Positions 1 to 64,000 of a DNA stretch of 64,000 bases are shown here, one piece after another (the first letter of the stretch is position 1; every line of letters begins with the position of its first letter). Source of the DNA: Geobacter sp. AOG2 (GTDB lineage Bacteria > Desulfobacterota > Desulfuromonadia > Geobacterales > Pseudopelobacteraceae); contig NZ_BLJA01000001.1 of the NCBI RefSeq assembly GCF_019972295.1, positions 2,422,158-2,486,157 of the forward strand, given 5' to 3'. Both the position numbers and the translations under genes were made by a program. The notes beneath the pieces are model-generated. The model was given only the letters and a program-made list of their open reading frames with translations, was not told where the DNA came from and searched no databases.

Positions 1-2179
1 CCAGGAAGCTCTCCTTGGACAGGTTGTCGAGCATCTCCTTGGCAATGTCCTCGGTAGCTTTTGCCCAGATGTCGATGACCTTGTTGTAACGCTCGCCGTC
101 GGTAATGAGACCCTCGGTGTACTGGTTCTGGATCTCCTTGACCTCGTCCTCAGCCTTGGTGATGATGGCTGCCTTCCCTTCCGGGATGACCATATCGTCC
201 AGGCAGATGGAGATGCCGGCCAGGTTGGCGTAGCGGAAACCGATCTCCTTGAGGCGGTCGGCCAGGATAACGGTCTCCTTGCTGTCGGCCAGGCGATAGC
301 AGGTATCCACAAGGTTGGACAGTTCCTTTTTGTTGAGCACCTTGTTGATGGCACTAAACGGTACCTGGGGCGGCAGAATTTCCCGCATGATGATGCGGCC
401 GACAGTAGTATCGATCAACTGCGGCTTTTCGTCGATTACCAGGTTTTTCATCCGCACACGGACCTTGGCCTGCATGTCAACCTCACCGGCATCGAAAGCG
501 ATACGCACCTCATCGGTGGACGAGAAGATCTTGCCGGTACCCTTGACCTTGCGGTACATCAGCTTGCCGGTGGCGGGGTCGATCTTGGCGCGGCCGGTCT
601 TGTCGTCGGGATCCGGCTCGTACAGGCGATCACGGGTCATGTAGTAGGCACCGAGCACCATGTCCTGAGACGGGACGATAATCGGCTTGCCGTGGGCCGG
701 CGACAGGATGTTGTTGGTGGACATCATCAGGACGCGAGCCTCTACCTGGCTCTCGATGGAGAGGGGGAGATGCACGGCCATTTGGTCACCGTCGAAGTCG
801 GCGTTGAAAGCGGTACAGACCAGCGGATGCAACTGAATGGCCTTGCCTTCGATCAGTACCGGCTCAAAGGCCTGAATGCCGAGACGATGCAGAGTCGGAG
901 CACGGTTGAGCATCACTGGATGTTCCTTGATGACCTCCTCCAGCACGTCCCACACTTCGGGGCGTTCCTTCTCCACCATCTTCTTGGCGCTTTTGATGGT
1001 GGTTACGTAGCCACGCTCTTCAAGCTTGTTGTAGATAAACGGCTTGAACAGTTCCAGGGCCATCTTCTTCGGCAGGCCGCACTGGTGCAACCGCAGTTCC
1101 GGGCCGACAACGATGACCGAACGGCCGGAATAGTCAACACGCTTACCAAGAAGGTTCTGGCGGAAGCGGCCCGACTTGCCCTTGAGCATGTCGGACAGGG
1201 ATTTCAAGGGACGCTTATTGGGCCCGGCTATGGCGCGACCGCGACGGCCGTTGTCGAACAACGCGTCAACAGCTTCCTGAAGCATCCTCTTCTCGTTGCG
1301 GATGATCACCTCCGGCGCCTGGAGTTCGCAGAGGCGCTTGAGACGGTTATTACGGTTGATGACCCTGCGGTACAGGTCGTTCAGGTCGGAGGTGGCGAAG
1401 CGGCCGCCATCCAGCGGCACCAGGGGGCGCAATTCCGGCGGCAGGACCGGGATGCATTCCAGGATCATCCATTCCGGCTTGTTGCCCGAGGACTTGAATG
1501 CTTCCACAACCTTAAGGCGTTTGGCGGTCTTTTTGCGTTTCGCCTCACTGGTGGACTCCATCATCTCGGAACGAAGAGATACCGCAAGTTCATCCAGGTC
1601 GAGGGAACGGAGGCAGTTGCGGATGGCCTCGGCCCCCATGCCGCCCTCGAAGGCATCACTGCCGTATTCCTGCTGGGCCTTGAGGAATTTTTCCTCAGAC
1701 ATTACCTCGCAGAACTGCATAGGCGTGTTCTTGGGGTCGCTGATGACGAACGCCTCGAAGTAGAGAACCTTTTCCAGGTCCTTGAGGGTTATGTCCAACA
1801 GATTGCCGATACGCGACGGCAATGACTTGAGGAACCAGATATGGGCAACCGGCGTGGCAAGGTCGATGTGTCCCAGCCGTTCCCGGCGCACCTTGGAGGG
1901 AATAACCTCAACCCCGCACTTTTCGCAGATGATGCCGCGGTGTTTCATGCGTTTGTACTTGCCGCAGTTGCACTCGTAGTCCTTGGTGGGACCGAAAATC
2001 TTGGCGCAGAACAGACCGTCACGCTCCGGTTTGAAGGTACGGTAATTGATCGTTTCCGGTTTCTTTACCTCGCCGTGGGAACGCTCCCTAATCTTCTCCG
2101 GCGACGAAACCGATATGCGTATGGCTGAAAAGTGGAGTGGATCTTTTGGTTTATCGAAAAAACTGAAATAATCTTCCAC
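1..2179 (-). CDS. rpoC: RNA polymerase beta-prime subunit (N-terminal part, cut by window edge)
   Basis: Catalytic largest subunit of core RNA polymerase. About 726 codons are visible and the 3' part lies outside the window. The start is GTG at 2179 behind GGAGGAGAGC, giving an N-terminus that reads [13 protein letters not shown]. The N-terminal zinc-binding region (CNCG...CEKCG) and the Mg-binding active-site motif NADFDGDQM (near 770-807) are both present, so the visible part looks intact. It follows rpoB by about 70 bases and is the last visible gene of the tuf-rpl-rpo block. It is absent from simple ORF listings only because its stop is off the edge. Confidence 0.97.
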
Positions 2180-2249
2180 GTTGCTCTCCTCCGTTATTCT
2201 GAAGCTTCGAGGGCGATGCCGGACCGGCTGTCCACGAAGGTATCTGTAA

Positions 2250-6749
<4,500 letters not shown>

Positions 6750-6850
6750 AGCTTCTCCTTTGGCGAGTATCATCAAGACATCCGGCAAACCATGCAACCA
6801 GCCGGATTTACAGACTACCAGAACGGGAGGGGATTTGCTGAAACAGCACA

Positions 6851-6879
6851 AGCCAAGGCCGCTCAAGGCGACCTTGGCT
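6851..6879 (-). other. Hairpin in rplL-rpoB spacer
   Basis: Inverted repeat AGCCAAGG / CCTTGGCT (8 bp, 13-base loop) just downstream of rplL and about 100 bases before rpoB. No U-tract follows it on the minus strand, so it reads better as an mRNA processing or partial attenuation element than as a full terminator. In other bacteria the rplL-rpoB spacer is a known site of attenuation and RNase III cleavage. That role here is inference. Confidence 0.5.
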
Positions 6880-6904
6880 TACATTTCTATGAAAGTACGG
6901 CCTA

Positions 6905-7285
6905 CTATTTGATCTCTACTTCGGCGCCGGCTTCAACCAGCTGTTTTTTGGCGTCTTCGGCTTCCTGCTTGGAAACGCCGGTTTTGACGGTGCCCGGAGC
7001 GCCATCGACCAGGTCTTTGGCTTCTTTCAGGCCGAGGCTGGTCAGTGCGCGAACAACCTTGATGACATTAATTTTGTTGGCGCCGGCAGCCTTGAGGACG
7101 ACGTCGAATTCAGTCTTCTCTTCAGCAGGCTCAGCAGCGGCGGCGGGACCGGCAGCAGCGGCAACGGCAACCGGAGCGGCGGCGGACACGCCGAATTTGT
7201 CTTCAAGTTCCTTAACGAGCTCGGAAAGCTCAAGAACGGTCATATTTTCGATAAAGCTGATAACTTCTTCCTTGGTGATAGCCAT
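6905..7285 (-). CDS. rplL: 50S ribosomal protein L7/L12
   Basis: Stalk protein of the large subunit that recruits translational GTPases. At 126 aa it has the usual family length. It has the N-terminal dimerisation helix, an Ala/Pro-rich hinge (about residues 36-55) and the C-terminal globular domain with [20 protein letters not shown] 7285 follows GGAGGACTATTTAC. It lies directly downstream of rplJ, as expected because L10 and L12 form one complex. Confidence 0.98.
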
Positions 7286-7335
7286 GTAAATAGTCCTCCG
7301 ATAGGTTTAATGTAGCTTATTGGTTAATTTGGTAG

Positions 7336-7860
7336 CTAGTTTCCGGCTTTCTGTGCGCGAATGGCGTCCAGGGCGCGAACCAGCGAACTCGGCAGTGCCG
7401 CGAGCACACCGACAAAGTTGGTGGCGGGCGCCTGCATGGAGCCCAGCATCTTGGCGATGAGAACCTCGCGCGGGGGCAGGTCTGCCAGCGCCTGGATCTG
7501 CTTCACATCCAGCAGTTTGCCGGAAAGAACGCCGGCCTTCAGGACAAACTTGCCTTGGGGATCCTTGGCGAATTTGCTGAGCACCTTGGCTGCACTGACC
7601 GGGTCATCATACGTGATGGCGACAGCGGTCGGCCCTGCCAGATAGGGACTAAGCGGTTCGGCTTCCGTACCCTTGGCGGCCAGATCGAGTAAAGTATTCT
7701 TGAATACTTTGTACTCTACGGATGCGCCACGCAGTTCGTTACGAAGGCTGGTGGCCTGGCCCACACTCATACCGCGAAAATCGGCCAAAAAGACCGCCTT
7801 CGCACGCGTGAGCCGCTCATGCATCTCAGTTACCAGTTCCTGCTTGCTATTCTTGTTCAA
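7336..7860 (-). CDS. rplJ: 50S ribosomal protein L10
   Basis: L10 anchors L7/L12 dimers to the ribosome. I choose the TTG at 7860, which follows GGAGGAAGTCGC and gives a 174-aa protein starting (M)[16 protein letters not shown], the usual N-terminus and length. A longer frame reaches 7920, but it starts inside the leader and has no ribosome-binding site. The [10 protein letters not shown] motif and the C-terminal helix that binds L12 are present. An autoregulatory L10 leader precedes the gene, so its translation is probably feedback controlled. Confidence 0.96.
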
Positions 7861-7939
7861 GCGACTTCCTCCTTTCTTTTGGTATTGGGGCTTAGCCCCG
7901 GCCAAAGTCAGGAAGCGCAAGGAAAAAACCTTACGTTAC

Positions 7940-8010
7940 CCAAGTCTCGGCAGGTCCGGCCACATCACCGGATTAAGCGTTACTGGCGCCTGCTGTCTTT
8001 GACTTTGGCT
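7940..8010 (-). promoter_or_regulatory. L10 leader RNA (autoregulatory binding site for L10-L12)
   Basis: In the 5' leader of rplJ, read on the minus strand, a long stem pairs CCAAAGTC with GACTTGG and CAGCAGG with CCTGCCG. Internally it carries AAAGACAGCAGG, CTTAAT and CCTGCCGAGA, the signature of the ribosomal protein L10 leader. It lies between rplA (ends 8035) and rplJ. A small A/T-looped hairpin (CGTAAGG / CCTTGCG) follows near 7919-7938. Known role: L10(L12)4 binds here and represses rplJL. Confidence 0.75.
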
Positions 8011-8034
8011 GCATAAACGTTACAACGGGACAGC

Positions 8035-8736
8035 TTATATTTGCGCAGTCACTTCGCTGATATCGAGGTTGATCCCGGCTCCCATGGTCGAGGAGACGGA
8101 TATCTTCTTGATATAGGTGCCCTTGGCGGCCGAAGGCTTGGCCTTGACCAGCGCCTCCACGAGCGCCAGCACGTTGCCCTTGAGCTTCTCGGCGTCAAAG
8201 GAAACCTTGCCGACCGGGGCATGGACGATGCCAGCCTTCTCGACACGGAATTCGACCTTACCGGCCTTGCATTCCTTAACCGCCCGACTGATCTCGAAGG
8301 TGACGGTACCGACCTTGGGGTTCGGCATGAGGCCACGAGGTCCGAGCAGCTTGCCGATCTTTCCGACAACACCCATCATATCGGGCGTTGCGATGGCGGT
8401 ATCGAAATCAAACCACCCGTCCTGAATCTTCGCCACCAGGTCATCGGACCCGACATAGTCGGCCCCCGCATCCAGGGCTTCTTTTTCTTTCTCCCCTTTG
8501 GCGAACACCAGAACGCGCACGTTCTTTCCCAGACCATTTGGCAGGACAACCGCCCCGCGGACCATCTGATCGGCATGACGCGGGTCAACACCCAGCTTCA
8601 CGGCGACATCAACGGTTTCGTCAAATTTGGCATAGGCGGTCTGCTTGACAACATCAAGGGCGGCCCCAAGGGGATACACCTTGGTCCTGTCAATTTGAGA
8701 CATGGCCGCAGTATGCTTTTTCGCGCTCTTCGACAT
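8035..8736 (-). CDS. rplA: 50S ribosomal protein L1
   Basis: L1 stalk protein of the large subunit, involved in release of E-site tRNA, and a translational repressor of its own operon in many bacteria. At 233 aa it has the normal length. It contains [16 protein letters not shown] and the C-terminal [11 protein letters not shown] region typical of L1. ATG 8736 follows AGAGAGGTTGTATC. It sits between rplK and rplJ in the canonical order. Confidence 0.98.
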
Positions 8737-8778
8737 GATACAACCTCTCTCTGGTTCTTTTTAAATATAAGCCCGTGA

Positions 8779-9201
8779 CTAGACGATATCGACGCCCATG
8801 GAGCGGGCGGTTCCCTCAACGGTTCTCATGGCGGCTTCGACGGAAGCTGCGTTGAGGTCCGGCATCTTCTTCTTGGCAATCTCTTCTACCTGGGCCTTGG
8901 TGAGCTTGCCGACCTTGGTTTTGTTGGGGACAGCAGAGCCGCTCGCAATACCCAAGGCTTTCTTGATCAGGACCGGGACCGGAGGCGTCTTGGTGATGAA
9001 CGTGAAAGAACGGTCGGCATAAACTGTGATGACAACCGGGGTAATGGTGCCTTCATCCGCCTGGGTCTTGGCATTGAACGCCTTGCAGAATTCCATGATG
9101 TTGACGCCGTGCTGGCCAAGCGCCGGCCCGATGGGAGGTGAGGGATTAGCCTTGCCAGCGGGTACTTGCAGCTTGATATAGCCTGTAATCTTCTTTGCCA
9201 T
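8779..9201 (-). CDS. rplK: 50S ribosomal protein L11
   Basis: L11 forms part of the GTPase-associated centre with 23S rRNA and is needed for the stringent response in other bacteria. The 140-aa protein starts [20 protein letters not shown] and keeps the proline-rich N-terminal linker and the C-terminal RNA-binding domain ([17 protein letters not shown]). ATG 9201 follows AAGGAGCACCATA. It is followed by rplA at a distance of 42 bases. Confidence 0.98.
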
Positions 9202-9265
9202 TATGGTGCTCCTTTGTGTGACAAATGCCGTTTATCTGATTCTATTGACTGATGCTCTCAGCGGG

Positions 9266-9793
9266 CTAATTCTTTTCTACCTGCATAAACTCAAGCTCAA
9301 CCGGCGTCGCCCGGCCAAAGATAGTAACCGTGACGCGCAACTTTCCCTTGTCCGGCTTGACGTCTTCAACAATCCCGGAAAAGTTGAGAAAGGGACCGTC
9401 AATAACCCGTACGGTCTCACCGACCTCGAACTGAACCTTCGGCCGCGGCTTTTCAGCCCCCTCTTCCATCCGGCGGGAAATCTTATTCACTTCTTCATCG
9501 CTAATAGGAAACGGCGTATTGCCGCCTACAAAACCGGTAACCTTGGCTGTTTCCTTGACAATATGCCACGTCTCGTCGGTCAGCTCCATCTTGACGAGGA
9601 TATAACCCGGAAAGAATTTGCGGGAAGAGGTCTTCTTTTCACCTTTTTTCAATTCAACAACAGTTTCGGAAGGAATCAGGATCTCCTCGAAGAAATCCTC
9701 CACACCTTCGTTCTTTATGCGCTCTAACAGATTCAAGCGGACTTTGTTTTCAAATCCAGAATAGGTGTGAACCCCGTACCACTTTTTGGACAT
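9266..9793 (-). CDS. nusG: Transcription termination/antitermination factor NusG
   Basis: NusG binds RNA polymerase and couples it to Rho or to the ribosome. The true start is ATG 9793 (AAAAGGATTTATT upstream), giving 175 aa beginning [19 protein letters not shown] longer frame extends into secE and is not used. The N-terminal NGN domain (about residues 5-100) and the C-terminal KOW domain ([19 protein letters not shown]) are complete. It follows secE by 11 bases, the usual secE-nusG pair. Confidence 0.97.
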
Positions 9794-9804
9794 AATAAAT
9801 CCTT

Positions 9805-9987
9805 TTATCCCAGTATAAGCCGCATCAGCTTGGCCAGGACGATATCGCAAGCCCCCAGGTAGATCGAGATAAGGAGGATGATGACAACCACGACACCGGT
9901 CGTCGCCATTGTTTCCTTGCGGCTTGGCCAAGTGACCTTGTCAAGCTCGATCTTAACTGATTCAAGAAAAGTTTTTACGTTTCGCAC
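9805..9987 (-). CDS. secE: Preprotein translocase subunit SecE
   Basis: Small essential subunit of the SecYEG channel. GTG 9987 follows AGGAG with a 5-base spacing and gives a 60-aa protein (M)RNVKTFLESVKIELDKV. The family motif KVTWPSRKET precedes one transmembrane helix (about residues 31-52). An upstream in-frame ATG at 10032 would add 15 residues but lacks a ribosome-binding site. The single-helix form is typical of most bacteria other than enterics. Confidence 0.94.
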   Translation of the reverse strand: MRNVKTFLESVKIELDKVTWPSRKETMATTGVVVVIILLISIYLGACDIVLAKLMRLILG

Positions 9988-10073
9988 GTGAACTCCTGTA
10001 GTGACCGACAAACCGTTTTGGTTTCGCGCCAAATCGTGGCGACATCCCTCTTGCTGAACGCTGATGGGAAAAA

Positions 10074-10150
10074 TGGCAGGCCAGGAGGGATTCGAACCCC
10101 CAACATCCGGTTTTGGAGACCGGCGCTCTAGCCGTTAGAGCTACTGGCCT
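10074..10150 (-). tRNA. trnW: tRNA-Trp (anticodon CCA)
   Basis: Cloverleaf with acceptor AGGCCAG/CTGGCCT, anticodon stem CCGGT/ACCGG with loop CTCCAAA (anticodon CCA), and a TTCGAAT T-loop. The discriminator is G and the 3' CCA is encoded. It lies between rpmG and secE, the usual place in this operon. Confidence 0.97.
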
Positions 10151-10170
10151 GCACGCCCGAAAAACAACGA

Positions 10171-10320
10171 TTATTTGGATTCCTTGTGAGGAGTATGCTT
10201 ACGGCAAAAGCGGCAATACTTACTGAACTCAAGCTTTTCGGGCTTGGTCTTCTTGTTCTTGGTGGTTGTGTAATTTTTCTGCTTACACTCGGTGCATGAC
10301 AGGGTAATAATGTCTCTCAT
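10171..10320 (-). CDS. rpmG: 50S ribosomal protein L33
   Basis: A 49-aa large-subunit protein, [17 protein letters not shown] at its start. It has two CxxC pairs (C9/C12 and C36/C39), so it is the zinc-binding form of L33. The start is ATG 10320 and the stop TAA at 10171-10173. It lies between tuf and tRNA-Trp. The zinc form is often paired elsewhere in genomes with a zinc-free paralogue, which is not visible here. Confidence 0.96.
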
Positions 10321-10341
10321 TTGACTATTCCTTTAACAATG

Positions 10342-10375
10342 ACGCCGCTGCGGACGGAGAAGTCCACAGCGGCGT
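10342..10375 (-). terminator. Strong hairpin after tuf
   Basis: Inverted repeat ACGCCGCTG / CAGCGGCGT extended inward by a GGAC/GTCC helix, with a short loop. It lies between tuf (stop at 10384) and rpmG. No clear U-tract follows, so it may allow read-through or act as an RNA processing site rather than stop all transcription. Confidence 0.55.
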
Positions 10376-10383
10376 ACGGAAAA

Positions 10384-11574
<1,191 letters not shown>

Positions 11575-11650
11575 GATAACAGGCCCTCCTCAATATTGCC
11601 TTTTGTTTTGTCTACCTGCACACAATTAGTTAGGTGTTGCCGAAAAGAAA

Positions 11651-11726
<76 letters not shown>

Positions 11727-11732
11727 GATAAC

Positions 11733-11809
11733 TGGAGCGGGAAACGGGACTCGAACCCGCGACCCTCAGCTTGGAAGGCTGATGCTCTAGCCAACTGAGC
11801 TACTCCCGC
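11733..11809 (-). tRNA. trnG: tRNA-Gly (anticodon TCC)
   Basis: Acceptor GCGGGAG pairs with TTCCCGC. The anticodon stem TCAGC/GCTGA encloses loop CTTCCAA (anticodon TCC). The T-loop and encoded CCA are present. It is only 6 bases from the neighbouring tRNA-Thr, which indicates co-transcription. Confidence 0.97.
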
Positions 11810-11914
11810 GCTACCAGATGAAGATATTTGGAAACCATCCAACTCGATCCTGACCAGTTCAAACGACCTTCGTCTCCTGGATTCACATCCTGCTGCCGGC
11901 TTCCGATGATTGTA

Positions 11915-12000
11915 TGGTGGAGGGAGGAGGATTCGAACCTCCGAAGTCGTACGACGACAGATTTACAGTCTGTTCCCTTTGGCCGCTCGGGAATCCCTCC
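11915..12000 (-). tRNA. trnY: tRNA-Tyr (anticodon GTA)
   Basis: Class II tRNA of about 86 nt with a long variable arm (GTCGTACGACTTC region). Acceptor GGAGGGA/TCCCTCC, anticodon loop CTGTAAA (anticodon GTA), encoded CCA. Part of the tRNA cluster upstream of tuf. Confidence 0.97.
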
Positions 12001-12039
12001 AGGGAGAACGGTGCTAATTCTTAAATTAAATGAATTCGC

Positions 12040-12115
12040 TGGAGCTGGCGATGGGACTCGAACCCGCAACCTGCTGATTACAAGTCAGCTGCTCTACCAA
12101 TTGAGCTACGCCAGC
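12040..12115 (-). tRNA. trnT: tRNA-Thr (anticodon TGT)
   Basis: Acceptor GCTGGCG, anticodon stem GCTGA/TCAGC with loop CTTGTAA (anticodon TGT), T-loop TTCGAGT, encoded CCA. It is the first tRNA of the cluster and lies 35-60 bases downstream of a good promoter. Confidence 0.97.
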
Positions 12116-12149
12116 ACTTGTTTCTTTTATCGCGAAAACAGAATTTGTT

Positions 12150-12178
12150 TATTTATAGAAACATGCCGGCAAAGTCAA
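12150..12178 (-). promoter_or_regulatory. Sigma-70-type promoter of the tRNA-tuf operon
   Basis: On the minus strand, -35 TTGACT and -10 TAAATA are separated by exactly 17 bases; an overlapping TATAAA at 15 bases is an alternative -10. The first tRNA begins about 35 bases downstream of the -10. It is the only good promoter match I see before the tRNA cluster. Confidence 0.65.
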
Positions 12179-12256
12179 GAGCTTTTTTAATTTACAAAAA
12201 AATTATTCACAGGCCATCCCGATATCAGGATGAGGTCCCAGCCCGGCCAGCCTCCA

Positions 12257-13105
12257 TCAGGCAGCGCAAAGTACAGGAGCAAGGGCGGTTTTCATCTTTT
12301 TCAACGCAGCCTCCTCTATCTGGCGCACCCGTTCCCGGGAGATGGAGAAATGGGTGGCAATCTCCTGAAGGGTCATGGGGTCGTCGGCACTGATCCGTTT
12401 CTCCACAATGTAGCGTTCTTTCTCGTTCAGCCCGGCAACCGCATGCGCCACTTGCTGACGAAGCTGCTGCCCCTCCTGGAACTCGGACAAGGCCTCTTCC
12501 TGATTTTTCCGATCATCCGCCAGATTCTCCAGCAGTGTAAAGCCGTCACCCCCGGAAATTTCGGCATCTAATGAAGCCTCGCCATGGAGGCGCTGCTCCA
12601 TTTCCACAACTTCCTGATCGGTCACATTCAGCGATAGCGCCGTGGCATGGACATCGTCCTCACCATCGCCCAATCTGCGGATAGCGTCCCTCGCCTCCCT
12701 GAGCTTGAAGAACAGCTTGCGTTGCGCCTGGGTAGTACCTATTTTAAGAAGACTCCAAGCGGAGACGATATGATTCTGAATATAGGCCCGTATCCACCAA
12801 ACCGCATAGGAAATCAAGCGAATACCCTTATAGGGGTTATACTTGCGCACTGCCATCATCAGGCCGATATTCCCTTCCTGAATCAGATCGAGCATTTTTA
12901 GTCCGTAATGGCGGTATTCCGCTGCCACCTTGACTACGAAACGCAGGTTCGCCGTGATCAGCGAGTGTGCCGCTTCCAGGTCCTTTTCCTCGAAGAACTT
13001 TACCGCAAAGCGGTGCTCTTCTTCCTCCGAGAGAAGGGGAAACCTCCTGATCTCGGAAAGATACAAGGTCAAACTGTCGGCTACAACCGGAAGACGTGTA
13101 ACCAT
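12257..13105 (-). CDS. rpoH: RNA polymerase heat-shock sigma factor (sigma-32 family)
   Basis: Alternative sigma factor that directs heat-shock promoters. I start at ATG 13105 (GGTAGGAGAGCGGAT upstream), giving 282 aa beginning MVTRLPVVADSLTLYLSEI. An in-frame extension to 13228 crosses the promoter and is rejected. Region 2 (ANLRFVVKVAAEY, DLIQEGNIGLMMAV, YAVWWIRAYIQNHI), the family's RpoH box (QRKLFFKLREAR) and the region 4 helix-turn-helix (TLQEIATHFSISRERVRQIE) are all present. It is monocistronic, with its own promoter, and its stop is about 80 bases upstream of the tRNA promoter. Confidence 0.95.
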   Translation of the reverse strand: MVTRLPVVADSLTLYLSEIRRFPLLSEEEEHRFAVKFFEEKDLEAAHSLITANLRFVVKVAAEYRHYGLKMLDLIQEGNIGLMMAVRKYNPYKGIRLISYAVWWIRAYIQNHIVSAWSLLKIGTTQAQRKLFFKLREARDAIRRLGDGEDDVHATALSLNVTDQEVVEMEQRLHGEASLDAEISGGDGFTLLENLADDRKNQEEALSEFQEGQQLRQQVAHAVAGLNEKERYIVEKRISADDPMTLQEIATHFSISRERVRQIEEAALKKMKTALAPVLCAA

Positions 13106-13144
13106 ATCCGCTCTCCTACCCAATAATTTCTGAAGCGGCCTACC

Positions 13145-13158
13145 GAGTGCTGGCACTC
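13145..13158. promoter_or_regulatory. Short dyad in the rpoH 5' region
   Basis: Perfect inverted repeat GAGTGC-TG-GCACTC between the rpoH -10 element and its start codon, about 12-25 bases downstream of the expected transcript start. The half sites resemble CIRCE halves, but their order is reversed and the spacer is 2 rather than 9 bases, so this is not a CIRCE element. Its regulator is unknown. Confidence 0.4.
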
Positions 13159-13176
13159 TCGACCCCAGACTGCTAA

Positions 13177-13205
13177 ATAGTAACATCCGTGTGATAAAAT
13201 TGCAA
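13177..13205 (-). promoter_or_regulatory. Promoter of rpoH
   Basis: Minus strand -35 TTGCAA and -10 TACTAT with a 17-base spacer, about 72 bases upstream of the rpoH start codon. It is a good housekeeping-sigma match. I see no clear sigma-32 consensus in the same stretch. Confidence 0.6.
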
Positions 13206-13314
13206 GACCTTCGCCTACAACACATCATTACATAGGTACCGCCCGCGAGGAACCACCCGGCCGGATCGTTTTCAGGAATTCCCCAACCCTGTTCATCCTA
13301 CCCATCCTTACATA

Positions 13315-13343
13315 TTGACCTCACTAATATATTGGAGTATTTT
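13315..13343 (+). promoter_or_regulatory. Promoter of the comEB-nrdR-rib operon
   Basis: -35 TTGACC, 17-base spacer, -10 TATTTT, about 40 bases before the ATG at 13383. The short leader leaves no room for an FMN riboswitch, and I see none. Confidence 0.6.
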
Positions 13344-13382
13344 ATTTCATTAAACCTATTTGAGTAAAAAGAGACTGCATCT

Positions 13383-13853
13383 ATGCCCCGCCCATCATGG
13401 GACCAGTACTTCATGGACATCACCCGCCTGGTCGCAACACGTTCCACGTGCCTGCGCCGACAGGTCGGGGCGATTCTTGTCAAAGACCGCAATATCCTTG
13501 CCACAGGCTATAACGGCGTCCCTTCCGGTATCAGCCATTGTGGTGCCACCGGGTGCCTGAGAGAGCGGCTCCGCGTCCCTTCGGGCGAACGCCATGAACT
13601 GTGCCGCGGCCTGCACGCAGAACAAAACGCCATCATCCAGGCCGCGCGTCACGGCACCAATATCGACGGCGCCACCCTCTACTGCACGACCATGCCCTGT
13701 ATCATCTGTACCAAGATGATCATCAATGCGGGTATCCGCGCCATCGTCTACGGAGAAGGATACGCCGACGACCTTGCCCGGGAAATGATCACCGAGAGCG
13801 GCATCAGCACAGTGCACTTTACCGAGACTAATAGTGGAGGTGACGGCACGTGA
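13383..13853 (+). CDS. comEB: Deoxycytidylate deaminase
   Basis: Converts dCMP to dUMP, feeding thymidylate synthesis. The 156-aa protein has the zinc-binding deaminase signature: [11 protein letters not shown] with the catalytic Glu, and PCIICTKMI with two zinc-ligand Cys. It also has the extra Cys/His-rich insert ([12 protein letters not shown]) of dCMP deaminases. It is the first gene of the operon, and its stop overlaps the nrdR start by 4 bases (GTGA), which indicates translational coupling. Family assignment is strong. Substrate preference for dCMP is inferred from the insert. Confidence 0.92.
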
Positions 13854-14302
13854 AATGTCCTTTTTGCAGCCATCCCGACAGCAAGGTTGTGGACTCGCGG
13901 CCCGACAAGGGGGGAGCGACCATTAGGCGACGTCGCGAATGCGAGGCTTGCGCCAAGCGTTTTACCACCCACGAGCGTATCGAGGAGATGCTTCCCTTGG
14001 TATGCAAAAAAGATGGCCGCCGAGAGCCTTTCGACCGAATGAAGATCATCGCCGGCATCAAAAAGGCCTGCGAGAAACGCCCCATATCCGTAGACGAGAT
14101 CGAACGCCTCGTGGACCGCCTGGAAGGCAAGCTCCAGGAGTCTTCCGAGCGCGAAATATCCACCACCACCATCGGAGAATGGATCATGAAGGAGTTGCAC
14201 AGCATGGATGAGGTCGCCTACGTCCGTTTCGCCTCCGTCTACCGTTCGTTCCGTGACATTGGCGAATTCATGCAGGAACTACAGGAGCTGCTCAAAAAAT
14301 GA
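13850..14302 (+). CDS. nrdR: Transcriptional repressor NrdR
   Basis: Nucleotide-sensing repressor of ribonucleotide reductase genes. At 150 aa it has the standard length. The N-terminal zinc ribbon uses C3, C6, C31 and C34, and is followed by an ATP-cone domain ([20 protein letters not shown]). The GTG start at 13850 overlaps the dCMP deaminase stop and the gene's own stop overlaps ribD by 4 bases. Pairing nrdR with dCMP deaminase puts dNTP supply and its control in one transcript. NrdR boxes are not seen in this window. Confidence 0.97.
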
Positions 14303-15408
14303 GTGAACATGACAAGCGCCATATGAAACGGGCTCTCACCCTGGCCCGCAAGGGGATCGGCAAGACGTCGCCCAACCCTGCGGTGGGTTGTGTTATTGTC
14401 AAGGCAGGCCGCGTCGTTGGAGAAGGGTGGCATCAAAAGGCCGGCCAGCCCCACGCAGAAATAAACGCTTTGACCATGGCCGGCTCCGAGGCGCAAGACG
14501 CCGACGTTTATGTGACGCTGGAACCGTGCAGTCATACCGGCCGCACGCCACCCTGCGCCGCGTCCCTGATCGCCGCCGGCGTGAGGCGAGTGGTCGCCGG
14601 CATGGTAGACCCCAACCCGCAGGTGGCGGGAAAGGGCTTCGCCATGCTGCGCAAGGCCGGCATCATTGTGGAACACGGCCTCATGGAGCCGGAGTGCCGG
14701 GCTATCAACCGCCCCTTCATCAAACACATCACCACCGGCCTTCCCTATGTCACCTACAAATGCGCCATGACCCTGGACGGTAATATCGCCACCGTCACCG
14801 GCGAATCCCAATGGATCAGTTGCATGGATTCCCGGCGCTATACGCACCGGCTACGGGCAACGAACGATGCCATCATGGTCGGCGTCGATACGATCATAAC
14901 CGATAACCCTCAATTGACGGTACGCCACGTCAAGGGACGCAATCCGCTCAGAGTCATCGTGGATACCCGCTTGCGGACGCCGGAGAGCGTGGACGTACTC
15001 AGCGAACGCATGGCCCACGATACCATCATCGCCACCACCGAGAGCAACCCTCGGGTACATCTTCGCTATCTCCAGCAAGGCGCCACGGTTATCGTCTGTG
15101 ACGAATACGACGGCCGTGTTTCCATGATTGATCTTCTGCAAAAACTCGGCAAACGGGGGATTCAATCCATTCTCCTTGAGGGGGGAAGCAGGCTGGCGGG
15201 GGAAATGCTCCAAAACGGCGTCATTGACGAGTTCGTCTTTTTCCTGGCGCCCAAGATCATCGGCAGCGACGGGTTCGCCCCCTTTACCCTGCGCGGGATC
15301 ACCAGTATGGATCAGGCGATCAGGCTACAATTCGGCCAAATTACCCGGAGCGGCCAGGACATCGTCATCCATGCCTGGCCGGGAGAAGCGCCATGTTCAC
15401 CGGCCTGA
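14299..15408 (+). CDS. ribD: Bifunctional riboflavin deaminase/reductase RibD
   Basis: Carries out the second and third steps of riboflavin synthesis (pyrimidine deamination and side-chain reduction). The 369-aa protein has the N-terminal deaminase domain ([18 protein letters not shown] zinc ligands) and the C-terminal reductase domain from about residue 150 ([26 protein letters not shown]). The start ATG overlaps nrdR by 4 bases and the 3' end overlaps ribE by 16. No defects seen. Confidence 0.96.
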
Positions 15409-16034
15409 TCGAGGATGTGGGCACGGTCGCCTCCTTCAGGCATGGCGGCCCGGCGGCGGTACTCGGCGTTTCAACCTCCCTCCCCATGGGTGAGATCGCC
15501 TTGGGAGACTCGGTGGCGGTCAACGGCATTTGCCTTACGGTCACCAACATCGGTAGCACAGTTTTGACCTTCGACGTCTCGCCGGAGACCCTTTCCAAAA
15601 GCACTTTTGCATCCTTGAAGACCGGGAGCAAAGTCAACCTAGAGCGCGCCCTGCGCCTGGGAGACCGCCTGGGGGGGCACATGGTGACCGGACATGTGGA
15701 CTGTTGTGGCATGCTTGCGAGGATCGAGCAGATTTCAGGTTATCATGTCCTTGCCTTCACCCTCCCGACCCAATTCTCCCGCTATCTGGTCAAAAAGGGA
15801 TCGGTGGCCATCGACGGGATCAGTCTGACCGTGAACGAGGTAAGTGGAGAAGGATTCACCGTCACCGTGATCCCCCACTCCTTTGCCAAAACCACCTTGG
15901 CTAAGCTGGCGCCGGGTGCCGCGGTCAATATTGAAACCGATATCCTGGGAAAATATATTGAGCGGTTGGCGCAACCCTGGAGAGAGGGAACCGGGTTGAG
16001 CATGCATACGCTGGCGGAAAATGGATTCATGTAA
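15393..16034 (+). CDS. ribE: Riboflavin synthase alpha chain
   Basis: Dismutates two molecules of 6,7-dimethyl-8-ribityllumazine to riboflavin. The 213-aa protein shows the expected internal duplication of two lumazine-binding barrels, each beginning with a [10 protein letters not shown] / [10 protein letters not shown] type motif and a [13 protein letters not shown] / [13 protein letters not shown] strand pair. ATG 15393 follows GGGAGAAGCGCC, inside the ribD 3' end. The substrate-producing lumazine synthase gene (ribH) is not in this operon. Confidence 0.95.
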
Positions 16035-16055
16035 GCAAAAAGGAATGGAGATACT

Positions 16056-17261
16056 ATGTCCATAGCAACCATAGAAGAAGCAATCGAGGATATCCGGCAG
16101 GGAAAGATAGTCATCTTGGCCGATGATGAAGACCGTGAGAATGAGGGCGATCTGACCATGGCGGCAGAGGCGGTTACTCCCGAGACTATCAATTTTATGG
16201 CCAAATACGGGCGAGGCCTGATCTGTCTGACCATGACGGCCGAAAAATGCGACGACCTCAATCTGCGGCCGATGGTACGGGATAACACCTCGCCGTTTGA
16301 AACCGCTTTCACCATTTCCATCGAGGCGAAACATGGGGTTACCACCGGCATCTCGGCCGCCGACCGGGCTCACACCATCCTGACCGCCGTCGCTGATAGC
16401 GCGACCCCGGACGACTTGGTCAGCCCCGGCCATATCTTTCCCCTGCGTGCCCGCAAGGGGGGAGTTCTGGTCCGGTCGGGACAAACCGAAGGGTCAGTGG
16501 ATCTGGCGCGTTTGGCTGGGTTGCGGCCGGCCGGGGTCATCTGCGAGATCATGAATGACGATGGCACCATGGCGCGCATGCCCGAATTGAAGAAGTTCGC
16601 AAAAGAGCATGGAATCAAGATCTGTACCGTGGCCGACCTGGTCGCCTATCGGCTGCGGCACGAACGTCTCGTGCGCACCGTGGCCGAGGCCCACCTCCCG
16701 TCGGCTTACGGCGGCGAATGGCGGGCCATTGCCTTTGAAAACGATGTGGACAAGCTGGATCACCTTGCCTTGGTCAAGGGGGAGTTTGCAAAGGGTGAAT
16801 CCGTATTGGTCCGGGTCCACTCGGAGTGTCTGACCGGCGATGTTTTGGGTAGCCAACGCTGCGACTGCGGGGAACAACTGCACCGAGCCATGGAAATGAT
16901 CGCTCGGGAGGGGAAAGGGGTGATCCTCTACATGCGCCAGGAGGGGCGCGGCATCGGCCTAATCAACAAGCTCCGGGCCTATGAGTTGCAAGACCGGGGC
17001 CGCGACACGGTGGAAGCCAATCTGGAACTTGGTTTCAAGGCCGATCTGAGGGATTACGGCATTGGGGCGCAGATCCTGTTGGCCCTGGGGATCACAAAGA
17101 TCCGTCTCCTGACCAACAACCCCAAGAAGCTCATCGGGTTGCAGGGCTATGGCATCGATATCGTGGAGCGGGTCGCCATTGAGGCGGTCGCCACGGAGAA
17201 CAACCGCAAGTACCTCAAGACCAAACAAACCAAACTGGGGCACCTGCTGAAAAACATCTGA
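16056..17261 (+). CDS. ribBA: Bifunctional DHBP synthase / GTP cyclohydrolase II
   Basis: Makes both precursors of lumazine: 3,4-dihydroxybutanone 4-phosphate (N-terminal half) and the pyrimidine from GTP (C-terminal half). The 401-aa protein has the DHBP signature [11 protein letters not shown] and [10 protein letters not shown] in the first ~200 residues. The cyclohydrolase half has the zinc ligands [19 protein letters not shown] and the RQEGRGIGL loop. It is the last gene of the operon; 24 bases later a convergent gene ends. In many relatives ribH and nusB follow here, but they are absent. Confidence 0.96.
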
Positions 17262-17285
17262 CGTCCGTCAAAGTTTACGAGAAAG

Positions 17286-18266
17286 TTACCGGACCAACTG
17301 CGATACCGGAACCAGGGTTATCCCCTGGCCAGCCAGGGCCGGCAATGTTTCGACCAGAGTTGCAATCGTTGCCGGGTGGGGATGGCAAATAGCAATGGCA
17401 GTGCCGTTTTTCTTTGCCATCCGCACCGCTTGGGCCAACTGTCCGCGAATGTAGGCGCCGTTTTGCTCGTTGTCGAGAAACACGTTCCGCTTTGCCGTCT
17501 TTACCCCCATCTCACGGGCCAGACGCGCCCCAACCGTCCGGGGTGTCGTTACGCTGTCGATGAAGAACAGCCCCTTCCCTTTCAACTCCTCCAGCACCAC
17601 CCTCATCTTGTCCTCATGCTCGGTGAATTCGGACCCCATGTGGTTATTGACGCCAATGGCCGTAGGAATCTCGCGCGTATATTCGCCGAGATGTTCACGG
17701 ATAGCGGCATCATCCATTGATGTCAATAGTCCGTTGGCTTCCAACCTGCGCTGAGGCCACCCCTTGGACTGCATGGGGATATGGATCATCGTCTCGATAC
17801 CGGAACGGGCGGCAAAGCCGGCCACATCCCGGTCGCTATGCAGCCCCGGAATGATGGAAAAGGTCAGGGGGAGCCCAATGCCCGCCAACGCGCGGGCTTC
17901 CTGCAGGGTGCTCCCCATGTCGTCGATGATGATCGCCAACTTTCCTTGAACACCGGCCGGGCTGATTGCCGGTTTATTGTCTTCTTCCTTGGAAGTGGTT
18001 TCGTGGGGATATTGCGCTTCACCTGTGACCGATACTCCGGGCTGCGGAGCGACAGGCGATGCGGGACGGCCCGCCTCCGGGATCGGAGTGGGCGAGAGAT
18101 TCGCGGCGTTCCGGGAAGGTTGTGGGGGCGAGGGGGGATTACCCCGGGGGGACATTATGAAATAGAGGCCAACAGCAAGCAGGATCGTGGCCAGGAGGGC
18201 CACTGCTGCGATACGGCTGCCGCCGCCCGACCTCTGTTTATATCTCTTGTTACGGGGTTTGGTCAC
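17286..18266 (-). CDS. Divergent polysaccharide deacetylase family protein (YibQ/DUF610)
   Basis: The 326-aa protein has an N-terminal membrane anchor (about residues 19-40), a Pro/Ser-rich linker to about residue 105, and then a deacetylase-like barrel starting KLAIIIDDMGSTLQEARAL. Later motifs include IHIPMQSKGWPQRRLEANGL, GVNNHMGSEFTE and AICHPHPATIATL, typical of the divergent polysaccharide deacetylase family. It probably acts in the periplasm on cell-wall or surface polysaccharide, but no substrate can be named. The start appears to be GTG 18266 with a weak ribosome-binding site. It lies downstream of the ftsEX-envC-ctpA genes, a common arrangement that suggests a link to envelope turnover. 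Confidence 0.85.
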   Translation of the reverse strand: MTKPRNKRYKQRSGGGSRIAAVALLATILLAVGLYFIMSPRGNPPSPPQPSRNAANLSPTPIPEAGRPASPVAPQPGVSVTGEAQYPHETTSKEEDNKPAISPAGVQGKLAIIIDDMGSTLQEARALAGIGLPLTFSIIPGLHSDRDVAGFAARSGIETMIHIPMQSKGWPQRRLEANGLLTSMDDAAIREHLGEYTREIPTAIGVNNHMGSEFTEHEDKMRVVLEELKGKGLFFIDSVTTPRTVGARLAREMGVKTAKRNVFLDNEQNGAYIRGQLAQAVRMAKKNGTAIAICHPHPATIATLVETLPALAGQGITLVPVSQLVR

Positions 18267-18332
18267 AGTGACTCGGCAAGCCGTTCGCCCGTGCGGGGGT
18301 ACCCGTCTCCGGAATACCCCCGCACGAGGAAC

Positions 18333-19691
18333 CTACTTTTCCGTCCCCATCGTTTTCAGGATGTCCCACCCCTTGAGTAGGTCAAGGGCGCGCATGGCCT
18401 GATAATCATTCTTCAAAGCGTCGTCCGACTTCAGAAGGGCATTCTTTTCCTTTTTATCGTCCTTTTTGGTGTTGCCCTGGCTGTTCTTATCTTCGTTTTC
18501 GAAGTGGTGGTCCAGATCCTTTTCACGGATGTGCATGAACTCCTTCTTCTCCCCGGTTTCTTTGGGTAGTTCCAGCCGCTCGACCACGATATCGGGGGTG
18601 ATACCCTTGGCCTGGATGGAGCGCCCTTTGGGGGTATAGTAACGGGCCGTGGTGAGGCGCAGACCGGAATCGTCCGAGAGCGGGATAATGGTCTGGACAG
18701 AACCCTTGCCAAAACTCTGGGTCCCCATGATGATGGCACGTTTGTGGTCCTGCAGAGCTCCGGCAACGATCTCGGAAGCGCTGGCGCTGCCTCCGTTGAT
18801 CAGCACGACAATCGCATAGTTCGGCTCCTTGCCGCCCTTTTTGGCCGTGAACTGCATCTTGGAATCCTTTTCACGTCCCTCGGTGTACACGACCATCTTC
18901 CCTTCCGGTATAAAATGTTCTACCACCCGGACCGCTTGGTCCAGAAGACCACCGGGATCGTTGCGCAAGTCAAGGACAAGCCCCTTGAGATCGCCCTTAT
19001 TTTCATCTTTAAGGGATTTAAGAGCCTTGGAGAGGTCCTCATCCGTTTTTTCCTGGAACTGGGCGATGCGCACATAGCCGTAGCCATCGTCCAGCAGGCG
19101 GGAACGCACGCTCTTGACTTGAATAATATCGCGCACCAGCGTGAATTCCTGCGGTTTCTCAAAACCGTCACGCATTATGGTCAAAACGACTTTGGTCCCC
19201 TTGAGACCGCGCATCCGCTTGACCGCTTCATTGATATTCAGATCCTTGGTAAATTTGTCGTCGATCTTAAGGATTTGGTCGCCGGACTTGATGCCAGCCT
19301 TGAAAGCGGGCGTATCCTCAATAGGCGAAATAACGGTCAGGATGCCGTCCTTGATGGAGATCTCTATGCCCAAACCGCCAAAGGCCCCCTTGGTGTCGAT
19401 CTTCATCTCCTTGTAGGTCTCGGGGGACATGAAGGAGCTATGAGGGTCCAGTGACGCCAGCATGCCGTTGATTGCGCCGTAGATGAGTTTCTTGGTATCG
19501 ACCTCGTCAACATAACTCTTCTTGATGATAGCCATAACATCCGTAAAAAGCTCGATTGACTCGTAGTCGCTTCCCTTGGCCTCGGCCGCACAATGCCGTT
19601 GTGTGCTGATGCCGATGAACACCACGAGAATGGTTACGACCAGTACGAAGCCGAACGCCACCTTCTTCTTTTTGCTGCCGGTTGTGAACAT
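18333..19691 (-). CDS. ctpA: Carboxyl-terminal processing protease (S41 family)
   Basis: Periplasmic serine protease of 452 aa. After a signal/anchor helix (about residues 10-28) come a PDZ domain (SIKDGILTVISPIEDTPAFK) and the S41 catalytic domain with Ser in GGSASASEIV and Lys in SFGKGSVQT. A charged Lys/Asp-rich stretch near residues 390-420 is followed by a C-terminal tail. ATG 19691 follows GGAGGCACAAG. The order ftsE-ftsX-envC-ctpA is widespread. The protease may trim envelope or peptidoglycan-associated proteins, which is inference. Confidence 0.93.
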   Translation of the reverse strand: MFTTGSKKKKVAFGFVLVVTILVVFIGISTQRHCAAEAKGSDYESIELFTDVMAIIKKSYVDEVDTKKLIYGAINGMLASLDPHSSFMSPETYKEMKIDTKGAFGGLGIEISIKDGILTVISPIEDTPAFKAGIKSGDQILKIDDKFTKDLNINEAVKRMRGLKGTKVVLTIMRDGFEKPQEFTLVRDIIQVKSVRSRLLDDGYGYVRIAQFQEKTDEDLSKALKSLKDENKGDLKGLVLDLRNDPGGLLDQAVRVVEHFIPEGKMVVYTEGREKDSKMQFTAKKGGKEPNYAIVVLINGGSASASEIVAGALQDHKRAIIMGTQSFGKGSVQTIIPLSDDSGLRLTTARYYTPKGRSIQAKGITPDIVVERLELPKETGEKKEFMHIREKDLDHHFENEDKNSQGNTKKDDKKEKNALLKSDDALKNDYQAMRALDLLKGWDILKTMGTEK

Positions 19692-19733
19692 CTTGTGCCT
19701 CCGCGTGTATGAATATCTTTTTAATATATCTTG

Positions 19734-20915
19734 TTACCGCACCCAAGCCGCCGGGTCCACCGGCTTGCCCTGATACCTGATCTCGAAGTAGAGCATGGGC
19801 CCTTTGGCGGAATCCACATCTCCGACCGTGGCCAGCGTCTCGTTTCTTGCCACCTCGGCGCCCACCTTCTTTGTTATCCGCGAGGCGTGGGCGTAGAGAC
19901 TGAAATACCCCCCGCCATGATCGACAATTACCATATTGCCGTAACCTTTGAAATAGTCCGCAAAGATCACGCTGCCGTCGTAGATCGCTTTGATCTCCGT
20001 GCCGGCCCCGGCGGCGATGGAGAGCCCTTTGCTAAAGGTATAGGAGTTGAACTCAGGGTGTTTGTGTTTCCCATACGTCTCAATGATGTTACCCCTGACA
20101 GGCATCGCCATGCGCCCCTTCTGGGAAGCGAACCCGCGATCCGGCACCGGCGGCAGTTCCGGGAGAGGCTTGAGCTTGCTCCCCGGTCTCGTATGACGCG
20201 AGGAAAGCTTTCTCCGGCTCAGTGCCTCAAGACGTTCGATCATGGCCTGCAAACGGGAGGCATTGGCCTGGAGATCCTTGAGCGAGGTTTCATACCCCTT
20301 GCGGTCCTGACGCACCTTGACCAGGTAAGCAAACTTCCTGCGCTTTTCCTCTTCGATCTCGTGTTTTTTAAGGGCAATGCCGTTCTTTATCCGCTCCTTC
20401 CTGGCCATATCCTGCTCCAGGGAGGCTTTCAGCCTGCGTAATTCCTCAATTTTAGCATTATACTCCGCAAATATCTTTTTGTCATTCTCCAGAATGGAAC
20501 GCATGTAGCGGATATTCTCCGCCATCTGGGGAAATGACTCAGCCGAGAAGAACATGCGGAGTGCGCCCAGTTCTCCTGCCTTGTAAAGCGAGATCAGGCG
20601 CCCCTCAATCTCTCGTTTCTTCCGGTTGGTTTCCTCGGTGACCTGCGCAATGGCACGCCCGCTGCGGTCCAGATTCGATTCCACATTCCTCAGATCGCGG
20701 TCAAGGCTCCCCAAGTCCGCAATCTTTCGTTCCAGAGAATGTTCTATCTCCTGCAACTCGGTGGAGACGACTGCTTCAACCTTACGCGTCTTGGTGATGA
20801 GTTGTCGCTTCGCCTTGATCTCCCGCTTGACCCCTTTCAACTCGTCCTTGGGACTTTCACTCCACCCCGGGGAAGCCGCGGAGAGGATCAGCAGTATGCA
20901 TAGCATTCGGATCAT
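19734..20915 (-). CDS. envC: EnvC-like murein hydrolase activator (degenerate LytM domain)
   Basis: The 393-aa protein has a signal peptide (about residues 1-19), a long coiled coil (about residues 22-260) and a C-terminal M23/LytM domain. The zinc ligands of active M23 peptidases are missing: the usual HxGxD position reads FSKGLSI and the usual GPHLHFE reads GPMLYFEIR. That pattern fits EnvC, which is catalytically dead and activates cell-wall amidases under FtsEX control. It begins 3 bases after the ftsX stop. The function is a strong family and context inference. Confidence 0.88.
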   Translation of the reverse strand: MIRMLCILLILSAASPGWSESPKDELKGVKREIKAKRQLITKTRKVEAVVSTELQEIEHSLERKIADLGSLDRDLRNVESNLDRSGRAIAQVTEETNRKKREIEGRLISLYKAGELGALRMFFSAESFPQMAENIRYMRSILENDKKIFAEYNAKIEELRRLKASLEQDMARKERIKNGIALKKHEIEEEKRRKFAYLVKVRQDRKGYETSLKDLQANASRLQAMIERLEALSRRKLSSRHTRPGSKLKPLPELPPVPDRGFASQKGRMAMPVRGNIIETYGKHKHPEFNSYTFSKGLSIAAGAGTEIKAIYDGSVIFADYFKGYGNMVIVDHGGGYFSLYAHASRITKKVGAEVARNETLATVGDVDSAKGPMLYFEIRYQGKPVDPAAWVR

Positions 20916-20918
20916 TGC

Positions 20919-21887
20919 TCAGGCAGAAACGAAACGCTTGAGAGAGGTGAGGCTGCCGATCAAACCGAGCAGAATACCGGCCGCAGCAATACCGCCGACA
21001 TATTCAGTTGGGAGAAAGGCCAGCCCCGAGGCAGCCGGATTGAATGTCAGAAAACTTCCCGCATTGTGAAGAAACCCCTCATATACCCCCCATAGCAAGC
21101 CGACGGCAAGCATTGCCCCGCCTGCCCCCTGTATGACCCCTTCGATCAAAAAGGGGGCTTTGATGAAGAAGCGCGTAGCTCCCACCAGCGCCATCACTTC
21201 CAGTTCATCGCGACGAGCATAAATGGTCAGTTTGATGGTGTTGGATACGATGAACACTACTGCAATCACCAGAAAGCCACCCAGCAATGCTCCAACCAGC
21301 CGCATGAAGTTAAGGAACGTATTGAAGCGCCGGACCCATTCTTCGCCGTATTGTACCTCGGTGATGCCAGGAATATTCTTCAAAGAGGCGACAAATGCCT
21401 CGACCCCGTGGGTTTCGCGATTTTCACGCTTGAGGGAGATTTCGAACGAGGTGGGGAGTATGTCGGGTCTGACCCCTTCCAGCAGAGTCTCTTGTCCCCG
21501 AAGCCTGGAGCTGAAACGTTTGAGCGCTTCGTCACGGGACACATACGTGATGCGGGCCGCACCAGGTAGAGACATGATTCGGCTGCGGAGCGCCGCCTGT
21601 TCCTGACCGCTCAATTCACGGTCGAAATAGACCGTAACCTGCACCCGCTCACTCCAATTTTCCGCCGCATTCTCAAGGTTGACGAACACCAAAAGAAACA
21701 GCGAAACAATCAGGAGCGCCAGGGTGATGGTGCCCACCGTAACCACATTGACAAAAATATTCTGCCGTATATTGGTCAGGGCGCGGCTGAAAAAATAGCC
21801 CAGCCGGCCGCCGAAACCTTCACCCGCAAGATTCGGGCGTTTGTTAGGCCGACTCGCCGGAGACGCCTTCTTTTTCCACCTGTTCAA
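20919..21887 (-). CDS. ftsX: Cell division protein FtsX
   Basis: Membrane subunit of the FtsEX complex that transmits ATP hydrolysis to periplasmic hydrolase activators. The 322-aa protein has one N-terminal transmembrane helix (about residues 45-70), a periplasmic domain and three C-terminal helices (about residues 200-225, 250-270, 295-312). The start appears to be TTG 21887 with GGGAG upstream, inside the ftsE 3' end, a 44-base overlap. A later start would remove a charged leader but not the first helix. Confidence 0.93.
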   Translation of the reverse strand: MNRWKKKASPASRPNKRPNLAGEGFGGRLGYFFSRALTNIRQNIFVNVVTVGTITLALLIVSLFLLVFVNLENAAENWSERVQVTVYFDRELSGQEQAALRSRIMSLPGAARITYVSRDEALKRFSSRLRGQETLLEGVRPDILPTSFEISLKRENRETHGVEAFVASLKNIPGITEVQYGEEWVRRFNTFLNFMRLVGALLGGFLVIAVVFIVSNTIKLTIYARRDELEVMALVGATRFFIKAPFLIEGVIQGAGGAMLAVGLLWGVYEGFLHNAGSFLTFNPAASGLAFLPTEYVGGIAAAGILLGLIGSLTSLKRFVSA

Positions 21888-22533
21888 CGATTTCTCCCTT
21901 GCTGAGGGTTACCAGCCTTTTATGACAATTATCGATCAGCCGCCGGTCATGAGTCGCAACCACGACCGTCGTACCTCGAACATTGGCTTCCTTGAATATG
22001 GTAAGGATCTGATTTTTATTGGCATCGTCAAGATTTCCGGTCGGCTCATCCGCAACGAGGATTTTGGGGTCGTTCACCAGCGCCCGCGCCAGGGCCACTC
22101 GCTGTTGTTCCCCCCCGGAAAGGCGTTGGGGCGTCTGGTTTATCTTCCCTTCCATGCCCATCTGTTTCAGTACGTGCATGACCTTCTTACCAATATCCGC
22201 CCTCCCCCAGCCAAGGACCTCAAGGGTGATGGACACGTTTTCAAAAACCGTCCGGGTGGGGAGCAGCTTGAAGTCCTGAAACACAACGCCGATACTGCGG
22301 CGGAGGAAAGGGATCTGGGACGCGGTCATGCGGGAGACATTCTGGCCGTCGATCACCACCTGCCCGCGGGTAGGAGTGAGCGCGCCGTAGAGAAGCCGTA
22401 GCAATGTGGTCTTTCCTGCGCCCGAAGGGCCGGTCAGAAAGACGAACTCCCCTTTTTCGATCCTTAGATTGATATCGTTCAGGGCGGTGGCGTCCTTCTG
22501 GTAAGCCAGGGATACGTTATGCAGTTGGATCAT
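21844..22533 (-). CDS. ftsE: Cell division ATP-binding protein FtsE
   Basis: ABC-type ATPase partner of FtsX. From ATG 22533 it is 229 aa, MIQLHNVSLAYQKD at the start; an in-frame ATG at 22542 is possible, and the frame stays open to 22617 without a ribosome-binding site. Walker A GPSGAGKTT, the signature RLSGGEQQRVALARA and Walker B ILVADEPTGNLD are complete. It follows the pseudopilin gene by about 80 bases, so the secretion operon may read through into ftsEX. Confidence 0.95.
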   Translation of the reverse strand: MIQLHNVSLAYQKDATALNDINLRIEKGEFVFLTGPSGAGKTTLLRLLYGALTPTRGQVVIDGQNVSRMTASQIPFLRRSIGVVFQDFKLLPTRTVFENVSITLEVLGWGRADIGKKVMHVLKQMGMEGKINQTPQRLSGGEQQRVALARALVNDPKILVADEPTGNLDDANKNQILTIFKEANVRGTTVVVATHDRRLIDNCHKRLVTLSKGEIVEQVEKEGVSGESA

Positions 22534-22613
22534 TTTGTTCATACCCGTTGAGAATCTCTTTATCCAAACCAACGTACGCCGCCGTGCCATGGTCGGACGG
22601 CAGTTACGACGTC

Positions 22614-23087
22614 TCAATACTCTTTATACGGCTTGCCGTCGCTCCCCACAAGATCCGAGTTGCTATGAACATCATACACATTACCCAGGGACAGGGTTCC
22701 GCCGGAGGACGTGGCCCCCGCAGGAGCTGATGTCGTATCTGTCGGCGGCGGGACAGTTACCCAGTCCTCTGCTTTGGTAAAAGGGTCCTTGGGGATGCCA
22801 CGCAGATAGTTTTTCGTTTTCAGATCTTCAAGCGAGTCGGGGTACTTGCCCTGATCGACGTAGTACTGGTCGATGGTCGAACGCAGGTTGTACAGATCCT
22901 CGCGCAATACTGACTCTTTGGTCTTGATGATGCCCCACTGGTAGTTGGGCACGGCAATGGCCGCCAGGATACCGATAATCGAAACCACGATCATCAGCTC
23001 GATCAGGGTGAAGCCGCCATTATCGCTCGACAGACCGGCCGGGGCCGACCGTATCGTGTGCTCACCAGTCTTTATATTTCGTCCCAT
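22614..23087 (-). CDS. oxpG: Type II secretion pseudopilin (OxpG-like)
   Basis: The prepilin-type N-terminus has cleavage site GG before FTLIELMIVVSIIGIL (Glu at position 5 present), a long hydrophobic helix, and a globular domain with YYVDQGKYPDSLEDL, typical of major GspG-type pseudopilins. The start is uncertain: ATG 23087 (157 aa) has AAGGA upstream, and ATG 23105 would add 6 residues. Gene order matches the OxpG operon of Geobacter sulfurreducens, which is reported to export a multicopper protein needed for Fe(III) oxide reduction. Assignment as the OxpG orthologue is inference from family and synteny. Confidence 0.85.
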   Translation of the reverse strand: MGRNIKTGEHTIRSAPAGLSSDNGGFTLIELMIVVSIIGILAAIAVPNYQWGIIKTKESVLREDLYNLRSTIDQYYVDQGKYPDSLEDLKTKNYLRGIPKDPFTKAEDWVTVPPPTDTTSAPAGATSSGGTLSLGNVYDVHSNSDLVGSDGKPYKEY

Positions 23088-23556
23088 CAATCGCCGTTCC
23101 TTCATTCAATGAGTACACATCGTAGACATCCTCACCGCCCCACATGCCAGAGTCCGGGTTGTCGGCATAGGATCGCATGCCCCACTTAGGCTCCTCGCCC
23201 GGCTTGGGCGGATTCATGGGATCGGCCGGAATCCTGCGCAGGAATTTCTGCTTGGTCGAGTAAAGACCGCCGAAATCATACCCGTCCACCAGTTGTTGCA
23301 ACGTTTCCGGGTACCCCGATTTGTTCAAGGACGGCAGGATCTTTTTTTCGAGTACGGCTTTATCGTAACTCTTTTTGAACTCGTCTATTGCGGTGCGAAT
23401 AACGCGCAGATTACGGTGCAATTCAAGCTCGCGGGACCGGATGGCGGTCATTTGCATCATCGGCATGACCACCGAAGCCAGTATCGCTAGGATGGTCATC
23501 GTCACAATCAACTCGATCAGACTGACCCCGCGGCATGTCTTTAATGAGCTCGGCAT
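23062..23556 (-). CDS. Second type II secretion pseudopilin
   Basis: About 164 aa from ATG 23556, preceded by an in-frame GTG at 23559. The prepilin-like signal is CRG followed by VSLIELIVTMTILAIL, so the first mature residue would be Val rather than Phe, with Glu5 kept. Its C-terminal half (YPETLQQLVDGYDFGG, FLRRIPADPMNP) also resembles GspG-type pseudopilins, so the operon holds two related G-type subunits. It overlaps the next pseudopilin and starts 14 bases after the secretin stop. Confidence 0.82.
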   Translation of the reverse strand: MPSSLKTCRGVSLIELIVTMTILAILASVVMPMMQMTAIRSRELELHRNLRVIRTAIDEFKKSYDKAVLEKKILPSLNKSGYPETLQQLVDGYDFGGLYSTKQKFLRRIPADPMNPPKPGEEPKWGMRSYADNPDSGMWGGEDVYDVYSLNEGTAIDGTKYKDW

Positions 23557-23569
23557 CACAGCTAAATGC

Positions 23570-26125
23570 CTAGTTTATGGTAACAGGTTTTACGAACGGC
23601 ACCATGCTAAAGGGTGCGCCATCGGCAGAGATAAAATTGACATTACTGAACCCGAAATTGGCTTGTCCCTGTTTCTTTGCCTTGAAGGTAAAGGTTGCGA
23701 GCGTCCCGCCACCGGAGACCCCCCCGCTTCCTGTTACGCGGGCCAGGGTCACTGTGACTGTTCCATTTGCTGCATCCGGCGAAGCCGAGAAGGTCGTAGG
23801 CTTCCCGTCTTGTTTAAGAAACGCCCCTTCGACAGCCGACATAAACTCGACACTGTCCGGATCATAGGTCAGGGTAAACGGTGTGTTGGCCAGATTCTGT
23901 GTGAGGCTGACCTTAACATCAATGCTGAACTGCTGACCGACCTGTAGAGCGGCAGGCGCAGTAACCTGAATCATCCCCCGCGTGGGTGCGATCCCTTGTC
24001 CGGCTTCCACGCCGGGGCCACCCAGAGGAGCGACGCCGGCCGCGGGAGAGGGCGTTGCCGCCATCGAGGCCGGAGACACTTGCGTCTGCCGTTCCTGTTC
24101 GGCCTTTTCCGCAGCTATCCGCTCCTGATTGGCAGCGGCCTTTGCCTGACGTTCTTTTTCAACGGCCGCGGCTAACGGAGAAATGGAACGGGCCGAATGC
24201 GTGGCGTCTGGCTCTTTCGGTGCATGGTCGACCGAGGGGGACGAAGCCTTCGATTCCGGCGCAAAGACCGGCTCCTCTTCGAAGGCCGCCAATGGCCTGG
24301 CCAGTGAAGGTTCGTCTTCTTTGCCGGACATGAACGCGGAAAGGTCAAGCTGCGGCACCGTCACACCCCGCACCAGCCGGGGGGTAATCGCCAAGACCAG
24401 TTCCGTCTTGGCTTTGCTGCCGTTGGAACTGGAGAGAAGCGGCCCGATGAGCGGTAGATCACCCAACAGGAATACTTTACTCTTGCTGTCGCTGTTCGTA
24501 CGCGAGATCAAACCGCCAATGACGCTGGTTTCACCGTCTTTCAGACTGAGCACGGTCTCAAGGTTTCTGGTGCCGATGGTGACGACCTTTGTTGCGCTGT
24601 CCGTACTGCCCACGGTTTCGGTGGAAAGGATCGAACTCACCTCAAGCGACAACTTTATGGTGACCTCGTTATTGAGTTGGATCGTCGGCTCGGCATTTAC
24701 CTTAACCCCCACGTCCACATACTGGACGTTCACGCTTGTCGTAGAATTCGTGGTGGTCGTGGTGGTGATCGGAACCCTGGTTCCCACCGTGAACTTTGAC
24801 TTTTCCTTGTTCTTGATCCTGACTTTGGGGTTTGATAACACCTCCCCCTTGACCAGTGTTTTACCAAAATTGTAGGTGGCGTTGGGCACCGTCAGGTAAC
24901 CACCATATCCGTTGACCGAAAAGGCGCGGATCAAGCTGCTTATGGTTGATGACGACGATGTTGACGATGATGACGATGACGACGACGTCGCCGATGTGAG
25001 CGTCGAAGAAAGCGCCGTACCGTCCGGCGCAAAGGCCCCCATCTGCACATTATAGTTACTCAGCAGAAGTCCGACGTTCTCGGCATTCGAGTCATTCAGC
25101 TCTAAGACTTCGACATCGAGTACCACCTCGGGTTCAGGGACGTCATTGGCGTCGAGGATTTTTTCCACCACATCGACCACGTCCTTGGTATCGCGAACGA
25201 GAAGCGAGTTGGAATCGTCATTAATCTGGATCTTGCGCACCTGCATCATGCCACGGATCAGGTTGATCGCTTTTTTTGCCTCAAGATAGTTGAGATGGAA
25301 AGTGCGCACCTCCATTTCCTCATACTGTTTGATCTTGTCGGGCATTCTGGGATAGATGATTACTGTACTTTCATTTAGCACCTTTCGTCCCAGCTTGAAC
25401 ATGTTGGTCAGGAGTTCAAGCGCCTGCTGAAAGGTCCCGTTCTCCATGTAGATGGTGACGTTCTGATCCTTTACCCCATCGTCAAACACAAAATTGATAC
25501 CCGAAAGCCTGGTAAGGATACTGAATACGTCCTTGATTTTGGCATCCTTAAACTTGAGCGTAATCGGCTTGGAGGATTTGAGGTTCAGTTCAAAACCTTC
25601 CACCCTGCTCTTGCGCATACCGGAAATACGCCGCAGGGCAGCCTGATACTCCTTATTGTCCGGATGCAGGGAAACTGCCTGGAGAAAAGCGCGATTGGCA
25701 TCCTTGAGCTTATTGGCCTTTTCAAAGTCGACCCCTTCCTGATAGGCAAGTTGGGCATTCTTCAGGAGCCTGGTTGCTTCGACCTGCTGCTTGTATTTAT
25801 TCTGGCTGGGATCAAGACCATAGGCGTTCTGAAACGCCTCCAACGCAGCTACATAATTTCCGTTATTGAAGTATTGGACACCGCTTCGGTAATAATTATC
25901 GGCAGCCTTTTCACGAGCGCTGAGGAAGCGTACCCGGTATTCTCCGATCTCGGGTTCTTTACGAAAGGCTTCGGCATAGCTGTACATGGCCTCTTCGTAT
26001 CTGCCTTCGGCTTCGAATTTTTCTCCCGTGCTAAAAGCCTGACGCCCCCCCGTGCAACCGGGGAGCAGGATCATCGCACTAAGACTAAGCAGACAGGGTA
26101 TGGTCAGATGAATCAGATAGCGCAT
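23570..26125 (-). CDS. gspD: Type II/IV secretion secretin lipoprotein with C-terminal cohesin domain
   Basis: Outer-membrane pore of the secretion system. From ATG 26125 (GGAG at -10) it is about 851 aa and starts with a lipoprotein signal ending LLPGC. Segments in order: TPR-like repeats (about residues 20-165), an STN/N0 domain (KSSKPITLKFKDAKIKDVF), an N1-like domain, a Ser/Thr low-complexity stretch, the secretin barrel (VPITTTTTTNSTTSVNVQYVDVGVKV through TELVLAITPRLVRG), a charged linker and a C-terminal cohesin-type domain from about residue 715 (ITVTAP-like start, FTLTYDPDSVEF). The TPR and cohesin parts are additions to the classical GspD plan. Confidence 0.9.
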   Translation of the reverse strand: MRYLIHLTIPCLLSLSAMILLPGCTGGRQAFSTGEKFEAEGRYEEAMYSYAEAFRKEPEIGEYRVRFLSAREKAADNYYRSGVQYFNNGNYVAALEAFQNAYGLDPSQNKYKQQVEATRLLKNAQLAYQEGVDFEKANKLKDANRAFLQAVSLHPDNKEYQAALRRISGMRKSRVEGFELNLKSSKPITLKFKDAKIKDVFSILTRLSGINFVFDDGVKDQNVTIYMENGTFQQALELLTNMFKLGRKVLNESTVIIYPRMPDKIKQYEEMEVRTFHLNYLEAKKAINLIRGMMQVRKIQINDDSNSLLVRDTKDVVDVVEKILDANDVPEPEVVLDVEVLELNDSNAENVGLLLSNYNVQMGAFAPDGTALSSTLTSATSSSSSSSSTSSSSTISSLIRAFSVNGYGGYLTVPNATYNFGKTLVKGEVLSNPKVRIKNKEKSKFTVGTRVPITTTTTTNSTTSVNVQYVDVGVKVNAEPTIQLNNEVTIKLSLEVSSILSTETVGSTDSATKVVTIGTRNLETVLSLKDGETSVIGGLISRTNSDSKSKVFLLGDLPLIGPLLSSSNGSKAKTELVLAITPRLVRGVTVPQLDLSAFMSGKEDEPSLARPLAAFEEEPVFAPESKASSPSVDHAPKEPDATHSARSISPLAAAVEKERQAKAAANQERIAAEKAEQERQTQVSPASMAATPSPAAGVAPLGGPGVEAGQGIAPTRGMIQVTAPAALQVGQQFSIDVKVSLTQNLANTPFTLTYDPDSVEFMSAVEGAFLKQDGKPTTFSASPDAANGTVTVTLARVTGSGGVSGGGTLATFTFKAKKQGQANFGFSNVNFISADGAPFSMVPFVKPVTIN

Positions 26126-26158
26126 CCGTGGCGTCTCCTCTGGTACTGTGTTCAAACG

Positions 26159-26791
26159 TTAAGGCACCGCTTTTAGTGAAAGATTCTCCACGAGCGGGAT
26201 GACGATTTCTTCGGCAGAATCAACAACCTGAATGGTAAGAGCCTGGTCGGTAATTGAGGCGGCCTTATAGCGTTTTTCAAAAATATCACCTTTTTTTACC
26301 AGAAGAATGGCGCCATCTTTTGATAAAAAAATGGTTTTTTGATTATCCTTGCTGAGAAACCCCTTAAAAACGAATTTGGCCAATTCACGTCGGTTTCGTT
26401 GCGCCTGTTCCTGCGCCGCCGCTATGGCGGGTGCAATTGGGGGCGGCGGCGGGGGCGGAGGCGGCAGTGGCCGCGGTTTCACAATCTTAAGCGCCGCCGC
26501 CTTTTCTTGCATGAGTTTGAATTCATCAACAAAAATCGGTCTGAATATATCACGGCGATAGCCTTTAAAACCACCCCGTTCTCGATTAAGAAGATCCAGT
26601 TTCAGTATACGGTCATCACTCGGCAGGCTCGCTGTCGGCGTCGTGCGTCCCGAAGCCTCCTTGGTCCGCTGGTCAGAGGCAGACTTCTGGGGAGGAGCGA
26701 CCTGAGGACGGGGCATGGCAAAAAAACTCCACGACACGGCGAGGGCCAGCGCGATCAGCAGGATGAACAGAATCAGCCTTTGCCGGTTCAT
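26159..26791 (-). CDS. PilP/GspC-like inner-membrane secretion component
   Basis: The 210-aa protein has one N-terminal transmembrane helix (about residues 7-25), a linker containing nine consecutive prolines (about residues 108-116) and a small C-terminal beta domain (FVFKGFLSKDNQKTIFLSKDG, LLVKKGDIFEKRY) of the kind that links the inner-membrane platform to the secretin. It overlaps the PilO-like gene by 4 bases. Position before the secretin gene matches PilP in pilus operons and the role of GspC in type II systems. Sequence similarity is modest, so the family call rests partly on context. Confidence 0.72.
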   Translation of the reverse strand: MNRQRLILFILLIALALAVSWSFFAMPRPQVAPPQKSASDQRTKEASGRTTPTASLPSDDRILKLDLLNRERGGFKGYRRDIFRPIFVDEFKLMQEKAAALKIVKPRPLPPPPPPPPPIAPAIAAAQEQAQRNRRELAKFVFKGFLSKDNQKTIFLSKDGAILLVKKGDIFEKRYKAASITDQALTIQVVDSAEEIVIPLVENLSLKAVP

Positions 26792-27336
26792 GGGACCTCC
26801 TGCAGATAAACCGTCATGTGAAGGTCCATAACCACATTTTCCTCATATGGGTCGTTATTCGCCATGGTTAAACCGTCAATAACGATTAGTTCGCCATTCT
26901 TCTGCATGTCAGCCAGAAAATTCTTAACCGCGGCATAACTCCCGCTGACCGACAGAGAGAGACCATAGGACAGGAGTGCAGGATTGTCCTTGATAACCGA
27001 GGGCCGATAGTTGACCGCCCCCACGCTGACGCTGTCGGAAGATGCTGTATCGAAGATCCCGCCCAATAAACGGGGGAACTGGTTTTTAGGGGGGATGCGC
27101 GTCCTGAGTTGTTCCAGGTCAGCCTTGCCCCTGCGGTAGATCGTTGCGGCATCGTTCTGGCCGGCAACCGCTACGCGCCTCCGTAGGTCGCCCCATGATG
27201 TCTGGGTATCACTAATGGCAGAGGCCAGATAGCCCTTCAAAAAGACGAGCACCGCGATATTGAGCACCAGCAACACCAGAACCACCACGAGAATACGCTG
27301 CCTCTGGCGAACTATTTCCTGGATAACCTGATTCAT
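26788..27336 (-). CDS. PilO/GspM-like inner-membrane secretion component
   Basis: From ATG 27336, which overlaps the upstream stop as ATGA, the product is 182 aa (MNQVIQEIVRQRQRIL). It has one transmembrane helix (about residues 16-36), a coiled coil and a ferredoxin-like periplasmic domain (SYGLSLSVSGSYAAVKNFLA), the PilO/GspM plan. An in-frame start at 27354 is less likely. It probably pairs with the PilN-like protein as in other type IV pilus and secretion machines. Confidence 0.8.
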   Translation of the reverse strand: MNQVIQEIVRQRQRILVVVLVLLVLNIAVLVFLKGYLASAISDTQTSWGDLRRRVAVAGQNDAATIYRRGKADLEQLRTRIPPKNQFPRLLGGIFDTASSDSVSVGAVNYRPSVIKDNPALLSYGLSLSVSGSYAAVKNFLADMQKNGELIVIDGLTMANNDPYEENVVMDLHMTVYLQEVP

Positions 27337-27875
27337 TTCAACGCCGCCCTGCATGAAATGGTAAATTGAATCCCGCGAACCTTATCACTTATCGCCACAT
27401 CGCGATTCGACAGGAGCAGAACTTTTGTGAAGGCCTTGGATTCATCAAGCTTTTCCATATAAGTCCGAAGGTTTGCAAAAGAGTGCGCTCGTCCTTCTAT
27501 CTTCACGTCGCCGCTCTTCATGTCGGGCGCCAGCGAGGTCAATGCAATACCTTCGGGCGTGACATTTTCCATCTGCTCAAGCAGTCCCAGCCAGTTGAAG
27601 GCCTTACGTTCAATAATACCGTTGAAGAAGGCAATCTCCGCCAGCAGATGGGTGTACTCCCGTTCGGGGACATCCTTGGGCCGACTGTTCAGGCGGCCCT
27701 CGTAGGTTGTGATATCCGATTTCAAGCGGTGTAATTCTCCCAAATTGCTGAACGCAACAAAGGTATTCCACGACAATACAAGGACAAGCAAGACAATAGC
27801 AGCGTAACAGATCTGGCTTATAAGCCGCTGATCCACGTATGTCCTGGTGGCCAGATTGATGGTAAAACGCATCAC
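27333..27875 (-). CDS. PilN/GspL-like inner-membrane secretion component
   Basis: The 180-aa protein begins MMRFTINLATRTYVDQRL; the INLA motif near the N-terminus is the segment with which PilN docks into PilM. One transmembrane helix follows (about residues 22-42), then a coiled coil and a small periplasmic domain (DVKIEGRAHSFANLRTYMEKL). Its start overlaps the PilM-like stop by 4 bases, indicating coupled translation of partners. Confidence 0.85.
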   Translation of the reverse strand: MMRFTINLATRTYVDQRLISQICYAAIVLLVLVLSWNTFVAFSNLGELHRLKSDITTYEGRLNSRPKDVPEREYTHLLAEIAFFNGIIERKAFNWLGLLEQMENVTPEGIALTSLAPDMKSGDVKIEGRAHSFANLRTYMEKLDESKAFTKVLLLSNRDVAISDKVRGIQFTISCRAALK

Positions 27876-28798
27876 AGACTCCTCAAGGCGGCGCCGATGG
27901 CGGCTGAAAAGAGGAAAAACGACTCCTGATCCCCCGGAGCCTCTCTACCGGGAGTCACCGCTGTTTTCGTTTCCAACAGGATTGCTTCCGACCCGGCCGC
28001 TTCCGAAACCATGCTGCAAAACGCAGAAGCCACGTCGGGCGGCGCAATGCAGAATACATTGGCCGTGTTCCGTTCGGGGAAGCGTTCGCGATGGACCAAG
28101 AGCGAGTTATTGATCTCCATGAAAACACGATTATCAACGGCACTCGTCCCTGGCAGCTCTTTTACCCGGATGAATTCGGGCACACCATTGTAATAGGCCA
28201 TGATGCCGAGAGCGCCGTTATGAAAGTAGATGAGGAGACTATCGTCCAGCAACGCCAGACGACGATCAAAAATCCTGTAGAGATTGAAACTGTTGAAATC
28301 GATTCGCGCCGGTGTGAACCCAGCCGATGTGAGCGCATTCTCGTATTGTTCGATAACCGTGCGGGAGGCCAGCGCCACCAGCAGGGCCATGTCGCCGTTC
28401 TCGCGTATCTTCAGCAACTGGTAGTCCAGATGGGTATCGGAGACATCGAACGGGATGTTTTTTTTCAACTTCCAGCGGATCATGTCCAGGCCTTCCGTTC
28501 GATTCTTGAAACGCCCCTCCATGTCCAGGAGAATGATGCGGCCGACCGAATCGGGCAGGGTCAGAGAAAGACGCTTCGAACGATGTAACAGCAGGTTGTG
28601 GGCGTTCTGAAAACTCTCGACAAAGGCCTGAAGGTCGAGAATATTCGGCTCACGTAACGAACTGCGCACGGCGCCCGTAGGCAAAGGTGTGTGAACGGCC
28701 CTCTCCAGGCGCGGCGCCGCAGGCGTACCCCCTAAAAGGGCAAAGGCCACACCGGATTGGTTTATTTCAACTCCAAGAGAGGTTCTGGTAAACAACAT
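27872..28798 (-). CDS. PilM-like actin-fold secretion component
   Basis: Cytoplasmic protein of 308 aa that begins LGVEINQSGVAFALLGG and contains ALVALASRTVIEQYENAL and LLIYFHNGALGIMAYY, consistent with the PilM/GspL-N actin-like fold. It would bind the INLA peptide of the adjacent PilN-like protein and link it to the ATPase. It is somewhat shorter than typical PilM (about 350 aa) and its nucleotide-binding motifs are weak by eye. Confidence 0.78.
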   Translation of the reverse strand: MLFTRTSLGVEINQSGVAFALLGGTPAAPRLERAVHTPLPTGAVRSSLREPNILDLQAFVESFQNAHNLLLHRSKRLSLTLPDSVGRIILLDMEGRFKNRTEGLDMIRWKLKKNIPFDVSDTHLDYQLLKIRENGDMALLVALASRTVIEQYENALTSAGFTPARIDFNSFNLYRIFDRRLALLDDSLLIYFHNGALGIMAYYNGVPEFIRVKELPGTSAVDNRVFMEINNSLLVHRERFPERNTANVFCIAPPDVASAFCSMVSEAAGSEAILLETKTAVTPGREAPGDQESFFLFSAAIGAALRSL

Positions 28799-28816
28799 AG
28801 CGTCAATTCATCTCCG

Positions 28817-30535
28817 TCATTCCACGAAAGTAACGCGGTTGATTTCCTTCAGCGTCGTTTCCCCTGCAAGCATCTTTTCAACAGCCGCTTCCCGGAGAAA
28901 GACCACCCCCGCTTCTCGGGCGGTTTGCTTAAGTTGGGTTGCCGGCACCCGAGCAATGATCAGATCCCGGAGTTCATCATTAAACTCGAGAAGCTCCACG
29001 ATGGCGGAACGCCCACGGTATCCGGTCCCGTTGCACTCCTCGCAACCCACCGCCTCGTACAGGGTGGCATTGCGTGTGCTTTCCGGATCCACGCTTGCTT
29101 CCCGCAGAACGTCGTCGGTGTAACGGACCGGGCGGCGGCATTTCGGGCAGACCCTCCGCACCAGTCGCTGCGCCATGACACAGTTGAGGCAGGAAACGAA
29201 GTTGTAAGGGTCAATACCCATATGGATAAAGCGCCCAATCACGTCAAAGGCGTTGTTGGCATGCACCGTGGTAAAAACCAGGTGGCCGGTCAAGGCGGAT
29301 TGAACGGCGATCTGGGCGGTCTCCGAATCGCGGATCTCGCCGACCATGATCTTGTCCGGGTCGTGACGCAGGATAGAGCGCAGCCCCTTGGCAAAGGTGA
29401 GGCCCTTTTTCTCGTTGACCGGGATCTGGAGCACACCGCGCAGCATGTATTCCACCGGGTCTTCGATGGTGATGATCTTGTCCTCGCCCGTATGGATCTC
29501 AGTCAGGGCCGCATAGAGCGTGGTGGTCTTACCCGAACCAGTGGGGCCGGTCACCAGCACCATGCCGTACGGTTCGCGGATTTTTCTGCGCAAGCGCTTT
29601 ATCTCCCTCTCGCAGACCCCGAGATTTTCCAGCGATAATCCTTTCATATCGCTGGCAATGCTCTCCTTGTCAAGGATGCGTATGACCGCATCCTCACCCA
29701 AGGCGCTCGGCATGATAGATACGCGAAAGTCGATGGATTTTTCGCTGAAACGGATTTTGAAACGTCCGTCCTGGGGTATGCGCCGCTCCGAGATATCCAG
29801 CTCGCTCATAACCTTGAGACGCGAGATGATTGGTCCTTGAAAATGCAGGTCGATGGGCTCATTGGCCCGGTACAGGACACCATCGATGCGGTACTTGATC
29901 TCTACGCCCTCATGTCCGGTTTCGATATGGATGTCGCTGGCGCGGCGGTTAAGTGCATCCAGAATGGTGCTGTTGACCAACTTGATGATCGGACTTGTGT
30001 CATCGGAGATGCTCTCCACCGACAGGACTTCTTCGCCCCGTTCCGTCTCCTTGACCAATTGCAACATGAAGTCTTCCGAAACTTCACGAAGCACCCGGCG
30101 CGTCCCTTCTCCCGTCTTGACGAGCGCGGAAATAGCAGACTCCGCCGCAATGCGGAGTTGCAAGGGACGGTCGAACAAGAGTTCCAATTCATCCAGCTTG
30201 ACCACATCGGTAGGGTCGGCAATAGCTACGACCATGGAACTTTCCGTCATCTCCAACGGTACAAAGCGGAAACGGTGGAGAGCGTCGGGAGGCAGCGCAT
30301 TGAGCAGTGACTCATCCGGCTTAAAATTGGCCAGATCGATATATTCCAGGTTGAACTGCTCGGCCAGAGCACGGGCCAAGTCGTCATCGCTGATCAGGCC
30401 CTCCTGAATGCAGATCTCTCCGAAACGCAGTTTACCGATGCCCAATTTATCGAGAACAATCGGCAGTTGATCCGCCGAGAGCGTGCCTCGTTCCACCAGG
30501 ATCGTGCCGATTTTTCTTCGCCGGTACGATTGCAT
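28817..30535 (-). CDS. gspE: Type II secretion assembly ATPase
   Basis: The 572-aa ATPase that drives pseudopilus assembly. An N-terminal MshEN/GspE-N domain (about residues 1-140, GTLSADQLPIVLDKLGIGKL) is followed by the catalytic domain with Walker A GPTGSGKTTT, an Asp box, Walker B GEIRDSETAQIA and a His box. A four-Cys zinc element (CPKCRRP ... CEECNGTGY) lies at about residues 460-510. It starts 8 bases after gspF ends. The family is certain; type II rather than type IV function is inferred from the operon. Confidence 0.93.
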   Translation of the reverse strand: MQSYRRRKIGTILVERGTLSADQLPIVLDKLGIGKLRFGEICIQEGLISDDDLARALAEQFNLEYIDLANFKPDESLLNALPPDALHRFRFVPLEMTESSMVVAIADPTDVVKLDELELLFDRPLQLRIAAESAISALVKTGEGTRRVLREVSEDFMLQLVKETERGEEVLSVESISDDTSPIIKLVNSTILDALNRRASDIHIETGHEGVEIKYRIDGVLYRANEPIDLHFQGPIISRLKVMSELDISERRIPQDGRFKIRFSEKSIDFRVSIMPSALGEDAVIRILDKESIASDMKGLSLENLGVCEREIKRLRRKIREPYGMVLVTGPTGSGKTTTLYAALTEIHTGEDKIITIEDPVEYMLRGVLQIPVNEKKGLTFAKGLRSILRHDPDKIMVGEIRDSETAQIAVQSALTGHLVFTTVHANNAFDVIGRFIHMGIDPYNFVSCLNCVMAQRLVRRVCPKCRRPVRYTDDVLREASVDPESTRNATLYEAVGCEECNGTGYRGRSAIVELLEFNDELRDLIIARVPATQLKQTAREAGVVFLREAAVEKMLAGETTLKEINRVTFVE

Positions 30536-30543
30536 TGCCGCTC

Positions 30544-31752
30544 CTAGCCCACCGTGCCGGCAATCTTGAATATCGGCAGGTACATGGCAATAATGATGAC
30601 CCCGATCACAACACCCACAACAAGCATGATGGCAGGTTCTATGGCTGTCGTGAGGACGTGCATGCGCTCCTCCAACTCTTCCTCCAGATAATCGGAAATG
30701 TCAACCAGCATATCTTCCAACGAGCCGGTCGCCTCCCCCACCCCCAACATGCGGAGTGCGAGGGGCGGCATGATATTGATCCGTTCCAGGGCGGTGGAGA
30801 GCCGCCCACCCTCCTCGATGAATCTGACCGCTTCGAAGAAACGTTTTTCCATGTAACGGTTGTCGAGTGTTCCGATACACATCCGCAACGACTCGATAAT
30901 CGGTATTCCGCTGCCGAGCACCGTTGCCAGGGTGCGGGTAAAACCAGCCACCGAATACTTTGTAAAAACATCGCCAGCCACCGGGATCGTCAGCTTGAAA
31001 CGATCAACCTTGTAGCGGCCCGACTCCGTACCGACCCAGGAGCGATACGCGGCGACCAGACCGACAATCAACAGTACCCCCAGCAGGGCAAAATGCCGGA
31101 GAAACGAGGTAAAGCTGATCAGCATCCTGGTTGGCGCCGGCAGTTGGGAACCGGCATCGGCATAGACCTGACTGAAGGTAGGCACCACGTACAGCAACAG
31201 CAGCGTAATGGCCATGAATGCGAAAATGATGAGAATGGATGGGTAAAACAGCGCCGAGACGACCTTTTTACGGATACTGTCAACTCGCTTGAGATACTGG
31301 ATATAGCGCCGGATCGTACGGGGCAGATCCCCCGTCCTTTCTCCGGCGCGGATGGAGGCCACGTACAACTGCGGGAACGCCCGGCCATGCTTGTCCAGAG
31401 CGGCCGAGAGCGCTACCCCACCCTTCACGTCCTCCCGGACTTGAAGCAACAACTCGGCGAGTTTGCCGGTCTCGTGCCGTTCCAGAATCGCGTCGAGAAC
31501 CTGCATGATCGGCATGCCTGCCTTGATCAGAACGAGCATCTCCTGATTCAGGGTAAGAAGCGTGCGATTATCGATGCGACGGCGCTTCAACCCCTTTTCA
31601 AAAAGAAACTGCAAGGGTTTCCGTTTTACCTCGAAAACAAAAAAGCCCTGATCTTCCAGACTTTTGCGCAACATCAACGGCTCGTCCGCCTCGAGTTCGC
31701 GAAACATTACTTTGCCGTCCGATGCGCCGAGCTTACAGGTATAAATCGCCAT
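30544..31752 (-). CDS. gspF: Type II secretion inner-membrane platform protein
   Basis: The 402-aa polytopic protein around which the ATPase works. It has two GspF/PilC repeats, each ending in hydrophobic helices (ILIIFAFMAITLLLLYVV near residue 170, and AIMLVVGVVIGVIIIAMYLPIF at the C-terminus). It starts MAIYTCKLGASDGKV and is the first gene of the secretion operon. A strong hairpin separates it from the upstream malic enzyme gene, so it should have its own promoter, but I could not pick a convincing one. Confidence 0.92.
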   Translation of the reverse strand: MAIYTCKLGASDGKVMFRELEADEPLMLRKSLEDQGFFVFEVKRKPLQFLFEKGLKRRRIDNRTLLTLNQEMLVLIKAGMPIMQVLDAILERHETGKLAELLLQVREDVKGGVALSAALDKHGRAFPQLYVASIRAGERTGDLPRTIRRYIQYLKRVDSIRKKVVSALFYPSILIIFAFMAITLLLLYVVPTFSQVYADAGSQLPAPTRMLISFTSFLRHFALLGVLLIVGLVAAYRSWVGTESGRYKVDRFKLTIPVAGDVFTKYSVAGFTRTLATVLGSGIPIIESLRMCIGTLDNRYMEKRFFEAVRFIEEGGRLSTALERINIMPPLALRMLGVGEATGSLEDMLVDISDYLEEELEERMHVLTTAIEPAIMLVVGVVIGVIIIAMYLPIFKIAGTVG

Positions 31753-31786
31753 AACTAAGCCAAAATATCACATCGCACCTTAAATT

Positions 31787-31831
31787 CAAACACAAAAACC
31801 ACGGGCGATCTGCCAGTGGTTTTTGTGTTTG
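31787..31831 (-). terminator. Terminator of the malic enzyme gene
   Basis: A perfect 16-bp inverted repeat (CAAACACAAAAACCAC / GTGGTTTTTGTGTTTG) with a 13-base loop lies between maeB and gspF. On the minus strand the second arm is T-rich and is followed by AATTTAAGG. It most likely ends maeB transcription. Confidence 0.7.
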
Positions 31832-31983
31832 TGCTCTAAAAACGCCATGGGGGGGGCGGGCGAAAAACGCGACGCCGGGGCATTCTACGTAATTACACCC
31901 GAATACTCCCGTAACGCGAGGACGGTGTTCTATGGCACTGTTTTAGTCCCCAGGGGAGCTTCCCGCTCCGTGCCGCAATTACC

Positions 31984-34242
31984 TCAGGATATTTGGGCAT
32001 CAACTACGGCTATTGCCGCCATGTTGACGATATCGTCTACATCGTCCCCGCGCTGCAGGACGTGGACCGGCTTCTTCATCCCCATCAGGATCGGCCCAAT
32101 GGCTTCGGCTCCTCCCAGATGGTGGAGAAGTTTGTAGCAGATATTCCCTGAATTAAGGTCCGGGAAGATAAGGATGTTGGCAGCCTCCTTCAGGTTGGCG
32201 AAGGGGAAACTTTTTTGCAGGATTTCCGTGACCACGGCGGTATCGGACTGCATTTCGCCGTCGATGATCAGACCCGGCGCTTTTTCCTTAACGATCTCCG
32301 CCGCCTTTTTGACCTTCAGGGCCTGGGGGTGCTGGACCGACCCGAAGTTGGAGAAGGAAAGCATGGCGATCGTCGGATCGATGTCGAACATCCGGGCCTT
32401 TTCCGCGGCAAGGATGGCGGTTTCGGCCAATTCCTCGGCGGTGGGCTCGATACAAACCGTGGTGTCTGCCAAAAGAAAAATCCCCTTCTTGAACACCATC
32501 ATGTAGAGGCCATGCACGCTGGAAAGCCCGGCCTGCTTGCCGATCACCTCCAGGGCCGGCCGGATGGTCTCGGGATAATGGGTATCGATGCCCGAGAGCA
32601 GCGTATCCGCATCCCCTTGACGCACCATCATGCAACCAAAGTGGGTACGTGACTTGCGCGTCAGAATTCGCCGGGCCTCAGAGAGGGTCAACCCTTTCCG
32701 CTGCCGCAGACTAAAAAGCTCTTGGGCGTACTCTTCGGATTGACTGAAGTTCGACGGGTCGATGATCGGCACGCTGCCATTGAAATCCAGGCCAAGCTCC
32801 TCCATCTTGGCGTTGATCTTGTCGCTACTGCCGATGAGGATCGGTTTTGCAATCCCCTCTTCGATCAGGATCTGGGCGGCGCGGAGGATCTTCTCGTTAT
32901 CTCCCTCCGGGAAGACGATTCGCTTGGGGTCGCTTTTGGCCTTGTTGATGATCAGGCGCATGGTCTCCTTAGCCTTACCCTGCAACGATTCCAGATGTTC
33001 TACATATTTGTCCATATCGGCAATCGGCTGCCGGGCAACGCCTGAGTCCATAGCCGCCTTGGCGATTGCCGGCGCCACCCGCAGCAAGGCGCGAGGGTCG
33101 AACGGCTTGGGAATGATATAGTCCCGGCCGAAGGAGAATTTGACGTTGCCGTAGGCGCGGCAGACCGAATCGGGGCATTCCTCCCGGGCCAGTTCCGCCA
33201 GGGCAAACACCGCGGCCTTTTTCATCTCCTCGTTGATGGTCGTGGCGCGTACGTCCAGGGCGCCGCGGAAGATAAAGGGGAAACCGAGAACATTGTTGAC
33301 CTGGTTGGGATAGTCGGAACGCCCGGTGGCGATCAGAACGTCGCCCCGCACCGCGCGGGCCTCTTCCGGCGTAATCTCGGGATCGGGATTTGCCATGGCA
33401 AAAATGATCGGATTAGCGGCCATCTTGCGCACCATCTCCGCGGTAAACGCCCCCTTGGACGAGAGCCCGAAGAGCACGTCGGCCCCATTAGCCGCCTCTT
33501 CCAAGGTGCGCAACGGTGTATCGACGGCAAAGCGCTCCTTGTATTTGTTCATCCCTTCGGCGCGCCCCTGGTAGATCACACCCTTGGTGTCACACATGAT
33601 CAAGTTTTCCCGCTTTACCCCCAGGGAGATGGCCAGGTTGGCGCAGGCAATGGCCGATGCACCCGCACCGTTCACCACGATCTTGATCTGGTCGATCTTC
33701 TTGTCGATCAACTCCAGAGCGTTGATCAGGGCCGCAGAGGAGATGATAGCTGTGCCGTGCTGGTCGTCGTGGAAGACCGGGATGTTCATGGTTTTCTTCA
33801 GTTCTTCCTCGATGTAGAAGCACTCGGGAGCCTTGATATCCTCCAGGTTGATGCCGCCGAAGGTCGGCTCCAAGAGCTGGCAGGCACGGATTATCTCATC
33901 CGGATTTTCACTGTTCAACTCAATGTCGAACACGTCGATATCGGCAAAACGTTTGAAGAGAACTCCTTTCCCCTCCATGACCGGCTTGCCTGCCAGAGCT
34001 CCGATATTGCCCAGTCCCAACACCGCCGTGCCGTTGGAGACAACGGCCACCAAGTTCCCCTTGGCTGTGTACTGGTACGCGTCTTCGGGGTTCTTTTCGA
34101 TCTCCAGACAGGGCTCCGCAACACCGGGCGAGTAAGCCAGGGAAAGGTCGCGGGACGTCAAACAGGGTTTCGAAGATATAACCTCAATCTTGCCTTTCCT
34201 GCCGCTCGAATGATATTCCAGTGCTCCGGTAATCTTGGCCAT
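31984..34242 (-). CDS. maeB: NADP-type malic enzyme with phosphotransacetylase-like domain
   Basis: Oxidative decarboxylation of malate to pyruvate, with NAD(P)H formed. At about 752 aa it has the MaeB length. Residues 1-410 form the malic enzyme part ([38 protein letters not shown]-type Rossmann loop, [14 protein letters not shown]), and about 430-752 the phosphotransacetylase-like part, usually non-catalytic and regulatory (acetyl-CoA). I start at ATG 34242 with GGAGG five bases upstream; an adjacent GTG at 34245 is in frame. Confidence 0.95.
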
Positions 34243-34325
34243 CACGTCCTCCGGTTTTATTTATAGTAAAAAACAGGGGTTTATTTCTACTTATATAAGC
34301 AAAATCTTTTACTTAAAATGAAAAA

Positions 34326-34355
34326 ACCATAGCTTCCCTCAGTCATATTTGTCAA
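34326..34355 (-). promoter_or_regulatory. Promoter of maeB
   Basis: Perfect -35 TTGACA, 18-base spacer, -10 TATGGT on the minus strand, about 85 bases upstream of the maeB start. The leader contains an A/T-rich stretch with no obvious riboswitch. Confidence 0.6.
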
Positions 34356-34462
34356 GAAGTTAATGCAGGGTTATAAAAAATTATTTTATTTATAACTAAT
34401 GATTTGCCTCCGGCGTTTGTACTGCTACAATCCAGAAGCAGGCAAAGAAAGGAGGAACCGAC

Positions 34463-34960
34463 ATGGAACGTATGTGGGCACCCTGGAGGATGGCCTATAT
34501 CAACAATATCAGCAACACACCCCCTCAGGAAGGATGCATCTTCTGCAGCGCCTGGAAGGAAAACGACGACCGGGAACGGCTGGTCCTGACCCGAAGCGGG
34601 CATTCCCTGATCATGCTGAATCGTTACCCCTACTCCGGCGGCCACCTGATGGTAGCCCCATCCCGGCATGTGTCCGACATGGACGACCTTTCCGACACGG
34701 AAATCCTGGATCTCATGCAGTGCGTACGACGGGCCCATAACCTGCTGAAGGCCGCCTGCAGCCCGCACGGCTTCAACATGGGCATCAACCTGGGAAAGGC
34801 GGGCGGAGCCGGTATCGAGGACCATATGCACGTCCACATCGTGCCGCGCTGGAATGGTGACACCAATTTCATGTCGGTGGTCGGCGACGTCCGCGTGATC
34901 CCCGAAGGGCTCCAGGAAACCTACGACCGACTGGCGGAAAAGATCAAAGCAGGAGCTTAG
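34463..34960 (+). CDS. HIT-family nucleotide hydrolase/transferase
   Basis: The 165-aa protein has the histidine-triad motif HMHVHIVPRW (about residues 121-130) and an N-terminal CIFC zinc pair. The start MERMWAPWRMAYI is typical of the Ap4A phosphorylase-like/HIT branch of anaerobes. It probably cleaves dinucleoside polyphosphates or AMP derivatives. ATG 34463 follows GAAAGGAGGAACCGAC. The ROK kinase gene begins on the very next base after its stop, so the two are co-transcribed. Confidence 0.9.
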   Translation: MERMWAPWRMAYINNISNTPPQEGCIFCSAWKENDDRERLVLTRSGHSLIMLNRYPYSGGHLMVAPSRHVSDMDDLSDTEILDLMQCVRRAHNLLKAACSPHGFNMGINLGKAGGAGIEDHMHVHIVPRWNGDTNFMSVVGDVRVIPEGLQETYDRLAEKIKAGA

Positions 34961-35962
34961 ATGATGGAAACGGCCGTGATCGGCATCGACATAGGTGGAA
35001 CCAACCTGCGCTGCGCCCTGGTCGCCGCCTCGGGCGCAATCCTTGAGCAGCGGCGCACCGCCAGCGGGATCGAAGAGGGGCGGGAGTTTTTTTGTTCACG
35101 CCTCCTAGGGGGCATCTGCGAGTTGCGGGAATGGGCGGCCGGCCGCGGCATAACGGTAACGGCCGTCGGCGCCGGGGTACCGGGGCTGATCGGCCGGGAT
35201 GGTCTGATCCATTCCTCTGTCAACATGCGCCCTTTGGAGGGCCTGAAACTGGGGGACTTTCTGGAAGAGCACATCAGCCTTCCCGCCGCCTGCGGCAATG
35301 ACGCCAACATCATTGCGCTCGGCGAACAGCGTTTCGGCGCCGGCAGGGGGCTGTCGTCCTTTCTTGTGGCAACCATCGGGACCGGCCTGGGGAGCGGGTT
35401 GATCCTGGACAACAGGCTCTGGACCGGCACGAACGGTTTTGCGGCGGAATTCGGGCATGTCACCGTACACCCCGATGGCCCCCCCTGCCCCTGCGGCAAT
35501 CAGGGGTGCCTGGAACAATACTGCTCGGCCGGGGCCGTAGTGCGCTCGGCACGGGAGCTGATCCCGGCAGACCTCTTGGCCACTGTTACCGAGGACCTGA
35601 GCGCGGAGACCGTGGCCGCCCTGGCGCGCCAGGGGGTGGCCGGTGCAGGGATGGCCTTCGAGCGGCTCGGCAGGTGGTTGGGTATCGCCTTGGGGAGCCT
35701 GTCCAACACGCTCAACCTGCAAGCGATCATCATAGGTGGCGGGGTGGCCGCCAGTTTCGACTTCCTGCTCCCGGGTCTCAGGGCAGAGTTGTCCCGCCGC
35801 TGTTTTCCATCTATCTGCGACGGGTTGGCGATCCTCAAGACCGAACTGGGAGACGACGCCGGCCTGTTGGGCGGAGCGGCGCTGGCGGAAGAGCGGTTGA
35901 ATCACCGGTACCCCCCCCTTGGGGGCCCCTTGTCTTCACAATCAGGCCATTTACATGCTTGA
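34961..35962 (+). CDS. ROK-family sugar kinase (glucokinase-like)
   Basis: The 333-aa protein begins with the phosphate-binding loop GIDIGGTNLRCAL. It also has the ROK signature region with zinc ligands GHVTVHPDGPPCPCGNQGC and the glucokinase-type NDANIIALGE and TIGTGLGSGLI motifs. It lacks an N-terminal DNA-binding domain, so it is a kinase rather than a NagC-type repressor. Glucose is the likeliest substrate, but the exact sugar cannot be read from sequence. The region around 35920 just before the stop is C/G-rich and looks normal. Confidence 0.88.
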   Translation: MMETAVIGIDIGGTNLRCALVAASGAILEQRRTASGIEEGREFFCSRLLGGICELREWAAGRGITVTAVGAGVPGLIGRDGLIHSSVNMRPLEGLKLGDFLEEHISLPAACGNDANIIALGEQRFGAGRGLSSFLVATIGTGLGSGLILDNRLWTGTNGFAAEFGHVTVHPDGPPCPCGNQGCLEQYCSAGAVVRSARELIPADLLATVTEDLSAETVAALARQGVAGAGMAFERLGRWLGIALGSLSNTLNLQAIIIGGGVAASFDFLLPGLRAELSRRCFPSICDGLAILKTELGDDAGLLGGAALAEERLNHRYPPLGGPLSSQSGHLHA

Positions 35963-36030
35963 AAATTATGCGGCCAGGCATACAATGGTCCTTCATGCAG
36001 TACCGATCACAGCCCGGAGGAGCTATTCCC

Positions 36031-36915
36031 ATGGACAGACGCTCATTTCTCAAGACAACCGCCGCGGCCTCGCTCCTGGCGCCCGCCCTGGTCAGAGAAG
36101 CTCTGGCGGCAAAGGATCAGCCGCTGGTTGCGGTGGCTGAAGGCAAGGATTATGACGCCATCACCCGTAAAGCGGTTAACGCCATCGGCGGCATGAGGCG
36201 CTTCGTCAAGACCGGCGACGTGGTGGTGGTCAAACCCAACATGGGGTGGGACCGATCAACCGAGTTTGCCGCCAACACCCATCCCCAGGTTGTGCGGGCG
36301 CTGGTTGAGGAGTGCTTGGCCGCTGGGGCGAAAAAGGTCAAGGTATTCGACTATACCTGCAATGACTCACGGCGCTGCTACGCCAACAGTGGTATCGAAG
36401 GGGCGCTCAGGGGTATGAAGCATGTGGAATGCAAACAGATTGAGCAGGAGCGTTTTAAAAAGGTATCGCTGAACGGCCGGTTTCTCAAGGAGTGGGACCT
36501 GTACGATGAGGCCCTTTCGGCCAACGTCTTCATCAACGTCCCGATCGCCAAACATCACGGTCTGTCCAAACTCACTCTGGGCCTCAAGAATATCATGGGG
36601 GTTATGGGGGGGAACCGGGGCTACATCCATCGCAACCTCGATGTGGCCCTGGCGGATGTGAACGCCCGCATGAAGAGTCATCTGACGGTGATCGACGCCA
36701 CCCGCATCCTGACCGCCCACGGCCCCCAAGGAGGAAGTATGGCCGACGTCAAGGTGCTCAACAAGGTAATCACATCCTCCGACATCGTGGCTGCCGACGC
36801 CTTTGCCACCACCCTGTTCGGCCTCAGGCCGGCAGACATTCCGACCATCGTGGCCGCCCACAAGAGGGGCCTGGGCGAGATGGACCTGGGACGGATCAGG
36901 GTGGTGCGGGCCTGA
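36031..36915 (+). CDS. Tat-exported DUF362 protein
   Basis: From ATG 36031 (GGAGGAGCTATTCCC) the product is 294 aa. It starts MDRRSFLKTTAAASLLAPAL, a twin-arginine signal with cleavage after about ALAA. The mature part is a DUF362 domain (VVVVKPNMGWDRSTEFA, NVFINVPIAKHHGLSKLTLG, GLKNIMGVMGGNRG). A longer open frame reaches back to 35506 inside the ROK gene but has no role. Export through Tat implies folding or cofactor insertion before export. It is paired with a membrane polyferredoxin 52 bases downstream. Function of DUF362 proteins is largely unknown; a redox role is inferred. Confidence 0.85.
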   Translation: MDRRSFLKTTAAASLLAPALVREALAAKDQPLVAVAEGKDYDAITRKAVNAIGGMRRFVKTGDVVVVKPNMGWDRSTEFAANTHPQVVRALVEECLAAGAKKVKVFDYTCNDSRRCYANSGIEGALRGMKHVECKQIEQERFKKVSLNGRFLKEWDLYDEALSANVFINVPIAKHHGLSKLTLGLKNIMGVMGGNRGYIHRNLDVALADVNARMKSHLTVIDATRILTAHGPQGGSMADVKVLNKVITSSDIVAADAFATTLFGLRPADIPTIVAAHKRGLGEMDLGRIRVVRA

Positions 36916-36967
36916 CGCCGTTATTGCGTGTTCACGCCTCGAAATCATGGGCTCGTAAGGTAACAGC

Positions 36968-38521
36968 ATGAAACCGACCTCCTCCCGCATCAGCCAACTG
37001 GCCTTCCTGGCTCTGTTTCTGTTGTTGTTCGTACAGACCGAGTACCGAGGCCACGACGAGATCAACGCCGCTGTAAATACCTTCTTCCGTGTTGATCCCT
37101 TGGTGCTCTTCAGTTACCTGCTGTCCGCAAAATCCTGGACGTGGCTTTTACTACCGGCCTTGGTTACGGTTGCAACCACACTCCTTCTGGGACGCTTTTT
37201 CTGTGGCTGGATCTGCCCGTTGGGAACCGTCCTGGACCTCCTGACGCCCAAGAACCGCACACACCGTCCGCTCATCGCCCTCAAAGGCAATCTGAAGTAC
37301 TGGCTCCTGCTGCCGATCCTTGCCGCAGCACTGCTCAACCTGAACGTGGCCGGCCTGCTGGACCCCATGGCCATCCTGCTCCGGGGGTTGACCTTCTTTT
37401 TCTATCCGCTTTTGGGGCTCACTGCGCGGGAAGGATGGGTCGGGATCTACCACATGATCGGTGAGCGCCGCGACACCATTGCTCCGGCGTATGACTTGCT
37501 GCACGCCTACCTGCTCCCTTTCCGCGAGACGCTCTACCCCATGGCCGGCTTTTCGGCCCTGGTTCTTCTGGCGATCATTGCCCTGGAATATTTCGAGGAG
37601 CGTAACTGGTGCCGCAACCTGTGCCCTCTGGGTACCCTGCTCGGGTGGCTGGGGCGCTTTTCCCTTTTCAGACGTATCCCTCCAAACCTTTGTAGTGATT
37701 GCGGAAAGTGCCGGGAGCTGTGCCCGACCACCTTTGACCAGGATCTGTTGGCTAAGGAGGAGTGCATCCTCTGTATGGAGTGCCAACTACACTGTCCTCA
37801 CCAGCGTATCTCGTTTCGTCTTACCTCCGGACGCAAGGATGCCGGGCCGCTTCTCCCGGAACGACGGGTACTGCTGGGGAGCATGGCGGCCGGCCTGCTG
37901 CTGGCGATCCCGGCGCGCTTCCGCCCGCCAGAGAAGGCCTCACGACTGCTGCGGCCTCCCGGCGTGCGAGACGAAGACGAGTTTCTGAATAGATGTGTTC
38001 GCTGCGGCGAATGCATGAAGGTCTGCCTGAAGAACGCCCTCTATCCGGCTTCCTGGCAGGCCGGAATAGAAGGCATCTATACACCTTTGGTCGTCCCGCG
38101 CCTGGGATACTGCGAATACAACTGCACCCTTTGCGGCCAGGTCTGCCCCACCGGGGCCATCCCCAGACTGCCGGCAGATTTCAAACAACGTGAGGTGATC
38201 GGCAAGGCGGTACTCGACAAGAACCACTGCCTGCCGTTCGCCAAAAGGCTTGACTGCATCGTCTGCGAGGAGCACTGTCCGATCCCGTCCAAGGCCATCC
38301 GTTCGCGGGAGGTGGAGGTCGTCGGATTGGACGGCACCCGCAAAAAGATCAGGGAGCCTTACGTGATGGAGGAAATCTGCAACGGGTGCGGTATCTGCGA
38401 GAACGTCTGCCCCCTGGAGACGAAGGCTGGCATAGAGGTCTTCGCGGTGAAAAACCGGACACCGATTGCCGAGGGGGCCGGAGGCGAGGCGGGTAATGGA
38501 TCGGAGTTGGGATACCAGTAA
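36968..38521 (+). CDS. NapH-like membrane polyferredoxin
   Basis: The 517-aa protein has an N-terminal membrane part with about five helices (residues ~8-225) carrying the twin CxxxCP motifs CGWICPLG and CRNLCPLG of the NapH/NosR/CcoG class. Cytoplasmic ferredoxin motifs follow (CSDCGKCRELCP, CILCMECQLHCP), then another hydrophobic helix with an RR-like stretch (RRVLLGSMAAGLLLAIPA). More clusters come after it (CVRCGECMKVC, CTLCGQVCP, CIVCEEHCP, CNGCGICENVCP). It probably moves electrons between the quinone pool and the partner DUF362 protein. Number and location of clusters are read from motifs only. Confidence 0.85.
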   Translation: MKPTSSRISQLAFLALFLLLFVQTEYRGHDEINAAVNTFFRVDPLVLFSYLLSAKSWTWLLLPALVTVATTLLLGRFFCGWICPLGTVLDLLTPKNRTHRPLIALKGNLKYWLLLPILAAALLNLNVAGLLDPMAILLRGLTFFFYPLLGLTAREGWVGIYHMIGERRDTIAPAYDLLHAYLLPFRETLYPMAGFSALVLLAIIALEYFEERNWCRNLCPLGTLLGWLGRFSLFRRIPPNLCSDCGKCRELCPTTFDQDLLAKEECILCMECQLHCPHQRISFRLTSGRKDAGPLLPERRVLLGSMAAGLLLAIPARFRPPEKASRLLRPPGVRDEDEFLNRCVRCGECMKVCLKNALYPASWQAGIEGIYTPLVVPRLGYCEYNCTLCGQVCPTGAIPRLPADFKQREVIGKAVLDKNHCLPFAKRLDCIVCEEHCPIPSKAIRSREVEVVGLDGTRKKIREPYVMEEICNGCGICENVCPLETKAGIEVFAVKNRTPIAEGAGGEAGNGSELGYQ

Positions 38522-38641
38522 TTCCGATTTCAAATCAAGGATGAAATCAAGGCGGCGAAGGCGTACGGAGTAATACGTTGAGAAGCTGAATACGAGCCAC
38601 CCCAGATAGCGCCTCAATTTGGAATTGGCAAGGAGCGGACC
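38522..38641. repeat. Candidate short dispersed repeat between genes
   Basis: The 120-base spacer has an unusual body (GGCGGCGAAGGCGTACGG ... ATACGTTGAGAAGC ... GAGCCACCCCAGATAGCGCC). Its ends are imperfect inverted copies (AATTCCGATTTCAAATCAAGG versus CCTCAATTTGGAATT read backwards). It resembles, from memory, small non-coding repeats found many times in Geobacter-group genomes. Only one copy is in the window, so its repeat nature is not shown here. Confidence 0.35.
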
Positions 38642-39529
38642 ATGAATCTGACGGACGATGAGTTGATCCAGGAATTGAGCAACCGTTTTGCCAAGAGCCG
38701 TAAAGCCTTTTCAGATCTGAGTGTGATCAACCTCAAGCTGGTAGATATGAACCGGCGGCTCGAACAATCCGAGGCGCTCAAAAGCAACTTTCTCTCCAAC
38801 ATCAGAAACGAGATCAACAACCCGCTCAACGCCATTCTCGGGATGGCAGGACAGATAACGGCCCTTATTCCGGATGGCAGCGAGGCCGCTGGGCTGGCTG
38901 CGATGATCTGCTCGGAGGCCAGCAACCTGGACTTCCAACTCCGCAACATCTTCATGGCTGCCGAACTGGAATCAGGTGAAATCGATCCGCACCTGAGCAG
39001 GGTAAATATCATGACGGTGGCGCGGGACGTGGCGGAATCATTCCGGCACAGCGCCACCCGCAAATCCGTGGAGATCCGCCTGGAACCGCCCAAAGAAGAG
39101 GCACCGCCGCTGTTCAGCACCGACGCCGAGAAGTTGCAGATCATCCTTTCCAACCTGATTGCCAATGCGGTAGAATACAGCCGAGAAGGGGAGGACATCA
39201 GGGTTTCTCTTGCTGTTTCCCCGGACAGCCTCATCATCGAGGTGCAGGACCACGGACTAGGCATCGCCGTAGAGGACCAGAAACGGATTTTCGACCGTTT
39301 CATCCAGCTCGAAACCGGCACGACCCGCCCCCATCTGGGACAGGGGCTGGGGTTAAGCATCACCAAGGCGCTGGTCGAACTGTTAGAGGGGACTATTATC
39401 CTTGAAAGTGCCCGCGGTCGGGGAGCGCTGTTCCGGGTCACGCTCCCGTCCCATGCCGGAGTGGGTGAACTCACCACGCTTGCGGAGGGCGGCAACCTGT
39501 TCCTGTTCGATGAGATCAGCGAAAAATAG
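38642..39529 (+). CDS. Histidine-kinase-like protein lacking the phospho-acceptor histidine
   Basis: The 295-aa soluble protein has a coiled-coil N-terminus (about residues 5-45), a dimerisation-like region reading FLSNIRNEINNPLNAI (residues 50-65) and a complete GHKL ATP-binding domain: N box NLIANAVEYS, G1 DHGLGI, F box IFDRFIQ, G2 GQGLGLSI. Where HisKA kinases have SHE, this protein has RNE, so the phosphorylated His is Asn56. It carries no sensor or receiver domain. cheD begins 5 bases after its stop. It may act as an ATP-dependent scaffold or regulator rather than a kinase; that is inference. Confidence 0.85.
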   Translation: MNLTDDELIQELSNRFAKSRKAFSDLSVINLKLVDMNRRLEQSEALKSNFLSNIRNEINNPLNAILGMAGQITALIPDGSEAAGLAAMICSEASNLDFQLRNIFMAAELESGEIDPHLSRVNIMTVARDVAESFRHSATRKSVEIRLEPPKEEAPPLFSTDAEKLQIILSNLIANAVEYSREGEDIRVSLAVSPDSLIIEVQDHGLGIAVEDQKRIFDRFIQLETGTTRPHLGQGLGLSITKALVELLEGTIILESARGRGALFRVTLPSHAGVGELTTLAEGGNLFLFDEISEK

Positions 39530-39534
39530 AAACC

Positions 39535-40017
39535 ATGAATAACGAAGACGCTCCCAACAAGCACTTCCTGTTCCCCGGGGCTCTCTTTGCCGATGTGCGC
39601 GATTACCAGATCAGTACCGTGCTCGGCTCGTGCGTTTCCGTCTGCCTGTGGGATACCGTCGCCCGTGTAGGGGGTATGAATCATTTCATGCTGCCGCTTT
39701 GGAATGGCGAAGGCCTTGCGACCCCCCGTTACGGTAATATTGCCGTGGAAAAACTCCTGAACAAGATGTTGTCCCTCGGGTGCCAGAAAAAACATCTCGT
39801 GGCTAAAGTTTTCGGGGGAGCAAATATCACCGGTAGCCACAATGGAAATGAAATATTCATGATCGGCGACCGTAACGTCATCCTGGCCAACCAAATGCTG
39901 GATAAATACGCCATACCGATCAAAGCCTGTGATGTGGGCGGCAACATGGGGCGCAAGATCGTCATGCACACCAGTACCGGTATCGTATGGGTGGGCAAAG
40001 GGAAGGTAATTGACTGA
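39535..40017 (+). CDS. cheD: Chemoreceptor glutamine deamidase CheD
   Basis: Deamidates glutamines in methyl-accepting chemotaxis proteins and, in some bacteria, interacts with CheC. The 160-aa protein has the catalytic Cys33 in STVLGSCVSVCLWD, His50 in GMNHFMLP and the FGGANITG segment typical of CheD. No other che gene or chemoreceptor is in the window, so this is an orphan copy. It is separated by only 5 bases from the Asn-substituted kinase-like gene, so the two are probably one unit. Confidence 0.93.
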   Translation: MNNEDAPNKHFLFPGALFADVRDYQISTVLGSCVSVCLWDTVARVGGMNHFMLPLWNGEGLATPRYGNIAVEKLLNKMLSLGCQKKHLVAKVFGGANITGSHNGNEIFMIGDRNVILANQMLDKYAIPIKACDVGGNMGRKIVMHTSTGIVWVGKGKVID

Positions 40018-40130
40018 GTCACGGGAAAGAGAAAGCAGTCATAGTTAGATATGTTGTTTCTCGAACTCCATGCGTTTACCTGGTGTGATCAATCACAAAG
40101 AAACTATTCATCATCAGCAAACGAACTTGA

Positions 40131-40159
40131 TTGACGTTACAGCCTTTTTTGGCTAGTAT
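40131..40159 (+). promoter_or_regulatory. Promoter of the HDOD/GGDEF operon
   Basis: -35 TTGACG, 17-base spacer, -10 TAGTAT, about 65 bases upstream of the small gene at 40226. The surrounding spacer 40018-40225 is AT-rich and otherwise empty. Confidence 0.6.
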
Positions 40160-40225
40160 ATTTTTTTATTTATCATTAATCATTAGCATATTTGAATCAT
40201 TCGGGACGGGAATCCTTACCTAATC

Positions 40226-40564
40226 ATGCAAAAAATACCTCTGATACGTGCCGCAGCAGGCATGACACTCGCCAGGGACGTTTTCCGCAGCGATCAAACC
40301 AGCGGCATCCCCATTTGCGGCAAGGGCACGGAATTGACGGAGTCGCTTATTGTCCGACTGTGCAACCTGGACATTCAATCCGTGTATGTGGAGGGACATC
40401 CCGTCTGGGAAGAGGGAGACCGTAGCCTTGACGACATCCTCAGAGAGCTCGACTGTCGTTTCGAAAAGGTTCGCGAGGACCCGTTAACGTTTAAACTCCA
40501 TGACATCTATGCCAATTACCTGAAGCGTTCCATGGGAGAGTCTGGTGGACGAAAAACGGAATGA
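40226..40564 (+). CDS. Small protein resembling the N-terminal domain of HD-GYP/HDOD proteins
   Basis: The 112-aa soluble protein begins MQKIPLIRAAAGMTLARDVF and continues with GKGTELTESLIVRLCNLDIQSVYVEG. This is the 'obligate leader' module normally fused to the front of HD-GYP phosphodiesterases (DUF3391-like). Here it stands alone and overlaps the next gene, an HDOD protein, by 20 bases. It lacks catalytic motifs. It may work as a separate subunit with its neighbour, which is inference. Confidence 0.7.
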   Translation: MQKIPLIRAAAGMTLARDVFRSDQTSGIPICGKGTELTESLIVRLCNLDIQSVYVEGHPVWEEGDRSLDDILRELDCRFEKVREDPLTFKLHDIYANYLKRSMGESGGRKTE

Positions 40565-41408
40565 ACTGAAAAAAATCATCATGGACACCAAAACGCTCCC
40601 CACGCTGCCGGGTGTCATCAATAAACTGAACGCCCTGTCCGATAACGACAAATCCTCGGTGCAGGAGATGGCCCGGATCGTGTCGTCCGACCAAGTGCTG
40701 TCGGCACGCATACTCAGGCTGGCCAACTCCCCTTCCTACGGATTCTACCGCGTTTCGACCATCTCCAACGCCATGATCCTTCTGGGGGTCAACGTGGTCA
40801 AGAGCCTTGCCCTTTCCTCATCCATTTTCGAGATCATGGAAAAAAACAGCGTCGGCCTCTGGGAGCACTCCCTGGGGGTTGGTGTGGCCTCCAACATGAT
40901 TGCCGCCAAGCTCGGCCTGCCGGAGTGCGAGGAGATCGCCACCGCCGGGCTTCTGCATGACATCGGCAAGGTCATCATCAGCCTCAAATGCAGTGAAGCG
41001 GAGGAAGAGGTCCGGCGTGTCATCAATGAAAAACGGGTCTACATGCGGGAAGCCGAGCAGGAAGTCATTGACACCGATCACGCCGAGGTGGGAGGCTGGC
41101 TTGCCAAGAGCTGGTTTTTGCCGGACAAACTGAGCGAGCCGATCAACTGCCATCACAATGTGGAGACATCGGAGAACCACCGCATTAAAACCGCCGTGGT
41201 GCATATTGCCGACGTGCTAATCAAGGCCAGCGGCTTTGGCGATAGCGGCGACGACTATGTGCCACAGATCCAACAGGCCGCCTGGGACGCCCTGAAGCTC
41301 AATGAACAGACCGTTACCGAACTTGTCGAGGACCTGGAAGACAAGCTGGTAGAGGTCAAAAACTTCAGCCTTGAACTACAGCAGAACACCGATGCTGCCC
41401 CCAATTAG
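40545..41408 (+). CDS. HDOD-domain signalling protein
   Basis: The 287-aa protein from GTG 40545 (GGGAG upstream) has an HDOD domain from about residue 12 to 215: LPTLPGVINKLNAL, LSARILRLANSPSYGF, AMILLGVNVVKSLALSS, TAGLLHDIGKVII and CHHNVETSENHRIKTAVVHIAD. HDOD proteins are related to HD phosphohydrolases but are usually regulatory. The HDIGK motif is kept, though further metal ligands are not evident. It overlaps both neighbours, so it is translationally linked to the small leader-domain protein and the GGDEF protein. Confidence 0.9.
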   Translation: MDEKRNELKKIIMDTKTLPTLPGVINKLNALSDNDKSSVQEMARIVSSDQVLSARILRLANSPSYGFYRVSTISNAMILLGVNVVKSLALSSSIFEIMEKNSVGLWEHSLGVGVASNMIAAKLGLPECEEIATAGLLHDIGKVIISLKCSEAEEEVRRVINEKRVYMREAEQEVIDTDHAEVGGWLAKSWFLPDKLSEPINCHHNVETSENHRIKTAVVHIADVLIKASGFGDSGDDYVPQIQQAAWDALKLNEQTVTELVEDLEDKLVEVKNFSLELQQNTDAAPN

Positions 41409-42312
41409 AATATCCCTCGTCTCCTCCGACGCGCAACTCACCTCGCAGTTGCAATTGCGCCTGCAAAGCAGAGGGCACCAGGCGACCGCCATGTCGTACA
41501 TAGACGGCGTGCTGGGCGCATTCTATTCCGACCCACCCGATCTCCTGATTGTTGACCTCTTTGCGGACGGAAATGCCGGTATGACGATCGTCACGGCCCT
41601 GCGGAGCGACAGCTTTTTCAGTACCATTCCTATCATCGGCCTTGTCTCACCGGCGGATTACGACTTATTCCCCTGGGAGACCTATCCCTTGGACGACGTT
41701 TTGTTCCTGCCGATCAATTTCAGCGAACTCTTCTGTCGCATTGCGCTCTCCTTCTCGCGCATCAATCGTATCTTCGACAACAATCCCCTGACGCGCCTTC
41801 CCGGAAACACCTCCATCCAGCGGGCCATCGAGGACGCCATGGGCAAGCCGCTGGCGGTCTGCCATGTGGATATTAATCATTTCAAGCCATATAACGATGC
41901 CTTCGGCTTTTCCCATGGGGACGAGGTGCTCCGGATGCTGTCCCGTATCATGTTCAATGCCGTACGCGATGCCGGGGGCGGTTTCTGCGGACATATCGGC
42001 GGCGACGATTTTGTATTCATCGCCTCTCTGGCGCAGGTGGAACCGGTGTGTCAGACCATTATCGACCATTTCGACCAGATCGTCCTGGACCTGTTTGACG
42101 AGGCCACCAAAAGACAAGGGTATTACAACGGCACCAATCGCAAAGGCGAGGCTGAGAAGATCCCCCTGCTCTCCATCGCCATCGCCGCCGTGCCCATGAA
42201 CTCGGACAAGATCCGACACGTGGCCAAGGTCGCCGAAATGGCCGCCGAGCTCAAGAAGCAGGCAAAGGAGACAGAGGGAAGCCACTTCGTGGTGGACCAG
42301 CGCAAGGGCTGA
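41392..42312 (+). CDS. Receiver-like/GGDEF-domain protein (putative diguanylate cyclase)
   Basis: About 306 aa from ATG 41392, 17 bases inside the HDOD gene; an in-frame TTG at 41371 is possible. Residues ~1-120 look like a response-regulator receiver (DLLIVDLFADGNAGMTIVTAL). A GGDEF domain follows (DNNPLTRLPGNTSIQRAI, CHVDINHFKPYNDAFGFSHGDEVL) with signature GGDDF instead of GGDEF. The signature's Asp in place of Glu is conservative and activity may persist. It likely makes or senses cyclic di-GMP. A bidirectional terminator follows. Confidence 0.85.
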   Translation: MLPPIRISLVSSDAQLTSQLQLRLQSRGHQATAMSYIDGVLGAFYSDPPDLLIVDLFADGNAGMTIVTALRSDSFFSTIPIIGLVSPADYDLFPWETYPLDDVLFLPINFSELFCRIALSFSRINRIFDNNPLTRLPGNTSIQRAIEDAMGKPLAVCHVDINHFKPYNDAFGFSHGDEVLRMLSRIMFNAVRDAGGGFCGHIGGDDFVFIASLAQVEPVCQTIIDHFDQIVLDLFDEATKRQGYYNGTNRKGEAEKIPLLSIAIAAVPMNSDKIRHVAKVAEMAAELKKQAKETEGSHFVVDQRKG

Positions 42313-42332
42313 TCAACGTCGCACTTCAGACA

Positions 42333-42376
42333 AATAAAAAGGGCCCTTCCCGCAGCAATCGGGAAGGGCCTTTTTT
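42333..42376. terminator. Bidirectional terminator between GGDEF gene and cytochrome gene
   Basis: Stem GGCCCTTCCCG / CGGGAAGGGCC with a 7-base loop, an A-rich run on the left and TTTTTT on the right. It serves the convergent genes ending at 42312 (+) and 42410 (-). Confidence 0.9.
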
Positions 42377-42409
42377 ATTTATTAGTCTACAGCGTCTGCG
42401 GAAGGCAGG

Positions 42410-43675
42410 CTACATCTTGTGACACTTGTCGCAGAACTTGTCGTCCTTGACCGAGAAGGCGTCTTTGTCTTTGTTATGGCAGGTCCCGCAGGATGCGCCC
42501 TTTTCCATGTCGGCCATGGTTGTCTTGCCGGTTACAGCCTTGTAAGGGAAGACCTTGGTGTGGCAGTCCGCACATTTGTAGGCCTGGATATGGAAGTCGT
42601 GGCTGAAGGTGGCGACACCGGCATCGGTCTTGAATGTGATATTGCGCGGTTTGAACCCCTTGTGGCACTTGTCGCAGTCGCCGCTTGAGGCAAAGGCTTC
42701 CTTGCCATTGTGGCACGACCCGCAGGATTTGCCTTTTGCCATATCATCCATGGTCGAAGCGCCCATGACCGCCTTGTAAGGGAAAACCTTGGTATGGCAG
42801 TCAGCACATTTATAGACCTGGAGATGGAACTCGTGACTGAAGACGGCCTCGCCGGCAGAGGTCTTGAAAGCGATCTTGGCCGGTTTCATCCCCTTGTGGC
42901 ATTTGTCGCAGTCGCCGCTTGAGGCGAAGGCCTCCTTGCCATTGTGGCACGCCCCGCATGATTTGCCTTTTACCATGTCAGCCATGGTTGACTTGCCCAC
43001 AACCGCCTTGTAGGGGAAAACCTTAGTGTGGCACTCCTTGCAGGAAAATGCCTGGGTATGGAACGAGTGGCTGAAGGTTGCCGATGCGCCATTTTTGACG
43101 GTAAAGGTGATGTCCCTCGGCTTCAAGCCCTTGTGACAGCGGTCGCAGTTACCGGCAACGGTGAAGGCCTTGGTGCCGTTGTGGCAAACGCCACAGGTCT
43201 TACCCTTCTCCATCTCGGCCATGGTAACGCTTTTGCCTTTACCGCCGAAGACCTTGCCGTTATGGCAACTCTTGCAGGCACCGCCGGTCTTGGAGACGTG
43301 TGCCGCATGGCCGAAGACTGCGTCGGCCACGCCCCTGATCTTGAAGACTTTATCCTGAGTCTTGCCCTTATGGCATTTGACACAATCCTTCTCGGTTGCC
43401 ACACTGAAAGCCTTGACACCACTGTGGCAGGCACCGCAGGACTTGGTCTTTTCCATTTCGGCCATGGTGAAATGGTGACGTGACCTCAAATCGTAGAGAG
43501 CGTTATGGCAGATCCTACAGTTGTTGTTATATTTGAGCAGGTGGAATTGGTGGCTGAATACTACCGGTGCCGCATTCTTGAAGGTGAACCTGATGTCCTT
43601 GGTTTCGACTGCAGCGGCGCAGACGGCTGTGAGTAGAATAACCGCGAGGACATACGCTGGGATGTTCTTCTGCAT
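42410..43675 (-). CDS. 15-heme c-type cytochrome made of five c7-type triheme modules
   Basis: The 421-aa exported protein starts at ATG 43675 (AGGAG eight bases upstream) with a signal peptide ending near VCAAA. I count 15 CxxCH heme sites arranged as five repeats of three, each about 78-81 residues. Each repeat has the pattern FSHxFHxxxxxCxxCH, then MxxGxxCGxCHNG, then CxKCHKG. This matches the c(7)-type triheme 'nanowire' module; a known Geobacter relative has four such modules and 12 hemes. The protein is expected to be periplasmic and to carry electrons along a chain of hemes. It has its own strong promoter and no partner gene beside it. Confidence 0.93.
   Translation of the reverse strand: MQKNIPAYVLAVILLTAVCAAAVETKDIRFTFKNAAPVVFSHQFHLLKYNNNCRICHNALYDLRSRHHFTMAEMEKTKSCGACHSGVKAFSVATEKDCVKCHKGKTQDKVFKIRGVADAVFGHAAHVSKTGGACKSCHNGKVFGGKGKSVTMAEMEKGKTCGVCHNGTKAFTVAGNCDRCHKGLKPRDITFTVKNGASATFSHSFHTQAFSCKECHTKVFPYKAVVGKSTMADMVKGKSCGACHNGKEAFASSGDCDKCHKGMKPAKIAFKTSAGEAVFSHEFHLQVYKCADCHTKVFPYKAVMGASTMDDMAKGKSCGSCHNGKEAFASSGDCDKCHKGFKPRNITFKTDAGVATFSHDFHIQAYKCADCHTKVFPYKAVTGKTTMADMEKGASCGTCHNKDKDAFSVKDDKFCDKCHKM
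42428..43375 (-). repeat. Tandem ~240-base coding repeats of the triheme module
   Basis: The segment encoding CDKCHKG recurs at about 42428, 42671, 42905, 43142 and 43370, spacings of 228-243 bases. The copies at about 42660-42900 and 42895-43130 are very alike even at DNA level (for example GTCGCAGTCGCCGCTTGAGG in both), suggesting recent duplication or gene conversion. Confidence 0.75.
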
Positions 43676-43722
43676 TCTAACCACTCCTCAATGTTGGATT
43701 AAATTGGATTTACAAGCCGATT

Positions 43723-43751
43723 ACTATACAGGAGCCCGTATACTTCGTCAA
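43723..43751 (-). promoter_or_regulatory. Promoter of the 15-heme cytochrome gene
   Basis: Minus strand -35 TTGACG, 17-base spacer, -10 TATAGT, about 48 bases upstream of the ATG. It is a near-consensus housekeeping promoter. Confidence 0.7.
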
Positions 43752-43799
43752 TTGCAAAGTAGATACGGAAACGGAGTCCCGAACGGTCCGGTTTTGCGG

Positions 43800-43828
43800 T
43801 TGATACGCCTTCCTACCTGTGATATAGA
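43800..43828 (+). promoter_or_regulatory. Promoter of the nadC-birA-coaX operon
   Basis: -35 TTGATA, 17-base spacer, -10 TATAGA, about 38 bases before the nadC start. It is divergent from the cytochrome promoter, with 49 bases between the two -35 elements. Confidence 0.6.
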
Positions 43829-43865
43829 AATGGGCACATTTCCCCCATTCAGGTGAATTCACATT

Positions 43866-44693
43866 ATGATGCTCTCACTCGACAATCTCATAGAACAAGC
43901 CCTACTTGAAGACATCCATACCGGTGATATCACGACCCAGGCACTGATCCCCACCGCCAGCCGGGCTTCGGCCCGCCTTATCGCCAAGGAAGAACTGACC
44001 CTGGCCGGGTTGTTCGTCGCCGAAAAGGTTTTCAAACGCCTCAATCCCGGCATCGAGTTCATTTCCAGACACTCGGAAGGGGCCAAGGTCGCCAAGGGAA
44101 CCGTCATCGCCACGGTACACGGCACCACAGCCGAACTTCTGATGGGTGAACGGGTGGCCCTTAACCTGCTTCAACGACTGAGCGGCATCGCCACCCTCAC
44201 CTCCCGCTACGTGGCGGCGGTGGCCGGAACCGGGGCACGCATCGTGGACACGCGTAAAACAACCCCCGGCCTGCGGGAATTGGAAAAGTACGCCGTGCGT
44301 GTCGGCGGCGGCATCAACCACCGAACCGGTCTCTACGACGGTATCCTGATAAAGGAAAACCACATTGCCGCCACCGGCGGCGTCGGAGAGGCGATCAAAC
44401 GGGCTCGCGACTATATTCCCCACACCTTGAAGATCGAGGTCGAAACCGAAACCCTGGCCCAGGTTGACGAGGCGCTGGCGGGCGGCGCCGACATTATCAT
44501 GCTGGACAACATGAGCCTGGCAGACATGCGTTCCGCTGTAACGGCCATTGACGGCCGCGCGCTGGTCGAGGCATCCGGCGGGGTCAACCTGGAGACGGTA
44601 CGTGCCATTGCCGAGACCGGCGTGAATATCATCTCCGTCGGCGCCCTGACCCATTCGGCGCGGGCCATGGATATATCCATGCTGTTGGATTGA
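43866..44693 (+). CDS. nadC: Nicotinate-nucleotide pyrophosphorylase (quinolinate phosphoribosyltransferase)
   Basis: Converts quinolinate and PRPP to nicotinate mononucleotide in NAD synthesis. The 275-aa protein has EDIHTGDITTQ near the N-terminus, RKTTPGLRELEKYAV with the PRPP-binding region, GGGINHRTGLYDGILIKENHI and IMLDNM. All are conserved positions of the family. It starts a three-gene cofactor operon with birA and coaX. Confidence 0.96.
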   Translation: MMLSLDNLIEQALLEDIHTGDITTQALIPTASRASARLIAKEELTLAGLFVAEKVFKRLNPGIEFISRHSEGAKVAKGTVIATVHGTTAELLMGERVALNLLQRLSGIATLTSRYVAAVAGTGARIVDTRKTTPGLRELEKYAVRVGGGINHRTGLYDGILIKENHIAATGGVGEAIKRARDYIPHTLKIEVETETLAQVDEALAGGADIIMLDNMSLADMRSAVTAIDGRALVEASGGVNLETVRAIAETGVNIISVGALTHSARAMDISMLLD

Positions 44694-44722
44694 TTCGCAG
44701 ACAGAAGGCAGGAGTCGTTTCC

Positions 44723-45700
44723 ATGCACCAGAAGGCAGCCACCATCCTGCGGCTTTTCCGTCACCAGGGCGGGCTCGTTTCCGGCGAACAGCTCAGTAGG
44801 GAGCTGGGCGTCTCGCGCACCGCGGTCTGGAAACATATCTCGACGCTCAGGGCAGCGGGGTACCAGGTGGAGGCACTCCCCTCCCGCGGATACAGGCTGG
44901 TTTCATCGCCAGACACCCTTGCGGCCGAGGAGATCAGCGTACAGATGAACACCGCGGTCATCGGCAGACAGCTCATCAATCTGGCTACAACAGCCTCCAC
45001 CAATTCCGAGGCATTCCGCCTGGCTGAAGAGGGCGCCGCCGAGGGGACGGTGGTCACGGCCGATGAGCAGAGCAAAGGCAAGGGACGTCTGGGCCGTACC
45101 TGGTCCTCTCCGCCGGGAGCCAACCTCTATTGCTCTGTCATCCTGCGCCCCCGGATCAAGCCTTTTGAAGCCCCTCAGCTCACGTTCCTCTCCGCAGTTG
45201 CGGTCGCCCGGGCCATCGAGCAGACCACTGATCTGAAGCCGGAGATCAAATGGCCTAACGACGTACTGATCGGCGGCAAGAAGGTGGCCGGCTTGCTCAA
45301 CGAGATGAGCGCTGAAACGGATGGCATCAATTTCGTCATCCTGGGCATCGGCGTCAACCTGAACATGACGGCCGACCAACTGCCGGGGAACCTGCGCCAT
45401 CCTGCAACCTCGCTCTTTATCGAAGGGAAGGCCAAGGTCGGTCGGGCTCGTTTCACTGCCTTCCTGTTGAACGAGTTGGATCGTCTCTATGCCGGTTTTC
45501 TCGACCACGGTTTCACCCTTGTGCGTCGAGAATGGCAAGAACGCTGCAATGCCGACGGCCGCGGTGTGGTGGTCAGCAATCACGGCTGCGACGACATCAG
45601 GGGGCGGTTCGCCGGTATCGATACCGACGGTGCCCTGCTGGTGCAACTCCCGGACGGTATGGTCGAACGAATACTCAGTGGGGATGTGAGGGTGCTCTGA
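44723..45700 (+). CDS. birA: Bifunctional biotin ligase / biotin operon repressor
   Basis: Attaches biotin to acceptor proteins and represses biotin genes. From ATG 44723 (GGCAGGAG upstream) it is 325 aa. It has an N-terminal winged helix (about residues 1-65, GELVS-like turn and [20 protein letters not shown]), a catalytic domain with [19 protein letters not shown] and [17 protein letters not shown], and a C-terminal SH3-like domain. An in-frame extension to 44690 overlaps nadC and is not used. The stop is one base from the coaX start. Confidence 0.95.
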
Positions 45701-45701
45701 A

Positions 45702-46466
45702 ATGCTTCTGGTGATCGACGTCGGTAACAGCAATATCGTTCTAGGGATCTACGAAGGGGCACAACTTGTTCGCAACTGGCGCCTCTCCACGGACAAATCG
45801 CGCACGTCCGACGAATATGCGGTCCTTTTGCATAGCCTCTTCGACCAGGCCGGTCTCGGGTTCCACGCCGTCACCGCCGCCATCATCTCCTCGGTGGTCC
45901 CCCCGCTCACCGGCGTGATGGAGGCCATTGCCCGGGATTTTTTCAACCTGACCCCCTTCGTGGTCGGCCCGGGGATCAAAAGCGGCATGCCGATCCAGTA
46001 CGACAACCCGCGTGAGGTGGGTGCCGACCGTATCGTCAACGCCGTGGCGGGATACGAAAAACACAAAGGTCCCCTGGTCATTGTGGATTTCGGCACCGCC
46101 ACCACCTTTGACTATGTCAACGCCAAGGGGGAGTACTGCGGGGGGGCCATTGCCCCCGGCTTGGCCATTTCCCTGGAAGCCCTCTTCCAGAGGGCCAGCA
46201 AACTCCCTCGCGTCGACATCGCCAAACCGCCAAATATTATTGCAAAAAACACTGTCAGCTCCATGCAGGCCGGCATCTTCTTCGGCTATGTGGGGCTGGT
46301 GGACGGGATCGTGGAACATATGCGCCAGGAATCGAAGGAGAGATTCCGGGTAATCGCCACCGGAGGGCTTGCCTCCCTGATCGCCCCCGAATCCAAGACC
46401 ATTGACGAGGTGGACGAATTTCTTACCCTGGAGGGATTGAGAATACTGTACGAACGCAATCGCTGA
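45702..46466 (+). CDS. coaX: Type III pantothenate kinase
   Basis: First step of coenzyme A synthesis by the CoaX route. The 254-aa protein has the nucleotide loop [16 protein letters not shown], the [22 protein letters not shown] segment, [13 protein letters not shown] and [11 protein letters not shown]. It is a normal length for the family. It directly follows birA, an association found in many bacteria. Confidence 0.96.
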
Positions 46467-46623
46467 TTCCGGCGCCGTAATGGAGCGAGCCACGCCCGTG
46501 ACGGGCAACCCGGAATGCCTTTTGAGATGACGGATACATCTTTCTTGCAGACACACACGTTGAACGAACAGCGTTGAAGTGGCAGCTACGCAGAGGATAT
46601 CTCATTTTTAAGGAGGCTATGCA

Positions 46624-48708
46624 ATGGGACAGTACGACACGAGCAAACTTCGCAATCTGGGTATCATCGCGCACGGAGGGGCGGGCAAGACCTCGCTGTC
46701 CGAGGCGATTCTGTTCAACGCCGGCATGATCGACCGCCTGGGGCGGGTTGACGACGGCACCTCCACCATGGATTTTGAGCCTGAGGAGATCAAGCGCAAG
46801 ATATCCATCACCTCGTCCCTGGACCATTGCGAATGGAACGGCCACTCAATCCACATTGTGGACACCCCCGGCTACGGCAACTTCATCGCCGACACACGTG
46901 CCTGCATGCGCACCTTGGATTGTGCCGTCGTCATACTGTCCGCTATCTCCGGCGTCAAGGCCCAGACCGAGGAGATCTGGGGGTGGGCCAACGAGTTCGA
47001 GATTCCCCGCATCGCCTTTGTCAACAAGATGGACCGGGAACGGGCCAATTTCCTGCGGGCCATCGACGACATGGAGAAAGCACTAGGGGCGCGGGGCGTG
47101 CCGATCCAGATGCCCATCGGCGCCGAAGACAAGTTTGCGGGAATCATCGACCTGATCCACATGAAGGCCTGTTTCTACCCCAAGGATGGCTCAGGGACCT
47201 GCACCGAGGGAGAGATACCGTCCGAGCACATGGAGGAGGCCGCGCGTCTGCGCGAACACATGGTGGAGGTCGTGGCCGAGGCCTACGACGCCCTGACCGA
47301 GAAATATCTGGACAGCGGCGAACTGACCGTGGAGGAGATCATAGACGGCCTGCGGGTCGGAACTATGCGCAACACTTTTACGGCCGTCCTGTGCGGGTCA
47401 GCCGTGCAGAACATCGGCGTCAGACAACTCCTTGACGCCATCTGCAGCTACCTGCCCTCGCCCCTCGACCGGACCAAGGCGGTCGGAACCGATCCGAAAA
47501 GCGGCGAGATGATCGAGCGCGGCCCGGATGAGAAGGAACCGTTCTCGGCCCTGGTGTTCAAGACCACGTCCGATCCCTTCACGGGAAAGATAACCATATT
47601 CAGGATCTACTCGGGGGTGTTGAACTCCGACTCCACGGTTTTCAATTCCACCAAGGGTATTGAAGAGCGCATCGGTCAGATCTACGAGTTGGAGGGGAAG
47701 AAGCAGCACCCGATCAAACAGGCGGTCGCCGGTGATATCGTGGCCGTAGCCAAGCTCAAGGAGACTGTGACCGGGGACACCCTGTGCGATGCCGCCAAAC
47801 CGATCGTGTATGAGCCGGCCCGGCAGCTCCAACCGGTGATATCCTACGCCATTGCACCCAAGACCAAGGCCGACGAGGACAAGATCCACAGCGCTCTGCA
47901 TCGCATGATAGAGGAAGAGCCGACCCTTGAGTCGCACCGTGACCCGCAGACCAAGGAATTCATCATTTCCGGCATGGGCCAGGTTCACCTGGAGGTGATC
48001 GTCGAAAAGATGAAGCGCAAATTCGGCGTAGAGGTCCTGCTTAAGACCCCCAAGGTCCCGTACCTGGAGACGATCCGTGCCTCCACCAAGGTCCAGGGTA
48101 AATACAAGAAGCAGTCGGGCGGCCGGGGCCAGTACGGCGATTGCTGGATTGAGATGTCGCCCACCGGCCGGGGCGAGGGATATCAGTTCGAGGACAAGAT
48201 TGTTGGTGGCGTCATCCCGCGACAGTATATTCCGGCCGTGGACAAGGGCATTCAGGAGGCCTCGGTGGAAGGTTTTCTGGCTGGTTACCCGGTGGTGGAC
48301 TTCAAGGTCGCGCTCTACGACGGCTCCTTCCACACGGTTGACTCCTCGGAAATGGCCTTCAAAGTAGCCGGGTCCATGGCGTTCAAGAAGGCAATGGAAC
48401 TGTGCAAGCCGGTGCTTCTGGAACCGATCGTGAACATGAAGGTGACCGTACCGGACGAAAGCATGGGCGATGTGATCGGCGACCTGAACTCCCGCCGCGG
48501 TAAGGTGGTAGGGGTCGAGCCGAAGGCCAACTCCCAGATTATTCGCGCCATCGTGCCCATGTCCGAGGTGCTGGCCTATTCCAACGACCTCAAGTCGATG
48601 ACCAGCGATCGCGGCCTGTTCAGCATGGAATTCTCCCATTACGAGGAGCTGCCGACCCATCTGTCCCAAAAGGTGATTGCCGAATCACAGGCCGTCAAGA
48701 AGGAGTAA
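46624..48708 (+). CDS. fusA2: Elongation factor G paralogue (EF-G2 type)
   Basis: The 694-aa five-domain translational GTPase. G1 reads AHGGAGKTSL, not the usual AHIDAGKTTT, and the G3 motif reads DTPGYGNF rather than DTPGHVDF, so the catalytic switch II His is Tyr. NKMD is intact. Domain IV carries GRGQYGDCWIEMSP. These differences place it with secondary EF-G proteins rather than the housekeeping factor, which is normally next to rpsL/rpsG and is not in this window. ATG 46624 follows AAGGAGGCTATGCA. The cellular role of this branch is uncertain. Confidence 0.9.
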   Translation: MGQYDTSKLRNLGIIAHGGAGKTSLSEAILFNAGMIDRLGRVDDGTSTMDFEPEEIKRKISITSSLDHCEWNGHSIHIVDTPGYGNFIADTRACMRTLDCAVVILSAISGVKAQTEEIWGWANEFEIPRIAFVNKMDRERANFLRAIDDMEKALGARGVPIQMPIGAEDKFAGIIDLIHMKACFYPKDGSGTCTEGEIPSEHMEEAARLREHMVEVVAEAYDALTEKYLDSGELTVEEIIDGLRVGTMRNTFTAVLCGSAVQNIGVRQLLDAICSYLPSPLDRTKAVGTDPKSGEMIERGPDEKEPFSALVFKTTSDPFTGKITIFRIYSGVLNSDSTVFNSTKGIEERIGQIYELEGKKQHPIKQAVAGDIVAVAKLKETVTGDTLCDAAKPIVYEPARQLQPVISYAIAPKTKADEDKIHSALHRMIEEEPTLESHRDPQTKEFIISGMGQVHLEVIVEKMKRKFGVEVLLKTPKVPYLETIRASTKVQGKYKKQSGGRGQYGDCWIEMSPTGRGEGYQFEDKIVGGVIPRQYIPAVDKGIQEASVEGFLAGYPVVDFKVALYDGSFHTVDSSEMAFKVAGSMAFKKAMELCKPVLLEPIVNMKVTVPDESMGDVIGDLNSRRGKVVGVEPKANSQIIRAIVPMSEVLAYSNDLKSMTSDRGLFSMEFSHYEELPTHLSQKVIAESQAVKKE

Positions 48709-48744
48709 CCCCTTTCACGGGTTAAAATTCAACGGAGGTTTTTC

Positions 48745-49884
48745 ATGGATTTCAAATTCAGTAACGACGCCAAGGAACCCGCATCTGCAGCACCGGCGGA
48801 AAAGGGCAGACAGAATATGCTGCTGGTGATCCTGCTGATTCTGGTGGCGGCTTTTGCGTACCTCTATTTCTTCACCGGCCTGATCAAACCGCAGGAGGCA
48901 CAAAAACCGGCCGAAGCTCCGGCGCCGCAGGTGGTGAAGAAGCCTCTGCCGCCGCGCGACGGACAAACCGCCAAGGACGAGACGGCGAATGCGCCGGGGA
49001 AAAACACCGCCGCCCCTGCCCCGCCCGCAGCAAATAAGGTAGTATCGGCCGACAAACCTGTCGCCGGGACGCCGGTGGTCAAGGAAGAGCCCCAAAAAGC
49101 CGCTCCCCAGAAAACCGAGCCCCCCAAGCCGGCACCTGCCGTAAAGAAAACGGCTGCATCCGAAAAGAAAGCGGCGGCACCCGAGGCAAAAGAACCCAAA
49201 ACAGCAGCCGCTTCCAAACTGGATACGAAAAAACCTACGCTGGCCGCCAAACAGCAGCCAAGCGCGGCGGTGAAAAAAACCGCTTCGGGCCAGGAAAAGA
49301 ACAAAAAAACAGGGGAAGCTCCCAAAGCCCCTGGCAAGAGCCCGGCTAACGCTGCGGCAGTACCGGCGAAGAAATTATCAGCCACAGCAGGTAAAAAAGA
49401 AGCCGTAAAATCGGCCTCGGCCAAAGCAAACGGGCCATGGACGGTCGTAGTGGGAAACTACGTCCTTGAAGACGCCATGGCGACAGACCTTGCACGCGCC
49501 AAAGGCGCCGGACTGGAAGTTGTCGTCAAACAGGGGGGCCGCAAGAAAACAGCCATGAACCGCCTTCATGCCGGTGACTATCCGACCCGTGCCGAGGCCG
49601 TGGCAGAACTGGACAAATTGAAGCACTACACCTCGGACGCCTTTATCCTGGAGCAGGGCGGCAAGTTTGCCGTGTACGCCGGTTCCTACCTGCTCACGAC
49701 ACGGGCGGGTTCGGAGAAGGAGCGCCTCGCCGCGGCCGGTGTTAAGCTGACCATACGGCAAGCCGAGGTATCCATACCGTCGAAAAGCCTTATCGCAGGT
49801 ACGTTCAACGACAAGAAGGCCGCCGACGCGGCGCTGAAGAAGCTGAAGGGTCTTGGCATCAAGGCAACGCTGGCCCACCCGTAA
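48745..49884 (+). CDS. Membrane-anchored SPOR-domain protein with Lys/Ala/Pro-rich linker
   Basis: The 379-aa protein has a short cytoplasmic N-terminus and one transmembrane helix (about residues 29-49, LLVILLILVAAFAYLYFF). A long low-complexity Ala/Lys/Pro linker (about residues 55-225) would span the periplasm. The C-terminal part (from GPWTVVVGNYVLEDAM) has repeated beta-alpha units such as AGDYPTRAEAVAELDKL and VYAGSYLLT, typical of SPOR peptidoglycan-binding domains. It probably binds denuded glycan strands at division sites. A small hairpin (TAACCC/GGGTTA) precedes its ribosome-binding site. Confidence 0.82.
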   Translation: MDFKFSNDAKEPASAAPAEKGRQNMLLVILLILVAAFAYLYFFTGLIKPQEAQKPAEAPAPQVVKKPLPPRDGQTAKDETANAPGKNTAAPAPPAANKVVSADKPVAGTPVVKEEPQKAAPQKTEPPKPAPAVKKTAASEKKAAAPEAKEPKTAAASKLDTKKPTLAAKQQPSAAVKKTASGQEKNKKTGEAPKAPGKSPANAAAVPAKKLSATAGKKEAVKSASAKANGPWTVVVGNYVLEDAMATDLARAKGAGLEVVVKQGGRKKTAMNRLHAGDYPTRAEAVAELDKLKHYTSDAFILEQGGKFAVYAGSYLLTTRAGSEKERLAAAGVKLTIRQAEVSIPSKSLIAGTFNDKKAADAALKKLKGLGIKATLAHP

Positions 49885-49895
49885 TCAGGGGTATT

Positions 49896-50792
49896 ATGGC
49901 CGCCGAGACCATCAAGCTGAAAATATCCCCATCCGTGGCAGAATGCCTCCGTCCGGATGTGGACGCCCAAGAGCGGATCAGAATGCTTGGGAATCCAACC
50001 ACCCTGGAGCCGTTCGACCGGCTCATGCTTCTCTTTTGCCTGATGAGGGACGGGAATCAGGCGGTCAAGGATGCGGCGCAGTCGGCGTTCTCCTCGCTGC
50101 CCGAGGAGACGCTGCTCGCTGTGGCCGGCTCTCAAGACGCCCATCCGGCGGTCCTCGATGCCATCGCCAAGGTCCATTATCAGAGAGAGGGTATCGCGGA
50201 AGCACTTTTGGTGAGCGAGTTGCTTTCCGCGCCGGCCCGTTCCTTTCTTGAAAAGATTCTCTTGCAGCGGGCTGGCGTTGAGCAATGCGCCGACAGCCTC
50301 CCCCATGAGCCAGAATCCGCCGCGGAAGCGGAAGCCGCCTTGCAAGAGCCCTATGCGACGGTGGACGAAGAGGGTGAAGAGTTTCTCAGCAAATACAAAA
50401 TGGCCCAGATGATGGGTATTGCCGAGAAGATCAAGATGGCTCTGACCGGCGACAAGGAATGGCGCTCGATCCTGGTCAAGGATGCGAACAAGCTCGTTTC
50501 GAGCGGCGTCATCAAGAATCCGCGCATTACCGAGGCAGAGGTCGTGGCCCTGTTGAAATCCGGCATCCAGAACGACGAGATCATGCGCCTGATCTGCGCC
50601 AACAAGGAGTGGGTCAAAAACTACTCTATCCGCAGGGCCCTGGTCGACAACCCCCGTACACCGGTCCAGAACGCACTGCGCTTCCTGGCCACCCTGAATG
50701 AGAAAGAAATCGCCGGCTACGCCAAGAGCAAAAACGTTTCAACGATCATTTCCACCCAGGCGAAACGGATACTGCTCAATAAAAAACGCTAG
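49896..50792 (+). CDS. Uncharacterised helical protein
   Basis: I do not recognise the family. The 298-aa soluble, probably all-helical protein has an N-terminal half with HEAT/variant-repeat character (QAVKDAAQSAFSSLPEETLL, AHPAVLDAIAKVHYQ). An acidic linker (about residues 130-165) follows, then a C-terminal half with MAQMMGIAEKIKMALTGDKEW and LVDNPRTPVQNALRFLATL. The last motif is reminiscent of repeat proteins in which NPRTP-like turns recur. No signal peptide or membrane helix. It begins 11 bases after the SPOR gene and about 80 bases before an MglA-like GTPase, so it may belong to the same polarity or envelope pathway. Confidence 0.8.
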   Translation: MAAETIKLKISPSVAECLRPDVDAQERIRMLGNPTTLEPFDRLMLLFCLMRDGNQAVKDAAQSAFSSLPEETLLAVAGSQDAHPAVLDAIAKVHYQREGIAEALLVSELLSAPARSFLEKILLQRAGVEQCADSLPHEPESAAEAEAALQEPYATVDEEGEEFLSKYKMAQMMGIAEKIKMALTGDKEWRSILVKDANKLVSSGVIKNPRITEAEVVALLKSGIQNDEIMRLICANKEWVKNYSIRRALVDNPRTPVQNALRFLATLNEKEIAGYAKSKNVSTIISTQAKRILLNKKR

Positions 50793-50870
50793 TCCGTTGT
50801 TGCAAAATGGTGGGGAATGAAGCGCCTGAACATGCAATGAAGTCATTCAATCGAAGAAACGGGAGTTGGA

Positions 50871-51773
50871 ATGGCCATTATCAACAACGCCAAACGTGAG
50901 ATCAACGCCAAAATCGTTTACTACGGATGCGAAGGGGTCGGCAAAGGCACCTCGTTGCGCTACCTGTACGAAAGGATCAAACCGTCACTACGTGGTGAAT
51001 TGAAAACACTGCAAGCCAGCGGCGGGTCGTTGCTCTTCTTTGATTTCTGCCCCTTCGAACAGCCGGTTTTCGGCGGCTACCGAATCCGTTTCCATATCTA
51101 TACCTTGCCGGGCAAAGTCACCAACCCCGCTGCCTGGAAAATGACCCTCAAGGGGGCTGACGGGGTGGTGTTGATGGCGGACGCCGCGGACACTTCCCCG
51201 GCGGGGCGGCAAGGCATGGAAAACCTGCGCGATTATCTGGCCTCGTACGGTATGAGCATCCACGATATGCCGGCGGTTCTTCAGATCAACAAGACAGACC
51301 GGGCCGGATCGATGGATATGGCGACGGCTGCAGCCAAACTGGAACTGGGACACCTCCCTGTCTGCCTGTCCACCGCCCTGAGCGGCGAAGGGGTGCTGGA
51401 GACGTTCTCGACCCTCTCCCGCCGGGTCATGGAAAGGATAGGCGCGGAAAGCAGTCTACAGACCGAGTCTGCCCCCCTCCCTCCCTCCTCCGTGTCCGCC
51501 CCGGAGGGCATGATGCCGCCTGCATCGTTCGACGCCGGCCCCGGAGAAAGGCTTGATCAAGACGTACCCGTTGCTGCCTCCGTTGAAGAGAATGGACCCG
51601 AAGGTCCGGAGCTGGGGACGGAAGACAAAGACGACCTGAAGGTAACACTGGCGGTGGAGGCGGTGACCCTGACGGACGGAAGTGTCCGGGTGCCTCTGAC
51701 AATCTCCCTGCACGGGCAGGCGCGACGATTTATGCTGAAAATCGCCCTGGAGCCCAATGCAGAGACACCGTGA
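50871..51773 (+). CDS. MglA-like small GTPase with altered nucleotide-binding residues
   Basis: The 300-aa protein has a Ras-like MglA domain in residues 1-195 and a disordered acidic tail. Family marks include LLFFDFCPFEQPVFGGYRIRF-like strands (compare DFLP in MglA), LKGADGVVLMADA and the base-specificity motif NKTD. The P-loop reads GCEGVGKGTSL, so the Ser/Thr after GK is Gly. The switch II motif reads LPGKV where MglA has PGQV, so the Gln position is Lys. It may bind nucleotide weakly or act as a scaffold. The C-terminal extension (about 100 aa) is unusual for MglA (about 195 aa). Confidence 0.82.
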   Translation: MAIINNAKREINAKIVYYGCEGVGKGTSLRYLYERIKPSLRGELKTLQASGGSLLFFDFCPFEQPVFGGYRIRFHIYTLPGKVTNPAAWKMTLKGADGVVLMADAADTSPAGRQGMENLRDYLASYGMSIHDMPAVLQINKTDRAGSMDMATAAAKLELGHLPVCLSTALSGEGVLETFSTLSRRVMERIGAESSLQTESAPLPPSSVSAPEGMMPPASFDAGPGERLDQDVPVAASVEENGPEGPELGTEDKDDLKVTLAVEAVTLTDGSVRVPLTISLHGQARRFMLKIALEPNAETP

Positions 51774-51875
51774 TATGGTGGCAGACTGGTACTGCATCTA
51801 CGAATTTTGACTCGGACGGTTGAATGGGAACCGGCGATAGGCCCCTTGGAATGTAACGGCATCGGGCAGAGAGCG

Positions 51876-52502
51876 TCAGGAGGACTCTGGGCGCTTGGCG
51901 CTGGCCCAAACCGCCCCCCAACGGGGGATGATGAAGGGGACGCTCTGGCAATATCGGCGATACTGGTCGCCAAACTCTTCTAAGAGTCGGCGTTCCTCGA
52001 TCAGACCGCCGATAACGAAATAGAGCGCAGAAAGAACGGTCAGAAGGAGCCACTGGGCGGTCATGACCGGGTTGAGCAGTAAGAAGACTATGGAGAAGAG
52101 GTACAACGGATGGCGCACCACGGCGTAATAGCCATCGGTGACCAAGTGGGGACGACTGACCGGGCCACGGTGAAGCTGCCTGATGCCCATAAAGTCCCCT
52201 GCCCCGGTCCGGCGCACGCAATCCACCAGGATTACCCCACAGACAAGTTGAGCCAGGTACATGACCAGGCTCCAAACGCCAGGGGCAAAATAGAGAACCG
52301 CTGATGAACCGAAGGCGGTCATGACCCAGACGAACAGCACCAGGGAGAGCAGGTTATAGGCAAGCCGGTAGCCGCGCGGTTCGCCGTGGCACAGCCTCCC
52401 AATGGCCTTCTTGACGCGGGTTGCGGCAAAAAGCGAATGGGCTAACGCAAAGAGCAGGAAACGCAGTATGAATACGCAATAGTCAGGCAGCGGAGCCTCC
52501 AA
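51876..52502 (-). CDS. Isoprenylcysteine carboxyl-methyltransferase/NnrU-like membrane protein
   Basis: The 208-aa protein has about five membrane helices. Its C-terminal motif TDGYYAVVRHPLYL followed by a GGLIEERRLLEEFGDQYRRYCQSV-type segment is typical of the ICMT/PEMT membrane methyltransferase fold (RHP and E-E residues contact S-adenosylmethionine). Substrate unknown. It is transcribed alone, convergent to the MglA-like gene and divergent from the kinase-like gene. Confidence 0.82.
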   Translation of the reverse strand: MEAPLPDYCVFILRFLLFALAHSLFAATRVKKAIGRLCHGEPRGYRLAYNLLSLVLFVWVMTAFGSSAVLYFAPGVWSLVMYLAQLVCGVILVDCVRRTGAGDFMGIRQLHRGPVSRPHLVTDGYYAVVRHPLYLFSIVFLLLNPVMTAQWLLLTVLSALYFVIGGLIEERRLLEEFGDQYRRYCQSVPFIIPRWGAVWASAKRPESS

Positions 52503-52600
52503 AAACGATTTTCAGGTTCAGGTTACCACTGCCCCCTTGTATACACAACCACAACGTGCTATATAGCGCTGGCAACGCTCATCCAGCTGGGAGGTAATTG

Positions 52601-53428
52601 ATGGCGGTCATCACATTTTCGCGGGAAATGGGTACGGGAGCTTATCACATTGCGGAAGAGGTAGCCAAACGACTCAAGTATACGTTTGTGGATGGAGCCA
52701 GGATCAGCGATATTGCCCCTAAATACGGCCTTTCGGCGGACCTGCTCCAGATGGTTGACGAAAAGCCTCCCTCCTACATCACCGCCGAAGACCGCAAACG
52801 CGCGGCGGCCCTTAATACGGTAGAACTCATTCTGCTGGATTTCGCCCGCAAGGGGAACGTGATCCTGTATGGTCGCGGCGGCCAGGACCTGCTGAAAGAG
52901 TGCCGCAACGTCTTACGGCTCCGCTTCATAGCTGATTTCGAGGAGCGTGTCGAACGCTTTGCCGAACGGGAGTGGATCGACCCTGACATGGCCAGGTCCA
53001 TGATCCGGCGCAGCGACCACCAGCGGGGCGGTTTCATCCATTTCTATTTCGACCGGGATTGGCATGATCCCCTGGGATACGATCTGGTGTTCAATACGTC
53101 GCGCATGTCTGAAGAGGCCATTGTGGAATGTATCGTGGCGGCGGCCCGGGATTCCCATCTCAAAGAGGCGGATAAGAGCGCCGTGGAACTGATCGACAAC
53201 ACCATGCTGATGAAGAAGATCGAGGCCGCCCTGTTGAACTCGAACGAACTCGACTATCGCCCCTTCAAGATCGACGTGGAAAAGGGCACAGTGCGTCTCA
53301 GCGGCTACCTGGCCTCGGACAAGGAAAAAAAGGAGGCCATCAGGATCGTGGAATCTGTCAAGGGGGTCAAATCGGTCCAGGAAGATATCCAGGTAGTCAA
53401 CTACAAGGCATATAAGGACCGGAGCTAA
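52601..53428 (+). CDS. Cytidylate-kinase-like protein fused to a BON domain
   Basis: From ATG 52601 (GGGAGGTAATTG upstream) the product is 275 aa. Residues 1-185 match the cytidylate-kinase-like family: ITFSREMGTGAYHIAEEVAKRL, GNVILYGRGGQDLL and NVLRLRFIADFEERVERF. Residues ~200-275 form a BON domain (IDVEKGTVRLSGYLASDKEKK, VKGVKSVQEDIQVV). BON domains normally bind membranes or ligands in periplasmic proteins; here no signal peptide exists, so both parts are cytoplasmic. The P-loop is degenerate (MGTGAYH). Substrate unknown. The gene ends one base before the convergent PHP gene. Confidence 0.85.
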   Translation: MAVITFSREMGTGAYHIAEEVAKRLKYTFVDGARISDIAPKYGLSADLLQMVDEKPPSYITAEDRKRAAALNTVELILLDFARKGNVILYGRGGQDLLKECRNVLRLRFIADFEERVERFAEREWIDPDMARSMIRRSDHQRGGFIHFYFDRDWHDPLGYDLVFNTSRMSEEAIVECIVAAARDSHLKEADKSAVELIDNTMLMKKIEAALLNSNELDYRPFKIDVEKGTVRLSGYLASDKEKKEAIRIVESVKGVKSVQEDIQVVNYKAYKDRS

Positions 53429-54319
53429 TCAAAGCTTACGCCGCTGTTCGATAAGTACCTTCAGGGGGACGAGGAGTGCACCGTCGAAACGGATGCCGCC
53501 GCGTCCCCTTCCCATTTCCTGCCCCTCTTCGATTCCGTGAAAATCCGAGCCGCCGGTAGCCACGAGCCCCAAATCTCCGGTGATCCGTTGCAGCGCCGCC
53601 ATCTCCTCCGGCTGGGCCATGTTGTTGAACACCTCAACCCCATCCAGTCCCAGGCCCACCAACTCCGTGATGATGCTGCGCAATTCCGAACGCAGGATGC
53701 TCACGCTGGTGGGATGGGCCAGTACCGCTGCCCCACCCAGCCGCCTGATGGTGGCCAGGGCATCGTCCATGGGCCAGTACCGCTTGGGAACATTGCAGGG
53801 GACTAGATACCGTCGGAAGGCCTCCTCCACCGAATCCACATAACCCCGTCCGATCATGGCCCGGGCGATATGCGGTCGGCCGATGGTCTCCTTGGCATGG
53901 GTGCTCACCTCTTCGAATCCTATAATCTCTCTCCCCTCACTTGCCAAGCGGTTATTCACCGCGGCGAGGATGTCCCGGCTGCGGCCCTCCCGCCGTTCGC
54001 GAAGATCGTTCAGGCGCTCCAGGAACCCCCGGTCGCTCCAATCCAGGCCGTATCCCAGCAAATGCACATCCTTGTAGGACTTGAACTGCACCGAAAGCTC
54101 GATTGCCGGGACCACCTCGACGCCCCGTTCCTTCCCCGCGGTAACCCCCGCAGCCACACCGGCGACCGAATCATGGTCGGCAATGGCAATGGCGCTCAAG
54201 CCCTCCGCCTGCGCCCGCTCGACCAACTCCTCCGGGGTAAGGACGCCGTCGGAAAAGCTGGAGTGGACGTGCAGGTCTATATAGTTTCCATTAGATGCCT
54301 GTTGTATCATAATTTCCAT
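53429..54319 (-). CDS. PHP-domain phosphoesterase (nucleoside bisphosphate phosphatase/RNase AM-like)
   Basis: The 296-aa protein from ATG 54319 contains the PHP motifs [12 protein letters not shown] (metal-binding HxH), [15 protein letters not shown] and the late HPTSVS and GSDFHG motifs. All metal ligands appear present. Family members act on 3',5'-nucleoside bisphosphates or trim RNA 5' ends. The open frame runs to 54409 but the extension has no ribosome-binding site. It is convergent with the kinase-like gene and divergent from nth. Confidence 0.88.
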
Positions 54320-54388
54320 ATTAGCCTTGTCCTGCTGAAAAGTAAAAGCGCTATTGCATGCCCTCCTCTGTTCGGGTACTATTTCGCC

Positions 54389-55045
54389 ATGAAACCCGCC
54401 GACATACACCGCGCCATGACCATCCTGCGCGAGGAGGCCCGCGCTTGGCGCACGCCCTCGGTCACCGTGGTTGCCGAAGCCAGCCGCAGTCCCTTCAAGG
54501 TACTGGTTTCCTGCATCATCTCCCTGCGCACCAAGGACGAGGTGACTACCCAGGCCTCCGGCCGACTCTTCGACCGTGCCCCTACCCCCGAGGCCATGGA
54601 AAAGCTGTCAGCCGAAGAAATCGCCGGACTCATCTACCCGGCCGGTTTCTACCGTAACAAAGCCGAGCAGATTCTTGAAATCTCCTGCCGTTTGGTGACG
54701 GAATATGGTGGCAGAGTGCCGGACAGCCTGGACGAACTGCTCGCCTTTCGGGGCGTGGGGCGCAAGACTGCCAATCTGGTGCTCACCTTGGGGTTCGGCA
54801 AGCCGGGCATTTGTGTCGACACCCATGTGCACCGCATTTGCAATCGATGGGGATATGTGACGACCCGGACCCCTGACGCCACCGAGATGGCGCTGCGAAT
54901 CCAATTACCAACCGAATATTGGATAGAAATCAATGACTTGCTTGTGGCCTTCGGACAGAACCTGTGTCTGCCCGTATCACCGCGCTGTTCCATCTGCCGC
55001 CTGTCGGAACTCTGTTCGCGCGTCGGTGTTACCAAGTCGCGTTGA
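54389..55045 (+). CDS. nth: Endonuclease III
   Basis: DNA glycosylase/AP lyase for oxidised pyrimidines. From ATG 54389 it is 218 aa; the open frame continues far upstream antisense to the PHP gene, which I ignore. The helix-hairpin-helix with catalytic Lys ([13 protein letters not shown]), the catalytic Asp (VDTHVHRI) and the C-terminal 4Fe-4S cluster (C-x6-C-x2-C-x5-C in [17 protein letters not shown]) are all present. The ribosome-binding site is weak. Confidence 0.95.
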
Positions 55046-55179
55046 GACATACGCACTGTTGCCGTACCACATTGTTTTAAAATAGCGTTTGAAGAATGAT
55101 TTGTGGGTTGCCAGCGGTACGATTATTATGTAAAATCCAATATCGTTTATGTAATAACAATATTTTAGGAGGCGTAATA

Positions 55180-56043
55180 ATGTTGAGAAAAATCGGATTC
55201 ATCGGACTTGGCACCGTTGGCCGGCACATGGCCACCAACCTGACCAAGGGAAGTTATGAGCTGACGGTTTTCGATACGAACGCCGACGTCATGAGTGAGT
55301 TGGTCGGGCTTGGCGCCCTTGCCGCGGAATCCGCCGCAGAAGCCGCCAGAGACCGCGATCTGGTTATCGCCATTGTCCCGGAAGGAGAAGAACTGGGACA
55401 GATTTTCTTTGGAGACAACGGCATCCTTGCCGGTATTGGCGGCGGCACGATTCTGGCGGATATGGGCTCCCACTCCCTGGAAACCACCTTGAAGATGGCC
55501 GACGAGTGCGCCAGGAAGCGGGTCCTATATCTGGATGCACCGGTATGGGGCAGCAAGGAGCATGCGGCCAACGGCCTCCTGACTATCATAACCGGCGGCG
55601 ACCCGTCGCTGGTGGGGAGATGCCGCGAGCCCTTTTCCTGTTTCGGCCTCAACATCATCCACGTGGGACAGGTGGGCGATGCCACCAAGATGAAATTCAT
55701 CGTCAACATGGTACAGGCCGAGCTGGTGCAGGTCCTGGCGGAAGGCCTGGTATTTGGCGACAAGATGGGCTTCACCGCCGACAAAATCCTGGAGGTGCTC
55801 GACACCCGCGGCGTGGCCTCCCCACTTTTCCACCTCAAGGGCCGCGCCATGGCCCGGGGAGATTTCACGCGCAGCCTGGCACTCAAATATGTCCACGAGC
55901 AACTCCACGTGGTCCTCAATGCGGCCCGCCTGTTGGGTCTCAACCTGCCGGGTGCCGAATCGGCCAGCAAGGTCTACGAAAAGGCAGTCGAGGGGGGTTG
56001 GGGCGAGGAAGACTTCTCGGCGGTCATCAAAGCGTTGCGTTAG
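55180..56043 (+). CDS. NAD(P)-dependent beta-hydroxyacid dehydrogenase family protein
   Basis: From ATG 55180 (TTAGGAGGCGTAATA) the product is 287 aa. The N-terminal Rossmann loop GFIGLGTVGRHMATNL, substrate motif DAPVWGSKEHA and catalytic Lys in GDATKMKFIVNM mark the 3-hydroxyisobutyrate/succinic semialdehyde reductase family. Geobacter homologues have been described as succinic-semialdehyde reductases; the substrate here is not settled by sequence. It is followed by a terminator hairpin, so it is monocistronic. Confidence 0.88.
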   Translation: MLRKIGFIGLGTVGRHMATNLTKGSYELTVFDTNADVMSELVGLGALAAESAAEAARDRDLVIAIVPEGEELGQIFFGDNGILAGIGGGTILADMGSHSLETTLKMADECARKRVLYLDAPVWGSKEHAANGLLTIITGGDPSLVGRCREPFSCFGLNIIHVGQVGDATKMKFIVNMVQAELVQVLAEGLVFGDKMGFTADKILEVLDTRGVASPLFHLKGRAMARGDFTRSLALKYVHEQLHVVLNAARLLGLNLPGAESASKVYEKAVEGGWGEEDFSAVIKALR

Positions 56044-56090
56044 CATCCCCTGTCCCCACGTTACGTATGCTACCGATTTAAAACTGGTAC

Positions 56091-56122
56091 GAGGCGTCCG
56101 GCTTGCTGGACGCCTCTTCGTT
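56091..56122 (+). terminator. Terminator after the dehydrogenase gene
   Basis: Hairpin GAGGCGTCC / GGACGCCTC with an 8-base loop, then TTCGTTT, between the dehydrogenase stop and the thiolase start. Confidence 0.7.
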
Positions 56123-56142
56123 TATCGACAAGGAGTACAACC

Positions 56143-57747
56143 ATGAGCACCCAATTCCGTCCCCGCCCGGTTTATGTCGCCGCTTCCTGGATGGCCCCGG
56201 TGGGGCGCTACAACGGCAAGGACAAAGAGAATCTCTCCTTTTTGGAAATGGCCGAACGCTGCGAGGCGGTGTTCGGCGGCAGCCCGGTGCGGCGTCGCGA
56301 CATCGAGGCGGTGGTGGTCGGGAGCCAGAACCCCTCAGCTTTTTCCGGGGTGGACAACACTGCGGCAAAAATCGCCGGGATACTCGGCATCTCCGGTGCC
56401 AGGTCCGTGCTGGTCGACACGGCCTCGTCCTCCGGCGCCTCTGCCTTTGAGAGCGCCTACCTGGAAGTAGCGTCGGGACGCTTCGACCATGTACTGGCCA
56501 TCGGTATCCAGAAGATGAGCGACGCCTCCACCACAGAGTCGACCCGGATCATCGCCGGAGTAATCGACCGTGAAGAATCGGAATTTGGCCTGACCATGCC
56601 CGCCTGCGGAGCCTTGGTGGCCCGGGCGCTCAAGGAACGGCTCGGGCTGTCCGACGAGGAGTGGACCGCCTACTCGGCCCTCTTGACCCAGCGGAGCCAG
56701 CGCTTTGCCGCTCAAAACCCGGATGCCCATCTGAGGGTCACCATTGAGGTGGAGGACTACTACCGCCAGATCACCAGCAACAAAAATTACCTCTACTGGT
56801 ATCCTCTGCGTTACCATGACTACTGTCCCATGTCCGATGGCATGGCGGCGGTCATCCTCTCCGCCAAACCCCAGGAGGTGCAGGTAAGCGGCGTGGGGAG
56901 CGCCACCGACATCCCGACCATCGCCGACCGCAACTACTTCCACTCCTTCCCGGCCACAGTCATTGCCGCCGGGTACGCCTACGGCATGGCCGGGATCAAG
57001 GACATCCGCGCTCTTGAGGGAAAGCTGCATGTAAACATGCACGACCCCTTCAACGGCTTTGGCCCCATCAACCTGGTGGACCTGGGTATCGTCAGCCGCA
57101 ATCGTCTCATGGACGCCCTGCTGGACGACAACCTGACCGGTCCGGCCGGGGCCTTCCCCACCAACCTGACCGGAGGCCTGAAGGGACGCGGCCACCCCCT
57201 AGGGGCCACCGGCATGATCCAGATCGTTGAGAATCACCGCCTGATCCAAGAGCAGGGGTTCAGCGCCGGGTTGTCACATTCCATCGGCGGTCCTATCAAC
57301 AATAACGTGGTGACCCTGCTGGAGCGGAGCGACCAGTACCATGCCCGCCGCCATGAGCCGTACAAACCGTGGGGTCTTCCCTCCTTGGGGAAATTGAAGC
57401 CCAAGAATGTGACCCTGGATACCCTTCTGACGGCAACGCCGCTGGTGGAAGGATCTTTCGTCACCTCCACCGCCCGTTTTGACTACAAGACCGGCAAGCC
57501 GGAGGTGGTCATCCTGATCGTTGCTTGCCGTTTCGAGGGGTCAAAGTACCGCTTCCTGTTCGGCATCGATGGGGAGCATTACGACCAGGTGGCGAGCATC
57601 GAGCATGGCGCCCCTGTTTCCGTTGAACGGCAGGACGACAGAGTCCTGGTGAACCGCATGCCGGTGCGCAAATTCTATACCCGTACCATCAACGGGCTGG
57701 TGGAGTTGGCCGGGAGTGGATGGAAAAAGCTGACCGGGCGGGGGTGA
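56143..57747 (+). CDS. Thiolase-fold protein fused to an OB-fold (DUF35-like) domain, catalytic Cys absent
   Basis: The 534-aa protein has a thiolase domain in residues ~1-400 and a beta-rich C-terminal domain (about 410-530) resembling the DUF35/OB-fold partner of SCP2-type thiolases, here fused. The active-site loop reads VDTASSSGASAFESAY where thiolases have a Cys (CASG), so the nucleophile is Ser95. The second Cys (CxGG loop) is also absent (GLSHSIGGPINNN). The GHPLGATG His motif remains. It may be a non-classical or non-catalytic member, or use Ser. ATG follows AAGGAGTACAACC. The substrate is unknown. Confidence 0.85.
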   Translation: MSTQFRPRPVYVAASWMAPVGRYNGKDKENLSFLEMAERCEAVFGGSPVRRRDIEAVVVGSQNPSAFSGVDNTAAKIAGILGISGARSVLVDTASSSGASAFESAYLEVASGRFDHVLAIGIQKMSDASTTESTRIIAGVIDREESEFGLTMPACGALVARALKERLGLSDEEWTAYSALLTQRSQRFAAQNPDAHLRVTIEVEDYYRQITSNKNYLYWYPLRYHDYCPMSDGMAAVILSAKPQEVQVSGVGSATDIPTIADRNYFHSFPATVIAAGYAYGMAGIKDIRALEGKLHVNMHDPFNGFGPINLVDLGIVSRNRLMDALLDDNLTGPAGAFPTNLTGGLKGRGHPLGATGMIQIVENHRLIQEQGFSAGLSHSIGGPINNNVVTLLERSDQYHARRHEPYKPWGLPSLGKLKPKNVTLDTLLTATPLVEGSFVTSTARFDYKTGKPEVVILIVACRFEGSKYRFLFGIDGEHYDQVASIEHGAPVSVERQDDRVLVNRMPVRKFYTRTINGLVELAGSGWKKLTGRG

Positions 57748-58117
57748 TTGCCATCACCCGAATCCCAAGGACACGAAGATGTCGGGGCGGCCAGTTAAAA
57801 CCGATCGTCTCGAAATGCGAAACCCCTCCTGTACCAGCGAGGGGTTTCCTGTTTCATGGCAGTAAAACAGTGCCGTTAGGCCGTATCGTATGCCGCCTTG
57901 CTGCTTTTTTACCTGTCGGGCGTCGGCGGCAGCACCTACCCAGTTTCAAACCCCTAATAGTTCACGCAAAACCTGGGTCTGTTCATACCCCGCAAACACC
58001 TTGGTCCCCAGCATGAATTCCTACCAGAATTCCTTCCACTGGGAGGGTTGCGGCCTTCACTTCAGTTCGGCTGGGAAGAGGGTCGTGGCCGCGCCAGCAA
58101 CGCACAGTCCCGGGCAC
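57748..58117. other. Intergenic region between convergent genes
   Basis: About 370 bases between the thiolase gene (+) and the eight-helix membrane protein gene (-). Apart from a terminator hairpin at 57819-57848 and a short direct repeat (GAATTCCTACCAGAATTCC near 58014-58032), I see no gene, RNA or regulatory site. Confidence 0.6.
57819..57852 (+). terminator. Terminator after the thiolase-fold gene
   Basis: Perfect 10-bp stem GAAACCCCTC / GAGGGGTTTC with a 10-base loop, about 70 bases after the gene's stop, followed by a weakly T-rich stretch. Confidence 0.65.
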
Positions 58118-59167
58118 TTAGGCTTTTTGGGCAACGGCCTTCTTGGTCGGACCATTCCTGCGGATTGCGGTCGCAAACTCCATCCAGAACACCAGGTAGA
58201 TGGACACCATCAGAGAGAGACCGATATTCTGGTTCTCCGCTCCGAGAGCCTTGGCCAGGATAGGCGACGCAAAACCGGCTCCCAGGTTTCCGGTGGCCCG
58301 TTCCAGCAAATAGAAGACCGGCAGCGTCAGCATGGTGCCGACCACCATGATGGCGATACCGGTGGGGCGCTTGACCCAGTATTTGGGGGAGAATCCGTAC
58401 ATGCGCATGAAGATGACCACCCAGATAATCCAGACCGAGTAATCCACAGCTGCGTCGGGCAGGGCCAGCTTGTTCTTCACCAAGGCGATCTCCAGGACCG
58501 TCACAATCCCCAGCATGGTGAACATCCAGTTGAACTTCTCGTTGGCTTGAGTCTGCCAGTTGCGACTATCCGGGGCCTGCACCTCGTTGGACGAGTGACC
58601 GTGGGTGCCTAGGGCCGAAAAGAGGATAGCGAACCATATGCCTGCATTGTGGAACAAGAGCGAAGCATGGTTGCCGGCCACATTGGCGATGCGGGACATG
58701 GGGTCGCGGGCAAAATCCGCAGCGATGCGCATCAGGAACAGGTTGGCAACCACGGAGCAGCCGATGATGACCGCTATGGTAAAGATTCTGCGGGGTAAAA
58801 GATAGGGATCAACCCGGTCAGGAAAACCTATGATGAAGGCGAACCAGATCAGGTACATAATCAACGGTATGCCGAAACATATGCCGTACACCGACTTGCC
58901 GGCAAAGTCGCCGCTCTGGGCGTAGATGATGTACTTTTCCTTCGTGTTGGGATCGGTGTTGGCCGCCTTGACCACATCCTTAGGCACTTTCTTGACATGG
59001 GGCAGAAGTCCCATGGCATACCAGCCATGATCGCCCTGAGTCGTATCGACGACCCAGTACTGGTCGCCCATCATATCGTCCAAGCCCGAGAATATCTGCA
59101 TATTGAAGGCGGCGCACACAACGCAGACCACCAGCAGCAGAATAGCGTGAGAGATTTTCATCGGCAT
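58118..59167 (-). CDS. Uncharacterised polytopic membrane protein
   Basis: I do not recognise this 349-aa protein. It has about eight membrane helices (roughly residues 7-25, 95-115, 127-147, 168-188, 215-235, 245-262, 272-295, 318-338) and a soluble loop at 26-90. Conserved-looking His and charged residues lie near FPDRVDPYLLPRR, GNHASLLFHNAG and GTHGHSSNEVQAPD. ATG 59167 follows GGAGGAATAGAGTC. It is the last gene of a four-gene unit with two very small membrane proteins and a Cys-rich protein. The His pairs in helices could bind heme or metal, but no known cytochrome b pattern is clear. Confidence 0.85.
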   Translation of the reverse strand: MPMKISHAILLLVVCVVCAAFNMQIFSGLDDMMGDQYWVVDTTQGDHGWYAMGLLPHVKKVPKDVVKAANTDPNTKEKYIIYAQSGDFAGKSVYGICFGIPLIMYLIWFAFIIGFPDRVDPYLLPRRIFTIAVIIGCSVVANLFLMRIAADFARDPMSRIANVAGNHASLLFHNAGIWFAILFSALGTHGHSSNEVQAPDSRNWQTQANEKFNWMFTMLGIVTVLEIALVKNKLALPDAAVDYSVWIIWVVIFMRMYGFSPKYWVKRPTGIAIMVVGTMLTLPVFYLLERATGNLGAGFASPILAKALGAENQNIGLSLMVSIYLVFWMEFATAIRRNGPTKKAVAQKA

Positions 59168-59188
59168 GACTCTATTCCTCCGTAGGTA

Positions 59189-59440
59189 TTATTCTTTATG
59201 GGTTGTCCAGAACATCGACACGGCATTGGCCGCAAACAGGCCGTAGAGCCACATGGTGTTCCAGGCCGGACCGGACCAGTGGCTACCATGCCCACCACCC
59301 ACAACCCCGGAGGCAATCACGAATCCGATCATGGTCGTAAAGGACACCATGGCGACCGCTCTCAAGATGGCACTGTTACGCCAAGTGTGACGTTCCAGCT
59401 CCTCGATCCGCGACAATAACTCAAGCTCTCTTTCGCTCAT
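59189..59440 (-). CDS. Small two-helix membrane protein
   Basis: From ATG 59440 (AGGAG seven bases upstream) the product is 83 aa, MSERELELLSRIEELERH at its start: a short coiled coil, then two membrane helices (about residues 24-46 and 58-77) separated by a Gly/His loop (GGGHGSHWSG). No family recognised. It overlaps the upstream 40-aa gene by 20 bases and ends 21 bases before the eight-helix protein, so it is likely a small subunit of the same complex. Confidence 0.8.
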   Translation of the reverse strand: MSERELELLSRIEELERHTWRNSAILRAVAMVSFTTMIGFVIASGVVGGGHGSHWSGPAWNTMWLYGLFAANAVSMFWTTHKE

Positions 59441-59543
59441 CTCTTTTCTCCTTTGCAATTGTTATGAATATAAACAATATGGCAACCGTCAGGGACAGGG
59501 CGATATGAAACCCGTTCAGATTGAGCGTAAGATGGTACAACAT
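59421..59543 (-). CDS. Small one-helix membrane protein (40 aa)
   Basis: Short gene from ATG 59543, with AAGGAGAACGGTC directly upstream, to TGA 59421. The product has a single helix (LNGFHIALSLTVAILFIFIT) followed by a charged tail (KEKRDERKRA). It overlaps the next gene by 20 bases, and the next gene's ribosome-binding site lies inside it. The good Shine-Dalgarno sequence, hydrophobic core and tight packing support it as real. Function unknown; tiny helices of this kind often stabilise larger membrane complexes. Confidence 0.65.
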   Translation of the reverse strand: MLYHLTLNLNGFHIALSLTVAILFIFITIAKEKRDERKRA

Positions 59544-59582
59544 GACCGTTCTCCTTTTTTTCGGATGTTTATATATTGTAAC

Positions 59583-59774
59583 TCAGCACTTGATCAGGTG
59601 AACCTGTTCGTCGGGAAAACGGTCGGCCAGTTCCAGGTACTTCATGCAGTCGGCATACCGGCCGCTACAGTAACGGATGATCATGTTCACGTCATGGGGC
59701 GAGATATAACCGCACCCCACGTCGCAGTAATCATCGTTTTTTCCGTAGAATGGACAGACTGTTGTTTTTCTCAT
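59583..59774 (-). CDS. Small Cys-rich protein
   Basis: From ATG 59774 (GAGGAAATTA upstream) the 63-aa soluble protein is MRKTTVCPFYGKNDDYCDV at its start and has six Cys (7, 17, 21, 36, 43, 63). The spacing C-x9-C-x3-C ... C-x6-C suggests a zinc or iron-sulfur site. An in-frame ATG at 59786 has no ribosome-binding site. No signal peptide. It is the first gene of the four-gene unit and could be a metal or redox sensor for it (inference). Confidence 0.75.
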   Translation of the reverse strand: MRKTTVCPFYGKNDDYCDVGCGYISPHDVNMIIRYCSGRYADCMKYLELADRFPDEQVHLIKC

Positions 59775-59808
59775 TAATTTCCTCATTTATCGCATTCGAT
59801 TATCTATA

Positions 59809-59823
59809 GGCATATGATATGCC
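59809..59823. promoter_or_regulatory. 15-base dyad upstream of the Cys-rich gene
   Basis: Perfect inverted repeat GGCATAT-G-ATATGCC, 35 bases upstream of the ATG at 59774. On the minus strand it also contains GG-N10-GC, the spacing of a sigma-54 promoter, but the flanks match poorly, so an operator is the simpler reading. Confidence 0.4.
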
Positions 59824-59910
59824 AATTCGGATTAAAGAATTATTATCGCTATAATTACAGTAACTTAAACCACAAACAACGACTTCCGCTCCGTTGGTAG
59901 CGGTTCGTTC

Positions 59911-59926
59911 TTTGCACTAATGCAAA
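59911..59926. promoter_or_regulatory. Palindrome copy 1, TTTGCA-N4-TGCAAA
   Basis: TTTGCA-CTAA-TGCAAA, centred 145 bases from the second copy. The TTG-N8-CAA geometry is that of CRP/FNR-family sites, with core TTGCA in place of the FNR TTGAT. It is placed to act on the minus-strand operon. Confidence 0.55.
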
Positions 59927-60055
59927 AACCAGCGGCCGACCGTCAGCGGCACGAAAGCCTGAGACGCGTCAATAAAGGCTTTTAAAAACTTTAAAATATT
60001 TTTAAACCATCATTGTTTCAATATGTTAGTTGTGGTATGGATGGAAACAGCGCCG

Positions 60056-60071
60056 TTTGCAAAAGTGCAAA
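60056..60071. promoter_or_regulatory. Palindrome copy 2, TTTGCA-N4-TGCAAA
   Basis: TTTGCA-AAAG-TGCAAA, centred 33 bases before the third copy, about three DNA turns, so two dimers could bind on the same face. Confidence 0.55.
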
Positions 60072-60088
60072 ATAGCGTTAGGGTATCT

Positions 60089-60104
60089 TTTGCAGAAATG
60101 CAAA
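60089..60104. promoter_or_regulatory. Palindrome copy 3, TTTGCA-N4-TGCAAA
   Basis: TTTGCA-GAAA-TGCAAA, ending just before a further TTGCAA half site and the ribosome-binding site at 60109-60118. A protein bound here would block the methyltransferase gene, so repression is the likely outcome. Confidence 0.55.
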
Positions 60105-60119
60105 TTGCAAGGAGGTGAC

Positions 60120-60692
60120 GTGGAGGCTGATCGAATTAAGTGGAACGAACGCTTCGGGGCGGAGGGGGCTTTTTTGGGAGAACGCCCCTCCCCTTTTCTG
60201 GCTCGAGAGATTGAGCGCATCCTGCGCCTTGCGCCGGGCAGGCGGGCGCTGGATGTGGCCTGCGGCGAGGGCCGCAACAGCATCTTCCTGGCCCGCCACG
60301 GGTTCCGGACGTCCGGCCTGGACATCTCGGACGTGGGGATCGCCAAGGCCGAACGCTTGGCGCATGCGGAGGCATTGGAAATCGACTTCCACCAGGTTGA
60401 CCTGGAAAACTGCCGGATCGCGGGACAGTACGACCTGATCATCAACTTCAACTTTCTGCTGCGCAGCCTCATCCCTGAGGAGGTCGGCGCCCTGGCACCG
60501 GGAGGACTCCTGCTGTTCGACACCATACTGGAGTCGCCCCAGCTTTTGGTCACCCACAACCCGGATTTTTTCCTGCGTTATGGCGAGTTGGAGAGAATAT
60601 TTGCGGTCTTCAATGGTGAGGTGCTCTTTAGTGAGGAGGACAGGGAGGGAGAGATGCCCACGGCGCGATTGCTGTACAGGAAGGCGGACTAA
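60120..60692 (+). CDS. Class I SAM-dependent methyltransferase (TehB-like)
   Basis: The start is GTG 60120 after the ideal ribosome-binding site AAGGAGGTGA, giving 190 aa. A longer frame to 60030 runs through the palindromes and is rejected. The SAM motif is LDVACGEGRNSIFLARHG, followed by an acidic GLDISDVGIAKAERLA strand. Motif II is QYDLIINFNFLLRSLIPE and motif III is LAPGGLLLFDTI. This matches the TehB-like branch, some members of which methylate or detoxify oxyanions such as tellurite. The substrate here is unknown. A strong terminator follows. Confidence 0.87.
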   Translation: MEADRIKWNERFGAEGAFLGERPSPFLAREIERILRLAPGRRALDVACGEGRNSIFLARHGFRTSGLDISDVGIAKAERLAHAEALEIDFHQVDLENCRIAGQYDLIINFNFLLRSLIPEEVGALAPGGLLLFDTILESPQLLVTHNPDFFLRYGELERIFAVFNGEVLFSEEDREGEMPTARLLYRKAD

Positions 60693-60712
60693 GCATCCCA
60701 CGTGCATGACAT

Positions 60713-60753
60713 AAAAAAAGGCGAAGCCGCTGGTGCGGGCTTCGCCTTTTTTT
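60713..60753. terminator. Bidirectional terminator between methyltransferase and pnp
   Basis: Stem GGCGAAGCC / GGCTTCGCC flanked by seven A on the left and seven T on the right. It serves the convergent genes ending at 60692 (+) and 60780 (-). Confidence 0.92.
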
Positions 60754-60779
60754 ATCGTTCGAACTACCGGACAGCCGGT

Positions 60780-62915
60780 TTATTCAGCCGGCGTTTCCTC
60801 TGCCGGAGCAGCCGAACCATTCGGCGTTCCGTCAAGGTTGAGACCAAGCGCTTCCTTGCGGGAGAGCTTGATTTTGCCGTTCTTGTCGATACCGATGCAT
60901 TTGACCAGAACCTTGTCGCCCTCGTTCAGCACTTCGGTAACCGTCTTGACCCGTTTGGTGTCCAGCTCGGAGATATGCACCAAGCCATCGGTGCCCGGCA
61001 TGATCTCCACAAAGGCACCGAAGTCCATGATCTTCCTGACGGTGCCCATGTAGAGTTTGCCCTCTTCGGCCTCATCGGTCAGGCCGCGGATCATCTGGAT
61101 GGCCAGGTCGCAGGCTTCCTTGTTGGTGCTTGCGATGTTGATGCGACCGGTATCCTCGATATCCACGGTAACGCCGGTAGTCTCGGTGATGTTGCGGATG
61201 TTCTTGCCGCCGGTGCCGATGACGTCGCGGATACGGTCGGTCTTGATCCAGATGGTGGTGATGCGAGGAGCAAATGGCGACATTTCGCCGCGTGCTGCCG
61301 ACAGGGTTTCGGCCATTTTGCCCAAGATGTGCAGCCTGCCCTCACGGGCCTGTTTCAGCGCCTGCTGCATGATCTCCTTGGTTACGCCGCCGATCTTGAT
61401 GTCCATCTGCAGGGCGGTGACACCCTCGGTCGTACCGGCCACCTTGAAGTCCATATCGCCCAAGTGGTCTTCATCACCCAGGATATCGGACAAAATAGCG
61501 ACCTTGTCACCTTCCTTGATCAGACCCATGGCGATGCCTGCTACCGGGGCCGTGACCGGCACGCCGGCATCCATCAGCGACATGCTGCCGCCGCAGACCG
61601 AAGCCATGGAGGAGGAACCGTTGCTCTCCAGGATCTCGGAGACGATACGGATGGTGTAGGGGAAGTCTTCATGCTTAGGAATAACGGCAGACAGAGCCCG
61701 CTCAGCCAGCATGCCGTGACCGATCTCGCGACGGCCGGGAGCCAAGCGGAAGCTGGTCTCGCCCACGGAGAACGGCGGGAAGTTGTAATGAAGAAGAAAG
61801 CGCTTGCGGGATTCGCCATAAAGAGAATCGATGCGTTGTTCGTCGATGGAGGTACCCAGGGTTGCGGCGACCAAGGCCTGAGTCTCGCCGCGAGTGAACA
61901 GGGCGGAGCCGTGGGCGCGGGGCAGCAGGCCAGCCTCGGTGGTGATGGGACGGATGGTGGCCGTGTCGCGACCGTCGATGCGGATGCCGGTGTCCAGGAT
62001 GTCGGCGCGGACACGCTCGTACTCGAAATCACCCAGAAACGCCTTGATCTGCTTGGTCTTGCCTTCGAATTCCTCCTTGAGGGCCTCGATAGTTTCAGCG
62101 GTGACCAGGCTGATCTGGTTGTGGCGCTCCTGCTTGGTCTTGATCTTCACCGCCTCGGCGATGCGGTCGTAGGCCAGTTCGCGAACGCGGGCCAGCAGGG
62201 CTTCGTCAACCACGGGCGGAGCGATCACGCGTTTGGCTACGCCGACCTTCTTCTGCAGTTCCTCCTGAGCTTCGATCAAAGGGAGCATTGCTTCTTTGGC
62301 GAAGAAGATGGCCTCCAGCATGTCGGCTTCGGAGACGAACTTGGCTTCCCCTTCCACCATGATGACCGCATCGCGACTGGCGGCAACCACGATCTCCAGG
62401 TCGCTCTGCTCCAGCTCTTCGGAGGTGGGGTTCACGATCAGTTTGCCGTCCACCCGACCGACCTTGGCGCCGGCGATGGGGCCCTGGAACGGGACGTCCG
62501 ACACCATGAGGGCTGCAGAGGCGCCCAGCATGGACAGGATACCGGGATCATTATCCTTGTCGGCAGACACAACGGTGGCCATGATCTGGGTGTCGTTCAG
62601 AAAGTTCTCGGGAAAGAGCGGGCGGATCGGACGGTCGATCAACCGGCAAGTTAGGGTTTCGGCGTCTGACGGACGCGCTTCACGTTTGAAAAAACCGCCC
62701 GGTATCTTACCGCCGGCGTAGGCTTTTTCGGTATAGTTGACGGTAAGGGGGAAGAAATCTTGCCCCTCCTTGGCTTCTTTTGTCGCCACCGCGGTCACCA
62801 GCACCATGGTGTCGCCACAACTGACCACCACAGCACCGCTAGCCTGTTTAGCCATTTTGCCGGTGGTGATGGTTACGGTCCTGCCGCCGAACTCAACCTG
62901 TACTTTTTGTTCCAT
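60780..62915 (-). CDS. pnp: Polynucleotide phosphorylase
   Basis: Phosphorolytic 3'-5' exoribonuclease of mRNA decay. The 711-aa protein has two RNase PH-like cores ([34 protein letters not shown]), an intervening helical domain, a KH domain ([17 protein letters not shown]) and a C-terminal S1 domain ([24 protein letters not shown]). It is a typical length. It follows rpsO by about 310 bases containing two hairpins, so it probably has mixed transcription from rpsO and its own signals. Confidence 0.97.
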
Positions 62916-63130
62916 ATGGTTTCTCCTGTTTGGTTGCGTTGGGGCCGTCGCTACAGCTTCCCAGATAGGCTATCATCTGCCACGGAGGCACGAAGGATAC
63001 ACAAATGTTTGGAATGGCGTCATAAGGTTTTACGACCTCATTTCAGCGATTCAATACATTTTCTGTATCTCTGTGGCAAACGTTCCAGGTGTTCTTTGGC
63101 CTTCTAGGAAACTCTACCCACGTCCCCAAC

Positions 63131-63156
63131 AAAAAATAAAAGGGCCGTAAAGCCCT
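63131..63156 (-). terminator. Terminator downstream of rpsO
   Basis: On the minus strand, GAGGGCTTTACGGCCCTTTTATTTTTT: a GGGCTTTACGGCCC-type stem followed by a T-rich run. It would limit read-through from rpsO into pnp. Confidence 0.75.
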
Positions 63157-63188
63157 CTTGTGAAACGAGCATACCCAAAAATGGAGCA

Positions 63189-63221
63189 GGCAATATACCC
63201 GCAAAAAGCGGGCATACTGCC
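63189..63221 (-). other. Long hairpin directly after rpsO
   Basis: A 14-bp stem with two G-U pairs (GGCAGTATGCCCGC / GCGGGTATATTGCC) and a TTTTT loop begins 5 bases after the rpsO stop. No U-tract follows immediately, so it is more likely a stability or RNase III processing element than a terminator. Confidence 0.55.
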
Positions 63222-63226
63222 ATCCA

Positions 63227-63493
63227 TTACCTGCGTATGCCGAGACGTTCGATGACCTTCTTGTACCTGTCCAGCTCTTTGCCTTTGAGGTAGTCCAGAA
63301 GGCGCCTCCTCTGGCCGACGAGCTTCAGAAGCCCGCGACGGCTGTGGTGGTCCTTTTTGTGGATCTTGAAGTGCTCGGTCAGATAGGTGATCCGCTCGGT
63401 GAGAATGGCGATCTGCACCTCCGGGGAACCTGTGTCGCTTTCATGGGTTTTGAACGAGTTGATGATTTCCTGTTTCTTTTCGGTTGCCAACAC
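63227..63493 (-). CDS. rpsO: 30S ribosomal protein S15
   Basis: Small-subunit protein that binds the central domain of 16S rRNA. I choose GTG 63493, 8 bases after GGGAGG, giving the usual 88 aa ((M)[18 protein letters not shown]). An in-frame GTG at 63502 overlaps the ribosome-binding site. The conserved [16 protein letters not shown] and [22 protein letters not shown] segments are complete. It lies between truB and pnp, the widespread order. Confidence 0.96.
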
Positions 63494-63601
63494 TGTCAAC
63501 ACCTCCCTTCATTACGGTTTGTTATCTGTATGCTGCAGCATAGCCAGTTTATCCAGGGTTTTGTTAAATAACACATAAGTCGCTATTTGTAAAGCGGTAA
63601 C

Positions 63602-64000
63602 TCAGCGGAAGACACGTTTCGGCGCAACGCGAAACCTGTCGGCGTCAAGGGGCAAAAGTTCGGCCACCGCGACAAGTTCTTCTCCAAAACAAAGACGCAC
63701 CAGTCGGGGGGAGTCGCATCCAAGCCAGGCACCATCCAAGGTATCCTCCAAGTCGGGGGCCCTGCCATGCCTGACCTTGGCCACACCGGCATCGTTCAGG
63801 GAGATGGCATCCAAATGGCCGAGCGCGACGCAGGGGGTCCGGCAAAACGTATCGGCCCGCCCCTCCCGCACGGCATCCTCCAACACTTCAAGCGTGACGC
63901 TCGAAGCTAAGTCGAACGGTCCGCTGGCCGTCCTGCGCAATTCCTGGAGCGCAGCGCCGCATCCAAGGACAGCTCCCATATCGTCCGCCAGCGAGCGCAC
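63602..64000 (-). CDS. truB: tRNA pseudouridine-55 synthase, C-terminal part (cut by window edge)
   Basis: The visible 132 codons are the C-terminal part of TruB, which makes pseudouridine 55 in the T-loop of tRNAs. The stretch reads RSLADDMGAVLGCGA and ELRRTASGPFDL, the conserved region after the catalytic domain, followed by a small C-terminal RNA-binding domain. The 5' part lies beyond the window end. It precedes rpsO and pnp as in many bacteria. Confidence 0.93.
   Translation of the reverse strand: MRSLADDMGAVLGCGAALQELRRTASGPFDLASSVTLEVLEDAVREGRADTFCRTPCVALGHLDAISLNDAGVAKVRHGRAPDLEDTLDGAWLGCDSPRLVRLCFGEELVAVAELLPLDADRFRVAPKRVFR

Follow-up and report, generated by a model that had tools for sequence, protein, structure and literature searches.

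A predicted sigma-54-dependent two-component switch resembling LurSR, most likely for monocarboxylate uptake, in the Geobacter order

In the DctBD system, a Cache-type sensor kinase and an NtrC-type regulator activate a carboxylate transporter (C4-dicarboxylate uptake) from paired upstream sites. Two further sigma-54-dependent systems have been described in other bacteria. In LurSR of Desulfovibrio, three 16-bp sites at positions -389, -350 and -250 lie above a sigma-54 promoter at -136; lactate permeases are targets, the regulator is encoded beside the operon, and the sites are conserved in the order (PMC6456213, PMC3333781). AtoSC of E. coli mediates a sigma-54-dependent response to short-chain acids (acetoacetate and short-chain fatty acids; PMC3118216). 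Sigma-54 promoters also operate in the Geobacter group, where passages of a study of the G. sulfurreducens RpoN regulon include the fumarate/succinate exchanger dcuB among the genes so controlled (PMC2725144).

In this work, comparative genomics was applied to three palindromes in a divergent control region of Geobacter sp. AOG2. The locus is most likely part of a LurSR-like sigma-54-dependent two-component switch for monocarboxylate uptake in the Geobacter order, as judged from its sequence and that of its relatives. LurSR, likewise a two-component system with a sigma-54 response regulator, appears to be the nearest described system and to share the same design, but its sites are GTCCGCTTTTTCAGAC-like rather than TTTGCA-N4-TGCAAA, and its target operon serves lactate oxidation; the 16-bp LurR site GTCC(G/A)CTTTTTCAGAC (PMC6456213) differs in sequence from the site described here. 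AtoC and AtoS are the best NCBIfam matches of the regulator and kinase core, with scores far below the equivalog cut-offs (NF008469 and NF008468; 441.5 of 714 and 249.7 of 646, respectively). The AtoC site GCTATGCAGAAATTTGCACA (PMC3118216) also has TGCA half-sites, but they are 6 bases apart versus 4 here, and no ato operon is among the targets found. DctBD has the same combination of a Cache-type sensor kinase and an NtrC-type regulator for a carboxylate transporter, and structure comparison returned DctD receiver structures among the matches, whereas the targets here are monocarboxylate transporters. The passages of the RpoN study considered here name neither YaaH nor enhancer sites like these, and the operon promoter may already be among the 110 promoters predicted in its supplement (PMC2725144). 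No prior description of the site, the regulator or the operon was found in the open-licence literature searched, supplements aside; the switch is of a known type, yet it seems undescribed.

The window, that is, the whole 64-kb stretch of DNA analysed, holds the following features.

60089..60104, no strand: predicted distal enhancer site 1, TTTGCAGAAATGCAAA, a perfect palindrome conserved in relatives.
60056..60071, no strand: predicted distal enhancer site 2, TTTGCAAAAGTGCAAA, a perfect palindrome 33 bp from site 1.
59911..59926, no strand: predicted proximal enhancer site 3, TTTGCACTAATGCAAA, a perfect palindrome, conserved, 145 bp from site 2.
59809..59824, minus strand: predicted sigma-54 -24/-12 promoter of the membrane operon, TGGCATATCATATGCC, with a GG-N10-GC core and 8/12 consensus positions.
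59583..59786, minus strand: cys67, a cysteine-rich protein of 67 aa, encoded by the operon's first gene and conserved with the operon.
59189..59440, minus strand: mp83, a small membrane protein, second gene of the operon, with one hydrophobic segment and 77-100% identity among relatives.
58118..59167, minus strand: mem349, a 349-aa protein, third gene of the operon, with about 8 hydrophobic segments (hydropathy) and 73-95% identity across the order.
60120..60692, plus strand: divergent gene for a TehB-like class I SAM methyltransferase of 190 aa, GTG start at 60120, with Pfam TehB and Methyltransf_25 above cut-off.

An earlier note on this DNA had reported three exact copies of TTTGCA-N4-TGCAAA, two of them 33 bases apart and one abutting the ribosome-binding site of the methyltransferase gene. 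All three are present; the starts of the distal pair (60056 and 60089) are indeed separated by 33 bases, and the 60089-60104 site stops 5 bp short of AGGAGG. The window contains no further perfect copy, as the note had also observed, and the next-best matches there carry 2 mismatches. The genome-wide search that it proposed (3,921,258 bp, one contig) returned six perfect copies, which are not scattered but fall three each into two promoter regions. The second cluster is located at C1:2611401, 2611503 and 2611525 (L007:7402, 7504 and 7526), and each cluster consists of a single site plus two neighbouring ones, which are separated by 33 bp in the window and by 22 bp in the second cluster. Under a first-order Markov model, 0.005 perfect copies are expected per 64 kb and 0.31 per 3.92 Mb; against this genome-wide expectation of 0.31, six copies in two clusters were found, and chance palindromes were rejected. 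The reversed control pattern has no match in the genome, and one-mismatch copies occur at 8 further places, in most of them with the symmetry broken. An intrinsic terminator or hairpin was considered and rejected: weak terminator-like stems occur within 59877-59947, none of them formed by the conserved palindromes.

Orthologous regions were compared in 80 named mem349 loci, nearly all from Geobacter relatives, in nearly all of which the gene string cys67 - mp83 - mem349 is kept. The layout was counted in the 77 loci with enough upstream sequence, the window included; sites were allowed up to 2 mismatches, and a sigma-54 element was scored at 9 or more of 12 consensus positions, 60-190 bp downstream of a site. 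The palindromes are conserved in these regions. A site with a downstream sigma-54-like element of at least 9/12 was found in 69 of the 77 loci, compared with 4.9% of random stretches from the same loci. Two or three sites occur in most loci, and 60 loci have exactly three. In most loci 29-33 bp separate the two distal sites, with 33 bp the commonest value (23/61 loci); the proximal site mostly follows 123-139 bp downstream of the pair, and the sigma-54 promoter lies mostly 88-116 bp below the proximal site, most commonly at 102 bp. The promoter in the window, located exactly 102 bp from site 3, aligns with TGGCACATCCTGTGCG of the sister species; taken alone it is a weak match, because only 8 of 12 positions agree, and it is its position and alignment that make it convincing. 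Thus, as in a bEBP regulon, a -24/-12 (GG-N10-GC) promoter lies downstream of several palindromic sites placed more than 80 bp above it, and the layout is that of predicted enhancer sites for an NtrC-type activator.

At many operon loci a protein of about 460 aa with a GAFTGA motif is encoded, and these proteins, bar two unrelated matches, belong to one orthologue group (67-100% identity). In 33 of the 80 loci the bEBP gene adjoins the operon, its most frequent position being immediately upstream of the sites, and this linked regulator has an AAA+ sigma-54 domain, a GAFTGA loop and a Fis-type HTH. The orthologue in the window's own genome (464 aa, G000:C1:1129712-1131100; L128:7707-9101) shares 79% identity with the query, versus 44% for the next paralogue, and contains the domains Response_reg PF00072, Sigma54_activat PF00158 and Fis-type HTH PF02954, with GAFTGA at residue 220. 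One in-frame TGA occurs in the regulator gene of two genomes from a single genus (G070:C5:178103-179479 and G077:C224:8362-9738).

The histidine kinase gene L128:9155-11113, with dCache_2/sCache_2, HAMP, HisKA and HATPase domains, is located immediately before the regulator gene, and the two genes stay paired in every locus examined that has enough sequence. In genome G086, the gene for the histidine kinase is preceded, at about 65 bp, by a perfect site (L148:7421), which hints at autoregulation of the pair. Tandem chemoreceptor-like genes (L128:14545-16203 and 16242-17903), whose C-terminal halves are nearly identical, lie near the kinase-regulator pair.

Since the regulator gene is 1.35 Mb from the window's sites, the link between the two in this genome rests on orthology. 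The same enhancer architecture might instead be bound by another bEBP paralogue, given about 30 sigma-54-activator-like proteins in this genome, none of them encoded beside the sites. We consider this substitution very improbable: the group of the 464-aa orthologue alone adjoins the operon in relatives, and this group, the one followed for co-occurrence, tracks the presence and absence of the sites. Co-occurrence was analysed by counting perfect sites in 97 genomes and following this one group. On average, 2.5 perfect sites per genome were found with the bEBP and 0.5 without it; at least two sites occur in 62 of 76 genomes with the bEBP versus 1 of 21 without (Fisher p=9e-11, uncorrected for kinship, a value that overstates independence because the genomes are related). 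Genomes G060, G066 and G068 keep mem349 and have no bEBP, and the sites, the matching promoter and cys67 are absent as well. Their loci (L185, L186 and L187), in which mp83-mem349 stands without cys67, sites, sigma-54 promoter or regulator, are a natural rewiring; in G060 and G066 (L185 and L186) the remaining genes read as lying just behind the zinc-finger tail of a topoisomerase gene. Conversely, G122 and G294, which belong to a different family of the phylum, have mem349, cys67, an adjoining regulator and one near-perfect site. In five genomes the regulator is present and perfect sites are absent; the two examined, G013 and G019, carry degenerate sites.

These observations bear on the proposal of the earlier note that the palindromes belong to an uncharacterised CRP/FNR-family regulon. 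The TTG-N8-CAA geometry on which it was based is as described and, together with the 16-bp palindrome, matches the half-site spacing of CRP/FNR sites in outline, but it is not diagnostic of that family. The core was correctly described as unlike FNR and HcpR-type sites: among 207 collected sites with up to 2 mismatches, the half-site is TTTGCA rather than TGTGA, TTGAT or TTGAC, its G and C are (nearly) invariant, and the four central bases are free. CRP/FNR sites are usually close to a sigma-70 promoter, whereas the distance from the present sites down to a sigma-54 promoter is about 90-290 bp. The regulator followed here, which is linked to the sites and co-occurs with them, is a bEBP. Because of the downstream sigma-54 promoters, the bEBP linked to the operon in those 33 of 80 loci and the joint loss of sites and bEBP, the regulator is assigned to the NtrC family and the CRP/FNR reading is rejected; it is extremely improbable that a CRP/FNR-family protein recognises TTTGCA-N4-TGCAAA and controls both the methyltransferase and the membrane operon. 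What stands of the proposal is a small, uncharacterised regulon including the membrane operon, under an NtrC-family response regulator instead.

The methyltransferase, which had been thought to share the regulon with the membrane operon, drops out of it as a conserved target, since this gene (METHYLTRANSFERASE) occupies the divergent position in only 15 of the 80 orthologous loci and no sigma-54 promoter directed at it was found in the loci examined. In loci that have the gene, its start codon comes about 15-25 bp after one of the sites, so that a regulator bound there would form an obstacle and could hinder transcription of the gene. It was therefore considered whether the sites mainly serve the methyltransferase, as activator or repressor sites, with the membrane operon as a bystander. 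However, most of the 65 loci in which another gene is the divergent neighbour retain the layout of sites and promoter. A secondary repressive effect on the methyltransferase is possible. The methyltransferase was rejected as the main target, a role that is highly unlikely.

The second genomic cluster precedes a minus-strand gene for a 210-aa protein of the Gpr1/Fun34/YaaH family (L007:6616-7248), a YaaH/SatP protein scoring 138 bits against the acetate uptake transporter model AceTr_1 (NCBIfam; cut-off 50) and 121 against Pfam Gpr1_Fun34_YaaH (cut-off 25). The sigma-54 -24/-12 sequence TTGGTATGCTACTTGCT lies between these sites and the yaaH gene, and in five genomes the yaaH promoter regions align, sharing the three sites as well as a conserved promoter resembling TTGGTATG-N5-TTGCT. 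Eighteen genomes of the family hold 57 perfect sites in all. By our own tally, about 46 of these are found at the operon, another 5 at yaaH and 2 at an SfMCT-type transporter gene; the other 4 are orphans that seem to fall within coding sequence or at its edge. SfMCT-type genes follow mem349 on the same strand, at a distance of 21-102 bp, in 29 of the 80 loci; L153:5337-6698 scores 407.6 bits with the SfMCT L-lactate transporter model NF049980 (cut-off 320). Elsewhere (L149, L160, L162 and L166), such genes have their own site or sites and a sigma-54 promoter. In the window's own genome an SfMCT-type transporter is absent as a third target, the best match having 33% identity.

Other genes were noted near the sites. 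In G061 and G064, a perfect site (L163:3256 and L165:3037) is accompanied, at a distance of 31 bp, by a copy with one mismatch; these sites are flanked by a gene for an outer-membrane beta-barrel and a divergent gene of about 145 aa. No sigma-54 promoter was found there, and the sites mark a possible extra target. A fatty-acid CoA ligase-like gene upstream of the sites (L150:6304-7962 and L153:8893-10551) is present in 8 of the 80 loci at 55% identity or more and is a possible further functional link.

With high confidence, then, the palindromes are predicted to be upstream activating (enhancer) sites for an NtrC-family sigma-54 activator, the 464-aa regulator working with the dCache kinase, which would turn on the operon and yaaH. 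The predicted sites, promoter layout, regulator identity and target set are well supported; the phosphorylation, ligand, looping and membrane-protein function that complete the scheme are what we infer. The periplasmic Cache domain would bind a small monocarboxylate of the acetate, lactate or pyruvate class, and the kinase would then phosphorylate the response regulator. Dimers of the regulator, bound to the 16-bp palindromes, would join into an AAA+ hexamer, and a DNA loop would bring this hexamer to the sigma-54 RNA polymerase waiting at the -24/-12 promoter, some 100 bp downstream of the closest site. Opening of the promoter through ATP hydrolysis would switch on cys67-mp83-mem349, in many relatives along with the SfMCT-type transporter of the same gene string, and a second promoter of the same design would switch on the acetate transporter YaaH/SatP.

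The proposed ligand derives from the target transporters and from distant Cache structures. Solved relatives of the dCache_2 domain of the kinase include 4k08, with bound acetate, and 4exo, with pyruvate modelled (PMC3831638); the authors of 4k08 note that its acetate may stem from the crystallisation buffer and thus be an artefact (PMC3831638). Taken together, the acetate- and lactate-type targets and the Cache relatives make a monocarboxylate the likely signal. The regulator and the sites could be right and the signal nevertheless something else, such as a dicarboxylate, redox state or starvation, with mem349 outside transport. This would fit with the indirect assignment of both ligand and mem349 function, with the AlphaFold prediction for mem349 (mean pLDDT 46, too poor for a fold search) and with a cys67 that lacks a known family. 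We regard it as rather unlikely, given that those co-targets to which a name can be put are transporters of the acetate and lactate type, and that the Cache domain is similar to others that bind carboxylates.

None of cys67, mp83 and mem349 matches a Pfam or NCBIfam family above cut-off. The cys67 family, of about 65 aa, has the conserved pattern CPFYGK..D.YCDVGCGYISP.DVN.IIRYC. Genome G086 carries a lone cys67 paralogue (L149:6719-6910) with its own site and sigma-54 promoter, and therefore cys67 looks like a separate member of the regulon. The mem349 protein shares 95% identity with that of the nearest named relative, Oryzomonas japonica, and under a monocarboxylate-responsive switch it is probably tied to carboxylate transport by this shared control. 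More tentatively, cys67-mp83-mem349 might be a new, nearly order-specific system for monocarboxylate uptake or uptake-linked sensing, and the Cache kinase and bEBP might be the Geobacterales intake switch for acetate-type electron donors.

Acetate and related acids are main electron donors of Geobacter relatives in sediments, in bioremediation and on electrodes. The predicted circuit is complete and testable, from sensor kinase and regulator to exact DNA sites, promoters and targets, and it offers a first functional lead for the family-less membrane protein mem349, which was found in 79 of the 97 genomes searched (relatives and own genome). The Geobacter order thus probably possesses a regulon in which acetate- and lactate-type uptake genes are placed under a sensor-controlled activator.
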